Origin: Microcystis viridis FACHB-1342
GTDB lineage: Bacteria > Cyanobacteriota > Cyanobacteriia > Cyanobacteriales > Microcystaceae
Direction of reading: 5' to 3'
Length of the DNA: 57,145 bases
Assembly: GCF_014698335.1 (NCBI RefSeq)
Contig: NZ_JACJSV010000024.1
Span: 1-57,145, forward strand
In this document: one piece after another, positions 1 through 57,145 of the stretch
How the letters are laid out: each line of letters opens with the position of its first letter
Numbering within the stretch: the stretch's first letter is position 1
The notes under the pieces: model-generated
The model's input: only the letters and a program-made list of their open reading frames with translations
The model's database searches: none
What the model was told of the DNA's origin: nothing
Translations under genes and position numbers: made by a program

Positions 1-42
1 CCACACCCCACACCCCACACCCCACACCCCACACCCCCACTT
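1..42. repeat. Heptamer tandem array (CCACACC)
   Basis: About six head-to-tail copies of a 7-bp unit CCACACC, the complement of the GGTGTGG unit that recurs at 13152, 31833 and 53895. The array may extend beyond the left edge. It resembles the short tandemly repeated repetitive (STRR) sequences known in cyanobacteria. Confidence 0.9.
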
Positions 43-108
43 CGGCCTAGGAACCTCTTTGATAATCGGCTAATCTAAAAGCAGCAATCCCTAGATTCAA
101 TCCTGACT

Positions 109-1599
109 ATGAAACTACAAGAGCTTTTAACAACTATCCCTCTGGTTTCCCCGATTTCTTCTCCTATCGCTTCTATTACCGAGATTACAGGAATTTCTAC
201 TAATTCCCATGCTTGTCAACCGGGAGATTTATTTATCGGTTTACCCGGTACTCGCGTCGATGGGGGGGAATTTTGGCGTTCCGCTTTGGAAAGCGGGGCC
301 CTAGCGGCGCTTATCTCCCCAGCAGCCGCAGCTAAATTTCCCCCCCCGGAGGATGCTTGCGTAATCGTTGTGGCAGATTTAGTTACTGCCACTGCCGCGA
401 TCGCTGCTAAATTCTATCATTATCCGGCCCTTACCCTAAAATTAATCGGTGTGACGGGAACCAACGGCAAAACCACCACCACCCATCTAATTGAATATTT
501 TCTCAGCCAAGCAGGGATTCCCACCGCGTTATTCGGGACTCTTTATACCCGTTGGCAAGGATTCCAAGAAACTGCTAATCATACCACCCCTTTCGCTAAC
601 GAGTTACAAGCGAGTTTAGCCAAAGCAGTGAGCGCCGGCAATGAAATCGCCGTCATGGAAGTTAGTTCCCATGCACTGGATCAGGGACGGGTACAGGGTT
701 GTACTTTTCCTGTGACGGTGTTTACCAATCTCACCCGGGACCATCTCGATTATCACCTCGACATGGAGGATTATTTTGCCGCTAAAGCTAAATTATTTAG
801 TCCCGATTATCTGCAAGGTAAGGCGATTATTAACCTTGATGATGCCTACGGTCAACGTTTAGCGGCCTCCCTCTCTCCTCAACAGGTTTTAACCTATAGT
901 GTGTGCGATGCTCGTGCCGATTTTTATACTAAGGATTTACACTATCAACCCACGGGAGTGGAAGGGGTGATGGTGACTCCCCAAGGGGAAATAGCCTTTG
1001 CTTCTCCTCTGGTGGGTCAATATAATCTAGCTAACCTCTTAGCGGCGGTGGCGGCAGTGTTAGAATGTGGTGTAGATTTAGAGACAGTAATCGGTCAAAT
1101 TCCCCAGTTTTCAGGAGTACCGGGGCGGATGGAACGGGTTAGCATCGCTCCCGACCAAGATATCAGCGTCATTGTCGATTATGCCCATACTCCCGACAGT
1201 TTAGAGAATGTTTTAAAAGCAACACGTCCCTTTATTTCTGGTCGGATGATTTGTGTTTTTGGTTGTGGCGGCGATCGAGATCGGACAAAACGGCCGTTAA
1301 TGGGGAAAATAGCGGCAGAATTAGCAGATTTAGCCATAGTTACCTCCGATAATCCCCGCACAGAAGCTCCCGAACGAATCCTTGAGGATATTATCGCTGG
1401 CATTCCCCCAGAAATTACTGTTCAGGTAATTAGCGATCGCGCTTTGGCCATTGACACGGCTATTCAAGCAGCACAACCGGGAGACGGAGTAATTATTGCG
1501 GGTAAAGGTCACGAAGATTATCAAATTTTGGGGACGGAAAAAATCCATTTCGATGACCGCGAACAGGCCCGGGCTGCTTTGATGAAAGGGAAAAAGTGA
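109..1599 (+). CDS. murE: UDP-N-acetylmuramoyl-tripeptide synthetase MurE
   Basis: A 496-residue cytoplasmic Mur ligase that adds meso-diaminopimelate to UDP-MurNAc-L-Ala-D-Glu in peptidoglycan synthesis. The ATP-binding loop TGTNGKTTT is at about residues 116-124. The DNPRTE motif at about 414-419 is the family signature for meso-DAP rather than lysine. The C-terminal KGHEDYQ stretch is typical of the last domain. Length is normal for the family. The ATG start follows about 65 bp of sequence after the heptamer array; I see no strong Shine-Dalgarno. It stands alone: the next gene on this strand is 300 bp away. Confidence 0.97.
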   Translation: MKLQELLTTIPLVSPISSPIASITEITGISTNSHACQPGDLFIGLPGTRVDGGEFWRSALESGALAALISPAAAAKFPPPEDACVIVVADLVTATAAIAAKFYHYPALTLKLIGVTGTNGKTTTTHLIEYFLSQAGIPTALFGTLYTRWQGFQETANHTTPFANELQASLAKAVSAGNEIAVMEVSSHALDQGRVQGCTFPVTVFTNLTRDHLDYHLDMEDYFAAKAKLFSPDYLQGKAIINLDDAYGQRLAASLSPQQVLTYSVCDARADFYTKDLHYQPTGVEGVMVTPQGEIAFASPLVGQYNLANLLAAVAAVLECGVDLETVIGQIPQFSGVPGRMERVSIAPDQDISVIVDYAHTPDSLENVLKATRPFISGRMICVFGCGGDRDRTKRPLMGKIAAELADLAIVTSDNPRTEAPERILEDIIAGIPPEITVQVISDRALAIDTAIQAAQPGDGVIIAGKGHEDYQILGTEKIHFDDREQARAALMKGKK

Positions 1600-1901
1600 T
1601 TAGGGGTGTTGAATTATCAAGAAAAGCTAAGATTAGTTGACAATTAGCAGAGGTAGCCAATTTTAAAATCTGTGGTAAGCTAAAAGAGTTAAGGAAAAAA
1701 TCCCAGTTAACAAGCAAACTCCATCTTGATAAGTTGCCCCTGCGTTAACTAAGCAATGACACAAAAAAGCGTTACAGGCGCTTTGAATGTCTCAGATCTC
1801 TGGTTTTGGACTTTGGGAGATACCTCCTCTTGAGGAGAATCTCTGAGGGTGCATTGTTGAACTTTCTTAGCAAAAAAGTATCGGTCAACTGGTGACTCTA
1901 T
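1600..1901. other. Intergenic region with nested hairpins before the kinase gene
   Basis: No gene is seen. Two inverted repeats could form in the kinase leader: AAAGCG/CGCTTT at 1766-1784, and CTCAGA/TCTGAG at 1791-1847 enclosing CTCCTC/GAGGAG at 1824-1837. A TTGACA hexamer lies near 1637 but has no convincing -10 partner. The hairpins could be leader structure; a role is not shown. Confidence 0.45.
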
Positions 1902-3488
1902 ATGACCTACTGTCTTAATCCCGACTGTCCTCAACCGAAAAACGCCGCAACAGCGTTAATCTGCGAGAGTTGCGGTTCAAAACTTCTTCTCCACAACCGC
2001 TATCGAATTCTAGGCATTTTAGGGAAAGGAGGGTTTGGGGCAACCTTTGCCTCATCGGATTTGTCCCTACCAGGTACCCCCCTATGTGTGGTCAAACAAC
2101 TGCGACCTTGCACTGATGATGCTAATGTTTTTAAGATGTCCAAGGAACTTTTTGAGCGAGAAGCGGAAACCCTAGGAAAACTGGGGGTTCATCCGCAGGT
2201 TCCCCGATTATTGGACTATTTTGAAGATAATCAACAGTTTTATCTAGTTCAGGAATACGTTAAAGGTCATAACCTCTACCAAGAGGTAAAAAAACGTGGC
2301 CCGTTTAGCGAAGCGGGAGTCAAACAAGTTTTAAGTGAACTTTTGCCGATTTTGAAATATATCCACAAACAAAGGGTAATTCATCGGGATATCAAACCCG
2401 CTAACCTAATTCTCCGGCACACGGATCGAAAATTGGTTCTGATTGACTTTGGGGCTGTCAAAAATCAAGTTAACACTGTTATTGCCAATGTCAATTCTCA
2501 AGACGCTTTGACTAATTTTGCCGTGGGTACCCAAGGTTATGCCCCTCCCGAACAGATGGCCATGCGTCCGGTCTATGCCAGTGATATCTATGCCGTGGGA
2601 GTTACCTGTATCTATCTACTCACGGGCATATCTCCTAAGACTATCGAAGTTGATGTCAATACAGGTGAATTACTCTGGGAAAAATTAGTCAAGGTGAGTC
2701 CTCAGTTTGCTAAAGTCCTGAAAACAATGCTGCAAGTCTCCATCCGTCATCGCTACAAATCCGCCCAAGAGGTAATGGATGCTTTAGACATGACCGCTTA
2801 TGCCGATAGTCTAGCCCAAAGTTTAATCGCGGCTCCAATGGTTACTTCCCCGAAACCACCACAAGATTCAGGTCAAATAGCCACTTCCTCCGTTTCTAGC
2901 TCTCTCAACTCTAAATTTCGCTCCAAAAATAAAAATCCAGAAACCTCTCCAGATAATCTGCCGGGGGCGCAGATGGCCTTTTCAATAACTAATACAAATA
3001 TACTGCCGAAAAACAAAGACCACAGCAGCCCAGATATAACCTTACCGAAGAGAAAACGCCGCTTAGATGAAAAAGCGATTCTCTATGCTTACAATAACGG
3101 CCGGCGCAATTTCGCCCAGGAGGAATTATCGAATCTCAATCTGTCTAAAGTACAACTTTTGCGGGTAATTTTCTTTCAATGCAAATTAACAGGAACTAAT
3201 TTACAAGGGGCGGATCTGTCCCATGCGGATCTGGGCCGGGCCAATCTCAGTCAAGCGATTCTCAAAAATGCCAATTTAGATAATGCCTATCTCGGTTATG
3301 CAGACCTGGAAGAGTCCGATTTACGCGGGGCTAATCTCACCTGCGCCCGTCTTCGCTACGCTAATCTCAAAGATGCTAATCTTTGCGGGGCTAATCTCTC
3401 TGATGCCCAAGTAACTCGAGAACAAATCGCTATGGCAAAAACCAATTGGTTAACAGTTATGCCCAATGGTAAACGCGGTTGCTGGTAA
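1902..3488 (+). CDS. SpkB-like Ser/Thr protein kinase with pentapeptide repeats
   Basis: A 528-residue eukaryotic-type kinase. An N-terminal Cys cluster (C4, C9, C21, C24) looks like a small zinc ribbon. The kinase domain spans about 33-295: glycine-rich loop GKGGFG, VVKQL lysine at about 65, HRDIKPAN at 161-168, DFG at 182-184, and an APPEQ activation segment. A low-complexity Ser/Pro linker (about 305-380) leads to a block of A(N/D)LxX pentapeptide repeats (about 425-505). This architecture matches Synechocystis SpkB, known to need its Cys motif and to act in oxidative stress; the target here is inferred only. All catalytic residues are present. Confidence 0.9.
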   Translation: MTYCLNPDCPQPKNAATALICESCGSKLLLHNRYRILGILGKGGFGATFASSDLSLPGTPLCVVKQLRPCTDDANVFKMSKELFEREAETLGKLGVHPQVPRLLDYFEDNQQFYLVQEYVKGHNLYQEVKKRGPFSEAGVKQVLSELLPILKYIHKQRVIHRDIKPANLILRHTDRKLVLIDFGAVKNQVNTVIANVNSQDALTNFAVGTQGYAPPEQMAMRPVYASDIYAVGVTCIYLLTGISPKTIEVDVNTGELLWEKLVKVSPQFAKVLKTMLQVSIRHRYKSAQEVMDALDMTAYADSLAQSLIAAPMVTSPKPPQDSGQIATSSVSSSLNSKFRSKNKNPETSPDNLPGAQMAFSITNTNILPKNKDHSSPDITLPKRKRRLDEKAILYAYNNGRRNFAQEELSNLNLSKVQLLRVIFFQCKLTGTNLQGADLSHADLGRANLSQAILKNANLDNAYLGYADLEESDLRGANLTCARLRYANLKDANLCGANLSDAQVTREQIAMAKTNWLTVMPNGKRGCW

Positions 3489-3493
3489 TCTTT

Positions 3494-3617
3494 TTTCAGT
3501 GATCAATAATCAGCAATCAGTAAAAAGACAAGGAAACTTCGATTTAATACTGTCACTTAAAACTCAAATCTGATAGCTGATAACTTACCCACTGATAACT
3601 GATCACTGATCACTGAT
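3494..3617. repeat. Repeat with ACTCAAATCTGATA core and TGATCACTGA tandems
   Basis: Between two convergent genes. The block CACTTAAAACTCAAATCTGA at 3554-3573 recurs at 28592 (+) and near 24657-24680 (inverted). It is followed by units of the TGATAACTGA / TGATCACTGA type, the same short unit that forms arrays at 24506, 28610 and 51150. Confidence 0.75.
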
Positions 3618-4658
3618 TTAACCGCGGCTTTCCTTAAAGGTTTTGTAGGCGGTTTCGGAGTCGAAAATATGGCAATAATCAACGATTCGCTTCATTAATG
3701 CCCAAGAAAACTGGGTTTCTTTCAGGTGACTACCCCAATTTTCTTGGAGACTAGCGTGAACTTTGCGGAGGTTATAGGAAGGAATCGCCGTCGAGATATG
3801 ATGGGGGATATGGACATTAATATCGTGACAGAGAATTTCTACCCAACGGGGATAGCTACAGTGAACTGTTCCTTCTAGTTGCGCTAAAGCTTGATTCCAG
3901 TCTTCAGGATGGAAAAATTGAATATCGGGGTCTGTGTGATGGACAAGGGTAAAGGTACTCATCCAAAAATGATAGACAAACCAAGGTACCACCCAAAATT
4001 TAACCAATCCCCAGACACCAGTGTAGAAAATGAGGGTTGGGAAAAAAATAGCGGCAAAAACTAGGACGACAATCATCGAAAAGCGGGCTTTTTCCCGTTC
4101 GTTCTCCTTGAATTGTTCGATATTGAAGTGTAGAATAGCCCAGTGGGCGATCGAACCGAGCCACCAGAAACGTCCGCGAATGCCGCGATAAAAGAGACGC
4201 ACTAGGGGATTGGCCGAGTTAAAAGCTTCTAATTCCCACGGATCCCAAGCATTATCTATCGTTACCATGTTAGTTTTAGCATGATGGCGATCATGGAGGA
4301 AACGCCAGCAGTGGAAGGGATAGATAAGGGGTAAAAGGAAAATATGACCGACAAGATCATTAACCCAGGGTCGATTAGAAAAAGACCGATGACCGCCATC
4401 ATGGGCGATCACAAAGAATCCCGTTAAAGCTGTACCCGTGAAAATCCAAGCTAAAGGCAGTAAATACCAGGGAGAATAAACTAGCATTGCATAACCGGCA
4501 ATGACCGCCAAAATATTCGTAATTACACCAAACCAAGCTTTAAGCGGGTCTTTCTGGAAATATTCTTTGGGAATGCTTTGAATAATATCTTTCAGTTTAA
4601 AGTCTGGCTCGATCGAGGTGATCAACTCCCCATGCAATTTATCCGTCGTTGCCGTCAT
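3618..4658 (-). CDS. desA: Acyl-lipid delta-12 fatty acid desaturase (DesA-like)
   Basis: A membrane di-iron desaturase that puts the second double bond into membrane glycerolipid acyl chains, using ferredoxin in cyanobacteria. Three histidine boxes are present: HDGGH (about 86-90), HDRHH (about 122-126) and HIPHH (about 283-287), with hydrophobic spans between them. The overall sequence resembles Synechocystis DesA, including the VKFW...[12 protein letters not shown] region. The start was placed at the ATG at 4658 because GGAGA lies a few bases upstream; an in-frame start 36 bp further out (4694) has no such site. Desaturases of this type are cold-induced in other cyanobacteria; nothing here shows regulation directly. 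Confidence 0.9.
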
Positions 4659-4845
4659 GAAATCTCCAATTACACTTAGGTGAACCCTTGACAATAAATC
4701 AGCTAGGAGGTTTAGCCAAATTCTGCTCTATACCACAAGCCAATTTTTTTGTCAATATATTTTTAACTTTAATTAATAAACTTCCGCGAAGCTTAATAAT
4801 CCTTTACTTTATATAACATAAGAGGGGATTTTCTGTTTTGGCAAA

Positions 4846-4890
4846 ATTTGCCTTTTGCCTCTTGCCTTTTGCCTTCAGAAGCTGATAACC
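4846..4890. repeat. TTGCCTT/TTGCCTC heptamer array with CAGAAGCTGATAAC tail
   Basis: Four TTGCCTT/TTGCCTC units followed by CAGAAGCTGATAACCGATAA. The same junction appears inverted at 24522-24560, where a TTATCAG array runs into CTGAAGGCAAAAGGC, so the two array types are linked as a composite element. Confidence 0.8.
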
Positions 4891-4928
4891 GATAAAAAGC
4901 CCAAATATTGACTATTTTTAGACGTTTT

Positions 4929-5843
4929 TTAACGACTAGCTGTGTTTTCTAGGGATTTAATCTCCTCCTGTACCTTACGGTGTTCGCGATTTAACTGTTT
5001 TTTGACCGATTCGGGGAGTTGTTCCTGTTTTTTCAGGGCATTATTAAAGTAATCTAGTGCCAGTTTCAAAGAGCCAGTATTTTTATCCGTATTGCCTTGA
5101 ATTCTCAGGATTTGACCCTTCAGATACATTAATTCCGGATTCTCGGGGGTCGCTTTCAGAGCGTTATCGATAAACCGCAAAGCCTGATCATACTGCTTTA
5201 AATCCCGGTAAGCTAGAGCGATACCTCGATCGACCAAGTAATCAGGACTCCCATAGGTTTCTAGCCGTTGAATTGCCTCTTGAGGACTAGAAAAGGGCAA
5301 ATTAACCGCTAAAATCAAATCCATATAACCCTTTAACAGGTTCAATTCCGGATCCGTAGGATTAACCTTTTCTGCGGTTTCCAAATACTGAAACACCTGT
5401 TGTAATCTGGGGATGGCCGATACTGCTCCTTCGGTTTGAAAAACGTAGGTTCCCTCCAAAAAACTCCCCACCGCGAGATACAAATTTCCCCTTAAAGGGT
5501 CACTGTCCTGCATTTGTTTGGCCGCTGCCTTAGTTTTCTCGGAGTAGGTTTTGAGGGTGTTCCAATCCTGGTCGGTAAAAGCAAGAGAGGCACGCATAGC
5601 ATGGGACAAAGGTTCTTGGGGTTCCTTTTCTGTGGCCTCAACAATTAATTTTTTTGCCTCTAGATAATTACCTTGTTTAAAAATAGCGTTAAAAGCGGCC
5701 TCGGTCTTATCACCAATCGGTCGGGGATTGGTTTTGCGGAAAGGATCTCCAGCTAACCCTGGACTAATCCAGTTAACCACTACCATAACAGCCAGCGAAG
5801 CACCGATCGCCATTTTTTTCGTTAAACCTAACCTCAGCACCAT
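4929..5843 (-). CDS. Exported tetratricopeptide-repeat protein
   Basis: A 304-residue protein from the ATG at 5843, chosen because AAGGAG lies about 10 nt upstream; the 13-codon extension to 5882 lacks a site. An N-terminal hydrophobic stretch (MAIGASLAVMVVVNW) followed by SPGLAGD looks like a signal peptide, so it is probably periplasmic. The rest is helical with TPR units, clearest near LVDRGIALAYRDLKQYDQAL and LMYLKGQILRIQGN, then a charged C-terminal helix. It resembles conserved cyanobacterial TPR proteins such as Synechocystis Sll0314 (from memory). Function is unknown; TPRs suggest protein binding. It is divergent from the ABC ATPase gene. Confidence 0.75.
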   Translation of the reverse strand: MVLRLGLTKKMAIGASLAVMVVVNWISPGLAGDPFRKTNPRPIGDKTEAAFNAIFKQGNYLEAKKLIVEATEKEPQEPLSHAMRASLAFTDQDWNTLKTYSEKTKAAAKQMQDSDPLRGNLYLAVGSFLEGTYVFQTEGAVSAIPRLQQVFQYLETAEKVNPTDPELNLLKGYMDLILAVNLPFSSPQEAIQRLETYGSPDYLVDRGIALAYRDLKQYDQALRFIDNALKATPENPELMYLKGQILRIQGNTDKNTGSLKLALDYFNNALKKQEQLPESVKKQLNREHRKVQEEIKSLENTASR

Positions 5844-5928
5844 GGTCAAAAGTCTCCTTGAGCGAATGAAAAAATCTGTCACAATAGAAACGGGTTTCTA
5901 GACTTAATTTCCAGTTATTTTCCTGTCA

Positions 5929-6561
5929 ATGCTTTATCTCAAAGATGTGGTTTATCATCCTCCCGCTGCCCTCAATCCCATTTTACAGGGGATTAATCTC
6001 GAATTAGCATCCCAAGAATTAGGTCTGATTGTCGGGCCCAGTGGTTCCGGAAAAACGACTCTTTTGGAAATTTTAGCAGGCTTTGCCGATAAAACGGCAG
6101 GGACGATTCACTGGCGCGACCAAGAATTAACGGTGCTGCACCTGCAACAATTAGGAGGAATCGTTTTTCAGTTTCCTGAACGTCATTTTTGCGGTAAAAC
6201 CATCCTTGAGGAGTTGCGTCTCGGTCATCCGGAGATTAAAAGCGATCGCCTGACGGCGGCCTTAAAGGAGGTAGGATTAGAAAACATTCCCCTGGATACT
6301 TCTCCCCACAATCTTAGTGGAGGTCAACAGCGTCGTTTATCCCTCGCTGTTCAGTTAATCCGGCAGCCTAATCTGTTACTTCTCGATGAACCTACGGCCG
6401 GTTTAGATTGGTCGATGCGTCGTCAATTGGCTAAACTTCTCGCTAGTCTCAAACAAAACTGGACTTTATTAGTAGTTAGTCACGATGCTGGGGAATTATT
6501 GCCTATTGCTGACCGTCACTGGAAAATTGAACAAGGACATTTGAGGGAAGTAATAAAGTAA
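5929..6561 (+). CDS. ABC transporter ATP-binding protein, ECF/ABCI11-like
   Basis: A 210-residue single ATPase domain. Walker A GPSGSGKTT is at 36-44, the Q-loop region FQFPERHF at about 80-87, signature LSGGQQ at about 129-134, Walker B LLLLDEPTAGLD at about 149-160, and the switch His in VVSHD. The FQFPE-type Q-loop is typical of energy-coupling-factor ATPases, and plant chloroplast ABCI11 proteins look alike. No permease gene adjoins it, so the substrate is unknown. The start ATG gives the normal N-terminus for the family. Confidence 0.85.
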   Translation: MLYLKDVVYHPPAALNPILQGINLELASQELGLIVGPSGSGKTTLLEILAGFADKTAGTIHWRDQELTVLHLQQLGGIVFQFPERHFCGKTILEELRLGHPEIKSDRLTAALKEVGLENIPLDTSPHNLSGGQQRRLSLAVQLIRQPNLLLLDEPTAGLDWSMRRQLAKLLASLKQNWTLLVVSHDAGELLPIADRHWKIEQGHLREVIK

Positions 6562-6866
6562 AAAAACAGATAGTTGAGGTTTTGGGGTTTTGAGGTTTTG
6601 GAGTATTAGTTGAAATTTCCCCACTTCCCTATCTCCCCATTCCCCCATCTCCTATCTCCTGACTTGAAAGAGTATGAATTGTCTCCTAGGCACTTCTTAA
6701 AACTGGGGAACAGGCGTTCGTTATGTATGTATTATACATATAGGTTATGTATATATTGATTGTATATATAAGCTTGGGCATAATATAGTTAGTTATAAAT
6801 AGTTGACTAGACAAAAAATGTCCATATAATGAATGGTTATGCGGTAACTCTCGCTGAATAAGGATA
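6562..6866. other. AT-rich intergenic region
   Basis: No convincing gene. It holds a GGTTTTGAGG-type imperfect repeat (6577-6605), a CTCCCC/TCTCCTATCTCC low-complexity stretch (about 6617-6660), the word GACTTGAAAGAG also found at 53884, and a run of alternating TATATA/TATGTA (about 6722-6770) that could contain a promoter for the next gene. A reverse-strand reading frame here is mostly the shadow of these AT-rich repeats. Confidence 0.5.
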
Positions 6867-7211
6867 ATGAGTATTAAGTTAAATATCGGGATATTATTTT
6901 TTGGGGTTTTCTTGTGGGGAGAGGCGGTTAAGGCACAGCTAGTCCCCACTAAGGGTTTATCTCCCTATGGTGAATATCGTCAAGAAATTCTCAATTTAGG
7001 TTGGAAGCCAAAACCAAGTATTGTTCCAGATTATGTACCAGGTTGGCCTGAAATTATTTGTGGAAACAGATTATGTAGTGCTACCTTTATTTCTCCCAAT
7101 GGGAAACAAATTTTAACTTTATCTGTTTGGTTTGATGTTAAGCCTGGACACATAGATTATTATGTGGCTCCAGCTTTTGATATTGTTGAAGTTGAGCAAA
7201 CAATTCAATAG
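6867..7211 (+). CDS. Small exported protein, function unknown
   Basis: 114 residues. The first 23 residues form a signal peptide ending at AVKAQL, so the mature product should be about 90 residues and periplasmic or surface-bound. Two cysteines close together (ICGNRLCSATF) could form a disulfide. AAGGA stands just before the ATG. I do not recognise the family; it may be one of the small secreted proteins common in colony-forming cyanobacteria. Its codon usage is more AT-rich than the neighbouring housekeeping genes. Confidence 0.6.
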   Translation: MSIKLNIGILFFGVFLWGEAVKAQLVPTKGLSPYGEYRQEILNLGWKPKPSIVPDYVPGWPEIICGNRLCSATFISPNGKQILTLSVWFDVKPGHIDYYVAPAFDIVEVEQTIQ

Positions 7212-7249
7212 ACCTCAACCTAATTTAACTTAGTGCGATCACCAATCTC

Positions 7250-7283
7250 CCGGGTTGGGTACTCGCAACGAAACCCAACATCA
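7250..7283. repeat. GGGTTGGGTnnnnnnAACGAAACCCAAC intergenic repeat
   Basis: An imperfect palindrome (GGGTTGGGT ... AACCCAAC) of a type widespread in cyanobacterial intergenic DNA. A related copy lies at 28500-28562. Confidence 0.6.
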
Positions 7284-7337
7284 TTTTTAGCCTTGATTGT
7301 AAATTCTAGATAGTTTAAGCGATCGCCCCTTAAGAAA

Positions 7338-7553
7338 ATGGCAATACAAACAACCTTTGCAGAGATTCTAGAAGCAGCCGAGCAACTTCCCCTTGAAGAT
7401 CAAGAAAATCTCATTCATATTTTACAGAATCGTCTTCGAGATCAAAAAAGAACAGAGTTGTTTAGAGATGTTCAAGAAGCTCAACAAGAATTTGCACAAG
7501 GTCAATGTCAACCCATGACACCTGAACAAATCATGGAGGAAATCCTTTCGTGA
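7338..7553 (+). CDS. Antitoxin component, small addiction-module protein
   Basis: 71 residues, acidic and helical (AEILEAAEQLPLEDQENLIHILQNRL). It precedes a RelE/YafQ-like toxin gene and overlaps it by GTGA, the typical arrangement of type II toxin-antitoxin operons. The C-terminal part (FAQGQCQPMTPEQIMEEIL) resembles toxin-binding tails of such antitoxins. A DNA-binding motif is not obvious. The toxin/antitoxin role is inferred from pairing and size. Confidence 0.7.
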   Translation: MAIQTTFAEILEAAEQLPLEDQENLIHILQNRLRDQKRTELFRDVQEAQQEFAQGQCQPMTPEQIMEEILS

Positions 7554-7831
7554 ATTTTGTTTTATTACGCTCGAATATACTTATTATAAATGCTCGAAAA
7601 GTTGTGAAAAAACAGGCTTTTTTAGTTCAAAATATCCAAGAAACTTTAGCTTTATTATCCGTAGATCCATTTCAACCTCGATTAAGAACACACAAATTAA
7701 AAGGGGAGCTTAAAGACTCTTATGCTTGTAGTATGGGCTATGATTTAAGAATTGTCTTTAAATTCGTTGAATATGAGCAGAAACAGGCAATTCTTTTGGA
7801 GTCAATTGGGACTCACGATGAAGTTTATTAG
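7550..7831 (+). CDS. RelE/YafQ-like mRNA interferase toxin
   Basis: 93 residues from a GTG that overlaps the antitoxin stop. The stretch LKGELKDSYACSMGYDLRIVFKF and the late GTHDEVY match the RelE/ParE-superfamily toxin core, where the GxHDxVY end is characteristic. These toxins cleave ribosome-associated mRNA and are neutralised by the partner just upstream. A 21-codon reading frame (7818-7883) overlaps the end and probably is not a gene. Activity is inferred from family resemblance. Confidence 0.75.
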   Translation: MNFVLLRSNILIINARKVVKKQAFLVQNIQETLALLSVDPFQPRLRTHKLKGELKDSYACSMGYDLRIVFKFVEYEQKQAILLESIGTHDEVY

Positions 7832-7889
7832 TGCGGATGATTATTACGCTCAGTTTGGAGAAACCGAACCAGAATCAAGATAAAAAACC

Positions 7890-8225
7890 CTAAGATGCCT
7901 CATTAACAGATATTTCAGCTTTTTTGAGGGCAATTTGCCATTCTAAGTCGGCTATTTCTCGCTCGAGTTCAACAATTTCACTATTAACTTGCTTTAAATC
8001 GGCGATAATTTCTTGTTTACTGCGTTTTCTACCGTAGATAGCCAGTTCATCCTCTTGTAATTTCTCAAGGATAGAGTCTAGGGAAGCGGTTAAATCGGCC
8101 GAGGGACTATCCATAATACCTAGACGCATCAATACCTGTACCGCTTTGACAACGTCTTGCTGATAAGCTTCTCTAGAAGGGTAATCTTGGGGGTTTTTGA
8201 GATTTAAAGCGTCAATGATATTCAT
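7890..8225 (-). CDS. Coiled-coil hypothetical protein
   Basis: 111 residues with no recognised family. The C-terminal half (KQVNSEIVELEREIADLEWQIALKKAEI) is a strong coiled coil; the N-terminal half is predicted helical and charged. No membrane span or signal. The start ATG at 8225 abuts the end of a MITE-like element (8226-8342), so its leader and perhaps promoter come from that element. Likely soluble and oligomeric; function unknown. Confidence 0.6.
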   Translation of the reverse strand: MNIIDALNLKNPQDYPSREAYQQDVVKAVQVLMRLGIMDSPSADLTASLDSILEKLQEDELAIYGRKRSKQEIIADLKQVNSEIVELEREIADLEWQIALKKAEISVNEAS

Positions 8226-8342
8226 AAGTAGTCGTGCAAAATTAATTTCCTAGTGAAGATAGGCAAGAGGCAAGAGGCAAGAGGCAAGAGGCAAGAGGCA
8301 AGAGGTGGTTAGATATGTGTAATTAATTTTGCTTAGGTACTT
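8226..8342 (-). mobile_element. MITE-like element A, copy 1, with six AGGCAAG units
   Basis: A 117-bp element with imperfect terminal inverted repeats: left AAGTAGTCGTGC then AAAATTAATT, right (complement) AAGTACCTAAGC then AAAATTAATT, 17 of 22 positions alike. The core holds six AGGCAAG heptamers (8261-8302). A second full copy lies at 51184-51289 and a half copy at 31922-31952. Too short to encode a protein. Confidence 0.8.
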
Positions 8343-8511
8343 ATTCCATACTGTGATTATGTCACATTTACATACCTCAAGTTTCTAATAAATTCCCTAA
8401 CAGGGATTGCAATATCTTTTATTCTAGAGTAGAAATGCTCGACCGAGAAAATATTGATAGAGTATTGATAGGAGACTGGGGAAAAATTCAACTTTAAGAG
8501 GATTGTCACTG

Positions 8512-8829
8512 ATGACAGCAGTTACCGAGAATGATCTGAAAAGGTTAGAAGATTTAATCGTTAGCGGACAGAAAGCGATCGAATCCCGACTGACAGCGAT
8601 CGAGTCCCGACTGACAAACCTAGAAAATGGACAGAAGGCGATCAAAAACAGTTTAGGAGAAATTAAAGGGGATATTAAGGCCTTAGATGCCAAAGTTACG
8701 CGACTAGAAAAGCGGGTTGACGATCTCAACGCACGAGTCAACATTACCACCATTGGATTCCTTAGCATTGTCGGCATTTTGGTGACAGGAATGCTGACTA
8801 TTGCCAGCAAAACAGTCTTTTTCCCCTAG
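8512..8829 (+). CDS. Coiled-coil protein with C-terminal membrane anchor
   Basis: 105 residues from the ATG at 8512, preceded by AAGAGGA about nine bases upstream; a TTG nine bases earlier is less likely. Residues about 10-75 form a continuous coiled coil with a tandem heptad repeat (AIESRLT AIESRLT NLENGQK) that at DNA level is a duplicated 21-bp unit containing GCGATCGA. Residues about 79-101 are one hydrophobic span. The topology suggests a tail-anchored coiled coil, like many short cyanobacterial proteins of unknown role. Confidence 0.7.
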   Translation: MTAVTENDLKRLEDLIVSGQKAIESRLTAIESRLTNLENGQKAIKNSLGEIKGDIKALDAKVTRLEKRVDDLNARVNITTIGFLSIVGILVTGMLTIASKTVFFP

Positions 8830-9204
8830 TCCCTAGAATGATACTAAATCCTGTGTAAAAGGGATGGGAGAGTAGGTGAGTGCCAGAGCGGGGAAAAACA
8901 ATCGATAACTTGGCAGTTAATCACACTATTAAAAACGGATTTGGGGTAAGACGGCCTAAATAAGTCAGTATATGCTTCTGCTCGCTGTCTATCCCGGGGA
9001 GAAATCCCTGTGGCGTTTCTCCAGTGCGAAATCTGGGCTAAAAATTGGCCTAGTCAGGAAATCTTGATCTTAAATTCCCCAACAATTGCGCTAGGATCGG
9101 CTTCATAGCACAGGAAGGGCGATCGAGTGGGATAACCGATCCTGTGGTTTGAGAAGGTGACTGTATAATTGTTAGAGTGTCAATAGATCAATTCCAGAGG
9201 AATC
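8830..9204. other. Intergenic leader region before cp12
   Basis: No gene is seen in 375 bp. It has a short repeat copy at 8839-8865 (complement of a word containing ACAGGATTTAGT, also at 16609 and 46899), a hairpin GGAGAAA/TTTCTCC near 8998-9022, and a TATAAT hexamer preceded by TG at 9164-9169 that can serve cp12. Confidence 0.5.
9164..9169 (+). promoter_or_regulatory. Probable -10 element of cp12
   Basis: A consensus TATAAT directly preceded by TG, 35 bp before the cp12 start. The -35 region 17-18 bp upstream is weak, so an activator may be needed. AGAGGA just before the ATG is the ribosome binding site. Confidence 0.5.
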
Positions 9205-9429
9205 ATGAGCAATATCCAAGACAAAATTCAAGAAGAGCTAGAAAATGCCAGAGCCGTCTGTAGTACGGAAGGTGCTACCTCTGGTGAATGTGCCGCCGCT
9301 TGGGATGCGGTGGAAGAATTACAAGCAGAAGCAGCTCACCAACGTCAAGACCACCCCCAAAAAACCTACTTCGAAAAGTATTGTGATGATAATCCCGATG
9401 CGGCCGAGTGTCGCGTTTATGACGATTAA
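9205..9429 (+). CDS. cp12: Calvin cycle regulator CP12
   Basis: 74 residues, the normal size. CP12 is an intrinsically disordered linker that binds GAPDH and phosphoribulokinase in the dark and inactivates them through thioredoxin-controlled disulfides. Both cysteine pairs are present: C19/C29 and C60/C69. The central AWDAVEELQAEAAH core and the acidic C-terminal tail ending in CRVYDD are family hallmarks. A single-gene unit with its own promoter and terminator. Confidence 0.97.
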   Translation: MSNIQDKIQEELENARAVCSTEGATSGECAAAWDAVEELQAEAAHQRQDHPQKTYFEKYCDDNPDAAECRVYDD

Positions 9430-9479
9430 TGGAGTCGGGCAGCGGTTTTTTCTCTCCTCACAGTAGAATCCTAGCTTTA

Positions 9480-9517
9480 GGGCGATCTCAACTATAAAGA
9501 GATCGCCCCTCGTTTTC
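9480..9517 (+). terminator. Intrinsic terminator of cp12
   Basis: A perfect 10-bp stem GGGCGATCTC / GAGATCGCCC with a 9-nt loop, followed by CTCGTTTTCTTG. It lies 50 bp after the cp12 stop. Confidence 0.8.
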
Positions 9518-9604
9518 TTGTTTGTTGGTCAAGCTGTGGCCGATTTTAGCTGCTGCGTCCGAAGACAGTAAAATGTTGACAGTGTAATTATGTCTGAATA
9601 GTTT

Positions 9605-10198
9605 ATGAATCAACTTTGGTTTCGTCCTCTCGTTTGGATAGATTATCGTTTAGCCGTCCTATTTACGGTGATTATTCCGGCAATTTTGTTGATTTGGTCT
9701 TTATTTGCAAAAATCGAATCATTACAGAAATTGTTGATTATCTATTGGCGAGTGGCTAGTCTTTTATTAATTACTGTATATTTAATGATTGCTTCCTGGC
9801 CGATTGGTTTTGTCACCAGTTTTTTAGCTAAGATTTTAATCCCGATTTCCCTCTGGTTTTGGGTGGATATTAACGATGAAATTAAAGATTTACCCGCTAG
9901 TCCGATTAAATTTGTCACCACTGCTTGGCGTTGGGCAGTAACTATCTATTCTCCTCTGGGCGCGATTTCTACCTTACCTTTTCTCTCCTGTGCTATGTCA
10001 GGGGAATTGCTAAATTCTCCCTATTGTCAGGTTTGGCAAGAAGCACCCTGGCAGTTTCGCGAGATTTTTCATTCAGAAGCTACCGCTAATGTTTTGGGCT
10101 TTTTTGGTTTGGTTGGTCTCTCTTTTTATACTCTCTATTTTGCCCATTTTCTTCTTATTCGCCTTGGCAAACAGGGACGTTCAGCTTTACAACAGTAA
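9605..10198 (+). CDS. DUF3177 family membrane protein
   Basis: 197 residues with about five hydrophobic segments (about 15-36, 45-66, 68-90, 105-130, 160-187). The sequence matches the cyanobacterial DUF3177 family, including WxPLVWIDYRLAVLF at the start and the PASPIKFVTTAWRW block. Probably a thylakoid or plasma membrane protein; function unknown. The next small gene follows 32 bp downstream and may be co-transcribed. Confidence 0.8.
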   Translation: MNQLWFRPLVWIDYRLAVLFTVIIPAILLIWSLFAKIESLQKLLIIYWRVASLLLITVYLMIASWPIGFVTSFLAKILIPISLWFWVDINDEIKDLPASPIKFVTTAWRWAVTIYSPLGAISTLPFLSCAMSGELLNSPYCQVWQEAPWQFREIFHSEATANVLGFFGLVGLSFYTLYFAHFLLIRLGKQGRSALQQ

Positions 10199-10230
10199 GT
10201 CTTTAGCTATCGATAATTAGCCATTTTTCT

Positions 10231-10515
10231 ATGAATATTGGTCAACAACTCGAACAATACACCCTCAAAAATCCCCACGAGGTTTTATTAGTGACTATTG
10301 CTGTGGATGGGGAGGAGGAAGAAATCTCTATTTTTAAGGGTTTTTCTAGTTCTCTTACTCGCAGCACCCCCTACGATCCCGATATTCCGATCATTCCTGA
10401 AACGGCGACAATTATTAAGATAGATCGTCTTGCTAGTCCTTATCATCCCCTTAATCCTCGCTATATCCAAGAAAATCTTAGCTTAGAGGAAATGCAATTT
10501 TTACTGATTAATTGA
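10231..10515 (+). CDS. Conserved small cyanobacterial protein
   Basis: 94 residues, acidic, no membrane span. The N-terminal half (VLLVTIAVDGEEEEISIFKGFSSSLTRST) reads as a beta-rich domain; it resembles a small family shared with plant plastids (DUF7734-like, from memory and unsure). No catalytic motif is visible. It may form an operon with the DUF3177 gene upstream. Confidence 0.65.
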   Translation: MNIGQQLEQYTLKNPHEVLLVTIAVDGEEEEISIFKGFSSSLTRSTPYDPDIPIIPETATIIKIDRLASPYHPLNPRYIQENLSLEEMQFLLIN

Positions 10516-10573
10516 ACGGGTAATTTTGCTTGGATAATATCAGCACCCATCTCGATGGATTTAACAGCTTTTA

Positions 10574-10614
10574 TTTACCTTCCACAAACCTTGTCTAGAT
10601 AGACAAGAGGTAAA
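10574..10614. promoter_or_regulatory. Extended palindrome upstream of egtD
   Basis: CTTGTCTA-GA-TAGACAAG (10590-10607) is a perfect 8-bp inverted repeat, framed by TTTACCT (10574-10580) and AGGTAAA (10608-10614). It could be a dimeric regulator operator for egtD or a transcript hairpin closing the upstream unit. No T-run follows, so a simple terminator is less likely. Confidence 0.5.
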
Positions 10615-10744
10615 TTTTGCGGCGTTTTATGGTAAAATTACCGGGGAACGATAATCTCTGCCAGCATTCAAGCTGTCAAAGTGGATTTCGTCCCCGGCAT
10701 CGATCGAGAACAATCAAAAAACTGGAGAATAATCTGGAGAATCT

Positions 10745-11755
10745 ATGCAGCTTAAACCATCTAAACAAGAACTATTACAAATTGAGTATTTAGCCACCGC
10801 TGCCACCGGTAAAAATATAGCTAAAGATCAGGGAAAAGATGTGATTGAAGGATTAACTAAAACCCCCAAAAGTTTACCATCTAAATATTTTTATGATCGG
10901 CAAGGTTCCCAACTTTTTGAAGAAATCTGTCAATTGCCAGAATACTATCCCACTAGGACAGAAGCGGCTATTCTCCAAGAATATGCTCAAGAAATTGTCG
11001 CCTATACAGGTCCCTGCGAATTGATAGAATTAGGTAGTGGTAGTTCCACTAAAACTCGTCTGTTATTGGACGCTTATTATCGGCAACAAAAATCCTCTAA
11101 ATATGTACCTATCGATGTTAGTGAAACTATTCTCCAAGCTAGTGCCATAGAATTACAAAAAGAATATCCTAATTTACCGATTCAGGGGTTAATTGGAACC
11201 TATGAACAGGCCTTAGCTTATTATCAAAATGCTTCCGATAATACTAGAATGATTTTTTTCTTGGGAAGTTCGATCGGTAATTTTTCTGCGGCTGAATGTG
11301 ATAAATTTTTAGGAAAAATTGGCACTGTCTTAAAAGCTGGAGATTATTTTTTATTGGGGATTGATCTCCAAAAACCGTCGGCAATATTAGAAGCCGCTTA
11401 TAATGATGCTCAAGGGGTGACAGCCGCTTTTAATTTAAATATGCTTTCCCATTTAAATTGGCGTTTTCAAGCTGATTTTAACCTTGATTTATTTAGTCAT
11501 CAAGCTATCTATAATCAAGATAAATCTCAAATTGAAATGTATTTAATTTGTCAAAAAACTCACCCTGTTCATCTCAAAAAACTCGATTTAACAGTTAATT
11601 TTCAAGCATCGGAGAGTATTTTAACAGAAATCTCGCGTAAATTTAACCTAGAAACTATGCAAAAAGACCTAGAATCAAAGGGATTAAACCCGCTCAAGGT
11701 TTTCACCGATCCTGAAAATTTATTTGGGTTAATTCTCTGTCAGTTATCCCTGTAA
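10745..11755 (+). CDS. egtD: L-histidine N-alpha-methyltransferase EgtD
   Basis: 336 residues. EgtD uses three SAM to convert histidine to trimethylhistidine (hercynine), the first step of ergothioneine synthesis. Family features: LPSKYFYDRQGSQLFEEI, the TRTEAAIL segment, and the SAM-binding motif ELGSGSSTKTRLLL at about 95-108. GGAGA precedes the ATG. The sulfoxide synthase gene follows 40 bp downstream, so the two form an operon. Upstream is a leader with a palindrome and a CCGGGGA/TCCCCGG inverted pair (about 10640-10698). Confidence 0.95.
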   Translation: MQLKPSKQELLQIEYLATAATGKNIAKDQGKDVIEGLTKTPKSLPSKYFYDRQGSQLFEEICQLPEYYPTRTEAAILQEYAQEIVAYTGPCELIELGSGSSTKTRLLLDAYYRQQKSSKYVPIDVSETILQASAIELQKEYPNLPIQGLIGTYEQALAYYQNASDNTRMIFFLGSSIGNFSAAECDKFLGKIGTVLKAGDYFLLGIDLQKPSAILEAAYNDAQGVTAAFNLNMLSHLNWRFQADFNLDLFSHQAIYNQDKSQIEMYLICQKTHPVHLKKLDLTVNFQASESILTEISRKFNLETMQKDLESKGLNPLKVFTDPENLFGLILCQLSL

Positions 11756-11795
11756 TTAACGAAAACATTATCATCAGTAATAGAGGCACAAAAAC

Positions 11796-13151
11796 ATGGA
11801 AAAGATTCAAGCACAGGCTCCTATCTCTCTAAGTAACTGTAGTCGAGAAAATATACTGGACTATTTTGAAAATGCTTGGCAATTAGAAGATATGCTGTTA
11901 AAAAGCATCATCAAAGAAGAAGCTTTTTATTGTAACCCTGACGATTTAAGAAATCCCCTCATCTTTTATTTAGGTCATGCTGCCGCTTTTTATCTGAATA
12001 AATTGCAGATGGTTAACCTATTAAAAAAAAGCCCTAATTCTGACTACGAATCATTGTTTGGAGTGGGAGTAGATCCGGCAACTCCCGCAGAATTAAACTC
12101 TGCTATCGCTCAGATTCAGTGGACTAGGGTGGATAAAGTTTGGGAATATCGGCAACAAGTCTATGAAATTGTGGTCGAAATAATTAAAAATATCCCCCTC
12201 AATCTTCCTATTCATCCGCAGCATTCTCTCTGGTCATTAATGATGGGAATTGAGCATCAGCGTGTTCACTTTGAAACATCTTCAATGTTACTCAGACAAC
12301 TGCCGTTAGACTGTCTGCAACGTCCTTCCGGTTGGCATTATGCCCCTTCTTTTGGTCAAGCTAGTCCTAATCAAATGGTGGAGGTTTCTGGGGGAATAGT
12401 AGAAATTGGTAAACCCCAGGATTCTCCTGTTTATGGTTGGGACAACGAGTATGGTTATCGTCAAGTTCAAGTTAACAATTTTCTGGTGAGTAAATATATG
12501 ATTACCAACGGAGAATTTAAAGAATTTGTCCATAATGGTGGCTACGAAAATCCCAGTTATTGGGATGAGGAAGCTTGGCAATGGAAAAATCATTATCGAG
12601 TCAAATATCCTAAATTTTGGCTGGTAGATGAGGGAGGAAATTATCAATATCGATCCATGTTTGATGCTCTCGATTTACCTCTTGATTGGCCAGTAGAAGT
12701 TAACTATTATGAAGCGATCGCCTACTGTCGTTTTCAAGGTCAAGGAATACGTTTAATGACGGAAGCTGAGTGGAATTTAGCCACCTATGGCAGTCAAAAA
12801 AATCGATGTTATACCCTAGAAAACGATAACTTTGATGACTATAACCTCAATTTAAAATTCTGTTCTCCCACTCCCGTAGGAATGTTAAAAAATACGGGCA
12901 ATAACTCAGAAATTTATGACTTACGCGGTAACGTCTGGGAATGGCTAGAAGATGATTTTAATCCCTTAACTGACTTTCAACCCCATTACCTCTATGCTGA
13001 CAATTCCACTCCTTTCTTTAATAGTCAACATAAAATGATGTTAGGAGGAGCTTGGGTGACTAACGGCACAGAAATCCTACCCTACTATCGCAATTGGTTT
13101 CGCCGGAATTTTTATCAACACGCTGGTTTTAGAATCGCACAAAGTCTTTAG
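11796..13151 (+). CDS. OvoA-type iron sulfoxide synthase, ergothioneine role (EgtB equivalent)
   Basis: 451 residues. A DinB-like N-terminal domain gives the three iron ligands: H61 in FYLGHAAAFY and H154/H158 in the HQRVHFE motif. A formylglycine-generating-enzyme-like domain follows (about 195-450) with GGYENPSYWDEEAW, WPVEVNYYEAIAYC and RLMTEAEW. These words match OvoA (5-histidylcysteine sulfoxide synthase) better than mycobacterial EgtB, but the C-terminal methyltransferase of OvoA is absent. With egtD next door the likely product is the hercynyl-cysteine sulfoxide. I recall a report that some cyanobacteria adapted an ovothiol-type synthase for ergothioneine (Liao and Seebeck, 2017, from memory). 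GAGG precedes the ATG. No EgtE lyase is in the window. Confidence 0.88.
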   Translation: MEKIQAQAPISLSNCSRENILDYFENAWQLEDMLLKSIIKEEAFYCNPDDLRNPLIFYLGHAAAFYLNKLQMVNLLKKSPNSDYESLFGVGVDPATPAELNSAIAQIQWTRVDKVWEYRQQVYEIVVEIIKNIPLNLPIHPQHSLWSLMMGIEHQRVHFETSSMLLRQLPLDCLQRPSGWHYAPSFGQASPNQMVEVSGGIVEIGKPQDSPVYGWDNEYGYRQVQVNNFLVSKYMITNGEFKEFVHNGGYENPSYWDEEAWQWKNHYRVKYPKFWLVDEGGNYQYRSMFDALDLPLDWPVEVNYYEAIAYCRFQGQGIRLMTEAEWNLATYGSQKNRCYTLENDNFDDYNLNLKFCSPTPVGMLKNTGNNSEIYDLRGNVWEWLEDDFNPLTDFQPHYLYADNSTPFFNSQHKMMLGGAWVTNGTEILPYYRNWFRRNFYQHAGFRIAQSL

Positions 13152-13172
13152 GTGGGGTGTGGGGTGTGGGGT
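13151..13172. repeat. GTGTGGG heptamer array at the synthase stop codon
   Basis: The TAG stop of the sulfoxide synthase gene runs directly into about three GGTGTGG units. The open frame that extends through this array to the VOC gene downstream is an artefact of the repeat. Confidence 0.8.
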
Positions 13173-13382
13173 TTTACCCATTTTCAGGGGGTCAATTACC
13201 TAATTTTCAGGGAAAAAGTGCCTAATTTTCTCCCCCGATTACTGCAAAAGCCAGCACTTTTTGATATCTTGAGATTTATCGGGCCAATTCTAGGTAATTG
13301 CCAATTAAAAAAAAATTCCCGGAAGGGTCGCCCCTCGATCGCTACAATAGAACCTAGTAGAATGCGGATAAACTCGATCGCC

Positions 13383-13817
13383 ATGAATCAACCTGCAATT
13401 TTTCATCTCGCTATTCCGATTACCGATGTGTCCACAGCTAAAAGCTTTTACTGTGATGGTTTAGGTTGTTTAGCAGGAAGGGAAACCGAGAAAGCGATAA
13501 TCTTAAATTTCTATGGTCATCAGGTAGTCGCTCACGTCACCGAAATGCCTCTTACTCCCCAAAATAGCATTTATCCTCGCCATTTTGGTCTAATTCTGCC
13601 AGATGCCAGGGATTGGGACAATCTTCTCGAAAAAGCACGAGTCAATCAACTAAAATTTTATCTAGAACCAAAAACTCGCTTTAATGGGGAGATAACCGAA
13701 CATAAAACCTTTTTTCTAGAGGATCCTTTCTATAATCTCCTCGAATTTAAACATTATCGCCACTACGAAGCTATTTTTGCCAGTCGGCAATTAACAGCGA
13801 TCGGCGATCGAGCTTAA
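13383..13817 (+). CDS. VOC-family (glyoxalase/dioxygenase fold) protein
   Basis: 144 residues from the ATG at 13383. A single vicinal-oxygen-chelate domain: FHLAIPITDVSTAKSFYCDGLGC at the start, HFGLILPDARDW in the middle and FLEDPFYNLLEFKHY at the end. The His and Glu that usually bind metal in the family are present in those three blocks. Substrate unknown; relatives are often annotated as glyoxalase-like. The reading frame is open back to 13152 but that part is translated repeat with no family similarity, hence the later start. Confidence 0.8.
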   Translation: MNQPAIFHLAIPITDVSTAKSFYCDGLGCLAGRETEKAIILNFYGHQVVAHVTEMPLTPQNSIYPRHFGLILPDARDWDNLLEKARVNQLKFYLEPKTRFNGEITEHKTFFLEDPFYNLLEFKHYRHYEAIFASRQLTAIGDRA

Positions 13818-13952
13818 AATAAACAACAGGTGACTTTTTTGTAACTGGTTAGTCCTATCTTTAACTGCGACAAAAATAGGGGAACTTCCCTCGGATTCTC
13901 TCATCGAAACTAAAAAAACCTTGGCTGGCAATGATCAATTCTTAGGAAATCT

Positions 13953-15731
13953 ATGAAAAAAATTTTATTGTTAACCCTATTCGTTATCGGTCTAGGATTT
14001 GCGCTCTTTCACTTTACTGGATTAGCAAATCGGGGCGAATATCAATCAATTTTAATCGACTTTAAGGACGATATACCGGTCAACGTCCTCGATGAGCAGT
14101 TAAATACTGTCAATAAAAAAGCGGGAAAAACCACCAGTTTAAATAGTATTTTTTCCATCGATGAACATCTTTACATTATCGATGGAGATAGCAAACTCCT
14201 GAAAACTCTCCGCAATTCCGAGCTAAAAAAATACACTGAATCGATCGAACCAGATTATATATATCATGCTTTTATCGCCCCCAATGACCCCGACTATAGC
14301 AAACAGTGGAACCTGCGGGGAATTAACATCGAACGCGCTTGGGAAGAAAATCACGGTGAGGGGATCACCGTCGCCGTTATTGATACAGGTGTATCAAAAG
14401 TCCCCGATCTGCGAGAAACCGAGTTTGTCGAAGGCTACGACTTCGTCAATGATCGCAGCAATGCCGAGGACGATAACGGTCACGGAACCCATGTAGCGGG
14501 AACAATTGCCCAATCGACCAATAATAACTACGGGGTAGCCGGCATCGCCTACAAAGCCAAAATTATGCCCCTCAAGGTGCTTTCCGGGACGGGTGGGGGA
14601 ACCGTGGGCGATATTGCCGAAGCGATCCGTTTTGCTGTCGATAATAAAGCCGATGTCATCAATATGAGTTTAGGGGGTGGAGGCGAAACCCAAGTAATGA
14701 AAGAGGCGATCGAATATGCCTATAGTAAAGGTGTGGTAATCGTCGCCGCTGCCGGTAATGCCGATGATAATTCCGCCGCCTATCCTGCCCGTTTTCCCCA
14801 CGTTATCGGCGTTTCTGCGGTAGATGCCTCCGGAAATAAAGCCCCCTATTCTAATTTCGGGGCTGGAATCGATATTGCTGCCCCAGGCGGCTCCGATACG
14901 GGTAAAATTATCCAAGAAACCATCGATCCGGCTAAGGGAGGGGAACCGGCGTTCCTCGGTTTTCAGGGAACCAGCATGGCAGCCCCTCACGTTGCCGGGG
15001 TGGTAGCTTTAATCAAGGCTGCGGGAATTAAAGAACCCAATGCAGTTTTAGAGGTTTTGCAACAGTCAGCCCGTAAGATCAATGATGATCCCTTTAATCA
15101 TTTTGGGGCCGGACAATTAGACGCGGGCAGTGCCGTACAATTGGCCCTGAAAGGACAGATTACTTTCCAAGATTTTTGGCGTTGGTTGCGCGATAACGGT
15201 TATCTCAATCCCCGTTTCTGGATTGATGGCGGTGCGGTGGCGGTTTTGCCCAAAATGGCTATGGTGTTGGGTTCTTATCTGCTTGCTTGGTGGCTGAGAA
15301 ATTATTTTCCCTTCCCCTGGAACGGATTTTTGAATGCTGGTCTAATTTTTGGCAGTTCTGGCTTATTTTTCCTCAGAGGTCTTTATATCTTCGATTTACC
15401 CCAATGGCCTTTCCGAGTGATGGGGAGTTCTCTTTCCGACCTAGGAGGCGTTATTCAGGGAAGTTCTGCCCTTAATCCGCTTTTTGCCAGTGTTATCCTG
15501 CCCTTTGTCCTGATTGCTCTACTTTTGGGTCATCCCCAGGCAAAATGGTTAGCGGTGGGGGTATCTTTAGCCATGGCGGTGAGTTTAGGTATCAGTGCCG
15601 TTATCGATCCTACTCTGGTCTGGTTAGGTTCTGGTAGGATCGCTCAGGCATTTTTGGGCATAAATGCGCTTTTATGTCTCGGTTTAGGTTATTTAGCCCT
15701 GAAAAGTGCTACTTCATCCCGATACGCTTAA
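13953..15731 (+). CDS. Subtilisin-like (S8) serine protease with membrane domain
   Basis: 592 residues. An N-terminal hydrophobic segment (4-24) is a signal or anchor. Residues about 30-105 look like an inhibitor-type prodomain. The S8 catalytic domain spans about 110-395 with D144 (AVIDTGV), H177 (NGHGTHVAG), N269 (AAAGN, oxyanion hole) and S341 (GTSMAAPH). The C-terminal 180 residues (about 415-585) have about five hydrophobic spans. Catalytic residues are complete, so it should be an active protease held at a membrane, facing the periplasm or lumen. Substrate unknown. A strong terminator follows about 100 bp later, but may belong to a small RNA. Confidence 0.88.
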   Translation: MKKILLLTLFVIGLGFALFHFTGLANRGEYQSILIDFKDDIPVNVLDEQLNTVNKKAGKTTSLNSIFSIDEHLYIIDGDSKLLKTLRNSELKKYTESIEPDYIYHAFIAPNDPDYSKQWNLRGINIERAWEENHGEGITVAVIDTGVSKVPDLRETEFVEGYDFVNDRSNAEDDNGHGTHVAGTIAQSTNNNYGVAGIAYKAKIMPLKVLSGTGGGTVGDIAEAIRFAVDNKADVINMSLGGGGETQVMKEAIEYAYSKGVVIVAAAGNADDNSAAYPARFPHVIGVSAVDASGNKAPYSNFGAGIDIAAPGGSDTGKIIQETIDPAKGGEPAFLGFQGTSMAAPHVAGVVALIKAAGIKEPNAVLEVLQQSARKINDDPFNHFGAGQLDAGSAVQLALKGQITFQDFWRWLRDNGYLNPRFWIDGGAVAVLPKMAMVLGSYLLAWWLRNYFPFPWNGFLNAGLIFGSSGLFFLRGLYIFDLPQWPFRVMGSSLSDLGGVIQGSSALNPLFASVILPFVLIALLLGHPQAKWLAVGVSLAMAVSLGISAVIDPTLVWLGSGRIAQAFLGINALLCLGLGYLALKSATSSRYA

Positions 15732-15799
15732 ACAGGGGTTACAATGGGACAACAAAGGTGATTTACCGTTCAAAACCTTTTTGGTTTTGGTATCTTCCT

Positions 15800-15860
15800 T
15801 TTGTTTTGCATTGAGTTCTCCTACAACAGCAGCCTCGGACATTAACCGAGGTTTTTTCTT
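15800..15860 (+). ncRNA. Candidate small RNA ending in an intrinsic terminator
   Basis: A short transcript is suggested by a possible promoter (TTCAAA, 16 bp, TATCTT at about 15791), the 15-nt word TTGAGTTCTCCTACA at 15811-15825 and a terminator at 15833-15857. The same 15-nt word stands before a near-identical terminator stem at 23697-23749 on the other strand. CUCCU in the single-stranded part could pair with Shine-Dalgarno sequences. Size and layout resemble trans-acting cyanobacterial sRNAs such as IsaR1, but I cannot assign it. Confidence 0.5.
15833..15857 (+). terminator. Intrinsic terminator
   Basis: Stem CCTCGG / CCGAGG with a 7-nt loop, followed by TTTTTTCTTT. It lies 100 bp after the protease gene and ends the candidate small RNA. 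Confidence 0.85.
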
Positions 15861-15972
15861 TATGGTGTATCTTAGTTTCTAAGGGTTTTTTGGGAATTCT
15901 CAATGCCTATGCCGAAAGTTTTCGCCAATATCCCCTCGAATCATCGAGTTTATCCATTGTCTCTTTTCTCAG

Positions 15973-16530
15973 GTGTCTATCGTGTCAAATCATAAAATTC
16001 TCGTTATCGATGACAGTAAAGTGATTAGGATGCGCGTTCGCGATATGTTACCAGAGGGTAACTTTGAATTCCTCGAAGCTAAAGACGGATTAGAGGGCTA
16101 TAATCTCATTCGTACCGAAAACCCAAATTTGATTATTTTGGACTTCCTTCTCCCAAAAATGAGCGGTTGGGAGGTGTTTCAGCAAATCCAAAGCGAAGAT
16201 AATCTCAAAAGTATTCCCCTAGTGTTAATGTCAGGAAGGAAAGAGGAGGTAGTAGAGAAAATACCCGAACCTTTCCAATATTTTGCCTTTATTGAAAAGC
16301 CTTTCGACCAAAAACAATTGCTACAGGCGATTAAAGAAGCGATGGCCAAGGCAAAACAGTATTCTGCCAAACCAACAGTTTCCAACCCGAAACTAGAGGA
16401 ACTCTCCGGGGATTATAGCACTGATATTCAGAATCTCCATGGCCAAATTGCCCAAATGCAAACAGAAATGGAAACTATCAAAAAACAAATGTCTCAATTA
16501 GTGGCTTTTATTAAGAAAAAACTAGCCTAG
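15973..16530 (+). CDS. Response regulator with C-terminal coiled coil
   Basis: 185 residues. A CheY-like receiver (about 6-125) has the acidic pair D13/D14, phosphoacceptor D57 in LIILDFLLPKMSGWE, the Ser of LVLMSGR and the KPF lysine near 109. No output DNA-binding domain follows; the tail (about 140-185) is a coiled coil (LHGQIAQMQTEMETIKKQM). It probably works through protein contacts. No kinase gene is near. The start is a GTG (15973 or 15982); neither has a strong ribosome site. Confidence 0.85.
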   Translation: MSIVSNHKILVIDDSKVIRMRVRDMLPEGNFEFLEAKDGLEGYNLIRTENPNLIILDFLLPKMSGWEVFQQIQSEDNLKSIPLVLMSGRKEEVVEKIPEPFQYFAFIEKPFDQKQLLQAIKEAMAKAKQYSAKPTVSNPKLEELSGDYSTDIQNLHGQIAQMQTEMETIKKQMSQLVAFIKKKLA

Positions 16531-16608
16531 AACTATTCATCCCGATCTTTGATGATTTGGGTAAGCAGTTATCCTTATCCAGTGTCGCTAATCTCTGGCT
16601 AATCTCCT

Positions 16609-16637
16609 ATCCCTTTTCAACAGGATTTAGTATAATA
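16609..16637. repeat. Short dispersed repeat with ACAGGATTTAGT core
   Basis: TCCCTTTTCAACAGGATTTA followed by GTATAATA. Related copies are at 46899-46926 (same strand) and 8839-8865 (inverted). It is intergenic in all three places. Confidence 0.6.
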
Positions 16638-16695
16638 GGAAGTGGTATTTATTTAGTGAGTGACTAAGAAGTTATTAATTCACTGATAACTAATT

Positions 16696-17475
16696 ATGAA
16701 TTGGCAAGAAATAGCAGGTAATTGGGTTTTTCTCCCCCGTCGTCCCCGGGGTATCATTCACTTTTTAGGTGGGGCATTTGTGGCGGCGGCACCGAATATT
16801 ACCTATCGTTGGTTATTAGAAAGTCTTGGGAATTCAGGATACGCTATTGTCGCTACTCCCTTTGTTAATACCCTCGATCACAAATCGATCGCCCGCACAG
16901 TTTTAAACCGTTTTGATAATATTATTGAACGTCTGCGCTGGAATCATAGTCTGCGCCAAGGTTATCTCCCCATCTACGGATTGGGTCACAGTATGGGGTG
17001 TAAACTACATTTATTAATCGGTAGTCTCTACGAAGTGGAACGGGAGGGAAATATCCTCATTTCCTTTAATAATTATCCGATTCGTCGGGCTATTCCCTTC
17101 ATCGAACCTTTGCAAATTGACACCACTTTTAACCTCGAATTTACCCCTTCCCCCGAAGAAACAAACGAGTTAATTTTCCAAGATTATGCCATTCGTCGCA
17201 ATCTTTTAATCCGTTTTCAAGACGACACGATCGATCAATCTCTGGTATTAAATCCCCTGCTAAAAAAACGCTTTAATGATTTAATTGCCCTGCGAACTCT
17301 CCCGGGTAATCATCTCACTCCCTTGGGTCAAGATGTCAGTTGGCAAACCGGAGAAGTATTTACTCCCCTCGATGCGATCGGCCAATGGTTAAAACAGGGA
17401 CTTGCCCGGGATAATTCCCGTCTCAAAGATGAGATTCTCCACTGGTTAAATCCCGTCCTTCCCGCCCCTCGTTAG
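16696..17475 (+). CDS. DUF1350 family alpha/beta-hydrolase-like protein
   Basis: 259 residues. It begins with WVFLPRRPRGIIHFLGGAFVAAAPNITYRWLLE, the hallmark of the DUF1350 family shared by cyanobacteria and plastids. A nucleophile-elbow-like GHSMGCK (about 97-103) suggests a hydrolase fold; activity in this family is not established as far as I know. Its stop overlaps the stop of the convergent Uma2 gene by two bases, so no terminator separates them. Confidence 0.85.
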   Translation: MNWQEIAGNWVFLPRRPRGIIHFLGGAFVAAAPNITYRWLLESLGNSGYAIVATPFVNTLDHKSIARTVLNRFDNIIERLRWNHSLRQGYLPIYGLGHSMGCKLHLLIGSLYEVEREGNILISFNNYPIRRAIPFIEPLQIDTTFNLEFTPSPEETNELIFQDYAIRRNLLIRFQDDTIDQSLVLNPLLKKRFNDLIALRTLPGNHLTPLGQDVSWQTGEVFTPLDAIGQWLKQGLARDNSRLKDEILHWLNPVLPAPR

Positions 17476-18185
17476 CTTTCCTCCAGATTAATCCCCATTG
17501 CCCGTAATTGCGACTCTAGGCGGGCTAATTTTGCCTCAGCTTCCCGGGCCCGTTGTCGTTCCTGTTGGGCTTGCTGTTCGGCAGTCCTAGCTCGTTGTTC
17601 GGCTAATTCCGCTTTTTGCTTGATTTCTAGGGTGGTCAAAAACCGGGAGCCATCGGGATAAAAAATAGCTAACTGGGGACTCTCCAGTTGAAAACGAATC
17701 TGTAGAAGCGGACTCTGCCAATTATCGATCGCGGCAATCATCTCCAATTGATCACCCCTGCGCCACCAACCCTGTAGATAATTAGCATCGGGATCGTAGA
17801 GATAATATTCTTCTACGCCAAAACGCTGATAAAATTGCCATTTTCGGCGCATTTCCGCTTTAGTGTTGCCCGGAGAGAGAATTTCAAAGACTACCTGCGG
17901 CGCAATCTGGTTTTCTAACCATTGCTTATAGGAACCTCGATCGCCCTTGGGTCTGCCAAACACCACCATAGCATCCGGCGCTTGACAGATTTTATTATCC
18001 CCCTCGACCGGATACCACAACAGATCGCCAGCGATAAACACATTGTCATTGTCTGCGAATAAACATTCGAGATTTTCCTTAATCGTCACAATCCAGCGAA
18101 ACTGTTTGGTATTATCGGCCATCGGTTTACCATCACTATCGGCATAGATAATCTCCGAGTCAGAGAAAGATTGGGCTTTTACCAT
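17472..18185 (-). CDS. Uma2 family (DUF820) putative nuclease
   Basis: 237 residues. A PD-(D/E)XK-like Uma2 fold: PDAMVVFGRPKGDRGSY, VVFEILSPGNTKAEMRRKW and GVEEYYLYDPD hold the conserved acidic and Lys/Arg positions. The C-terminal 60 residues form a Glu/Gln/Arg-rich coiled coil (about 178-230), a common extension in cyanobacterial members. These genes are highly multiplied in cyanobacteria and their role is uncertain. The FIST gene lies 38 bp upstream on the same strand, so co-transcription is possible. Confidence 0.85.
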   Translation of the reverse strand: MVKAQSFSDSEIIYADSDGKPMADNTKQFRWIVTIKENLECLFADNDNVFIAGDLLWYPVEGDNKICQAPDAMVVFGRPKGDRGSYKQWLENQIAPQVVFEILSPGNTKAEMRRKWQFYQRFGVEEYYLYDPDANYLQGWWRRGDQLEMIAAIDNWQSPLLQIRFQLESPQLAIFYPDGSRFLTTLEIKQKAELAEQRARTAEQQAQQERQRAREAEAKLARLESQLRAMGINLEES

Positions 18186-18223
18186 CGTTCTACTCCCTAG
18201 CGTACTAACTATTTAGTATAACA

Positions 18224-19477
18224 TTAAATTCCCTGACGAAAGAGGGCAAAGGCCGAGGTATAACCGTGTAAAAAAGTGCGACCGGCCACCGGCCCGATTT
18301 CTCCATTGCCAAAGAAACCGGCGAGGGGAACATTGGCGAAATAACGCTGAAAAAGACCCGAATCAAAGTCCGGTTTTTCGTAGAGATTTTCCCCGCGACC
18401 GAGACAGGAAAAGATTAAAGCCCCTAGTACCTCTGAACTATTAGGTCTTTCTTGGGGAAAAGCTTGCAAAAGTAATTCTAAATCTAGGGCGGAAGTGTCG
18501 GCATCGCGCAGGTGAAATTGTACCCGCTGCCCCGGACGAACTCGATCGCCAATTGCGATCGCACCTTGTCGAGGATCTACTCCCAAAACACTGCGAATTA
18601 AGAAATCCCCAGCCCGCAACTGCATTTTAAACTCATCCCTAGCAATACCGATAAAAAGGGAGTTTTGCACTAATTCTCGGTCTTTTTCCCTTAAGGAGGG
18701 GATTAAATCCCGCAGTAGATTTAAAGGTGGTTGCGGAGTCCCATCGGCCTCTTTACTGGTCATGGAGATGATAATATTGCGTTCTCCCTCACTCACCTGA
18801 TAAATCGGTCCAATGGGACGACAACCCTGGGCGACGATAGTTTCGACGATAATATTGCCAGAAAGGGCGATTCCTACGGTTCCCTGACGATAGAGATAGC
18901 TATTACGCGGTTTTTGTTGATCGTGGTAGAATAGACCCCCAGAACGTTCGATCATGCCACCACTGACTAAACCGCCGATTTTGGCCGAACCGGGGTAGGC
19001 AAAATCCAAACCCTCTAACAGGTCATTGATGCGACTGGAAAAAGGATCGGCTAAAAGGATAAATTGGGGATTTTTGGCCGCTTCTACCCCTAATAATTCT
19101 GTCCAACTAGAGGGGGAACTGTCGAGATCGGGCATTTCCGCCGCTTCGATATAGAAGGGCTGCACTTCCACATTAGGCAAATGGGCGACGGTGAGACTTA
19201 AAGCCGGACTCGCTTCGATTTCTCGCGCTTTTTCCCTGTCACCCATACCGACAATCCCCGCCCCACCGCAGCCGATCAGGACAGGAACGGGGAGTTTATC
19301 CAAGATTAAGGGAACTAAACGGGGATAGTCGCTGGCATAGGCAGAAGAAATAAAAATTATGGCTAGATCTGCCGATCCGACTAACTTATCTTGCACTTTT
19401 TCCACTACTTCCGTCACCGCCGCTTCTAGGGAGGGACGGGTTGACAGGGCATTAATCCACTCGATGCGATCGCTCAT
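18224..19477 (-). CDS. FIST-domain sensor-like protein
   Basis: 417 residues from the ATG at 19477; the longer frame would need a TTG 27 bp upstream. The N-terminal FIST domain (about 10-205) includes LAIIFISSAYASDYP, LIGCGGAGIVG and a KIGGLVSGG segment. A FIST_C domain follows (about 210-405) with VGIALSG, IGIARDEF and the end motif GFFGNGEIGPVAGRTFLHGYTS. FIST domains are thought to bind small ligands such as amino acids, often alongside kinases or cyclases; none is encoded here. Soluble, cytoplasmic by prediction. Confidence 0.88.
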   Translation of the reverse strand: MSDRIEWINALSTRPSLEAAVTEVVEKVQDKLVGSADLAIIFISSAYASDYPRLVPLILDKLPVPVLIGCGGAGIVGMGDREKAREIEASPALSLTVAHLPNVEVQPFYIEAAEMPDLDSSPSSWTELLGVEAAKNPQFILLADPFSSRINDLLEGLDFAYPGSAKIGGLVSGGMIERSGGLFYHDQQKPRNSYLYRQGTVGIALSGNIIVETIVAQGCRPIGPIYQVSEGERNIIISMTSKEADGTPQPPLNLLRDLIPSLREKDRELVQNSLFIGIARDEFKMQLRAGDFLIRSVLGVDPRQGAIAIGDRVRPGQRVQFHLRDADTSALDLELLLQAFPQERPNSSEVLGALIFSCLGRGENLYEKPDFDSGLFQRYFANVPLAGFFGNGEIGPVAGRTFLHGYTSAFALFRQGI

Positions 19478-19630
19478 GTTTCTTGACCCCAAATTTGGTC
19501 TCAATGGTCAAAGATGATCATCTTAACAATAAATTAACCTAAAAATCCTATCCGCGCCCCTAGATGGCGCAATAAATTGTAGAATTGTCATGACGTGAGC
19601 CAATAAGGCCGCAAGGGATTGTCAGTTATT

Positions 19631-19885
19631 TTAATCATATTTAATCTTAAAATAGAGAATTGTCCCCGCTAAGATAAAAGTAACAAAATTAGCAATAATA
19701 ATCGGTTTACTGTTCATATAAAGGCCGTAGATGAGCCAAAGAAAAACCCCCAGACAAAAGCAAATAAACATAGTTAAGGACAAGTCCTTAGCCGAACGAT
19801 AACGCCAAGTTTTAATCACTTGGGGTAAAAAGGAGACAGTGGTTAATATTCCCGCCACGATCCCAATTAGTTCAATAATATTCAC
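19631..19885 (-). CDS. SemiSWEET (PQ-loop) sugar transporter
   Basis: 84 residues, three transmembrane helices, the size of bacterial SemiSWEETs, which dimerise to form a sugar uniporter. The PQ motif is in VSFLPQVIKTW (about 18-28) and the family word SAKDLSLTMF follows. The start is a GTG at 19885 with AGAGG eight bases upstream. That site lies inside a short reading frame (19889-20005) that ends 3 nt earlier, so translation may be coupled. Substrate unknown; glucose or sucrose transport is known for relatives. Confidence 0.88.
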   Translation of the reverse strand: MNIIELIGIVAGILTTVSFLPQVIKTWRYRSAKDLSLTMFICFCLGVFLWLIYGLYMNSKPIIIANFVTFILAGTILYFKIKYD

Positions 19886-19888
19886 CGA

Positions 19889-20005
19889 TTATCCTCTTGG
19901 CTCAGTTTCTCTCATTTTAAACTGTTGACTATCTAAATTGCTGGTTAAGACGGCTCTCTCGACATCATCGGGTAAAGTGTTGGTAAATGTGACATTTTTT
20001 CCCAT
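19889..20005 (-). CDS. Possible 38-residue small protein
   Basis: A short frame from the ATG at 20005, starting MGKNVTFTNTLPDDVERAVL and ending RETEPRG. Its stop is 3 nt before the SemiSWEET GTG and its end contains the ribosome site of that gene. It fills the gap between L,D-transpeptidase and SemiSWEET on one strand. No family recognised. It may be a leader peptide, a small protein, or a chance frame. Confidence 0.35.
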   Translation of the reverse strand: MGKNVTFTNTLPDDVERAVLTSNLDSQQFKMRETEPRG

Positions 20006-20010
20006 TGTTT

Positions 20011-20511
20011 CTATTGAGCGATTACTATCACCGAAGTGCCGATTTTTACCTTTTCAAATAAAGCTTTTATATCTCGATCGCGCATCCTGACGCAACCGTG
20101 GGAGACGGCCCGGCCGATGAGATTTTCTTGGGGTGTACCGTGAAAACCGATAAAATTCGCGCCATCAGTCCAAAATCCAATCCAACGGGCCCCTAAGGGG
20201 TTGTTTTTTCCCGATGGCACCAGTTGACCGGTGAAAGGATGTTCCCAGACTGGTTCCCGCACCATCTGAATCACCCTAAATTGTCCCGTCGGGGTTTCCC
20301 AACCCGGACGACCGATCGCCACTGGGTAAGAAGCGATTATTTTCTGTCCTTGGTAAACAAAAACTCGTCTTTTTTTTAAATTCAGCAGCAAACGGGTTTC
20401 CGTTCGAGTTACCGTGGTTGCGGGAAAGGAATTGACGGGACTAATGGGGGGATTGAGGAAAAATTCCCCTATTCCTAGACATAAACAGAGAATTGGCAGA
20501 AAAACTCGCAT
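20011..20511 (-). CDS. L,D-transpeptidase (YkuD family)
   Basis: 166 residues. A signal peptide or N-terminal anchor (1-20) is followed by the YkuD catalytic domain (about 40-165). The active-site motif SHGCVRMRDRD puts the catalytic Cys at 140 with H138 and the second His at 124 (FHGTP). These enzymes make 3-3 cross-links or attach proteins to peptidoglycan in the periplasm. The domain is complete but there is no LysM or other wall-binding module. It is the first gene of a leftward set with the small frame and SemiSWEET. Confidence 0.92.
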   Translation of the reverse strand: MRVFLPILCLCLGIGEFFLNPPISPVNSFPATTVTRTETRLLLNLKKRRVFVYQGQKIIASYPVAIGRPGWETPTGQFRVIQMVREPVWEHPFTGQLVPSGKNNPLGARWIGFWTDGANFIGFHGTPQENLIGRAVSHGCVRMRDRDIKALFEKVKIGTSVIVIAQ

Positions 20512-20675
20512 CTGATAGCAGCAAAGTCAAGATTTTTTATCTGCATTCTAATCTGATTGTGATGAGATAAAACCAAAGTCGATAGGACGATCCCGAGGGG
20601 GAAGGATAAAATCGCCGTCGAGTTGGGCTAATTCGGTTACACTAATCCATAGCTAGAATATTAACTTTTGTAACT

Positions 20676-21551
20676 ATGACCGCCGCTATTGCTCTCGATC
20701 GCGTTTCTAAAATCTATAATAATCTCCCGGTAGTTAACGAGCTTTCCTTTGCTATCGAAAAAGGGGAAATCTTTGGTTTACTCGGTCCCAACGGTGCGGG
20801 AAAATCGACGACAATCCGCATGATTATCACTCTAACCGAAGCAAGTCAAGGAGAAATCGAAGTGGCGGGGTATGATGTGAAAAAATACCGCGATCAGGTG
20901 AAGAAAAATATTGGGGTAGTCTTACAACAGATTAGCGTTGATGGGGAATTAACCGTCTGGGAAAATATGGAATTTCACGGCCGGATGCACCATATCCCCA
21001 ATCCCCAGAGACAAGAATTAATTGATCGCTATTTAGATTATGTCAGTTTAAGCGATCGAAAATCTGCCCTTGCCAAAACTCTTTCCGGTGGGATGAAACG
21101 ACGTTTACAGATTGCTCGCGCTCTTCTTCACGAACCAAAAATCCTCTTTCTCGATGAACCAACTGTCGGTTTAGACCCCCAAAATCGTCGTCGTTTGTGG
21201 GAAGTAATTCGCGATTTAAACCAGCAAGGAATGACAATTTTGTTAACCACTCACTACATGGAAGAAGTGGAATTTCTCTGTCAGGATAACGCCGCAGGAA
21301 AACCGGGCAGAATTGGCATTATGGATGCGGGCAAATTAATCGAATTAGGAACTCTAACGGATTTTCGTAGTAAGTATGGCGAGGGTTTAGTTATCAAACA
21401 AGTTGGCGATAAAATCGATTATAAATTTTTCCCCACCGTGGCTGATGCTAATGCCTATCTCGACACTTTGAGCGATAAAACTGGAGTAATGTGTCGCCCT
21501 TCCAACCTCGAAGATATCTTTGTGGAACTGACGGGACATCAATTAGATTAA
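20676..21551 (+). CDS. ABC-2 type transporter ATP-binding protein
   Basis: 291 residues. Walker A GPNGAGKSTT at about 38-47, signature LSGGMKRRLQIARAL at about 137-151, Walker B ILFLDEPTVGLDP and the switch TTHYMEE. The C-terminal 70 residues are the DrrA/NodI/CcmA-type extension. Such ATPases work with an ABC-2 permease for drug, lipid or polysaccharide export. None is adjacent; the ABC-2 permease gene at 50360 in this window is a possible partner (inference only). Confidence 0.88.
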   Translation: MTAAIALDRVSKIYNNLPVVNELSFAIEKGEIFGLLGPNGAGKSTTIRMIITLTEASQGEIEVAGYDVKKYRDQVKKNIGVVLQQISVDGELTVWENMEFHGRMHHIPNPQRQELIDRYLDYVSLSDRKSALAKTLSGGMKRRLQIARALLHEPKILFLDEPTVGLDPQNRRRLWEVIRDLNQQGMTILLTTHYMEEVEFLCQDNAAGKPGRIGIMDAGKLIELGTLTDFRSKYGEGLVIKQVGDKIDYKFFPTVADANAYLDTLSDKTGVMCRPSNLEDIFVELTGHQLD

Positions 21552-21906
21552 ATTCTTAGTTTGTCCCTTAGGAAATTGTTAAGTTATCGGTTTTTGACTC
21601 CAGTTTTTCTGAGATTAGCTCTGTTTAAATTGGCATTTCTTGGCTTTGATCTGGTGTCAATTTTATGGGTCAACCTGCTAGAGTCTAGGTCAATTAGCTG
21701 AGGCTGTCCCTAAAAACCGAATTCAACCCTAAAAAAAGAGGCTTTTAGCAATTTTTAAGCTTTTTGAGCCAGATAAATCGACCAAGAAGGGAACTTTTTC
21801 CGAAGAGGGAGAGTCGTCGGGGACTGGATAAAAACTAGAGTACTCCCTCGATCGATAGACAAGATTGACGGTAATCGTTTAGAATAAGGCACTGAATACT
21901 GACGAG
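21552..21906. other. Intergenic region without recognised gene
   Basis: 355 bp. I see no reading frame of note and no strong terminator. A GGCTTTTAGC...AAGCTTTTTGAGCC imperfect inverted repeat lies near 21752-21783 and may end the ABC ATPase transcript. TTGACGG near 21867 could be part of the promoter of the exporter genes. Confidence 0.4.
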
Positions 21907-22725
21907 ATGACAATTATCCCTATGACCGATCTCCAAGCAAAAACTAGATGGTCAACAGCGCGGCGATATTACGAATTGCTTAGTGTTTTAGTGGAACGTA
22001 ATCTCAAGGGACGCTATCGGGGTTCTTTTCTGGGGGTTTACTGGTCTTTGTTAAATCCCGTGATTATGACTGCACTATACACGGCAATTTTCGGCACGGT
22101 TTTCGCCTCTTATTTTGATAATTCTATAGTTAACTATGTCCTAGCGGCTTTCACTGGTTTAGTCGTCATAAATTTCTTTAATGCTTCCACTAACCAAGCT
22201 TTACCTAGTATTGTTGGTAATGGCAGTATTTTAAATAAAATTCGTCTGCCAGTTAGCATTTTTCCCGTTTCCATGGTAGTGGCAAATATTTTTCAATTTG
22301 CTATTAGTATCTTTCCCCTTTTGGCTATAGTAACTCTCTGGAAGTCTCAAAGTTTAATTAATGTAATTGCTCTGATTTTTCCCGTGATCGGTCTTTCTCT
22401 GGTTTGCACGGGAGTGGGTTTCTTTGTTAGTACCCTCTACGTTTTCTTCAGAGACTTACCCTATTTTTACGAAATTGTTTGTTTTGTCGCTTGGATTAGC
22501 AGCCCGATTTTCTATCCTCCAGAAATTATTCCTCCCTCCGTACAACCATTCCTCCTATTAAACCCATTATTACCAGTAATTGAAAGTATTCGCCAATTGT
22601 CCCTTTCCCCCGGATTACCGGATTTTAGTTTGATTTTTCAATCTCTACTCGGTGGGATCATTATCTTAGGAATTGGTTGGACTTGCTTCCGACTCTGGCG
22701 ACATTTATTTATGGATTTATTATAA
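21907..22725 (+). CDS. Polysaccharide ABC exporter permease (Wzm-like)
   Basis: 272 residues with six hydrophobic spans, ABC-2 type. The start region (YYELLSVLVERNLKGRYRGSFLGVYWSLLNP) is the typical amphipathic entry of Wzm/KpsM/TagG permeases. Its TAA stop is directly followed by the ATG of the ATPase gene, so the two are a translationally coupled pair exporting a lipid-linked polysaccharide or similar across the plasma membrane. No glycosyltransferase genes adjoin, so the polymer is unknown. Confidence 0.92.
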   Translation: MTIIPMTDLQAKTRWSTARRYYELLSVLVERNLKGRYRGSFLGVYWSLLNPVIMTALYTAIFGTVFASYFDNSIVNYVLAAFTGLVVINFFNASTNQALPSIVGNGSILNKIRLPVSIFPVSMVVANIFQFAISIFPLLAIVTLWKSQSLINVIALIFPVIGLSLVCTGVGFFVSTLYVFFRDLPYFYEIVCFVAWISSPIFYPPEIIPPSVQPFLLLNPLLPVIESIRQLSLSPGLPDFSLIFQSLLGGIIILGIGWTCFRLWRHLFMDLL

Positions 22726-23481
22726 ATGACAGAAGTAATTCGACTCGATCAAGTGTCTCTCGAAAGACGCACTCAAGAAGAATTTTCCTACGATCTAAAA
22801 AGGACAATCTTCTCTCTTCTTGAAGGTAAATATCGTCAACCTGCCAAAAAATTAGTTCTAGATGATATAGATTTAGTAATTAATTCTGGAGCAAAATTAG
22901 GTATCATTGGAGCTAATGGCGCAGGAAAATCTACTCTCCTAAAAGTTATTTGTGGTATTCTGGAACCGACAAAGGGACAGGTGAGAGTCAGGGGACAAAT
23001 TGCTTCTTTAATTGAATTAGGAGCGGGTTTTGATCCAGATTTACCAGTAAAAGATAATATTATTCTCTATGGGGTAATGCTGGGATTTTCGCGTCAGGAA
23101 ATGAAGGAAAAAACCAAAGATATCCTTGACTTTGCTGAGTTAGAAGAATATATGGGAGCGCCGGTGAAATCTCTTTCTTCTGGGATGGTGGCTCGTTTAG
23201 GATTTGCGATCGCAACAGAGGTTCACCCCGATATTCTTATTCTTGATGAAGTCCTTTCCGTCGGGGATGAAAGTTTTAAAAATAAGTGTAAACGACGTTT
23301 AAAAAAATTCTGGAATTCTAACGCTACTATTTTAGTAGTTTCCCACGATTTGACTTTAATTCAAGAGTCCTGTGACCAAGCAATTTGGCTGAATAAAGGC
23401 CAGCTGCAATGTCAGGGTGCATCGGAAGATGTAATCAAGTTTTATTTGGATTCCGTGCATCAAAATGAAGTTAATTTTTAA
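22726..23481 (+). CDS. Polysaccharide ABC exporter ATPase (Wzt/KpsT-like)
   Basis: 251 residues. Walker A GANGAGKST at about 63-71, the signature SLSSGMVARLGFAIA, Walker B DILILDEVLSVGDESF and the VVSHD switch. The N-terminal VSLERRTQEEFSYDLKRTIFS is typical of Wzt. It ends soon after the nucleotide-binding domain, so it lacks the C-terminal carbohydrate-binding domain of the Wzt proteins that recognise capped O-antigen; it is closer to KpsT/TagH in size. Partner of the permease directly upstream. Confidence 0.92.
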   Translation: MTEVIRLDQVSLERRTQEEFSYDLKRTIFSLLEGKYRQPAKKLVLDDIDLVINSGAKLGIIGANGAGKSTLLKVICGILEPTKGQVRVRGQIASLIELGAGFDPDLPVKDNIILYGVMLGFSRQEMKEKTKDILDFAELEEYMGAPVKSLSSGMVARLGFAIATEVHPDILILDEVLSVGDESFKNKCKRRLKKFWNSNATILVVSHDLTLIQESCDQAIWLNKGQLQCQGASEDVIKFYLDSVHQNEVNF

Positions 23482-23696
23482 TTAAGTAGGTAATCTCAAT
23501 TAATTTATCTACGTTTGGCTCTCTTGGGTTTGGTGGGTAAAATGTATTATAGGATACATTCCTGCTGGCAATCAACTGGAACGAACCACAAAGACCCAAA
23601 GAACACAAAGATTGATCGCTTCTAGATAATCTAAACTTATCACACAAAGAATAAGAGAGCCTACGTTTTACTCAGTCGAAAACGCTGTCACAAAAT

Positions 23697-23721
23697 AAAA
23701 AACCTCGGTGTCCAGCCGAGG
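23697..23721 (-). terminator. Intrinsic terminator (minus strand)
   Basis: On the minus strand CCTCGG / CCGAGG with a 7-nt loop followed by TTTTTTATTTT. The stem is the same six bases as the terminator at 15833. Confidence 0.85.
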
Positions 23722-23895
23722 TAGCGCTAAGTTATGTAGGAGAACTCAAGCAAATCTGTCAATGGGGTAAACCCAAACCCCGAAAACTTTTTAAGCTAGT
23801 AGGCCAAGTTTTTTGCCGTTGTCTCGGACTCAAGGAATCATCTTCTGTCCTATACTCTTCGAGACAATCTAAACCGGCTTGCTGTCTTGGCTGTT
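23697..23895 (-). ncRNA. Candidate structured small RNA, about 200 nt
   Basis: On the minus strand three nested stems can form: GCCAAG/CTTGGC (23891-23886 with 23808-23803), GCCG/CGGC, and TTGTCTCG/CGAGACAA (23867-23860 with 23826-23819), closing on an AGGA/TCCT inner stem. A GGGG...CCCC hairpin follows (about 23766-23783), then the 15-nt word TTGAGTTCTCCTACA, then an intrinsic terminator. A possible promoter TTGTTA, 17 bp, TAAAAG lies upstream. The bulged rod recalls 6S RNA, but the 3' end does not pair with the 5' end; I do not assign a family. Confidence 0.55.
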
Positions 23896-23958
23896 TTGCT
23901 TTAACTTTTAGTTCATGTAAATAAATGTAACAATATTTTTACGAATTGTAAAGAAGGA

Positions 23959-23989
23959 TTGACAAAATAAAACTTATAGGATGTATAAG
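23959..23989 (+). promoter_or_regulatory. Probable promoter of the DUF4278 gene
   Basis: A consensus TTGACA (23959-23964) and a TGTATAAG region (23982-23989) at 17-19 bp spacing. The start codon is 85 bp further on, giving an untranslated leader of about 75 nt. Confidence 0.5.
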
Positions 23990-24073
23990 CTAAGTTAATA
24001 TTTTTCGCCGATCGAAGCTAGGGAGGTAATATATAGGGAGATTGGTTCACTAGCATGACAAGGTGTACCCAGA

Positions 24074-24505
24074 ATGTCCTATTTGTTTTTGTTGCCACTA
24101 TTCACCGCTGCTCTGGCTGCCTATTTCTGGCAGAAGTCCAGCGATGAAATTGCTTATCTCGCCAGTGCCGCCACGGTAATTAGTTTAGTGTTGAGTCTGG
24201 TTTTAGCTCCTTGGCAGATTCAGCTATTAATTCTCTTGACAGTTGTGATTGTCGTCACCTTTTTATGGCAAGGACGAGAAGAGCAGAAGAATATCCCCGT
24301 CCCCACTCCAGAAACCGCCGGCGAGAAAAAGTACCGTGGGGCCACCTATATGGAGCCAACAGTCGCCGAGGCTCCTGTCAAGGAGCGAGGGGGTAAATAT
24401 CGCGGTGCGGAGGTTAAAATCACCAATAATCCCACGGTGGCTAACCCAATTCGCTCCTCATCTCTCAAATATCGCGGTGCTGGTTCGGCAAACAAGGACC
24501 AGTAA
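24074..24505 (+). CDS. Membrane protein with three KYRGA motifs (DUF4278-like)
   Basis: 143 residues. Residues 1-65 hold two or three hydrophobic spans (YLFLLPLFTAALAAYFW; YLASAATVISLVLSLVLAP; LLILLTVVIVVTFLW). The soluble tail contains KYRGA three times (KKYRGATY, GKYRGAEV, LKYRGAGS) at about 85, 108 and 134. The YRG motif recalls the short DUF4278 domain of cyanobacteria, normally present once. Function unknown. The stop codon TAA is the first part of a TCAGTTATCAG tandem array. Confidence 0.65.
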   Translation: MSYLFLLPLFTAALAAYFWQKSSDEIAYLASAATVISLVLSLVLAPWQIQLLILLTVVIVVTFLWQGREEQKNIPVPTPETAGEKKYRGATYMEPTVAEAPVKERGGKYRGAEVKITNNPTVANPIRSSSLKYRGAGSANKDQ

Positions 24506-24560
24506 TCAGTTATCAGTTATCAGTTATCAGTTATCAGCTTCTGAAGGCAAAAGGCAAAAG
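24503..24560. repeat. CAGTTATCAG array joined to GGCAAAA units
   Basis: About four TCAGTTA/TTATCAG units starting at the stop codon of the upstream gene, then CTTCTGAAGGCAAAAGGCAA. This is the inverted form of the composite seen at 4846-4890. Confidence 0.85.
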
Positions 24561-24711
24561 AAAGAATCTGGCAATTCTCTTACCTAAAAAGAAGGTTAGA
24601 AACTAAGCACATCAAAGCTTTTGGCTTAACCAATTAGGTCTTAGATTCAGTCGAGTTATCAGATTTGAGTTTTAAGTTCACTGATTGGGTGCATCTTATA
24701 TTTGTGATTTT

Positions 24712-24773
24712 GGTGAGCAGCAGAAGTTATTAAAAGAGGGCGAATGCAATTCGCCCCTACAATAATATTATTG
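24712..24773 (-). repeat. 60-bp dispersed repeat with GGGGCGAATTGC palindrome
   Basis: The inverse of 35253-35312, nearly identical over about 60 bp. The centre (AGGGCGAATGCAATTCGCCCC) is an imperfect palindrome. No coding potential. It lies in the region between the DUF4278 gene and the convergent synthase gene. Confidence 0.8.
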
Positions 24774-24803
24774 AGATGCCCCCACTTCCTACTTCCCACT
24801 TAT

Positions 24804-26297
24804 CTACTGGTCTTGAATATAAGGCTGATTATTCTTGAGACAGTTGTATGCCTTTTGTAACTCGATTCCCAGATAACCGATATGTTCGGGAATGATTGCG
24901 GGATTAGTAGCGGCAAGCTCGCGGATTAATTTCAGGGGATTTTTGCCTTGATAACAGGCGACAATTTCCCCACTGCCGGGGGTAGTTTGTTGGACGAGAA
25001 TTTGTTCTTTTTCCACGGAAATCAAAAAGTTACCGCTAGGGTCAAAAAAATCGCGCTGATTGACAATTTTATCGTACTGGGTGGCGATTAATCGTTCGAC
25101 ATTCTCCCAAGTATCATCGTATATATGGGCCGATTGACTAATAGTAATTAATGGACCCATTGATAAATTGTATTCGGAGCGCTTGCTAATCTCATCCCTA
25201 ATATGTTGCTGTAAAGCGCGCAATCCCATGGCATTTGCCGGCCAAGCGGCAAACATATCATTACTTCTAAATATTGCGGTGAGGGATAATTCATTTTCCA
25301 CCACTCGCACCCAAATATGATTTAAACAGGGACTACCTCCCTTTTCGTGGTCTTTCACATCCCAGAGGGACATAACTGCACTGGCTGCGTCAATTTCTGA
25401 GATTAATTTATTGATAACCTGTGCAATTTGGTCTCGGCCAAACCAAGAGCGCAATCTTTGACCATAGGTGTATTTAACTCCTTCTGTACAGGGAGAATCA
25501 TCGAGAATTTGTCCGATATATTCGGTGAGAAAAGGTCTATCTATAGGCAAATAATTAGGTTCGGGAAAGTAAAAGTCTGGAGGTTCATCGGTGACAACGG
25601 CCATTAGGTCAATTAATTCTTGCCATTTACCATCATATCCTGTGGGTCTAATTGTGCCGGTGGTTTTAATCTTTTGGAGAATTTTTACCCAGGTTTCGGC
25701 AATAGTTTTTCCTTCAATGCGATGACCGTATCTTGTCCCAGGTAGCAGAGAAGGAAGATTTTCTAAGAGGGGAAAGATTAAGGGTTCTCCCCAAGTTGGT
25801 AAGGGAGATTGTTCTGCATAACTTTTGACGATTTCAATCGCTTCTGGGATGGATTTAACCAGTTGATATTGAATCGATTGACGTAATTTTTCGAGGGTTT
25901 CTCGGTCAATTTCTTTGTCAATATATCCCGTGATAGGAGAATTAATTAACCAACATTCTCTACCTGTGTCACTTTTTCCTAACTGAAATCCTTGACTAAA
26001 AAAATCTAGCAAACACTGACAGCTACCAGAGTTTTTATCTTCCTTGGTAGCGTTGAGAATAACTAAATATCTAACGTGGGGATTTGCTATTAAGTTTCTC
26101 AGCAGGGGACTAATTCCTCTGGTGGGACTATAAAGATTGCCAATTACTGCGTATTGGTCGGGATTTAAATGTTTAGCAAGGGACTGTTTTACTGTCCATC
26201 CCGTGATAATTGCCGTTTGTCCGTGACCGCAGATTAATTGATTAGGTTTATAGTGGGGTTGGTAGATGAATTTAGGGGTGGTTTCTGTACTGAGCAT
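24804..26297 (-). CDS. Thymidylate-synthase-like protein with N-terminal DUF4346/MtrA-like domain
   Basis: 497 residues. The N-terminal part (about 20-160) resembles DUF4346 and the methanogen MtrA family (YAVIGNLYSPTRGISPLLRN, then ANPHVRYLVILNATKED). The C-terminal part (about 195-420) follows the ThyA fold: the catalytic Cys at 324 in GSPCLNHIWVRV, the RSNDMFAAWPAN block in place of RSxDVFLGxPFN, and SQSAHIYDDTWENV in place of the DAHxYxNH block. It should methylate or hydroxymethylate a deoxyuridylate/deoxycytidylate using a folate. The dTMP-kinase-like gene ends 4 bp upstream, supporting a thymidylate role. Whether it makes dTMP is inferred. Confidence 0.8.
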   Translation of the reverse strand: MLSTETTPKFIYQPHYKPNQLICGHGQTAIITGWTVKQSLAKHLNPDQYAVIGNLYSPTRGISPLLRNLIANPHVRYLVILNATKEDKNSGSCQCLLDFFSQGFQLGKSDTGRECWLINSPITGYIDKEIDRETLEKLRQSIQYQLVKSIPEAIEIVKSYAEQSPLPTWGEPLIFPLLENLPSLLPGTRYGHRIEGKTIAETWVKILQKIKTTGTIRPTGYDGKWQELIDLMAVVTDEPPDFYFPEPNYLPIDRPFLTEYIGQILDDSPCTEGVKYTYGQRLRSWFGRDQIAQVINKLISEIDAASAVMSLWDVKDHEKGGSPCLNHIWVRVVENELSLTAIFRSNDMFAAWPANAMGLRALQQHIRDEISKRSEYNLSMGPLITISQSAHIYDDTWENVERLIATQYDKIVNQRDFFDPSGNFLISVEKEQILVQQTTPGSGEIVACYQGKNPLKLIRELAATNPAIIPEHIGYLGIELQKAYNCLKNNQPYIQDQ

Positions 26298-26301
26298 GGA
26301 T

Positions 26302-26925
26302 TTAAATTAATTGTTCAAGATAATTAATAATATTTCGGTGAAGGTGTTCTATTGTATCATTGCCATCCAGTTGTAAATAATTATCTTTATATTCTTTAAA
26401 TATCTCGATAAACATCTGACGAACTTTCATTAATTTTTCTTGTTTTTCGTACACTTCTGTGATGGCTCTGTTTTTAATTCTCGCTAGAGAAATATCGGGA
26501 ATAACATCGATATAAATAACTATATCTGGATTGGGAAAATGTTGATTTAACTGCCGAACAAAAGCCAATTCTTCGGGATTATTGCAATTGTAGGCCAGGG
26601 AAGAAAAATAATAACGAGTAGTGATAACGTGGGTTTGTTCTTGGTGAATAAGTTTAAAAACGCCATCGTGATCATTATATAAGTGATAATGGCGATCAGC
26701 TGCAAATAAATAAGCCATTTGTCGGTCAAATTGATTTTGATCTTGGATAGAAATAAGATTAGTTTGCATTATTTCTCGAATCAAACGACCGATGACTCCC
26801 TCGGAAGGTTCCGGACTTAAAACTGCTTTTTCCCCTCGCTTGAAAAAATATTCTTGTAAGAGTTTTGCTTGGGTACTTGTTCCCGATCCATCAATACCTT
26901 CAAAGACAATAAATTTCGGTTTCAT
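26302..26925 (-). CDS. dTMP kinase-like protein with altered P-loop
   Basis: 207 residues, the size of thymidylate kinase. It begins FIVFEGIDGSGTSTQAKLL, typical of Tmk except that the Walker A lysine is Thr16 (GSGTST). The DR(Y/F/H) motif is TRYYFSSLAYN here (about 107). A LID-like segment lies around LARIKNRAITEVYEKQEKL. It would phosphorylate dTMP to dTDP; a GSGT P-loop does occur in some Tmk relatives, so it may be active. It sits between the flavoprotein and synthase genes in a tight leftward run. Codon usage is more AT-rich than that of ligA or murE. Confidence 0.75.
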   Translation of the reverse strand: MKPKFIVFEGIDGSGTSTQAKLLQEYFFKRGEKAVLSPEPSEGVIGRLIREIMQTNLISIQDQNQFDRQMAYLFAADRHYHLYNDHDGVFKLIHQEQTHVITTRYYFSSLAYNCNNPEELAFVRQLNQHFPNPDIVIYIDVIPDISLARIKNRAITEVYEKQEKLMKVRQMFIEIFKEYKDNYLQLDGNDTIEHLHRNIINYLEQLI

Positions 26926-26952
26926 AATTTAATCTTCTTTTTTTACATCTAA

Positions 26953-28338
26953 TTATCTGAATAATTTTTTTAGCCAAGTTAACCAAGATTTTTTCTGGGG
27001 GATTAATTGCGTCATTTCTCCGATAACCTCTCCCATACTTCCCCAAGCATAAATATTTTTATTGAGGGATTGTATGGTTAAATTTTCTTGTAAAGCTAAA
27101 CTGATGATACCGATCATTTCTGCCGATTGATTACCGACTATTTGCGCTCCCAGTACTTTACCATCTTGTCGGTAGATTAATTGACAAAATCCGGTGGTTT
27201 CTCCCCAGATTTGCTGTGCCACTATATTTTTGATGGGATAGTTAATCATCTTTACCTCCTCACCATAGCTCTCCCGGGCTGCTTTTCCAGTTAAACCCAC
27301 CCAAGCAATAGCAGGATCAAAAGCAATAAATGAGGGAATTTGATCGGGATTAAAGTTAAATTTTTCTCCCGTGAGCAGATGCTTGACTAACCCAAAAGCA
27401 GCCCGGTGATTTAAAGTAGGATCGGGATAATTATTTCTGAGCAAATTTAGGGCATAAATGCGGGAATTATCGGTTTGTAATTGCTGATTAACCCTAATTA
27501 ATCCTTGTTCTAGTTTAACTCCCACCCCGGCCAAATTTAATCCCTGTTCATTGACTTGATAATTACCGGCAAAAATGAGATCATCAACTTCGATAACACG
27601 ATTGCCTAATTGTAGCCATTTTTGACCCTCGATCGCTTTCACTTGACTAGGACAATAACCGGGTAAAATCTTAATTCCTTCCGCTTCTAAAATGGCAGTA
27701 ACTAAATGGCAGATTTCCCGATCAATATCCGGCAGTAGATAATTATTCTCGATAATTAAGCTAATTTCTTTCCCCAAACGTCGGAGAATTTGCGCTAAAC
27801 TCACAGCCATGCTGCTGTTACCAATAATCGCTAAATGTTGTCCCAACTTGTCTAAATTTGGCTCTTGCCAAAGGGTTTGAGCGGTAAAATAATTAACCTC
27901 ATCTAAGCCGAAAATTTTCGGGACTTGCAGATAAAAACCCGGGGCGATAAGATAGTGTTTAGCCAACAATTGCCGACCGTTAACCACGAATCCTAAATGG
28001 GGCAGCCGGACAAATTCCCCCCCACCCGGGATCACATCTATTCCTTCCGTGGCTAATCTTGCCAAAGAATGATATTTATTAATAGTTTTATCCACTTCCT
28101 CTAACCATTGCCGCAACCGTTGCCATTGGGGATAAATGGCCGTTTCTTGCCAATGATTGAGCAGTTTATAGAGATTGATAATTTGGCTGTATCCCTTGCT
28201 AAAAATGTCCTCAGATGCCTCTAAATTGTCACTAGAAGGCTGTTGCACTAAAGCCACCCTTTTTTTGAGGTGAACAGCCAACAAAGCCGCTTCTATCCCC
28301 GCAGGAGTGGCACCGATAATTACTAAGTCGTAAACCAC
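26953..28338 (-). CDS. FAD-dependent pyridine nucleotide-disulfide-type oxidoreductase
   Basis: 461 residues. N-terminal FAD fold (YDLVIIGATPAGIEAALLA), NAD(P)H fold with LAIIGNSSMAVSLAQILRRLG (about 168-188), and a C-terminal dimerisation-like domain (FIAFDPAIAWVGLTGKAARE; GKVLGAQIVGNQSAEMI). It resembles mercuric/dihydrolipoamide reductases, but the CxxxxC redox pair expected after the first FAD motif is missing, so it is not a normal disulfide reductase. First gene of a leftward run with the kinase and synthase genes (27 and 4 bp gaps). Substrate unknown. Confidence 0.82.
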   Translation of the reverse strand: MVYDLVIIGATPAGIEAALLAVHLKKRVALVQQPSSDNLEASEDIFSKGYSQIINLYKLLNHWQETAIYPQWQRLRQWLEEVDKTINKYHSLARLATEGIDVIPGGGEFVRLPHLGFVVNGRQLLAKHYLIAPGFYLQVPKIFGLDEVNYFTAQTLWQEPNLDKLGQHLAIIGNSSMAVSLAQILRRLGKEISLIIENNYLLPDIDREICHLVTAILEAEGIKILPGYCPSQVKAIEGQKWLQLGNRVIEVDDLIFAGNYQVNEQGLNLAGVGVKLEQGLIRVNQQLQTDNSRIYALNLLRNNYPDPTLNHRAAFGLVKHLLTGEKFNFNPDQIPSFIAFDPAIAWVGLTGKAARESYGEEVKMINYPIKNIVAQQIWGETTGFCQLIYRQDGKVLGAQIVGNQSAEMIGIISLALQENLTIQSLNKNIYAWGSMGEVIGEMTQLIPQKKSWLTWLKKLFR

Positions 28339-28639
28339 AAATATAAAGTAGGAATCAGGAGTCAGTATTCAGGAGTCAGGAGACAGTATTCAGGAGTCAG
28401 AATTCAGGAGACAGTATTCAGGAGACAGTATTCAGGAATCAGGAGTCGGTATTCAGGAATCGGAAACTTAACACTTAAGTAGGGAGGCACAATTATTTGT
28501 AGGATGGGTTAGCGGTAGCGTAACATAATCTGGCGTTGGGTTTCATGCTTCAACCCAACCTACGTTCATCTTATATTTAATTCCACCCACCCACTTAAAA
28601 CTCAAATCTGATAACTGATAACTGATAACTGATAACTGA
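28339..28639. repeat. Composite repeat region between hisIE and the flavoprotein gene
   Basis: No gene. From left to right: about ten imperfect units of TCAGGAGACAGTATTCAGGA type (28355-28460); a GTAGGATGGGTTAGCGG...CAACCCAACCTACG imperfect palindrome (28498-28564); the ACTTAAAACTCAAATCTGAT block (28593-28612); and four CTGATAA units (28606-28640) ending at the hisIE stop. Small open frames across this block are repeat translations. Confidence 0.85.
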
Positions 28640-29275
28640 TTACCGGCGCCGGTCTTGCAATTTTTTATAGACATCTCGCAGAGGAACTTGATGATAGGCG
28701 AGAGCGACGAGAGTATGATAAAAAAGATCGGCCACTTCTGCAGCAATAGCATCGCCATCATTATCTTTGCAGGCCATGACCACTTCTGCCGATTCTTCGC
28801 CGATTTTCTTGAGAATTTTGTTATCTCCCCCGGCCAAAAGTTTACAGGTGTAGGATTCCGGATGAGGATCGTCTCTGCGATCGCAAATTACCTTAAACAA
28901 TTCCGAGAGGGTGTCGGCCGCTGGCGGTGATTTTTGCCAATTTACTTGATGAAAACAGCTTCTTTCGCCGGTATGACAGGCGATATCACCGATTTGCTCA
29001 ACAGTCAGCAAGATAGCATCACTATCGCAATCGTAGCGAATTTGACGCACTTTTTGGATATGGCCCGAGGTGGCTCCTTTGTGCCATAATTCTTGACGAG
29101 AACGACTCCAATACCACGCTTCCCCGGTGGTGAGGGTTTTTTCGAGGGATTCCCGATTCATCCAGGCCATCATTAACACTGTAGCATCAAGATAGTCTTG
29201 AGCGATCGCTGGTACTAAACCCTGGGGATTATAAGCGATCGCGTCGAGGGGAATAGCGGAGAGTAAAGAGGACAT
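28640..29275 (-). CDS. hisIE: Bifunctional HisIE, histidine biosynthesis
   Basis: 211 residues. The N-terminal HisI domain (phosphoribosyl-AMP cyclohydrolase) covers about 1-115 with [18 protein letters not shown] and the zinc motif [13 protein letters not shown]. The C-terminal HisE domain (phosphoribosyl-ATP pyrophosphohydrolase) covers about 120-205 with [18 protein letters not shown] and [12 protein letters not shown]. Both active-site sets are present, so it carries out steps 2 and 3 of the histidine pathway. It stands alone, as his genes usually do in cyanobacteria. Confidence 0.96.
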
Positions 29276-29335
29276 CAGTTTTTCGCGGTCAAGAATTATG
29301 GTGGGACAAATTGCCCAAAGCTTAATTATATAGCC

Positions 29336-29420
29336 TTAACGTTGGGCAATTTCCACAGTGCGATCATTACTAAAGGAATCCACCACAATAATATGATCTA
29401 TACCCAAGCTTTTTGGTGAA
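29336..29420 (-). pseudogene. Remnant of a family 2 glycosyltransferase gene
   Basis: On the minus strand the frame LGIDHIIVVDSFSNDRTVEI followed by AQR and a stop matches the first conserved block of GT2 glycosyltransferases (DEIIVVDSxSTDxTVEIA). Nothing upstream or downstream continues the domain, so only about 28 codons survive. Confidence 0.6.
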
Positions 29421-29759
29421 AGCTGGATAAATAAACAGGCTCTAGTTTTAAGAAATATCTCAAACTGTTATAAAACTTAATCAAGAGAGGGATCATATAC
29501 AAAACTTAACATTGTTTAACGTCAAAACTTCAGTTCAAAGCCAATCAATTCCCTAACCAGGCAGCTGCGTTAAAATGGGGATAAGGTTAAGAATACAACT
29601 AATCCCTACAGCAGAGTCTTTTGGATTGGCACCTATAACAAGTTATCCCGTGCGATGATCGGGGAAACTCAGGTTTTAGGAGAACAAAGAATTTTTTTCC
29701 AAATCTCTGTGGAAAGATGTATTATGAGCCATCATAAATCTTCTTCAATCAGCATTGGG

Positions 29760-29864
29760 AGCTAATCACAGTATGAAAGTGGACAAACACCTGTCTTAAG
29801 TTAGACAATTCTACCCTCAGGAATTTCTTTGATTTAAAACCGAGTCCTGTCGATAGAGTTATGT
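29760..29864 (+). repeat. Degenerate direct repeat, upstream copy
   Basis: Begins AGCTAATCACAGTATGAAAG and ends GATTTAAAACCGAGT... It shares TAATCACAG, TGAA-GTGGACAA, CTGTCT-A-GTT-GA and AATTTAAAACC-AGT blocks with the copy at 29975. Confidence 0.75.
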
Positions 29865-29974
29865 ATATAGTAATTTCAATTAAGCTTGAGAATATCAATA
29901 CCAGATTTCCTAAGAGTTTTGTCGGTCTAGACTATATTAAACCTATCTGAAATGACTATTATTCCTACTCGAGG

Positions 29975-30066
29975 TAATCACAGGGTGAAGGTGGACAACT
30001 ACACTGTCTCAGGTTGAACGATTCTCCTACAATAAATTTTTCTAATTTAAAACCAAGTTACTATGT
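29975..30066 (+). repeat. Degenerate direct repeat, downstream copy
   Basis: Begins GGTAATCACAGGGTGAAGGT and ends TTTAAAACCAAGTTACTATG at the recombinase-like start. About 215 bp separate it from the upstream copy. It covers the presumed promoter and leader, so these repeats may be binding sites for the protein. Confidence 0.75.
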
Positions 30067-30678
30067 ATGGATAACCTAATCACGATTAGAGAAGCCTCGG
30101 GCTTGCTCGGAGTTAGCATTAAAACCCTCCGGCGCTGGGAACAACAGGGGAAAATTTCCTCAATTCGTACCCCTGGTGGTCATCGGCGCTACCGACGGCA
30201 AGATATATTACAATCTGTTCAATCAACCCCATTTATCATTGGCTATGCTCGTGTTAACCGACCTGAACAAAAACAACAACTAGAGGATCAAATAAAAGCC
30301 TTAGAAGACTTTTGTCATCAGCAGGGTCAACCCTTTGAAATTCTCAGCGATATCGGCAACGGAGTCAGTCACAATCGCCCTAATCTTATGCGTCTAGTAG
30401 AGATGATGTGTAACGGTGGGTTGGAATGTCTAGTTTTAACCCATCCAGAAAGTGTTGGCCGCTTTTGTCATGATTTTATTTTGGGTTTGTGCAGTTTCTT
30501 GAAAATCCAAGTCATTCTCCTCAATCAACCCCAGAAATCCATTGCAGCTGAGGATTTAGTGGACGATCTGCAAGCCCTCGTCACCATCTGTTACAATCGT
30601 CTCTACCCGCTACATAACCCGGATCATCGGCAATTGGTGGAATACCTAGGGGCGCTTAAGAATCTCCCCTCGGCTTAA
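30067..30678 (+). CDS. Domesticated IS607-type serine recombinase/MerR-like regulator
   Basis: 203 residues. Residues 1-50 are a MerR-type helix-turn-helix (LITIREASGLLGVSIKTLRRWEQQGKI, TPGGHRRYRRQDI). Residues 55-195 match the small serine-recombinase domain of IS607 TnpA (GYARVN.PEQKQQLEDQI...). The catalytic Ser, normally YARVS, is Asn64 here; the usual DR pair after VVTHK is E128-S129 (LTHPESVGRFC). So DNA cleavage should be lost while fold and DNA binding remain. No tnpB adjoins. It is probably a regulator derived from an IS607 element. Two direct repeats precede it. Confidence 0.8.
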   Translation: MDNLITIREASGLLGVSIKTLRRWEQQGKISSIRTPGGHRRYRRQDILQSVQSTPFIIGYARVNRPEQKQQLEDQIKALEDFCHQQGQPFEILSDIGNGVSHNRPNLMRLVEMMCNGGLECLVLTHPESVGRFCHDFILGLCSFLKIQVILLNQPQKSIAAEDLVDDLQALVTICYNRLYPLHNPDHRQLVEYLGALKNLPSA

Positions 30679-30815
30679 AATTATCCTTGGACTGGGTTTC
30701 TCCTCCCTCTTTGTTGCCTGTCTGATGCCGACTCGGCTATTCCCCGAACAAGGGCCAAGAATAGTAATATTTTAGCTGACGACTAACGGCTATCATAACT
30801 CTACATTGACGGCAA

Positions 30816-31832
30816 ATGAAACTAGAAACCACGGCGATTAAACGGATTCTCGATGCTAACCTTGACCGCGCTAGAGAAGGACTGCGAATTATCGAAGAAT
30901 GGTGTCGTTTTGGCTTAGATAATCCCAATTTAGCCCAAGAATGTAAAGAAATGCGCCATCAATTAGCTAGTTGGCACTCGATCGATCTTAAACGACATCG
31001 GGACACAGCCGGCGATATCGGCACAAATTTAAGTCATCCCAGGGAAGAAATCCGGGAGACTGTCGAGGGACTGCTGCAAGCAAATCTCGCTCGCGTACAG
31101 GAGGCTTTTAGGGTTTTAGAAGAATACGGTAAACTCTATGATCTAGAGCTAGGGATAGCCTGTAAACAGCTGCGCTATCGGGTTTATCAGCTAGAGAGTA
31201 AACTATTAATCTCGCCACCTCTGGAAAAACTAAAAGCATCTCCCCTCTATCTAGTCACTTCTCCCGCCGAAAATCTGTTAGAAATCGTCGAATTAGCCCT
31301 AAAAGCAGGTTTAAAATTGGTGCAGTACCGCCATAAAACCGCCGCTGATACGATTCGTTTAGAAGAAGCTGCTAAACTGTGTGAGTTATGCCACCGTTAT
31401 GATGCTTTGTTTATTATGAACGATCGCGTCGATATTGCTCAGGCCGTTCATGCTGATGGTGTTCATCTCGGTCAACAGGATCTACCGATTTCCCTAGCGC
31501 GGCAATTTCTCGGCCCGACGGCAATTATCGGCCGGTCCACCACTAATCCCCAAGAGATGGCCAAAGCAATCCAAGAAAAGGCCGATTATGTGGGAGTTGG
31601 TCCAGTTTATGCCACCCCCACCAAAGCGGGAAAAACCCCCGCAGGATTGGAATACGTCCGTTATGCGCGGGAAAATTGCCCTTTACCCTGGTTTGCGATC
31701 GGTGGTATTGATAGTAATAACATTAAAGAGGTTTTAGAGGCAGGAGCGCAACAGGTAGCTGTAGTCCGGGCCATCATGGAAGCGCAGCACCCCGATGTGG
31801 TGACACAAGAATTATTAACCCAATTAAAGTAG
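30816..31832 (+). CDS. thiE: Thiamine-phosphate synthase ThiE with N-terminal extension
   Basis: 338 residues. ThiE joins HMP-pyrophosphate and the thiazole phosphate into thiamine phosphate. The TIM-barrel domain covers about 140-335: LVQYRHK, FIMNDRVDIAQAVHADGVHLGQQDLP, IGRSTTNP, YVGVGPVYATPTKAGK and WFAIGGID. The first 130 residues are the helical extension common in cyanobacterial ThiE (ILDANLDRAREGLRIIEEW). thiS follows after about 130 bp of repeats. The TAG stop merges into a GGTGTGG array. Confidence 0.96.
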   Translation: MKLETTAIKRILDANLDRAREGLRIIEEWCRFGLDNPNLAQECKEMRHQLASWHSIDLKRHRDTAGDIGTNLSHPREEIRETVEGLLQANLARVQEAFRVLEEYGKLYDLELGIACKQLRYRVYQLESKLLISPPLEKLKASPLYLVTSPAENLLEIVELALKAGLKLVQYRHKTAADTIRLEEAAKLCELCHRYDALFIMNDRVDIAQAVHADGVHLGQQDLPISLARQFLGPTAIIGRSTTNPQEMAKAIQEKADYVGVGPVYATPTKAGKTPAGLEYVRYARENCPLPWFAIGGIDSNNIKEVLEAGAQQVAVVRAIMEAQHPDVVTQELLTQLK

Positions 31833-31952
31833 GGTGTGGGGTGTGGGGTGTAGGGTGTGGGGTGTAGGGTGTGGGGAGAAAAAAGCTGTCTCCTGTCTCC
31901 TGAATACTGTCTCCTGTCTCGACTAGGAAATTAATTTTGCACGACTACTTAT
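31830..31952. repeat. GGTGTGG and CTCCTGTCT arrays with half of element A
   Basis: From the thiE stop: about six GGTGTGG/GGTGTAG heptamers (31831-31877), then CTGTCTCCTGTCTCCTGAAT-type units (31888-31920), then the right half of element A (CTAGGAAATTAATTTTGCAC then GACTACTTAT, 31923-31952). thiS begins nine bases later. Confidence 0.85.
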
Positions 31953-31960
31953 CCAAATCC

Positions 31961-32176
31961 ATGTCAGAAATAACCTTGCAAATTAACGGCAAAACTCAAA
32001 CCTGTTTACCCGCAACTAAACTACCGCAAATGCTAGAAAATTTGGGCATGAATCCTCGGTTAGTTGCAGTGGAATATAACGGGGAAATCCTCCATCGTCA
32101 GTATTGGGAAAACACGGAAATCAAGGAGGGGGATAAATTAGAAATTGTTACTATTGTCGGGGGGGGGATAAAATAA
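31961..32176 (+). CDS. thiS: Sulfur carrier protein ThiS (C-terminus extended by a G9 tract)
   Basis: 71 residues from the ATG at 31961 (the frame is open to 31937 but that is element A sequence). ThiS carries sulfur as a C-terminal thiocarboxylate for thiazole synthesis. The ubiquitin-like fold words are present: [30 protein letters not shown]. ThiS must end in Gly-Gly, yet this frame reads IVGGGIK. The tail is coded by nine G in a row (32159-32167); with eight G it would end IVGGG-stop. Either a length variant, a slippage site, or a sequencing error. Confidence 0.88.
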
Positions 32177-32204
32177 TCAACAATCGACAGTTGAGGGAAA
32201 AAAC

Positions 32205-33341
32205 TTGTTAGTTATCGGTTTAATGAGTGGCACATCGGTGGATGGCATCGATACCGCTTTAGTGGAGATTAGCGGTACAGTGGAATCTCCACAGGTGCAG
32301 TTATTAGCAGGGGAAACCTATCCCTATTCCCCCCGATTACGAGAGACAATTTTGCAAGTCTGTGGGGGAGAAAAGCTATCTATTGAAGCTTTAGCCAGCT
32401 TAGATGATAACATCGCCGCAGAATTCGCCCAAGCCGCCTTAAATATCCAAAAAGAAGCCCCAAAAGCCCAATTAATCGGCAGTCACGGTCAAACCGTTTT
32501 TCATCGACCCCCCCAAAATGATCGCCTCGGTTACACGGTACAATTAGGACGGGGAGCAGCGATCGCAAAAATCACCAGTATTCCCACCATTAGTAATTTT
32601 CGCGCTGCCGATATCGCCCAAGCTGGTCACGGTGCGCCCCTAGTGCCGAAAATTGACGCTTATCTGCTTTCTCACCCCACCAAAGCCCGCTGCGTCCAAA
32701 ATATCGGCGGTATTGGCAATTTAACCTATCTACCCCCCCGACAAACGGAAAATTGGCAGCAAAAAATTTTCGGTTGGGATACCGGCCCCGGCAATGTCCT
32801 CATCGATTTGGCCGTACAATTTTTGAGCCAAGGCCAACAAACCTACGACCATAACGGTCAATGGTCGGCCCAGGGTCAACCCTGCTCCGAATTAGTTCAT
32901 AAATGGCTACAGGAGCCTTATTTTCAACAATATCCCCCTAAATCCACCGGCAGAGAGTTATTTAGCCCCGCCTATCTAGCCCAATTGCACCGGGATGCCC
33001 AAGCTTATTCCCTCAGTGATGCCGACTGGTTGGCCAGTTTAACCGATTTAACCGCCATTTCGATCGCCCACAGCTATCAAACCTTTTTGCCAGAAATGCC
33101 CGCAGAAGTGCTGCTCTGTGGTGGTGGCGCTCATAATGCCTACCTGCGCCAAAGACTACTAGCACATTTGGGGTCAAATGTCAAGCTTTTGACCACTGAT
33201 GAGGTAGGATTAAATAGCGATTTTAAAGAAGCGATCGCTTTTGCCCTTTTGGCCTATTGGCGCTGGCACAATTTCCCCAGTAATTTACCGAAAGTCACGG
33301 GAGCAAAAGAGGAGGTTTTATTAGGAGAAATTTATCTATGA
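32205..33341 (+). CDS. anmK: Anhydro-N-acetylmuramic acid kinase AnmK
   Basis: 378 residues from a TTG start supported by GAGGG seven bases upstream; the next ATG would cut into the family's first motif [13 protein letters not shown]. AnmK phosphorylates and opens 1,6-anhydroMurNAc released from peptidoglycan, in the cytoplasm, for wall recycling. Further marks: [50 protein letters not shown], and [10 protein letters not shown]. Its last bases ATGA overlap the start of the next gene. Confidence 0.95.
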
Positions 33342-34108
33342 GCAGTATATATGAAATATTTTCAACAATTCAACGCCAAAGAGTCAGCGATGGGCAAATA
33401 GTGCCAATTTTAAGCGATTGTGCCGACTATAAACGTCTTTTAATTCTTGTTTGGCCGCAATTGGGAGATTTTGATAGTCTCGAATACGCTTGGTGGTTAG
33501 AAAAAGAGGCAGCCCTTTGGCAAAATGCCGGGATTACCATTCGTGCCATCGGTATCGGCGATCGCAATTCAGGTTTAAAATTCGCTGAATATACGAAATT
33601 TCGGCAAGATTGGCTGTTTGTTGACCCGAAAGCTGAATTACACGATTTATTAGGACTGTATCGCGGTTTATCGTTAAAATTACCGAGATTTTCCCCCGGA
33701 CAAAATGCCTGGTTAAATCTAATTTTGATGTGTGCGGGTGTGGGTAGTCCGGGGACTCTGGCCGAAGTGCTGCGGGGTTATCGTGGCGATCGCAAAGCCC
33801 CCCAATTAATTGCCGAGGAGGAAACAATACAAGCGCGGCCTTTACCAGCTTTCCGGGGTTCCCTATTCAATCTTGCTGGGGGTCAAGGTTTTCAGCGACC
33901 TTTTGAATTAGCCACCCTGAGACTGCGTAATATGACTCAAGTTTTGGGCAATTGGTCAACATATATCCCCGATAGTAGTTATCTCACCCAACGGGGAGGG
34001 ACTTTTTTATTTGATAGTCAAGGAAAGTTACTCTATGAGCATCGAGATGGAGGTATCTTGGGATTTGCTGAGAATATGAGTTATCCCCTCGCTTTTTTGC
34101 GGGATTAA
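33338..34108 (+). CDS. PRXL2/AhpC-TSA_2-like protein without redox cysteines
   Basis: 256 residues. The thioredoxin-like fold of the peroxiredoxin-like 2 (AhpC-TSA_2) family is suggested by [42 protein letters not shown] and the end word [21 protein letters not shown]. The CxxC usually found after the first strand is replaced by a stretch without cysteine, so a normal peroxidase activity is unlikely. ATGA overlap with anmK points to co-translation. Conserved in cyanobacteria as far as I recall; function unknown. Confidence 0.7.
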
Positions 34109-34203
34109 GCTTTTTTATTCTCTATATAGAGAGTTTCGATTAAATAATACCAGTCCAAAATTTTAATCTTTTCCTGTTTCTCACCGATTTCAGGGAATAA
34201 TAA

Positions 34204-35148
34204 TCACAATAACCCTTTTGTAGGGCTTTTTGTTTCCCCATCGGGAATTATCATCTTACCTTGGCAGACTAGAACTGATGCACCACCCACAGAAACTTCC
34301 GTAATTTTACGGTTGTTTTTCTGAAACTTTAATTGTAAACTGCTGGGTCTGCCCATTTCCACCCCCTGGATTATCGTCCATTGATTCATCCCTTCCCTAG
34401 AAGATTCTAAGGCCCCTAGGTAGCCCGCTAAAGCGGCCACAGCCGAACCAGTGGCGGGATCTTCCATAACTCCTAAACCGGGGGCAAACATTCGGCCATA
34501 GAGACGAGATAGGGGAGATTCTGGGTCAAAACAGCAGACAAAAAGGGAATTAGCGGGGGATTGACCTAATAATGATGACCAAAGAGTTAGATTTAGTTTT
34601 ATTTTCCCTAAAATATCTCGATTTTTGACGGGGATGAATAAAAAAGGGAGACCACAGGAAAAAGCGCGTGGGGGATAACCGGGTAAGAAATCGGCAACGC
34701 GTAGGGAAAGAATCGCCGCTAAATCATCGAGAGCATAAGTATCCGTCACTAATTCTGGCAATTGTGCCACTTTTAACTCACTATAGACCGGTTTTTCCCC
34801 CTCCATGATAATTTTCACCGGTACTAAACCGACTCCTTCCTCCAGATAAATCGTGGTTTCTTGGTAGGGGGGAATAGCGCCGATTAGGGCTAAAATATAG
34901 GCTGTGCCGACGGTAGGATGACCAGCAAAGGGTAATTCGGTACTGGGGGTGAAAATCCGGACTTTTTTAGTGCCTTGGGGCGTTTCTGGCGCAAAAACGA
35001 AGACTGTCTCCGAGAAGTTAAATTCGGCGGCGATTTTTTGCATCTGGGTGCGGGTTAATCCAGACGCTTCCGGAAAAACCGCCAGGGGATTACCGCCAAA
35101 AATGCGATCGCTAAAAACATCGGCGGTATAGTAGGAATAGGTAGGCAC
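34204..35148 (-). CDS. PhzF family isomerase/epimerase-like protein
   Basis: 314 residues from the GTG at 35148, where the family sequence starts ([25 protein letters not shown]). The catalytic Glu lies in FNFSETVFV (about 46), with [20 protein letters not shown] and the late [15 protein letters not shown]. PhzF-like enzymes isomerise small metabolites; the substrate here is unknown. The frame stays open to 35223, but those codons run into a GGGCGCAC/GTGCGCCC palindrome (35216-35234), so the longer start is unlikely. No clear ribosome site for the chosen GTG. Confidence 0.85.
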
Positions 35149-35215
35149 GCGGGGGATAGGGCAACAGTTATCGGAGAATTTTTTGATCTTACAACTATTT
35201 TCACCCGTGACCGCT

Positions 35216-35312
35216 GGGCGCACGCGGTGCGCCCCTACTTTTGGCGCGATAATAAATATTATTGTAGGGGCGAATTGCCTTCGCCCTCTTTTAATAACTT
35301 CTGCTGCTCACC
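35216..35312 (+). repeat. Palindrome plus 60-bp dispersed repeat
   Basis: GGGCGCAC-GCG-GTGCGCCC (35216-35234) followed by a copy (35253-35312) of the repeat found inverted at 24712-24773, nearly identical over 60 bp including TTAATAACTTCTGCTGCTCA. Confidence 0.8.
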
Positions 35313-35412
35313 ATCAGTCCTGTTAGTCTTTATTAAGAAATAATTAAAATACAGAGTTTTTCCTAAAGATAAGGTATGTCTTGAATCATCTCGGAGTCTC
35401 CTAATAACTCTA

Positions 35413-35886
35413 CTACTTATCCGCTTCTAATCTGGCTAATAAACTGACTAACTTATCTCTGACGGAATTGTGAGTGTATTCGTCTTCAGGGTGGGGTTTT
35501 TGATGGGGTTTTTGAAAATAGGGACGTTCCCCGTATAATTGTCCCCATTTCACATCGACTCGGTGTACTAATTCATAGAGTAATTCTTGATTGTCTAAAA
35601 TTTCTTCTAGGATTAACTGTAAAGCTTGAACGGGATTATCTAAATTTTGACTGACTTTGGTTAATTCTTCATCGACAATAAGCTGTAAAATTATCTGCAA
35701 AGCTCCCGAAGAATCCCCTAAATTAGCGGCAATAAATTGTTTAATCTCTGTGGTAACTTGCACCAATTTGGGGACAGGAGATTCTCCTTTGAGGAAATCC
35801 GCCCCCTCTTGAGCGATAAAATCTGCTAGGGTAAACTCGCGCCTTTCGATGATATCTTGGGAAAAATCCGGTTCTTCAGGGGTCAT
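35413..35886 (-). CDS. Conserved cyanobacterial hypothetical protein
   Basis: 157 residues, acidic, helical, no membrane span or signal. Two similar helical units can be seen: SSGALQIILQLIVDEEL and NPVQALQLILEEILDNQ, an internal repeat. The C-terminal part is basic (YFQKPHQKPHPEDEY). Divergent from pepP by about 60 bp. I do not recognise a named family. Confidence 0.7.
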   Translation of the reverse strand: MTPEEPDFSQDIIERREFTLADFIAQEGADFLKGESPVPKLVQVTTEIKQFIAANLGDSSGALQIILQLIVDEELTKVSQNLDNPVQALQLILEEILDNQELLYELVHRVDVKWGQLYGERPYFQKPHQKPHPEDEYTHNSVRDKLVSLLARLEADK

Positions 35887-35947
35887 AAATTAAAAATATT
35901 AGCGATAATAGACTCTAGGACTTATTGTGACATTTTTAGGAATATCT

Positions 35948-37267
35948 ATGGGCATCGATCGCAGAGAGTTTCAGCAGCGTCGTCAGCAGGTAATGGAAAA
36001 AATCGGCAATGGAACGGCAATTTTTCGCAGTGCGCCCATGGTGGTCATGCACAATGACGTAGAATACACCTATCGTCAGGATAGTGACTTTTTTTACCTG
36101 ACAGGATTTAATGAACCGGAGGCGGTGGCGGTTTTAGCACCCCATCACCCCGAACATCAGTTTATCCTGTTCGTGCAGCCAAAAGACCCAGAAAAAGAAA
36201 CCTGGACCGGCTATCTCCACGGTGTGGAAGGAGCAAAGGAAATTTTTGCTGCTGATGAGGCCTATTCTATCGAAGAATTGGACGAAAAATTACCCCAATA
36301 TCTCGAAAAAGCCGAACGAATTTATTATCATCTCGGCCGGGACAAAACTTTTAATACAAATGTTCTCAAGCACTGGCAAAAATTAATCGCCACTTTTCCC
36401 CGTCGCGGCACTGGACCGACTGCTTTAGAGGATACTAATTTTATTCTCCATCCTTTGCGCTTACTGAAAACCGAGGCCGAATTGGACAATATTCGCCAAG
36501 CAACTGCTATTTCAGCACAGGCACATAATCGGGCCAGAGAATTTACCAAAGTTGGTCACTACGAGTATCAAATTCAAGCGGAAATTGAGCATACTTTTCG
36601 CCTAGAAGGGGGTATGGGTCCCGCTTATCCTTCTATTGTTGCTAGTGGTGCTAATGCCTGTATTCTGCACTATATCAACAATAATCGCCAAGTACAAGAA
36701 AATGAGCTTTTATTAATTGATGCTGGTTGTGCCTACAATTACTATAACGGTGATATTACCCGCACTTTTCCCGTTAATGGTAAATTTACCCCCGAACAAA
36801 AAATTATCTATGAAATTGTTCTGGAAGCTCAATTAAAGGCGATTGAAGTGGTAAAAACTGGTAATCCTTATAATCTTTTTCATGACACAGCCGTGAGGAC
36901 AATTGTGGAGGGATTAGTGGATTTAGGGCTATTGGTCGGCGACATTGATGAGATAATTAAAGAGGAAAAATATAAGCCTTTTTATATGCACAGAACTGGC
37001 CATTGGTTAGGATTAGATGTCCATGATGCGGGAGGTTATAAAGTTAACGAAGAAACTTGGCAAACTTTGCAGCCTGGTCATGTTTTAACCGTGGAACCGG
37101 GGATTTATATCTCCCCCGATATTAAACCGGCTGAGGGACAGCCGGAAGTGCCAGAAAAATGGCGGGGTATCGGTATCCGTATCGAAGATGATGTGTTAGT
37201 TACTGCCACAGGAAATGAGGTTTTAACTGCAACGGTTCCCAAAAAAGTTGAGGATATCGAATCTTAA
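35948..37267 (+). CDS. pepP: Xaa-Pro aminopeptidase (PepP type)
   Basis: 439 residues from the ATG at 35948, with TAGGA six bases upstream; a GTG 21 bp earlier is in frame. Aminopeptidase P removes the N-terminal residue before proline. The N-terminal creatinase-like domain (about 1-165) has FRSAPMVVMHNDVEYTYRQDSDFFYLTGF. The M24 domain holds the metal ligands: DAGCAYNYYNGDITRTF (two Asp), HRTGHWLGLDVHD (His), VEPGIYI (Glu) and IRIEDDVLV (Glu). Complete and probably active. The TAA stop is the first base triplet of a MITE-like TAAGTA end. Confidence 0.93.
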   Translation: MGIDRREFQQRRQQVMEKIGNGTAIFRSAPMVVMHNDVEYTYRQDSDFFYLTGFNEPEAVAVLAPHHPEHQFILFVQPKDPEKETWTGYLHGVEGAKEIFAADEAYSIEELDEKLPQYLEKAERIYYHLGRDKTFNTNVLKHWQKLIATFPRRGTGPTALEDTNFILHPLRLLKTEAELDNIRQATAISAQAHNRAREFTKVGHYEYQIQAEIEHTFRLEGGMGPAYPSIVASGANACILHYINNNRQVQENELLLIDAGCAYNYYNGDITRTFPVNGKFTPEQKIIYEIVLEAQLKAIEVVKTGNPYNLFHDTAVRTIVEGLVDLGLLVGDIDEIIKEEKYKPFYMHRTGHWLGLDVHDAGGYKVNEETWQTLQPGHVLTVEPGIYISPDIKPAEGQPEVPEKWRGIGIRIEDDVLVTATGNEVLTATVPKKVEDIES

Positions 37268-37380
37268 GTAAAAAGCTAGGTGTTAAAAATTGTCAGATTC
37301 CCCCTAACCCTAGGGTTGATTAATAGTAGGGTTGATTCATGAATCAACCCTACCCCCCTTAAGGATATTCAATTAAGTTT
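37265..37380. repeat. Element B-like sequence and 28-bp perfect palindrome
   Basis: Starts at the pepP stop with TAAGTAAAAAGCTAGGTGTT, related to the end of element B (45017). It contains a perfect palindrome of 14-bp arms, GTAGGGTTGATTCA / TGAATCAACCCTAC (37326-37353), preceded by a partial direct copy of the first arm. Confidence 0.65.
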
Positions 37381-37395
37381 TTTCTAGAGATTATT

Positions 37396-37962
37396 ATGGT
37401 TGTCACCAAAGAAAAATTATATACCTTTGCGGAATATTTAAATTATCAGGACTGCACGGATGATAAATACGAATTATTTAACGGAGAATTAATTTCCATG
37501 CCTCCCGCTAGTGGCTTTCATTCTTTGATACTTAGATATATATTTAAGGTGTTAGAAAGGGAAATAGAGAGGCTACAATTAGACTGGCAAGTTATGCCCG
37601 CTACGGTGGGAATTCGCACCGATAAAGCTAAATCGAGAATTCCCGACTTAATGATTTTAACTGCCGAACAATGTCAAGAGATTAGAAATATGACCACAGC
37701 AGTGATTGAATTTCCTCCCCTGTTAGTTGTAGAAATTGTTAGCCCCAATAATGCTGATGATGACTACCGTTATAAACGTTCAGAATACGCAGTGAGAGGC
37801 ATTCCTGAATACTGGATTATCGATCCTATTGCCCTAAAAATATCGGTTTTAAACCTAATTTCGGGATTTTATGAACTGGCAGAATTTAACAACGAAGATA
37901 GGATAATATCGGTGACATTTCCCGATTTACAATTAACTCCTCAAATGGTCTTTGCACAGTAA
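37396..37962 (+). CDS. Uma2 family protein, tandem copy 1
   Basis: 188 residues. Uma2 (DUF820) PD-(D/E)XK-like fold: RIPDLMILTAEQ, LLVVEIVSPNNADDDYRYKRSEYAVRGIPEYWIIDP. It is almost identical to the gene 20 bp downstream except for the first ten and last twenty residues and three central positions. Codes for a soluble protein. Function of the family is unclear; it is often multiplied in cyanobacterial genomes. Confidence 0.88.
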   Translation: MVVTKEKLYTFAEYLNYQDCTDDKYELFNGELISMPPASGFHSLILRYIFKVLEREIERLQLDWQVMPATVGIRTDKAKSRIPDLMILTAEQCQEIRNMTTAVIEFPPLLVVEIVSPNNADDDYRYKRSEYAVRGIPEYWIIDPIALKISVLNLISGFYELAEFNNEDRIISVTFPDLQLTPQMVFAQ

Positions 37963-37982
37963 AATATTAGCTGGAGACTTTT

Positions 37983-40573
<2,591 letters not shown>

Positions 40574-40577
40574 AAGC

Positions 40578-41423
40578 TTAAGACTGGAGCAAATCTACTG
40601 AAGTATTATCGATTAACCCAGCAACAGCATCAAGATAATCATTAAGTTCCATTTTGTGAGCTTGGGCAAATAAATTAAGGGTTTCTACCTTTGTTCCTTC
40701 TCCCTGTTCAATGCGTCTCACTTGACGCTCGGATACTCCTATAATATCTGATTGTCGCAGTTGATGCTGTTTGCGTAAAGAGGCAATCGCTCGACCAAAA
40801 ATCTGATCATGTTTTAATTTAATCGCTGCAAACTTTTGTTTTGCTACTGGTTCAATCACACTCAAAAAAGCCTCTATATCAAGATGAATGTCCACGACTG
40901 GCCAATGAATATAACTACCATCTTCTGCTATAATAAACTTCTCTCTTTCTTCTAGAGGAATACGCTGTAAAGCTGGCATAGATGCAAAGGGAATTTCTAG
41001 CTCATCGAGATCACAGCGACTGATTAATAAACTTTCCCCAATAACTAAAGCTCTGGCGATTAAATGCTCTTGCGCTCCCCAAATCCAAGCATTAATCACC
41101 CTTGTCGGTAAAATAAAATCTCGATAAACGAGGGTATTTCGCAGGGTGCGTAAATTGGCCTGTTTAAATAGTTGCGGCAACCAGATAGAATCAATGTCTG
41201 CTCGGATAAAAAGACCTCGCAGATGATGTTTATCATTAGCATTTCTGGCAATATCTGACACTGCTTTTAAACTGGTCAAAGAAGTACAAATAAAGATGTT
41301 TTTTAAAGAATCAATATTCTTTAAATCTGGTAAAGAAAGAATCTGCACAGATTGAAACTCTGGCAAGAAATTATAAATTTCTTTATCCTCAATTATAACA
41401 GTAATTTCTGGCTTATTTAACAT
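40578..41423 (-). CDS. DUF2442-like protein with C-terminal helix-turn-helix
   Basis: 281 residues from the ATG at 41423 with GGGGA upstream. The C-terminal 70 residues are an XRE-type helix-turn-helix (ASLRKQHQLRQSDIIGVSERQVRRIEQGEGTKVETL). Just before it, a DUF2442-like segment (IHWPVVDIHLDIEAFL). The N-terminal 150 residues are of unknown type. It follows the DUF4160 gene with only 2 bp between stop and start, so the two form a coupled pair and could be a toxin-antitoxin-like module, the HTH protein being the DNA-binding partner. Confidence 0.75.
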   Translation of the reverse strand: MLNKPEITVIIEDKEIYNFLPEFQSVQILSLPDLKNIDSLKNIFICTSLTSLKAVSDIARNANDKHHLRGLFIRADIDSIWLPQLFKQANLRTLRNTLVYRDFILPTRVINAWIWGAQEHLIARALVIGESLLISRCDLDELEIPFASMPALQRIPLEEREKFIIAEDGSYIHWPVVDIHLDIEAFLSVIEPVAKQKFAAIKLKHDQIFGRAIASLRKQHQLRQSDIIGVSERQVRRIEQGEGTKVETLNLFAQAHKMELNDYLDAVAGLIDNTSVDLLQS

Positions 41424-41425
41424 GA

Positions 41426-41707
41426 TTAATTCCCCTGCGTACAGACTTTTGCCTCCCATTCAATCAGGAGCGCAGAACGATTGGCTAAAACGTGGTCGAG
41501 TATTTGCTTTTTTTCCTTACTAGATATTTTGGCATTGGCGGGCCATTTCACCTGAAAATTTAGACCATTTTCTTGATTACAAAGTAAGAAAAAAACTCTA
41601 ATTTCCCATTGGCCCGGTTTACGAACATGAAAATGAGGTGGCAAATGATCGTGAGAATTGAAAAACAGATCTAAGCCATCTAAATTAAAGGATTCCACCT
41701 TGCCCAA
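41426..41707 (-). CDS. DUF4160 domain protein
   Basis: 93 residues. DUF4160 marks: LDLFFNSHDHLPPHFHVRKPGQWEIRVFF with the HDHxPPHFHV metal-site-like histidines, and a C-terminal helix (ILDHVLANRSALLIEWEAKV). DUF4160 and DUF2442 genes are very often paired in bacteria; the pair is suspected to be a toxin-antitoxin system, but I know of no firm proof. The first gene of the coupled pair. Confidence 0.8.
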   Translation of the reverse strand: MGKVESFNLDGLDLFFNSHDHLPPHFHVRKPGQWEIRVFFLLCNQENGLNFQVKWPANAKISSKEKKQILDHVLANRSALLIEWEAKVCTQGN

Positions 41708-41864
41708 ATGTTCACCTCGCCTACCTCAACTCTGGTCACTTAATGCCATTATACACTTAACCAGACATTTTGTCCTTAAATTCTGAAATATAATGTCTGC
41801 TTAACCTAGAACGATCAAAGCGTTAGATTAGAGAGAGTCCTTTTTTGAGAGATATTTAAACCTG

Positions 41865-42686
41865 ATGGTCTGGCCTTTTAAACCGAAAACCCGCAAACAA
41901 ATCGCTCGAATAGAAATTACAGGTGCAATTGCCTCCGATACCCGCCAAAGAGTCTTAAAAGCCCTAGAAATCGTCAAAGAAAGGCAATATCCCGCCCTAC
42001 TTCTCCGCATTGACTCCCCCGGGGGAACCGTGGGGGATTCCCAGGAAATTTATGAAGCATTGAAGCGGTTACAAAAAACCACGAAAATAATCGCTAGTTT
42101 TGGCAATATTTCCGCCTCTGGCGGCGTTTATATCGGTATGGGGGCTAATTATATTATGGCTAACCCCGGCACGATTACCGGCTCGATCGGTGTTATCCTG
42201 AGGGGGAACAATCTAGAAAGATTGTTGGATAAGGTGGGAGTTTCGTTTAAAGTGATTAAATCTGGCCCTTATAAAGATATTCTCTCCTTCGATCGAGAAT
42301 TAACTGATGAAGAAGAAAGAATTCTCCAGGATATGATCGATACCAGTTATCAGCAATTTCTGCAAACCGTCGCCGGAGCGAGAAATTTAGATGTCAATCA
42401 GGTGAAAAGTTTTGCCGATGGGCGCATTTTTACCGGTCAACAGGCGTTAGAATTAGGAGTGGTTGATCGCCTGGGAACCGAGGAAGATGCCCGACTTTGG
42501 GCGCTAGAATTGGCAGGATTACCCCCAGATAAAACTAAATGTCAGACTATCGAAGAACCGAAACCCCTGCTCAGTCGTCTGACGGGCAATCGTTCCCAAA
42601 TACCCCCAGGATTACAAAAAACCCTACAGCGTCTAGAATTTGAATTGGAAGTTAACGGACAACTATTGTGGTTATACCGACCCTGA
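41865..42686 (+). CDS. sppA: Signal peptide peptidase SppA, short form
   Basis: 273 residues, S49 family, single-domain form. The nucleophile Ser is in NISASGGVYIGMGANYIMA (about 86) and the catalytic Lys in VIKSGPYKDILSFDRELT (about 140). No clear N-terminal membrane helix, so it may be soluble or peripheral. It would degrade leftover signal peptides at the membrane; in cyanobacteria related enzymes act in phycobilisome turnover or acclimation. Complete. The chorismate mutase gene follows after about 75 bp. Confidence 0.92.
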   Translation: MVWPFKPKTRKQIARIEITGAIASDTRQRVLKALEIVKERQYPALLLRIDSPGGTVGDSQEIYEALKRLQKTTKIIASFGNISASGGVYIGMGANYIMANPGTITGSIGVILRGNNLERLLDKVGVSFKVIKSGPYKDILSFDRELTDEEERILQDMIDTSYQQFLQTVAGARNLDVNQVKSFADGRIFTGQQALELGVVDRLGTEEDARLWALELAGLPPDKTKCQTIEEPKPLLSRLTGNRSQIPPGLQKTLQRLEFELEVNGQLLWLYRP

Positions 42687-42763
42687 TGACCAGATTAAAG
42701 TCGAGAAAAAGGGCGCGTTAACCCCTAAAATTGACTCATCAGGATTATCGGAGGATAACAATC

Positions 42764-43156
42764 GTGCAGTGGAAGGTTCGAGCCATTCGGGGAGCAACGA
42801 CGGTAACGGTTAATACTATTGAAGCTATACGAGAAGCAGTGACAGAACTCCTCGAAGCGATCGAAATTCACAATAGTCTCGATCCCGATGATATTGTTAG
42901 TATTATCTTTACGGCAACTCAGGATTTAGACGCGATTTTCCCCGCTGCTATCGCTCGCGAACGTCCCGACTGGCAAAATGTCCCCCTCCTCGATGTGCAA
43001 CAGATGCACGTCGCTAGTAGTCTAGAAAAGTGTATTCGCGTAATTCTCCACGTTAATACTCCCAAACTACAAGGGGAAATGCAGCACGTCTATCTCCGGG
43101 GGGCGAAAAATCTTCGCCCCGATTGGCAGATTTCTCCAGTAACTATTAATCGCTAA
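42764..43156 (+). CDS. aroH: Monofunctional chorismate mutase AroH
   Basis: 130 residues from a GTG with GGAGG nine bases upstream; the frame is open to 42731 but that TTG has no site. AroH-type chorismate mutase converts chorismate to prephenate for Phe/Tyr. Family marks: VRAIRGATTVTVNTIEAI at the start, DDIVSIIFTATQDLDAIFPA, and RVILHVNTP. Catalytic Arg and Glu positions are in those blocks. Soluble trimer in relatives. Confidence 0.95.
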   Translation: MQWKVRAIRGATTVTVNTIEAIREAVTELLEAIEIHNSLDPDDIVSIIFTATQDLDAIFPAAIARERPDWQNVPLLDVQQMHVASSLEKCIRVILHVNTPKLQGEMQHVYLRGAKNLRPDWQISPVTINR

Positions 43157-43172
43157 AATCTTCCATAACTGA

Positions 43173-44066
43173 CTAAATCCCCATTTCCGACAGCCAACTC
43201 AAAATTAATTGATTAACTTTTTCGGGATGTTCATCGTGGGGACAGTGACCAGCTTTGGCAATCGGATAAAATTGGGTATTATTGCCCATTTTAGCTCTTT
43301 CTTGGTAAATTACCGAACCAGCGATCGGTGTCCAAGGGTCATCCTCTCCCCAGAGTACCAATAAAGGGCGATCGATTGGCGGTAATAATTCCTGGGGAGA
43401 AGGTCCAGGGGGTGCTGTCAACACCGATGCGAACACTCCCCACGCACCCGCATCACAGGAGGGTTGATAGAGAATTTCGACTAATTCCTCGGTAATCGCA
43501 GTATGGTCGCGATAAACCTGTTTTAAGGTGTTCCGGATGCGATTTTTCTGTCTTACCTGTTCAAAAATAAACTTTCCTGTCACGGGGGAACTAACTAAAC
43601 CGGTAAAGGCAGCCATGATTAAACGCAAGGGGAAATTTAATTCTTCGGGACGATGGTTTAATCCTCCCGCACAGTTGATAATTACTCCTGCGGCAGTGAT
43701 TTCGGGAGATTCTGCCATCAGCATTAAGGCAATCAGTCCCCCGATGGAATTACCGACAAATACGGTCGGTTTTGCGATTTTTTCCCGCCAAAAGTCTTGT
43801 ATTTGCCGCAGCCAAAGGTTGAGACTATAATCTAAAGCGGGCTTATCCGCACCCCCAAATCCCAAGAGATCTAGGGCATAGACTTGATAGCCATTTTCCG
43901 CTAAAACGGGGATATTTTTGCGCCAATGACCGATAGATGCCCCAAAACCGTGAATTAATACTAGGGGTTGTCCTTCTCCCCGCACGGTGTAGGGGATGGT
44001 GTGACCTTGCCATGTCCAAGACAATTGCTCTAAGCTAGTCCCAGTGATCGGAGATTGTAGTGCCAT
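43173..44066 (-). CDS. Alpha/beta hydrolase
   Basis: 297 residues. Oxyanion region LVLIHGFGASIGHWRKNIPVL, nucleophile elbow VGNSIGGLIAL (Ser about 106), acid in LLVLWGEDDPWTP and final His in AGHCPHDEHPEKV. The triad is complete. The LDLLGFGGADKP pattern resembles cyanobacterial and plant plastid hydrolases (pheophytinase-like or Slr1916-like), but substrate is open. Divergent from another hydrolase gene 58 bp away. Confidence 0.88.
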   Translation of the reverse strand: MALQSPITGTSLEQLSWTWQGHTIPYTVRGEGQPLVLIHGFGASIGHWRKNIPVLAENGYQVYALDLLGFGGADKPALDYSLNLWLRQIQDFWREKIAKPTVFVGNSIGGLIALMLMAESPEITAAGVIINCAGGLNHRPEELNFPLRLIMAAFTGLVSSPVTGKFIFEQVRQKNRIRNTLKQVYRDHTAITEELVEILYQPSCDAGAWGVFASVLTAPPGPSPQELLPPIDRPLLVLWGEDDPWTPIAGSVIYQERAKMGNNTQFYPIAKAGHCPHDEHPEKVNQLILSWLSEMGI

Positions 44067-44124
44067 TGTATGAAGTTTTATTAAGTGATAGGTAAATTAT
44101 AGAGTAAAAATCAGTCGAGAATTT

Positions 44125-44973
44125 ATGCCACAACGCCAGACTTTTACCAATAACTCGATGGCAATTTCCTATTTACAATGGAGCGATCGAGGTATGCCTC
44201 TACTATTATTGCACGGCATGGCGGATCATGCTCTGGTTTGGTCAAGTTTGGGCGATTATTTACGCTCAAATTATCAAGTTATTGCCCCAGATTTGCGGGG
44301 ACATGGGGAAAGCGGTAAACCAACAACCGGTTATCACTTTCAGGATTATATCGGCGATTTAAGGGCTTTAATTAATCATTTAGGTTGGACGCAAGCACAT
44401 ATTTTAGGTCATTCTTGGAGTGCTAAAATAGCGGCGATTTGGGCAACTCAACAGCCAGAAGTATTTAAGAGTTTAATTTTAGTCGATCCCTTTTTTATCG
44501 ATAAAATGCCTAGTTGGATTAGGATAACTTTTCCAATTCTCTATCAGGTTTTGCCCTTTTTAAAGATTACTCGTTCTTTTGATAGTTATCAGAGCATAGA
44601 AGCGATCGCTCGTCAATTAAAACAATATAAAGGTTGGTCAAATTTACAGCAAGAGGTGTTTAAAAATGCCATTGAACAAAAAGCGGATGGCAGTTGGAGC
44701 AGTAAATTTACTTTATCGGCACGCGGGGAAATTTTTGAGGATGTCATGGGGTTTGCTGGATTAACTAAAGCTTTAGATATTCCCAGTTTATTAATCCTTC
44801 CTCAACAAGGATTAAATCGCACTACTTGGCAAATTCAATCCTATAAAAAGTATTTAACTTCTCTAGAGATTAAAAAGATACCGGGTAATCATTGGGCATT
44901 TTTAGGGGAACCTGAAACTTTTAATCAAGCGGTGGCTGAGTTTTTATCTGTTCGGGAAAATGACGATGTTTAA
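44125..44973 (+). CDS. Alpha/beta hydrolase
   Basis: 282 residues. LLLLHGMADHALVWSSLG, APDLRGHGESGKP, nucleophile elbow LGHSWSAKIAA (Ser about 96), acid region near ILPQQGLNRTTW, and His in GNHWAFLGEPE. The acid residue is less clear than usual because the region after LLILP lacks the standard GxxD. Epoxide-hydrolase/esterase-like fold. Unlike its divergent neighbour in sequence, so not a recent duplicate. Confidence 0.85.
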   Translation: MPQRQTFTNNSMAISYLQWSDRGMPLLLLHGMADHALVWSSLGDYLRSNYQVIAPDLRGHGESGKPTTGYHFQDYIGDLRALINHLGWTQAHILGHSWSAKIAAIWATQQPEVFKSLILVDPFFIDKMPSWIRITFPILYQVLPFLKITRSFDSYQSIEAIARQLKQYKGWSNLQQEVFKNAIEQKADGSWSSKFTLSARGEIFEDVMGFAGLTKALDIPSLLILPQQGLNRTTWQIQSYKKYLTSLEIKKIPGNHWAFLGEPETFNQAVAEFLSVRENDDV

Positions 44974-45016
44974 TTAGAAGGTAATTGAGCTCATTTTAAG
45001 CTGGATTACGCTGCCC

Positions 45017-45120
45017 TAAGTAGGTAGGTATTAAAAACTTTCAGATACCCCCCTTATCAAGGGGGGTAGGGGGTATCAAACCTAAAATCCATTTTTAATT
45101 TAATTATAACTAGCTACTTA
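45017..45120 (-). mobile_element. MITE-like element B, copy overlapping a stop codon
   Basis: 104 bp. Ends are imperfect inverted repeats: TAAGTAGGTAGGTATTAAAA at 45017 and, on the other strand, TAAGTAGCTAGTTATAATTA from 45120. The centre can form CCCCCCTTATCAAGGGGGG. The terminal TAA is the stop codon of the leftward glycosyltransferase gene. A related copy starts at 56704. Confidence 0.8.
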
Positions 45121-46293
45121 ACACCCTAATTTCATATAAATTTCTTCGGCAATATTCTTGCTACCTCCAGACTCTCCCACTCTAATTTTACCGTTCTCTA
45201 AACATCTATGTAAATACTGAGAGTCTGCCAAAATATCGATAATTTTAACCGCAGCATTTTTAAATAAATTTACCTCCGTGGGTTTCTTTCCAATAGTTAT
45301 CACCGATTCCCCTAATAAGCGCATTTGTGCCTCAGCAAAAGGGTAGGTAAATTGGGGACCAAATCCGGGTATTTGTAGGACGGGTTTTCCTAATCCTACC
45401 GCTTGTTCTACTGCTGTCCCCGCCATGGCTAAACAAGCGTCACAATGGTGTAGAATATCGGCAAAAGCATCACGATAACAGCACAATAAAGCCCCGTTTT
45501 TCTCTAGTTTTCCCGCTCCTAAATAATGCCATCCCTCTTGTTTAGCTAAATTTTCTAAGTCGGTTTCTCTGATACTAGGAACGATAGCAGCCCGAAACTG
45601 CATCGGTTTAATTTTAACTATTTCCTCACAGACTTGTAACTGTAAAGCTAAATTACTCAAAGCTTCGGGTAAACGACTCCCCGCTAATAAAGCAATCATG
45701 GGAATTTGACTATCTAATTCTAAATCTTTACCCGTTGGTGTTAAGACATCCATAATCGGATAACCAGCAAAAATCGCTTTTTTAATACCCCGATTTTGTA
45801 GGTCTGTTGCTGTATATTTATCTCTGGTAAAAACCCTTAAACACTTGTCTGATCTTAAACATAATTCTGTCAGTAAAGGTAATTTAATTGTACCTTCGTA
45901 ATAACTGGAAGTAGAAACAATAAAAGCCACAAAAGGACGACCAGTTAAACGAGCGATCGCAATCGGCACAATATCCCCCACTGCTATCAATAAATCACAA
46001 TTCTTGCTAACTTTAAAAGCTGCCTGAATTTGTTTAATAGTTAGACCGATTAATCCCGCCCCAATATCTTTAATCCAATTAAAAGGATTGGTATAAATAA
46101 TTCCCCCCGATGGCATAGTGGCAGTGGGGGCAATAATGGGTACTGGCAATTTTTGATAAGCTTTTCCCTCTCCCACTAAAGGCAAAGCAGCTATAGATAA
46201 TTGGGGCTGAATTTTTTGTAATTCTCCCACAATTAAACTAGCATTTAAATCCTCACCATGACCATTACTAAGAAATAAAACCTGTTTAAGCAT
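45118..46293 (-). CDS. Lipid-A-disaccharide synthase-related glycosyltransferase
   Basis: 391 residues. GT-B-like fold related to LpxB but of a separate family found in cyanobacteria: VLFLSNGHGEDLNASLIVGEL at the start, DLLIAVGDIVPIAIA, STSSYYEG, ALLAGSRLPEAL and the sugar-nucleotide block CLAMAGTAVEQAVGLGKPVLQIPGFGPQF. Substrates are unknown. Its start overlaps the end of the CbiG-like gene by 8 bp. The stop codon belongs to element B. Confidence 0.88.
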   Translation of the reverse strand: MLKQVLFLSNGHGEDLNASLIVGELQKIQPQLSIAALPLVGEGKAYQKLPVPIIAPTATMPSGGIIYTNPFNWIKDIGAGLIGLTIKQIQAAFKVSKNCDLLIAVGDIVPIAIARLTGRPFVAFIVSTSSYYEGTIKLPLLTELCLRSDKCLRVFTRDKYTATDLQNRGIKKAIFAGYPIMDVLTPTGKDLELDSQIPMIALLAGSRLPEALSNLALQLQVCEEIVKIKPMQFRAAIVPSIRETDLENLAKQEGWHYLGAGKLEKNGALLCCYRDAFADILHHCDACLAMAGTAVEQAVGLGKPVLQIPGFGPQFTYPFAEAQMRLLGESVITIGKKPTEVNLFKNAAVKIIDILADSQYLHRCLENGKIRVGESGGSKNIAEEIYMKLGC

Positions 46294-46795
46294 CGATTTC
46301 GTATCCTCTATATTCCCTTGCTGCCAAAGAAACTGCCACCGTCACCGATTTTGCTTCTATTTGCTTGCTGACTAGCAAAATCTCGCCCATTTTTAAAGCG
46401 GCAGCCTCAGCGACGCTAGGGGTTCCCCCTTGCTTGTTGACAATGGCTGAGGGATTGGGGACATTAATATCTCTCAACTCCTCGACAGTAAAGGTTTTTA
46501 GGGGCAATCCTTTCTCCTGACAGTAGGTAATTAAACCCAGTTCATCAGCTTTGATGTCAAGGGTGGCGATACCAGCAATAGCGGCTAAAGAGAGGTGATA
46601 ACGCTGAAAAACAGCCCTAATTGCCCTATCTATGACCGCTTTCTCCGTGCCCCGGATGCAACCTATGCCTAGCCATAATACTCGTCCATGGCACTGCACT
46701 TTTACCCCGGAAGAATCGGGGGGTGGGTGGAAAGCAGGGGAAGCGCCAGTCATCATCGGTGTTGTCTCTAATTGTTGCGGGATTAGGGTTGCCAA
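46286..46795 (-). CDS. Cobalamin biosynthesis CbiG C-terminal domain protein
   Basis: 169 residues. After a variable Pro-rich start (about 1-35) comes the CbiG C-terminal/CobE domain: RVLWLGIGCIRGTEKAVIDRAI, LAAIAGIATLDIKADELGL, LPLKTFTVEELRDINVPNPS and GTPSVAEAAALK. In full CbiG the protein opens the cobalt-precorrin lactone ring; here the N-terminal half is missing. Stand-alone C-terminal forms are known as CobE-like. Overlaps the glycosyltransferase gene, so transcribed with it. Confidence 0.85.
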   Translation of the reverse strand: MATLIPQQLETTPMMTGASPAFHPPPDSSGVKVQCHGRVLWLGIGCIRGTEKAVIDRAIRAVFQRYHLSLAAIAGIATLDIKADELGLITYCQEKGLPLKTFTVEELRDINVPNPSAIVNKQGGTPSVAEAAALKMGEILLVSKQIEAKSVTVAVSLAAREYRGYEIDA

Positions 46796-46898
46796 CGGGG
46801 AGAATCACCTTGGGGCTGTTTGGTAAGCTAAAAAACAGTTAAGAGAGGGTTCGTAAATTAATGTAAGGAAGATGGATTGTTTCTCGCCGCTCCCCGAT

Positions 46899-46959
46899 AC
46901 CTTTTTAACAGGATTTAGTTTAATACACTTGTGCTAATAGGGCGCAGAATCTGCGCCCT
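46899..46959. repeat. ACAGGATTTAG repeat and GGGCGCAG palindrome
   Basis: A copy of the short repeat with ACAGGATTTAGTTTAATA (46899-46926), then AGGGCGCAG-AAT-CTGCGCCCT (46939-46959), a 9-bp perfect stem. No T-run follows on either strand, so it is a hairpin or repeat palindrome rather than a clear terminator for the GH57 gene. Confidence 0.55.
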
Positions 46960-46974
46960 AGATAGCTTACTATC

Positions 46975-48459
46975 CTAGCGGGTTAAGGCCGCGCCTCTTG
47001 CGTATAAAGTGCGGGCATAATCGGTCCAAGTACCCTGGCCCCAATAACGGAAACAACTGGTTTGCACGAGCAAATTATAAAGTAGTGCCTCCAGATAATC
47101 CGGTCGTCGGGTGAAGCTAGGATCCGCCTGTACTAAAGGATCATATTTCTCGTGGAATTGAGCGCTTAATTGGTTCATCGGTTCGAGGACATTTTCGTAA
47201 CCGCGCACCCAACTGAGATCATTTGTCCAAGAGGCCCCATCCATGCTAAAACGGTGGTCGGTCTGTTTTAACTCAACGATCGCCTGTTCTACCGCTTCTG
47301 GGGTAGCGGCATCCGGATTAACTCGCTGCCAGATTTTATGCTGGTGTACGGCTTGAATTGGGGGATAATCTTGGGGATTAACGCCAGCAGCCTCGATTAA
47401 CTCCAGATATTCCGTACCGTTAAATCCTGCCACACTGGAACCCCCCTGCATTTCCCGCCAAGGATTGGGAAAATCGCGAGGAAATTCATTCATCATCACG
47501 CCACCATTTTCACCATCGGCAATCTGGGAACCTAAGGAAGGAACCCAAACGCCGCCGATTTGCTGTTTACTGCGGCATTTGGCCTCGTGGTAGGGTTGCA
47601 TTTGGGCAACTAATTTGGTGTCGGAACCCTGGGTTTTAATCAAAGCAGTAATCGCAATCACTTCACCGCGAGAATTACGGGCCACCAGGCGATTAGGAAT
47701 ATATTTTTGTTCCTGACTCAATCCCGAACCGTCGAGATTTTCCACCGAGTGTTCCTGTACCAATAACCAACGATAGCCGCATTCTTTCAGAGCTTTAATA
47801 TACTCGTAGAGGGTATCGGGATGATTAGGAAGGTGCATTTCCGGGGGAGAGAACCCTTTGACTCGTTTTAGAGCATCCACGCCAAAAATCGAGGCAAAAT
47901 AGGTTTGCCATGCTTGCATCTGTAATTTTAGATCAGGAATCGGTGTGGAAGGAGCCACCGCGTGACTCCACATCGTCCCCAACCATTCCACATAGGGTTG
48001 ATATTGACTGTTACAGGTGATTAATTTGAGTTTATCGAGGATATCCTGCCGTCCCATCTGCACCAAACCCCAGAGGAGATTGCCGGAATAATCGAGCATA
48101 ATCCGGGGATTACAGCCTTCCGCCACCAATTCCGGGATAAAATCGCCCATGCGACTGTAACACCAGGCAAAAACGCTGGCATTGTGGTTATCACCATCCC
48201 CCTGATTTTCGAACATATGCTGGAGATTGCAGATTAATTCCCCGTTAACACCCGCCGGGATAGTGGGTTGGTGCATATGCAAGGCACAGGCAAAACCAGC
48301 CTTAATATTGTCTAATTTGAGATTTGTTGTCGGTAAAAAGATCGGATCATCGTGATTAACAATCGCTGCGATTTCCTGTTCCCAACCGCAAATAGTTGGT
48401 AGTCCGGGGCGTATTTCCGTGATAGGGTTCGATTTCGATGATACGGGTGTAGCGATCAT
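46975..48459 (-). CDS. Glycoside hydrolase family 57-like protein
   Basis: 494 residues. GH57 acts on alpha-glucans by a retaining mechanism. Signs: CALHMHQPTIPAG near residue 60 (HxHQP motif), the middle KGFSPPEMHLPNHPDTLYEYI and DGASWTNDLSWVRGYENVL. The catalytic Glu may lie in GFSPPEMHLP. No carbohydrate-binding module is evident. Probably cytoplasmic and linked to glycogen metabolism; the exact reaction is unknown. A hairpin terminator on the opposite strand sits 30 bp before its start. Confidence 0.85.
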   Translation of the reverse strand: MIATPVSSKSNPITEIRPGLPTICGWEQEIAAIVNHDDPIFLPTTNLKLDNIKAGFACALHMHQPTIPAGVNGELICNLQHMFENQGDGDNHNASVFAWCYSRMGDFIPELVAEGCNPRIMLDYSGNLLWGLVQMGRQDILDKLKLITCNSQYQPYVEWLGTMWSHAVAPSTPIPDLKLQMQAWQTYFASIFGVDALKRVKGFSPPEMHLPNHPDTLYEYIKALKECGYRWLLVQEHSVENLDGSGLSQEQKYIPNRLVARNSRGEVIAITALIKTQGSDTKLVAQMQPYHEAKCRSKQQIGGVWVPSLGSQIADGENGGVMMNEFPRDFPNPWREMQGGSSVAGFNGTEYLELIEAAGVNPQDYPPIQAVHQHKIWQRVNPDAATPEAVEQAIVELKQTDHRFSMDGASWTNDLSWVRGYENVLEPMNQLSAQFHEKYDPLVQADPSFTRRPDYLEALLYNLLVQTSCFRYWGQGTWTDYARTLYARGAALTR

Positions 48460-48488
48460 AATTTTTCAGGCGAATAGATTGAGATAGT

Positions 48489-48521
48489 TTGTCCCCACTC
48501 TCCCAGGGACAACTTTTTTTT
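48489..48521 (+). terminator. Rightward intrinsic terminator facing away from any gene
   Basis: TTGTCCC / GGGACAA with a 10-nt loop, then C and eight T. A textbook terminator on the plus strand, but the region to its left on that strand has no gene for more than 3 kb. It may end an antisense transcript over the start of the GH57 gene. Confidence 0.75.
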
Positions 48522-48727
48522 ACTGGCAACAGGTCACTCCTGACTGTTCACTGCTAACTGAGCTAAGAGTGCGGACTTGATCCTATCCCATTTATACTGG
48601 GAGTAACCCCCTCCAGACACAAGCCTTCGTAACTCGTTAAAAATCAAGATGATTCTTTACTGAACTTAACCGATCCTCGCACTATGATACAAACAACTAT
48701 CCGCCCTTTTACCTGTAACCTTTAACC

Positions 48728-50035
48728 ATGTTCTCGGCGACTACCGAAATTCTTGTTATCTTCTTCCTCATCCTCCTCAATGGAGTCTTTGCTCTCTCGG
48801 AAATTGCCATTGTCTCGGCCCGCAAAATCCGTTTGGAACAATTAGCCAGAGATGATCGACGGGCGGCGGTGGCCTTAAAATTGGCCAATGATCCCAATCA
48901 AATTTTATCGACGGTGCAGATTGGCATTACCCTCGTGGGTATCTTTGCTGGGGCCTACGGAGGGGCTAATTTATCGGTCAGTGTGGCGCAATTATTGGCG
49001 CAAGTTCCTGTTTTAGCCCCCTATAGTCAAGCTTTGGGATTAGGATTAGTGGTGTTAATTATTACCTATCTATCCCTAGTGGTGGGGGAATTAGTGCCGA
49101 AACGCTTAGGTTTAAGTAATCCAGAAAAAATCGCTATCCTTGTTGCTAATCCTCTCGACAGGTTATCAAAAATTGTTTCGCCCGTTGTCCATCTTTTGAG
49201 TAAATCGACTAATCTGATTCTCGGTTTGTTGGGGATTAGCGGTAATAATAATGATTCCCCAATTACGGAAGAAGAATTGAAAATTATGCTTAAACAGGGA
49301 ACCGAAGCGGGAACCTTTGAGGAAGCAGAACAGGATATGGTGGAAAGGGTGTTAGGATTGAGTGATCGCCGAGTAAGTCAGATTATGACCACGCGTCCGG
49401 ATGTTGTTTGGTTAGATTTGGAAGATAGTGCCGAAATTAATCGCCAGAAGCTAATTGAGAGCAATCATACCCGTTTTCCTGTGTGTCAGGGCAGTTTAGA
49501 TGAGGTTTTGGGGGTAATTGAAGTCACAGACTTATTGGCCGATTGTTTAACCGGTGAAAGTTTCGACCTAACGAAGGATTTACAGCAGCCGCTTTTTGTG
49601 CCGGAAAGCACTAGGGGTTTAAAAGTTTTAGAATTAGTGCAGCAAAGTGGTCATCATATTGCCTTGGTAGTGGATGAGTACGGGGTGATTCAAGGATTGG
49701 TGACGCGCCAGGATATTTTAGAGGCAATTGTCGGCGATTTACCCCAATTAGATAATATTGAAGATGCACAGATCGTGCAGCGGGAAGATGGTTCTTGGTT
49801 GATTGATGGCACAGTGGCGATCGAAGATTTTAAAGAATTATTTGAAATCAGTGAATTACCGGGGGAAAAACAGGGCAATTATCACACTTTAGGGGGTTTT
49901 ATTATTACCCATCTTGGTAGGATTCCGGGGGCTGCCGATCATTTTGAATGGCAAAGGTTGCGTTTGGAAGTGGTGGATATGGACGGTAATCGCGTCGATA
50001 AGGTGTTAGTAACGCTCTTGTTGGATGATTTGTAA
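48728..50035 (+). CDS. CNNM/CorC-type membrane protein (hemolysin family)
   Basis: 435 residues. An N-terminal DUF21 (CNNM) domain with three or four membrane helices (about 5-200: ILVIFFLILLNGVFALSEIAIVSA, QIGITLVGIFAGAYGG, LVVLIITYLSLVVGELVPKRLG), a CBS pair (about 215-345) and a C-terminal CorC_HlyC domain (about 355-435, DGSWLIDGTVAIEDFKELF). Such proteins are linked to Mg or Na transport and its control. Complete. Divergent from GH57. Its stop is next to a MITE-like hairpin. Confidence 0.92.
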   Translation: MFSATTEILVIFFLILLNGVFALSEIAIVSARKIRLEQLARDDRRAAVALKLANDPNQILSTVQIGITLVGIFAGAYGGANLSVSVAQLLAQVPVLAPYSQALGLGLVVLIITYLSLVVGELVPKRLGLSNPEKIAILVANPLDRLSKIVSPVVHLLSKSTNLILGLLGISGNNNDSPITEEELKIMLKQGTEAGTFEEAEQDMVERVLGLSDRRVSQIMTTRPDVVWLDLEDSAEINRQKLIESNHTRFPVCQGSLDEVLGVIEVTDLLADCLTGESFDLTKDLQQPLFVPESTRGLKVLELVQQSGHHIALVVDEYGVIQGLVTRQDILEAIVGDLPQLDNIEDAQIVQREDGSWLIDGTVAIEDFKELFEISELPGEKQGNYHTLGGFIITHLGRIPGAADHFEWQRLRLEVVDMDGNRVDKVLVTLLLDDL

Positions 50036-50036
50036 G

Positions 50037-50160
50037 TAAGTAGCTGGTTATATAGCGTTTCCTAAGCTGGTGAGGTACGCCTATTTTTCTTCCCTTTTGC
50101 CTAAAACCCATAACTTTTGTACCTCAGCAGACGGAAAAACGCTATATAACACCTAACAGC
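50037..50160 (+). mobile_element. MITE-like long inverted repeat after the CNNM gene
   Basis: Left end TAAGTAGCTGGTTATATAGC (50037-50056); arms GTTATATAGCGTTT (50047-50060) and AAACGCTATATAAC (50137-50150) are perfectly complementary; inside, GTGAGGTAC (50070-50078) nearly pairs with GTACCTCAG (50119-50127). The first 16 bases match the left end of element B at 56704. Confidence 0.8.
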
Positions 50161-50359
50161 TGATGAGATGCACCCGAAGGGACTATTTTTGCAAGCTTGA
50201 GCGGCCAAGTCATTAGCCAATTTTGCCACAAACCCTAAGTAGCATCATGCTCAACGGATTTAGGATGATTATTTTTCTAGTCCGAAAAGCTCGCTCTTGA
50301 AAAAGGGGACAATTGTTAATTATTATTAAAAGTATATTTACTAATTAACCAAAATACCA
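50161..50359. other. Intergenic remainder
   Basis: No gene seen. AT-rich near 50310-50355 (TTAATTATTATTAAAAGTAT), which probably holds the promoter of the ABC-2 permease. Confidence 0.4.
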
Positions 50360-51148
50360 GTGAAACTAGCTCAAGCTCAGACGATATTAACAGACACTTT
50401 AACCGTATTTTGGGGAGAATGGCTAGATTTACGGGCGAGAGTCCTTCAGATCGCCGCCACCGGTCTAGTTTCTCCCCTAATCTATATTATCGGTTTCGGG
50501 TTGGGGTTGGGAAGTGCCCTCGATCGCTCGATGAAACCCTCGATCGGCGATTCTTATCTAGAATTTATTTTACCCGGAATGGTGGCCCTGTCCTCAATGG
50601 CGATCAGTTTCGGGGGAACCACCTTTTCCATCTGTGGCGATCGCTTATTTAGTAAAACCTTCGAGGAATTATTATTACTTCCCGTCCATCCTCTCTCATT
50701 ATTTTTAGGCAAAGTTTTCGCGGGAATTTTGCGCGGTGTAATGACTTCTGCATCGGTGATTCTCATTGCTATCTTATTTACAGGAAAATTTGCCAGTTTT
50801 CTCAATCCCCTCTTTTTATTAGTTTTAATCTTAAATTGTGCCGTCTTTGCCGGTTTAGGGGCAATTGTCGGATTGCGAGTTACATCCCTCGAAAGTGTCA
50901 GTCTGTATAATAACTTTTTAATCGTGCCGATGTCTTTTTTAGGAGCAACTTTTTTCGATCCCCAAACCTTACCCTGGCCATTAAAAATTATTGTTTATTC
51001 CTTACCCCTCACCTATGCTAGTCTGGGATTAAGAGCCGCAGCCTACGATATTAATCAATTCCCTTGGTTCGCTATCCCCATTTTGTTAATCGTCGCTATT
51101 CTTCTCTCGATTGTGGGTGCTTATCAATTCTCCCATCAACGGGATTAA
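50360..51148 (+). CDS. ABC-2 type transporter permease
   Basis: 262 residues from a GTG. Six hydrophobic spans and ABC-2 marks: TLTVFWGEWLDLRAR, GLVSPLIYIIGFGLGLGS, YLEFILPGMVALSSM, and FSKTFEELLLLPV. Export permease of the DrrB/NodJ type. No ATPase adjoins; the orphan ATPase at 20676 is a possible partner. The TAA stop lies at the start of a CAGTTATCAG array. Confidence 0.88.
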   Translation: MKLAQAQTILTDTLTVFWGEWLDLRARVLQIAATGLVSPLIYIIGFGLGLGSALDRSMKPSIGDSYLEFILPGMVALSSMAISFGGTTFSICGDRLFSKTFEELLLLPVHPLSLFLGKVFAGILRGVMTSASVILIAILFTGKFASFLNPLFLLVLILNCAVFAGLGAIVGLRVTSLESVSLYNNFLIVPMSFLGATFFDPQTLPWPLKIIVYSLPLTYASLGLRAAAYDINQFPWFAIPILLIVAILLSIVGAYQFSHQRD

Positions 51149-51342
51149 ATCAGTAATCAGTTATCAGTTATCAGTTATCAGTTAAGTACCCAGGCAAAAT
51201 TAATTAAACATATCTAACTACCTCTTGCCTTTTGCCTCTTGCCTTTTGCCTATCTTCACTAGGAAATTTATTTTACACGACTACTTATCTCCTGACTCCT
51301 GACTCCTATCTCCTGACTCCTATCTCCCGACTCCTTTTTCCC
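51146..51342. repeat. Composite arrays with element A, copy 2
   Basis: CAGTTATCAG units from the permease stop (51148-51184); element A copy 2 (51184-51289), with AAGTACCCAGGC then AAAATTAATT, an internal TTGCCTT/TTGCCTC array and the end CACGACTACTTAT; then TCCTGACTCCTATCTCC units (51288-51340). The next gene starts within a few bases. Confidence 0.85.
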
Positions 51343-51927
51343 TTGAATAAATATATCCTTTTTTATAAACCCTACGATGTATTATGTCAGTTTACTGATG
51401 AAAATGGGCGCTCGACTTTAAAAGATTATATTCCCATCCCAAATATCTATTCTGTCGGTCGTTTAGATAGGGACAGCGAGGGATTATTATTACTCACAGA
51501 TAACGGTCAATTACAGCATCGTTTGGGCCATCGTCAATTTGCACATCCGCGCACCTATTGGGTACAAGTCGAAAGAATTCCAGACCTAAACGCTTTAGAA
51601 AAATTGCGTCAAGGTCTTCATATTCAGGATTATCGCACTCGACCGGCAATAGTTAATTTACTAGATTTTGAACCGGATTTACCCCCCAGAGAGCCAGCGA
51701 TTCGTTATCGAAAATCTGTTCCCACCGCTTGGTTAGAAATTACCTTAACTGAGGGAAGAAATCGTCAGGTAAGAAGGATGACGGCTGCCGTTGGTTATCC
51801 CACTTTAAGATTAATTAGAACCGCCATTACTATTGACAAAAACAATAAATTATGCTTAACAGGATTACAACCCAATCAATGGCGAGAAGTGACTGAAAAA
51901 GAGAGAAAAGCCTTAGAAAAATTGTAG
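51343..51927 (+). CDS. 23S rRNA pseudouridine synthase, RluE/RsuA family
   Basis: 194 residues from a TTG at 51343, where the family begins ([20 protein letters not shown]). Upstream codons to 51232 are repeat translation. The catalytic Asp is in [17 protein letters not shown]. Further marks: [22 protein letters not shown] and [10 protein letters not shown]. No S4 domain, like RluE. It isomerises one uridine of rRNA. The start is not backed by a ribosome site, so leaderless or repeat-derived initiation is possible. Confidence 0.88.
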
Positions 51928-51948
51928 ATTAAATTATTGATAAATCAG

Positions 51949-52377
51949 CTATAGATGCTCATTTTTAAAAACTTCAAACACCTGCCGGCTGAAATATTTT
52001 AACTTATCAGCCACCTTAGGAGAGGGTTGATAATTGCCGACTAATTGCCAATTTTCCACCGTAGATAGTCGCCAAGCGGTTCCTTGATGGTTAAAAGCCT
52101 GCATTTCTAAGCCAATCAAACGCTGATGCTGATCCTCGCTATCGAGATGAAAACGAATTTGTACCAGAATACTGCGCCCTTGAATTCTGGGACTCCAACC
52201 GGGAAAATGGAAAGCGATATCGATCGAGTCGGGATCCGTTAACTCCCTTGTGTGGGGATCGTTGCGCCAAGGTTTCAGATCTGCCTTTGCATCGGGGAAT
52301 TGTTGTTTAAACAGGTTGACGAGTGTGGCGATCTTCGCCGTTAATTCTAATCCTTTTGCCTGTTCCGACGCATTCAT
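51949..52377 (-). CDS. Conserved cyanobacterial hypothetical protein
   Basis: 142 residues from the ATG at 52377 with AGAGG five bases upstream; a GTG six bases earlier is possible. Beta-rich by appearance (SIDIAFHFPGWSPRIQGRSILVQIRFHLD). No signal or membrane span. Convergent with the pseudouridine synthase gene, 21 bp between stops. Family not recognised. Confidence 0.7.
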   Translation of the reverse strand: MNASEQAKGLELTAKIATLVNLFKQQFPDAKADLKPWRNDPHTRELTDPDSIDIAFHFPGWSPRIQGRSILVQIRFHLDSEDQHQRLIGLEMQAFNHQGTAWRLSTVENWQLVGNYQPSPKVADKLKYFSRQVFEVFKNEHL

Positions 52378-52575
52378 GCTCACCTCTGATAATTGCTTAT
52401 AAAGTAACTATTTATACAGTTTAGCCCTGCTTTTTGCGACTATTGGAACAATTATAACGATATTTTCTCGATCGAGTCCAAAATGCCGCACCTGTCAATC
52501 AAGATAGCCGCCACCAAAAAGACAAAATCAAAACTACACTAGAAAATAGGATAATCGACAGGAACAGTATTTTCT

Positions 52576-53880
52576 ATGAATCCCCAAGAGTCTCTATTAC
52601 AATCGATCGAAAAATTAGGCTATCGGGTTACGGTGGGTGATGTGGCGGCAAAATCGGGTTTAGAGATTAACGCTGCACAACAGGGATTATTAGCTTTAGC
52701 TGCGGAAGCGGGGGGACATTTACAGGTAGCAGATACGGGGGAGATTATCTATCTTTTCCCCGAAAATTTTCGGTCGATTCTTCTGAATAAATATTGGCAA
52801 TTGCAGTTAAAAGCTTTCGGGAGTAAAATCTGGAAAGTAGTTTTTTATGTTATTCGCATTTCCTTCGGCATTGTTTTAATTATTTCGATTTTAATCCTGT
52901 TGCTGGCTATCCTAGCGATCCTGATCGGCTTAATGTTTAAAGATAGTGACTCGGATAACAATTCGGGAAATAATAACATTAATATTAACTTCTTTCCCAC
53001 GGACTTTTTCTGGATTTTTTATCCCGATTTTGGTAATAACTACTACGAAAGAAGAGATCGGGAAGTTAAGGCAGACAAACCCCCTAGTAAGATGAATTTT
53101 CTCGAGGCAGTTTTTTCTTTTCTTTTTGGCGATGGCGATCCTAATTTTAATTTAGAGGAGAGACGCTGGCAAATTATCGGTAAAGTAATTCAAAATAATC
53201 GTGGCTCGATTATCGCTCCACAAATTGCCCCCTATCTCGATAGTATTACCCCCAGTCATGAGGAGACAGAAGATTATATACTACCAGTTTTAACTCGCTT
53301 TAATGGATTGCCGCAAGTATCCGATCGAGGCGATATTATCTATTATTTTCCTGATCTACAGGTGACAACCAAAGAGAGAAAATTACAAACAGTTTCCCCC
53401 TATCTAAAGGAAAAACGCTGGAAGTTTAGCGAAGCAGATAGCGGTCAAATTATCCTAGCTTTAGGTTTAGGGGTGGTTAACTTTATCCTCGCTTTAGTTT
53501 TAGGATCTTTGCTCAACAGTGATAGTGTGGATTTGAGCGGTTCTCTGGGGTCAATAGTCACAGGAATCTACGGTTTTCTCCTCAGTTATGCCGGTGCTTT
53601 TTTGGGGATTCCCCTCGGTCGTTATTTCTTTTTACAGTGGAGAAATGAGCGGGTTAATCAACGCAATCAACAGCGAGAAAAAAGAGCAGATTTATTAGCC
53701 CAAAGTAATCCTGAATTGGAGCAAAAACTGGACTACTCTCGTCAATTTGCTGACCAAAAAGTGATTACAGATGCTGATATTAGTTATTCTACCGATCAAG
53801 ACTATCTCGAACAAGAGATCGAGCGCTCCGATAAAATCGATCAAGAATGGCAAAAACGCTTAGAATCCCCCGATTCTTGA
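52576..53880 (+). CDS. Membrane protein with two winged-helix-like repeats
   Basis: 434 residues. Two related soluble units: residues about 5-65 ending DTGEIIYLFPENF and about 210-265 ending DRGDIIYYFPDLQ. A hydrophobic hairpin lies at about 86-118 and two more spans at about 297-320 and 330-355. Asn/Asp/Ser-rich linker near 122-135. C-terminal 70 residues are charged, coiled. Conserved in cyanobacteria as far as I recall, function unknown. The stop codon is inside a TGACTCC unit. Confidence 0.7.
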   Translation: MNPQESLLQSIEKLGYRVTVGDVAAKSGLEINAAQQGLLALAAEAGGHLQVADTGEIIYLFPENFRSILLNKYWQLQLKAFGSKIWKVVFYVIRISFGIVLIISILILLLAILAILIGLMFKDSDSDNNSGNNNININFFPTDFFWIFYPDFGNNYYERRDREVKADKPPSKMNFLEAVFSFLFGDGDPNFNLEERRWQIIGKVIQNNRGSIIAPQIAPYLDSITPSHEETEDYILPVLTRFNGLPQVSDRGDIIYYFPDLQVTTKERKLQTVSPYLKEKRWKFSEADSGQIILALGLGVVNFILALVLGSLLNSDSVDLSGSLGSIVTGIYGFLLSYAGAFLGIPLGRYFFLQWRNERVNQRNQQREKRADLLAQSNPELEQKLDYSRQFADQKVITDADISYSTDQDYLEQEIERSDKIDQEWQKRLESPDS

Positions 53881-54022
53881 CTCCTGACTTGAAAGAGGGT
53901 GTAGGGTGTAGGGTGTGGGGTGTGGGGTGTGGGGAAAGAAACCTCTTTCATCTGTGGTGGTGAAAATTTTTTCATCAGCACTGACTCCCCAGACTCCTGA
54001 CTCCTAACCCCACCAACAAACT
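53878..54022. repeat. TGACTCC and GGTGTAG/GGTGTGG arrays
   Basis: The stop TGA of the membrane protein is part of TTGACTCCTGACTTGAAAGA; five to six GGTGTAG/GGTGTGG heptamers follow (53895-53933), then CTGACTCC...GACTCCTGACTCC (53977-54003). Confidence 0.85.
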
Positions 54023-54036
54023 TTTTGCCGCAAACC

Positions 54037-55563
54037 CTAGCTTAAACGATCGAGAGTGCGATACTGAATTGCTTCGGCAACGTGGGAACTTTTCAGCATT
54101 TCACTATCTCCTAAATCGGCAATGGTGCGGGCAACTTTGAGAATGCGATCCATTGCTCGGGCCGATAAACCCAATTTTCGGATTGCCCCTTCTAAAATAT
54201 GGCGACTGCTCTGATCAAGAGCGCAAAAACGCCGCAAATGCTCGGAATTCATCTCCGCATTAGAGCGAATCCCCGTATTCTGAAAGCGATCGCTGGCCTT
54301 TTGCCGGGCCCCTTCTACCCGTTGCCGCACTTGCTCAGAAGCTTCTCCCCGACTCTCTTGGGTCATTTCTTCCGGTTTCAGGCGATTTACCGTCACTTGT
54401 AGGTCAATACGGTCTAAAAGCGGCCCCGATAATTTCGCCCAATATTGTTCCCGTTGTCGCGGTGAACAGCTGCAGGGTTGCACCGAATCGCCGTAATAAC
54501 CACAGGGACAGGGATTGGTACTGGCCACCAAGGTAAAACGGGCCGGAAAAGCGACGGAAAGACGAGTGCGAGAAATGCTCACATAACCATCCTCTAGGGG
54601 TTGTCGGAGATATTCCAAGACACTGCGCTTAAATTCCGTTAATTCGTCCAAAAATAAAATACCACGGTGGGAAAGGGAGATTTCTCCCGGTCGGGGATAA
54701 GTGCCACCTCCCACCAGCGCCGCTCCGGAAGCGGAGTGATGGGGACTGCGAAAAGGACGCTCGCGCACCAGGGAACCTCGATCTTTCAGTAATCCAGCGA
54801 CGGAATGAATCTGGGAGACTTCTAGGGATTCGGCAAAGGTAAGCTGGGGCAGAATTCCGGGTAAACGTCGCGCTAACATGGTTTTACCGCTGCCCGGTGG
54901 CCCGACAAAAATTAGGTTATGACCTCCAGCTGCGGCAATTTCCAGGGCCCGCCGGCCAATTGCTTGGCCTTTGACATCCTTGAGATCGGGGAGATTTACC
55001 TGCGATCGCCCAAATTCCTCGGCAGCGTTAAAAGTCATCGGTGAATAGCGATCGGGTTTATTTAAGAAATTTACCACTTCCGATAGATGACGAAACCCAT
55101 ACACTTGTACGCCTTTGACCACGGCCGCTTCTTTGGCATTATCGGCGGGAACCACTAAACCCTTGATCCCCATTTTTTCGGCGGCGGCAGCAATGGGTAA
55201 AACCCCCGCCACGGCACGCAAACTGCCATCGAGGGATAATTCACCTAAAAAGAGAAAATCCCCCAATAAATCGGCTTCTACCTGTTCGGAGGCTCCTAAA
55301 ATGCCGATACTAATCGGTAAATCATAAATTGGACCCTCTTTGCGGATATCGGCAGGACTTAAATTGATGACAATTTTGCGGATGGGAAAGGCAAATCCGG
55401 CATTTTTTAGGGAAGCTTTTACCCTTTCTTTCGACTCCTGCACGGCGGTATCGGGTAAACCCACCACGGCAATTCCGGGCAATCCCCCCGATACATCCAC
55501 CTCTACCCCGATTTTAATGGCATCGATGCCGATAATTGCCGCACTCCAAACCCTTGCTAACAT
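54037..55563 (-). CDS. comM: YifB/ComM family Mg-chelatase-like AAA+ ATPase
   Basis: 508 residues. N-terminal Lon-protease-like fold (ARVWSAAIIGIDAIKIGVEVDVSGGLPGIAVVGLPDTAVQESKERV), then an AAA+ domain with Walker A FVGPPGSGKTMLAR (about 220) and Walker B ILFLDELTEF, a Cys-rich insert (NPCPCGYYGDSVQPCSCSPRQ), and a C-terminal Mg-chelatase domain. In naturally competent bacteria ComM is a helicase that extends branch migration during transformation. The match supports that role; no other competence gene is nearby. Confidence 0.93.
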   Translation of the reverse strand: MLARVWSAAIIGIDAIKIGVEVDVSGGLPGIAVVGLPDTAVQESKERVKASLKNAGFAFPIRKIVINLSPADIRKEGPIYDLPISIGILGASEQVEADLLGDFLFLGELSLDGSLRAVAGVLPIAAAAEKMGIKGLVVPADNAKEAAVVKGVQVYGFRHLSEVVNFLNKPDRYSPMTFNAAEEFGRSQVNLPDLKDVKGQAIGRRALEIAAAGGHNLIFVGPPGSGKTMLARRLPGILPQLTFAESLEVSQIHSVAGLLKDRGSLVRERPFRSPHHSASGAALVGGGTYPRPGEISLSHRGILFLDELTEFKRSVLEYLRQPLEDGYVSISRTRLSVAFPARFTLVASTNPCPCGYYGDSVQPCSCSPRQREQYWAKLSGPLLDRIDLQVTVNRLKPEEMTQESRGEASEQVRQRVEGARQKASDRFQNTGIRSNAEMNSEHLRRFCALDQSSRHILEGAIRKLGLSARAMDRILKVARTIADLGDSEMLKSSHVAEAIQYRTLDRLS

Positions 55564-55744
55564 TTTGGCTCAAGTAAAAATAAAGTGAGTTCTTAGGAAA
55601 ATGAAACAGGATGTTAGGCTAGTTTTCCGCATAAAAATGATTTTATCTGGGAATTTACCCTGAAAATCAGCCTATTTCTCGGGATAACCTAGCCAGAAAA
55701 GCTGAGAGCTTAATGGTATAGTTGAAAAAAAAAGCAATTTGTCT

Positions 55745-56086
55745 ATGAGTGAGACTATTTTTAGCAAAATTATCCGGAAAGAAATTCCCGCCTCGATCGT
55801 CTATGAAGATGATCTGGTTCTCGCTTTTCGAGATGTTAATCCCCAAGCACCCACCCATATCCTCATTATCCCCAAAAAACCGATTCCGAAACTAGAGGAA
55901 GCCAGCGAAGGCGATCGCAATTTATTGGGACATTTGTTACTAACTGTTAAAAAGGTGGCCGCCGAAGCTAAATTAAGTCAAGGTTATCGCGTGGTGATCA
56001 ATAATGGGGAACAGGGGGGTCAAACCGTCGATCATCTTCATGTCCATCTCTTAGGCGATCGCTCAATGGCTTGGCCTCCGGGTTAA
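55745..56086 (+). CDS. HIT family protein (histidine triad nucleotide hydrolase)
   Basis: 113 residues from the ATG at 55745; a TTG six bases earlier is in frame. HINT-type histidine triad: HLHVHLLGDRSMAWPPG at the end, IFSKIIRKEIPASIVYEDD at the start and APTHILIIPKKPI in the middle. These proteins hydrolyse AMP-linked substrates such as adenosine phosphoramidates. Complete. The next frame overlaps it, but its real start is later. Confidence 0.93.
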   Translation: MSETIFSKIIRKEIPASIVYEDDLVLAFRDVNPQAPTHILIIPKKPIPKLEEASEGDRNLLGHLLLTVKKVAAEAKLSQGYRVVINNGEQGGQTVDHLHVHLLGDRSMAWPPG

Positions 56087-56169
56087 ACTCCTGTTATTTT
56101 CCCGTATTTTTGGGCAATTATAGGGCTAGAAGCGTTCTTTTCCGAGTCGGTCTTCTCGATGTTAAACCC

Positions 56170-56703
56170 ATGAATAGGTCTATTTCTGCGATCGCATTAG
56201 CCAGCACTCTGCTGTTATTTCCCTTCACCCCTACGACTCTCGCTCAATCGGAATGCTTTCTCCAAAGAGCAGATGGACAACACATAGATCTTAGCCGTCT
56301 CTGTGGCGGTTCATCTAGAAATAGGAAAAATTCCCCGCAAGTTTATCAGCTACCGATTCAACGCCGGGTTAAAGGCATTCCCACGGTGATGGTAGTTTTT
56401 AATCACCGTCACTCCTATGAAATGCTTTTTGATACAGGTGCTAGTGGCATCGTCCTCACCGATGCCATGGCGAAAGCGATGAAAGTCAAACGGGAAAGGA
56501 AAGTAATCAATAATACCGCCGGCGGTGTCGTTACTGGTTATCTTGGTCGCATTAATTTTGTTAAAGCTGGCGAGATGACTTTATATAATCAGATTGTTAA
56601 TATTTCTCCCCAAATGAAAGGGTTAGGACTCTTGGGACAAACCTTTTTTGGTTCCTATGATGTCACGATCAAAAAAGATGTGATTGAATTACGTTATCGT
56701 TGA
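56170..56703 (+). CDS. Exported retropepsin-like aspartic protease
   Basis: 177 residues from the ATG at 56170; codons before it overlap the HIT gene and lack family similarity. A signal peptide (about 1-24, ending TLAQS) is followed by a retropepsin-type domain (about 60-175) with the active-site FDTGASGIVLTD and the flap-like GGVVTGYLGRI, ending LLGQTFFGSYDVTIKK. A single domain would need to dimerise. Periplasmic or surface role; substrate unknown. Two cysteines near 27 and 42 may form a disulfide. The stop is directly followed by TAAGTAGC of element B. Confidence 0.85.
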   Translation: MNRSISAIALASTLLLFPFTPTTLAQSECFLQRADGQHIDLSRLCGGSSRNRKNSPQVYQLPIQRRVKGIPTVMVVFNHRHSYEMLFDTGASGIVLTDAMAKAMKVKRERKVINNTAGGVVTGYLGRINFVKAGEMTLYNQIVNISPQMKGLGLLGQTFFGSYDVTIKKDVIELRYR

Positions 56704-56818
56704 TAAGTAGCTGGTTATAATTAAATTAAAAATGGATTTTAGGTTCGATCCCCCCTGCCCCCCTTGATAAGGGGGGTGCCGATAGGCGGGGGGATCCCCC
56801 CTGCCCCCCTTGATAAGG
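56704..56818 (+). mobile_element. Element B, second copy, interrupted
   Basis: Starts TAAGTAGCTGGTTATAATTA right after a stop codon. The GATCCCCCCTGCCCCCCTTG unit occurs twice (56747 and 56793). The second unit breaks off at 56818 after GATAAGG, where different sequence begins, suggesting insertion of the IS element there. Confidence 0.7.
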
Positions 56819-57145
56819 CTATCCATTAGTCAGATCTTTCTTAACAAAAAGAGAAGAAACTTAAAAAAAGGGGAAACGATTGATAGGTATAGTTTTGAAA
56901 GAAGGAATTAAGGTGGAGGTAAGCAAAAAAATGGAGAAATGGGCAGCCCAAGAATTACAGTATGCAGACCTAGGGGACACCAGAAGAAAGAAAAGGTTAA
57001 TCAGTATCGTAGAAAACTTGGCCAGCCAACCTAGTACAAGTGTGCCACAAGCTTCGGGAAATCTAGCCGCAGCGAGTGCCACCTACGACTTTTGGAATTC
57101 CCCCTATTTTCACCCCTCAGATATAATTGCCGCCCAAGCCAAAAG
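56819..57145 (+). mobile_element. Left part of an IS4-type insertion sequence
   Basis: Begins about CTATCCATTAGTCAGATCTT at the break in the repeat and continues past the window edge. The right end is not in view, so the terminal inverted repeat cannot be confirmed. Confidence 0.6.
56931..57145 (+). CDS. IS4 family transposase, N-terminal part (cut by the edge)
   Basis: 71 codons visible from the ATG at 56931, with GGAGG upstream. MEKWAAQELQYADLGDTRRKKRLISIVENLASQPSTSVPQASGNLAAASATYDFW matches the N-terminal DNA-binding domain (Tnp_DNA_bind) of Tn5/IS4-like transposases. The catalytic DDE domain lies beyond the edge. In-frame codons upstream to about 56880 are open, so a longer start is possible. 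Confidence 0.8.
   Translation, partial: MEKWAAQELQYADLGDTRRKKRLISIVENLASQPSTSVPQASGNLAAASATYDFWNSPYFHPSDIIAAQAK

Follow-up and report, generated by a model that had tools for sequence, protein, structure and literature searches.

The window studied here, a stretch of 57,145 nucleotides of Microcystis viridis FACHB-1342, carries a gene that resembles the transposase gene tnpA of IS607-family elements. Residues of the active site are replaced, and the next gene is thiE (a name we presume from its protein sequence), where an IS607 element has tnpB directly downstream. The question is why such a gene is kept. An earlier note on this DNA had proposed domestication to a DNA-binding, bridging regulator. 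The explanation that we favor, with a probability of about 0.6, is that, after its chemistry and tnpB were lost, an IS607 TnpA persisted in the chromosome as a protein that binds DNA.

Table 1. Features around the tnpA-like gene of the window (dN/dS values are those of the Microcystis orthologues)
Feature	Position	Strand	Remarks
Element E1	29398..29444	+	47 bp; contains an altered GCTGGATAA half-site; retained in the window
Upstream box 1	29776..29815	+	45.0 bits; TGGACAA-N15-TAGACAA direct half-sites, 22 bp apart, inverted TGTC between
Inter-box segment	29846..29970	+	same place as the decayed gene start of ~41 codons readable in L031 and L082
Upstream box 2	29988..30027	+	38.2 bits; degraded copy directly before the start codon
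Orphan, catalytically degenerate IS607 TnpA-like gene	30067..30678	+	ATG start, 203 aa, no internal stop
MerR-like helix-turn-helix	30076..30210	+	residues 4-48; dN/dS 0.27, most constrained domain
Serine-recombinase catalytic domain	30235..30531	+	residues 57-155; relaxed, dN/dS 0.66
Asn64 codon	30256..30258	+	replaces the nucleophilic Ser; alignment with solved relatives and orthologues
Glu128-Ser129 codons	30448..30453	+	replace the Asp-Arg pair; alignment with solved relatives and orthologues
E-helix region	30532..30675	+	residues 156-203; dN/dS 0.88, least constrained
thiE (presumed thiamine phosphate synthase)	30816..31832	+	downstream neighbor; dN/dS yardstick, 0.10

Family membership and catalytic residues

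By descent, the 203-aa protein belongs to the IS607 TnpAs. It scores 122.2 bits with the NCBIfam IS607 transposase model NF033518 (cut-off 110), and it joins an N-terminal MerR-like helix-turn-helix (HTH; Pfam MerR, 54 bits, residues 6-42) to a C-terminal serine-recombinase domain (Pfam Resolvase, 41 bits, residues 57-154), in agreement with the earlier note. Its best solved relatives are 3lhk, 3lhf, 6dgc, and 3ilx (E 1e-19 to 6e-14), three of which carry names of serine recombinase or transposon proteins, and because of this similarity in sequence to solved structures the fold is taken to be retained. BldC-type MerR-like regulators, which bind direct repeats, have a small HTH of a similar kind; the window's protein differs from them in its attached recombinase domain and, with 56.1 bits, scores below the cut-off (77) of the BldC model (HTH_BldC).

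A functional IS607 transposase has a nucleophilic Ser together with a set of Tyr, Arg, Lys or Arg, Asp, Arg, and Arg. Here the Ser is replaced by Asn64 (YARVN) and the Asp-Arg pair by Glu128-Ser129 (HPES), just as first read, and Tyr60, Arg62, Arg104, and Arg132 are kept; the positions were named from the alignment and from what we take to be the catalytic residues of serine recombinases. The frame is intact, and a search with one TnpB query found no TnpB-like ORF within 1.5 kb of the gene, both as had been claimed. Mobile IS607 elements would be expected in several copies or at varied sites. The sole match to the protein in the window's genome at E 0.01 is the gene itself, and each Microcystis genome with the gene has one copy, mostly at one place. 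As for the ends of an element, repeats that resemble a left end lie upstream of the gene.

Compared with the IS607-family TnpAs of IS1535, ISC1904, and ISC1926, as presented in the accessible parts of PMC6188088 and PMC4058570, the window's protein has the same domain order, the same fold as judged from its sequence, and a passing score in the family model, and direct-repeat motifs lie upstream of its gene where the left end would be. It differs in that its catalytic set is broken, that no tnpB was found nearby, and that it is a single, vertically kept copy with the constraint on the HTH and not on the catalytic domain.

Catalytic-site loss and selection

Counting the window's own, 12 Microcystis genomes were compared, and 10 of them have a full-length orthologue; the nine orthologues other than the window's are 76-87% identical to it. 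One genome (G003) has no match to the 203-aa protein, and in another (G010) the gene is broken, with a C-terminal piece alone behind unrelated, probably inserted sequence. All ten full-length orthologues have Asn64 and Glu128, with Ser or Thr at position 129. Close homologues with Ser64, which the earlier note had named as the sign of a recent point mutation, were not found in the 12 Microcystis genomes, and such a mutation is ruled out by Asn64 in all ten orthologues together with the multi-site loss across the clade described below. Phage or plasmid orthologues gave no match at 60% identity or above.

Other genera of the Microcystis family also have orphan relatives (27-42% identity). In a tree of 72 rows, the 24 orphans of the family form one clade (support 100/99) nested within the IS607 TnpAs, in which some long rows, L075 with Microcystis included, may be falsely joined according to a warning of the tool. 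Rows sharing identical last 170 residues were merged. The tree excludes ORFs below 185 aa, among them partial matches (L059 and L062, for example) and a third copy in L064 that is short at its N-terminus, as well as one fusion frame at 4688-5578 of L074.

Several genera are represented in the clade, whose members have lost catalytic sites in differing combinations with their frames open. Scored at seven catalytic positions (60, 62, 64, 104, 128, 129, and 132), none of the 24 orphans has the complete set, compared with 47 of the 48 other rows, and each lacks at least two of the seven. Ser64 is lost in 19 orphans (15 Asn, 4 Gly) and the basic residue at 104 in 20; the five that keep Ser64 are more distant from Microcystis and lack other catalytic residues. 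The matches examined from other families were 14 intact-type loci and 40 further TnpAs of the order, our selection among the matches listed (168 of 388 genomes matched at 1e-30), where "intact" means that the catalytic residues are present in the sequence. All 40 further TnpAs have Ser64, and 36 have the complete set. A TnpB-like ORF lies within 1.5 kb of none of the 24 orphans and of 21 of 49 other rows (at L008 the search covered 204 bp downstream); since one TnpB query was used, 28 intact-type rows also appear without one.

Read from these alignments, the loss of catalytic residues is old, fixed, and multi-residue, and the protein is very probably domesticated and non-catalytic. It is highly improbable that it still acts as a recombinase, through another nucleophile or in a mixed oligomer with a live TnpA: the retention of Tyr60, Arg62, Arg132 and, in the window, Arg104, as well as Ser64 in five orphans, would allow it, but there are the losses at two or more sites in every orphan, the single copy mostly at one place, and the requirement of the presumed active-site serine for IS607-family transposition that is stated in the accessible part of PMC6188088. 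If domestication is true, proteins that pass the "IS607 family transposase" model in the Microcystis family are partly misnamed.

In Microcystis, the ORF is maintained by selection, as all ten frames are open and neutral simulations (substitutions only, run on the gene's own tree) kept all ten in 0 of 2000 cases. The constraint on the whole gene is weak. Its dN/dS is 0.54, compared with 0.10 in thiE and 0.02 in a group of intact IS607 TnpAs from the Microcystis family; the low value that had been expected was not found, and low dN/dS as proof of domestication is thus ruled out. The values per domain (Table 1) agree with a pN/pS of 0.32 in the HTH versus 0.75 in residues 57-200, which was as low in 15 of 5000 permutations. 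When the 14 intact TnpAs are compared mutually, the catalytic domain is the most conserved (84%; E region 81%, HTH 77%). When the window's protein and 12 of 14 other-genus orphans are compared with these 14, it is the HTH, at 59-73% identity; the exceptions are L078 and L048_677, whose HTHs have diverged. By this measure, the constraint is shifted from the catalytic domain to the HTH, and since the HTH is the most conserved and most constrained domain, selection appears to keep a DNA-binding protein rather than an enzyme.

A slowly dying relic, on which selection has almost ceased and whose intact frames reflect a lag, would agree with the whole-gene dN/dS, the 0.88 of the E region, the genome without a match, the broken gene in G010, and the loss of a partner gene in the window (see below). 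It is nevertheless improbable, given the outcome of the neutral simulations, the constraint on the HTH, and the spread of the clade across several genera with differing site losses and frames still open. In the window's strain, which no longer has this partner, the gene may be in the course of being lost.

Upstream boxes

The two upstream repeats of which the earlier note spoke are present as the pairs 29759-29786/29971-29998 (86% identical) and 29791-29845/30004-30058 (71%). According to the accessible part of PMC6188088, the TnpA of IS1535 binds four directly repeated, helically phased 9-bp motifs inside the left end. Upstream regions were shown for 11 of the 14 intact relatives from other families, and in six of them (L115, L120, L121, L123, L125, and L131) TTAGACA repeats stand just upstream of tnpA, the remaining five having weaker forms or none. 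No TTAGACA repeats were seen in the upstream regions inspected for seven more distant TnpAs.

Similar arrays, resembling transposon ends, lie upstream in much of one half of the orphan clade. In the Microcystis half, the motif has a 10-bp phase in L068 and L075, an inverted partner in L067, and the form TGGACAA-N15-TGGACAA in Microcystis. With a matrix built from 22 instances picked by eye in intact left ends, a pair (array) test gave p = 0.002, its floor, for L067, L068, and L075, 0.005 for the window, 0.007 for L005, and 0.015 for L066, and was not significant for L034 (0.19) and L065 (0.54). Eight of nine genes tested in the other half of the clade were not significant, the exception being L064a (0.047). 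Among 16 control regions, two had p < 0.05, one being the L066 intergenic region viewed from the other side. One control region, at 35577-35926 of the window, has three motif-matrix matches within its 350 bp (count-based p = 0.002); they lie largely within a listed ORF and are probably due to chance.

The match between the motif upstream of some orphans and the left ends of intact other-family relatives, together with the similarity of their HTHs noted above, could also mean that the dead TnpA is a guard acting in trans, occupying the left ends of live IS607 elements and blocking their transposition. We consider this quite unlikely, as a search of the window's genome with the 203-aa protein turned up no second IS607 TnpA, and as the IS607 TnpAs that are common in Microcystis (the L012 group) have no upstream TTAGACA array at the two loci inspected.

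Across the ten Microcystis orthologues, the 40-nt box has a mean identity of 0.84 (0.88 at half-site positions) versus 0.69-0.74 in the flanks, and every orthologue has at least one box. Five have a single box beside the start codon, two a single displaced one, and three (the window, L031, and L082) have two near the gene; L082 has a third, 2.4 kb upstream. When 150 of 2301-3632 candidates per genome were scored, 14 strong matches (at least 38 bits) were found in the 10 genomes, and only at the orphan locus. Neither G003 nor G010, both without the full gene, had a strong match among the 150 scored, and no unlinked one was found among those scored in any genome; therefore no regulon is visible. 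A recurring weak match (19.3 bits) was rejected as a sign of a regulon defined by the full box, as in L158, where it was checked, it sits inside a coding frame. Box 1 also contains a promoter-like match, and because TTRGACA resembles a -35 hexamer, part of the motif signal and of the box conservation may come from a promoter. It is fairly likely that the protein binds its upstream boxes.

In L082 and L031, the first ~41 codons of the gene can still be read in the stretch between the two boxes (none of 500 shuffles gave as good a local alignment), and these two loci group with the window in the tree (94/98). Between the boxes of the window, such a gene start is no longer recognizable (159 of 500 shuffles as good). 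Because of the decayed gene start in L082 and L031 and the shared tree group, a partial tandem duplication that took in the promoter and the start of the gene is the best explanation of the two upstream repeats; for the window itself we infer it. An evolved operator pair is ruled out for Microcystis overall, seven of the ten orthologues having a single box near the gene.

This bears on the bridging part of the original proposal. In the accessible part of PMC6188088, filaments of IS1535 TnpA pair the two ends before any chemistry, with active sites facing away from the DNA, and helix E is needed for cooperative paired-end assembly. A DNA-bridging or nucleoid-like architectural protein might then be suspected behind the two boxes of the window. 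Bridging is unsupported, however, because the E-helix region is the least constrained, and with one box near the gene in most orthologues and a second box in the window that fits the duplication, such a role is less likely still than that of a guard. The part of the proposal that stands is domestication to a DNA-binding protein, which agrees with the old catalytic loss, the selection on the ORF, the constraint on the HTH, and the upstream array.

Neighboring genes and a possible regulatory role

A divergent PEP-CTERM gene is the next sizeable upstream gene at all eight Microcystis loci with enough upstream sequence to be assessed (L031, L032, L034, L035, L080, L081, L082, and L162), in L080 beyond an inserted transposase-like gene; in L033 the contig border ends the upstream sequence. 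Seven of these genes were called with TIGR02595 above its cut-off and that of L162 (also as G002) by pattern. PEP-CTERM proteins are exported via exosortases, as stated in the accessible part of PMC12188702. The window is the exception, having no PEP-CTERM-like ORF, and none of the 12 PEP-CTERM matches in its genome lies on its contig. The six genomes searched have 12-45 such matches each, and 402 kb of other loci hold five PEP-CTERM-like ORFs. When read by eye, 29337-29395 on the minus strand of the window resembles the start of a glycosyltransferase gene and may be what a deletion left at the place that the PEP-CTERM gene occupies in relatives.

Element E1, the consensus of which contains TTGGACAAA, lies 204-222 bp upstream of the divergent PEP-CTERM start in L031, L032, L034, L035, and L162 and 470 bp from it in L081. 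The best match in L082 is that of a second PEP-CTERM gene; L080 and L033 gave none. Among 150 candidates scored per genome, there were 14 strong E1 matches across the genus, 13 of them near a PEP-CTERM gene and the remaining one in the window; at least two of the PEP-CTERM-linked ones are far from the orphan gene (G001 and G009). Four weak R2 matches (19 bits) were rejected as regulon sites, as they lie in a coding frame and away from any PEP-CTERM gene.

Downstream, thiE follows in seven of nine assessable Microcystis loci and a phosphoglucomutase-like gene in the other two. Two Microcystis genomes have an isolated TnpB-like gene, encoded on the minus strand, between thiS and the next gene (L032:8405-9613 and L080:8578-9786); it is absent from that place in the window. 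As a tnpB partner it was rejected as unrelated, lying on the opposite strand beyond thiE and thiS, ~1.8 kb (L032) or 1.7 kb (L080) downstream.

Orphans of other genera have persistent host neighbors as well. G026 belongs to another genus and has its orphan elsewhere in the chromosome, again facing a PEP-CTERM gene, with a motif array between the two; at nine other-genus loci (L063-L066, L069, L076, L077, L165, and L166) no PEP-CTERM-like ORF was found. In three genomes of the other half of the clade (L069, L076, and L077), the orphan is divergent from the same glycosyltransferase-like gene of ~330 aa. Also in that half of the clade, one to three orphans stand directly upstream of groEL on the same strand in L063:7652-10142 (G037), L064:4438-6538 (G038), and L078:5288-5905 (G035), with a tandem of three in two of the three genomes. 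The glycosyltransferase-like and groEL names are presumed from the protein sequences.

These observations are best accommodated by one ancient domestication into a local DNA-binding protein that would probably regulate its own gene. In an ancestor of the Microcystis family, the chemistry of an IS607-type element would have been lost together with tnpB, and its TnpA would have stayed in the chromosome to bind DNA. The protein would bind the TTRGACA/TGGACAA repeats in its own upstream region and repress or tune its own promoter. In genomes that still have the partner, it would also limit the promoter of the divergent PEP-CTERM surface-protein gene. Only autoregulation would be visible in the window's genome, because the partner is gone there. 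Regulation of the PEP-CTERM gene in Microcystis, suggested by motif and neighbors, is possible, with the odds somewhat against it. More speculative, and on balance unlikely, is that the transposase was taken over along with the binding sites in its left end, the two already forming a repressor and its operator. A single domestication would then have given non-catalytic TnpA regulators at various host loci (next to PEP-CTERM genes, a glycosyltransferase gene, and groEL), and in Microcystis the end of a mobile element would have turned into the operator of surface-protein genes. If true, a dead TnpA with a left-end-like operator would be a simple route from selfish element to regulator, and such a regulator would be tied to the surface proteins of a bloom-forming genus.

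TldR proteins are reportedly regulators derived from TnpB. They share with the window's case that part of a TnpA/TnpB element became a regulator after catalysis was lost; the difference is that TnpB with a guide RNA was used there and a TnpA with its own HTH here. Recruitment of mobile-element proteins by prokaryotes is of a known kind, the accessible text of the review PMC8987985 describing host functions that arose from such proteins, although it treats active recombinases and phage or antitoxin regulators; "IS607" is absent from its main text. In the literature searched, of which parts were accessible and most lay outside subscription journals, no description was found of an IS607 TnpA recruited after loss of catalysis, and within these bounds the pairing of a dead TnpA with an operator that resembles its left end would be a new form of such recruitment.

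In L082, the PEP-CTERM/TnpA unit seems to have been duplicated, as positions 2288-5974 contain, in tandem, two PEP-CTERM genes and three boxes together with a decayed gene start.
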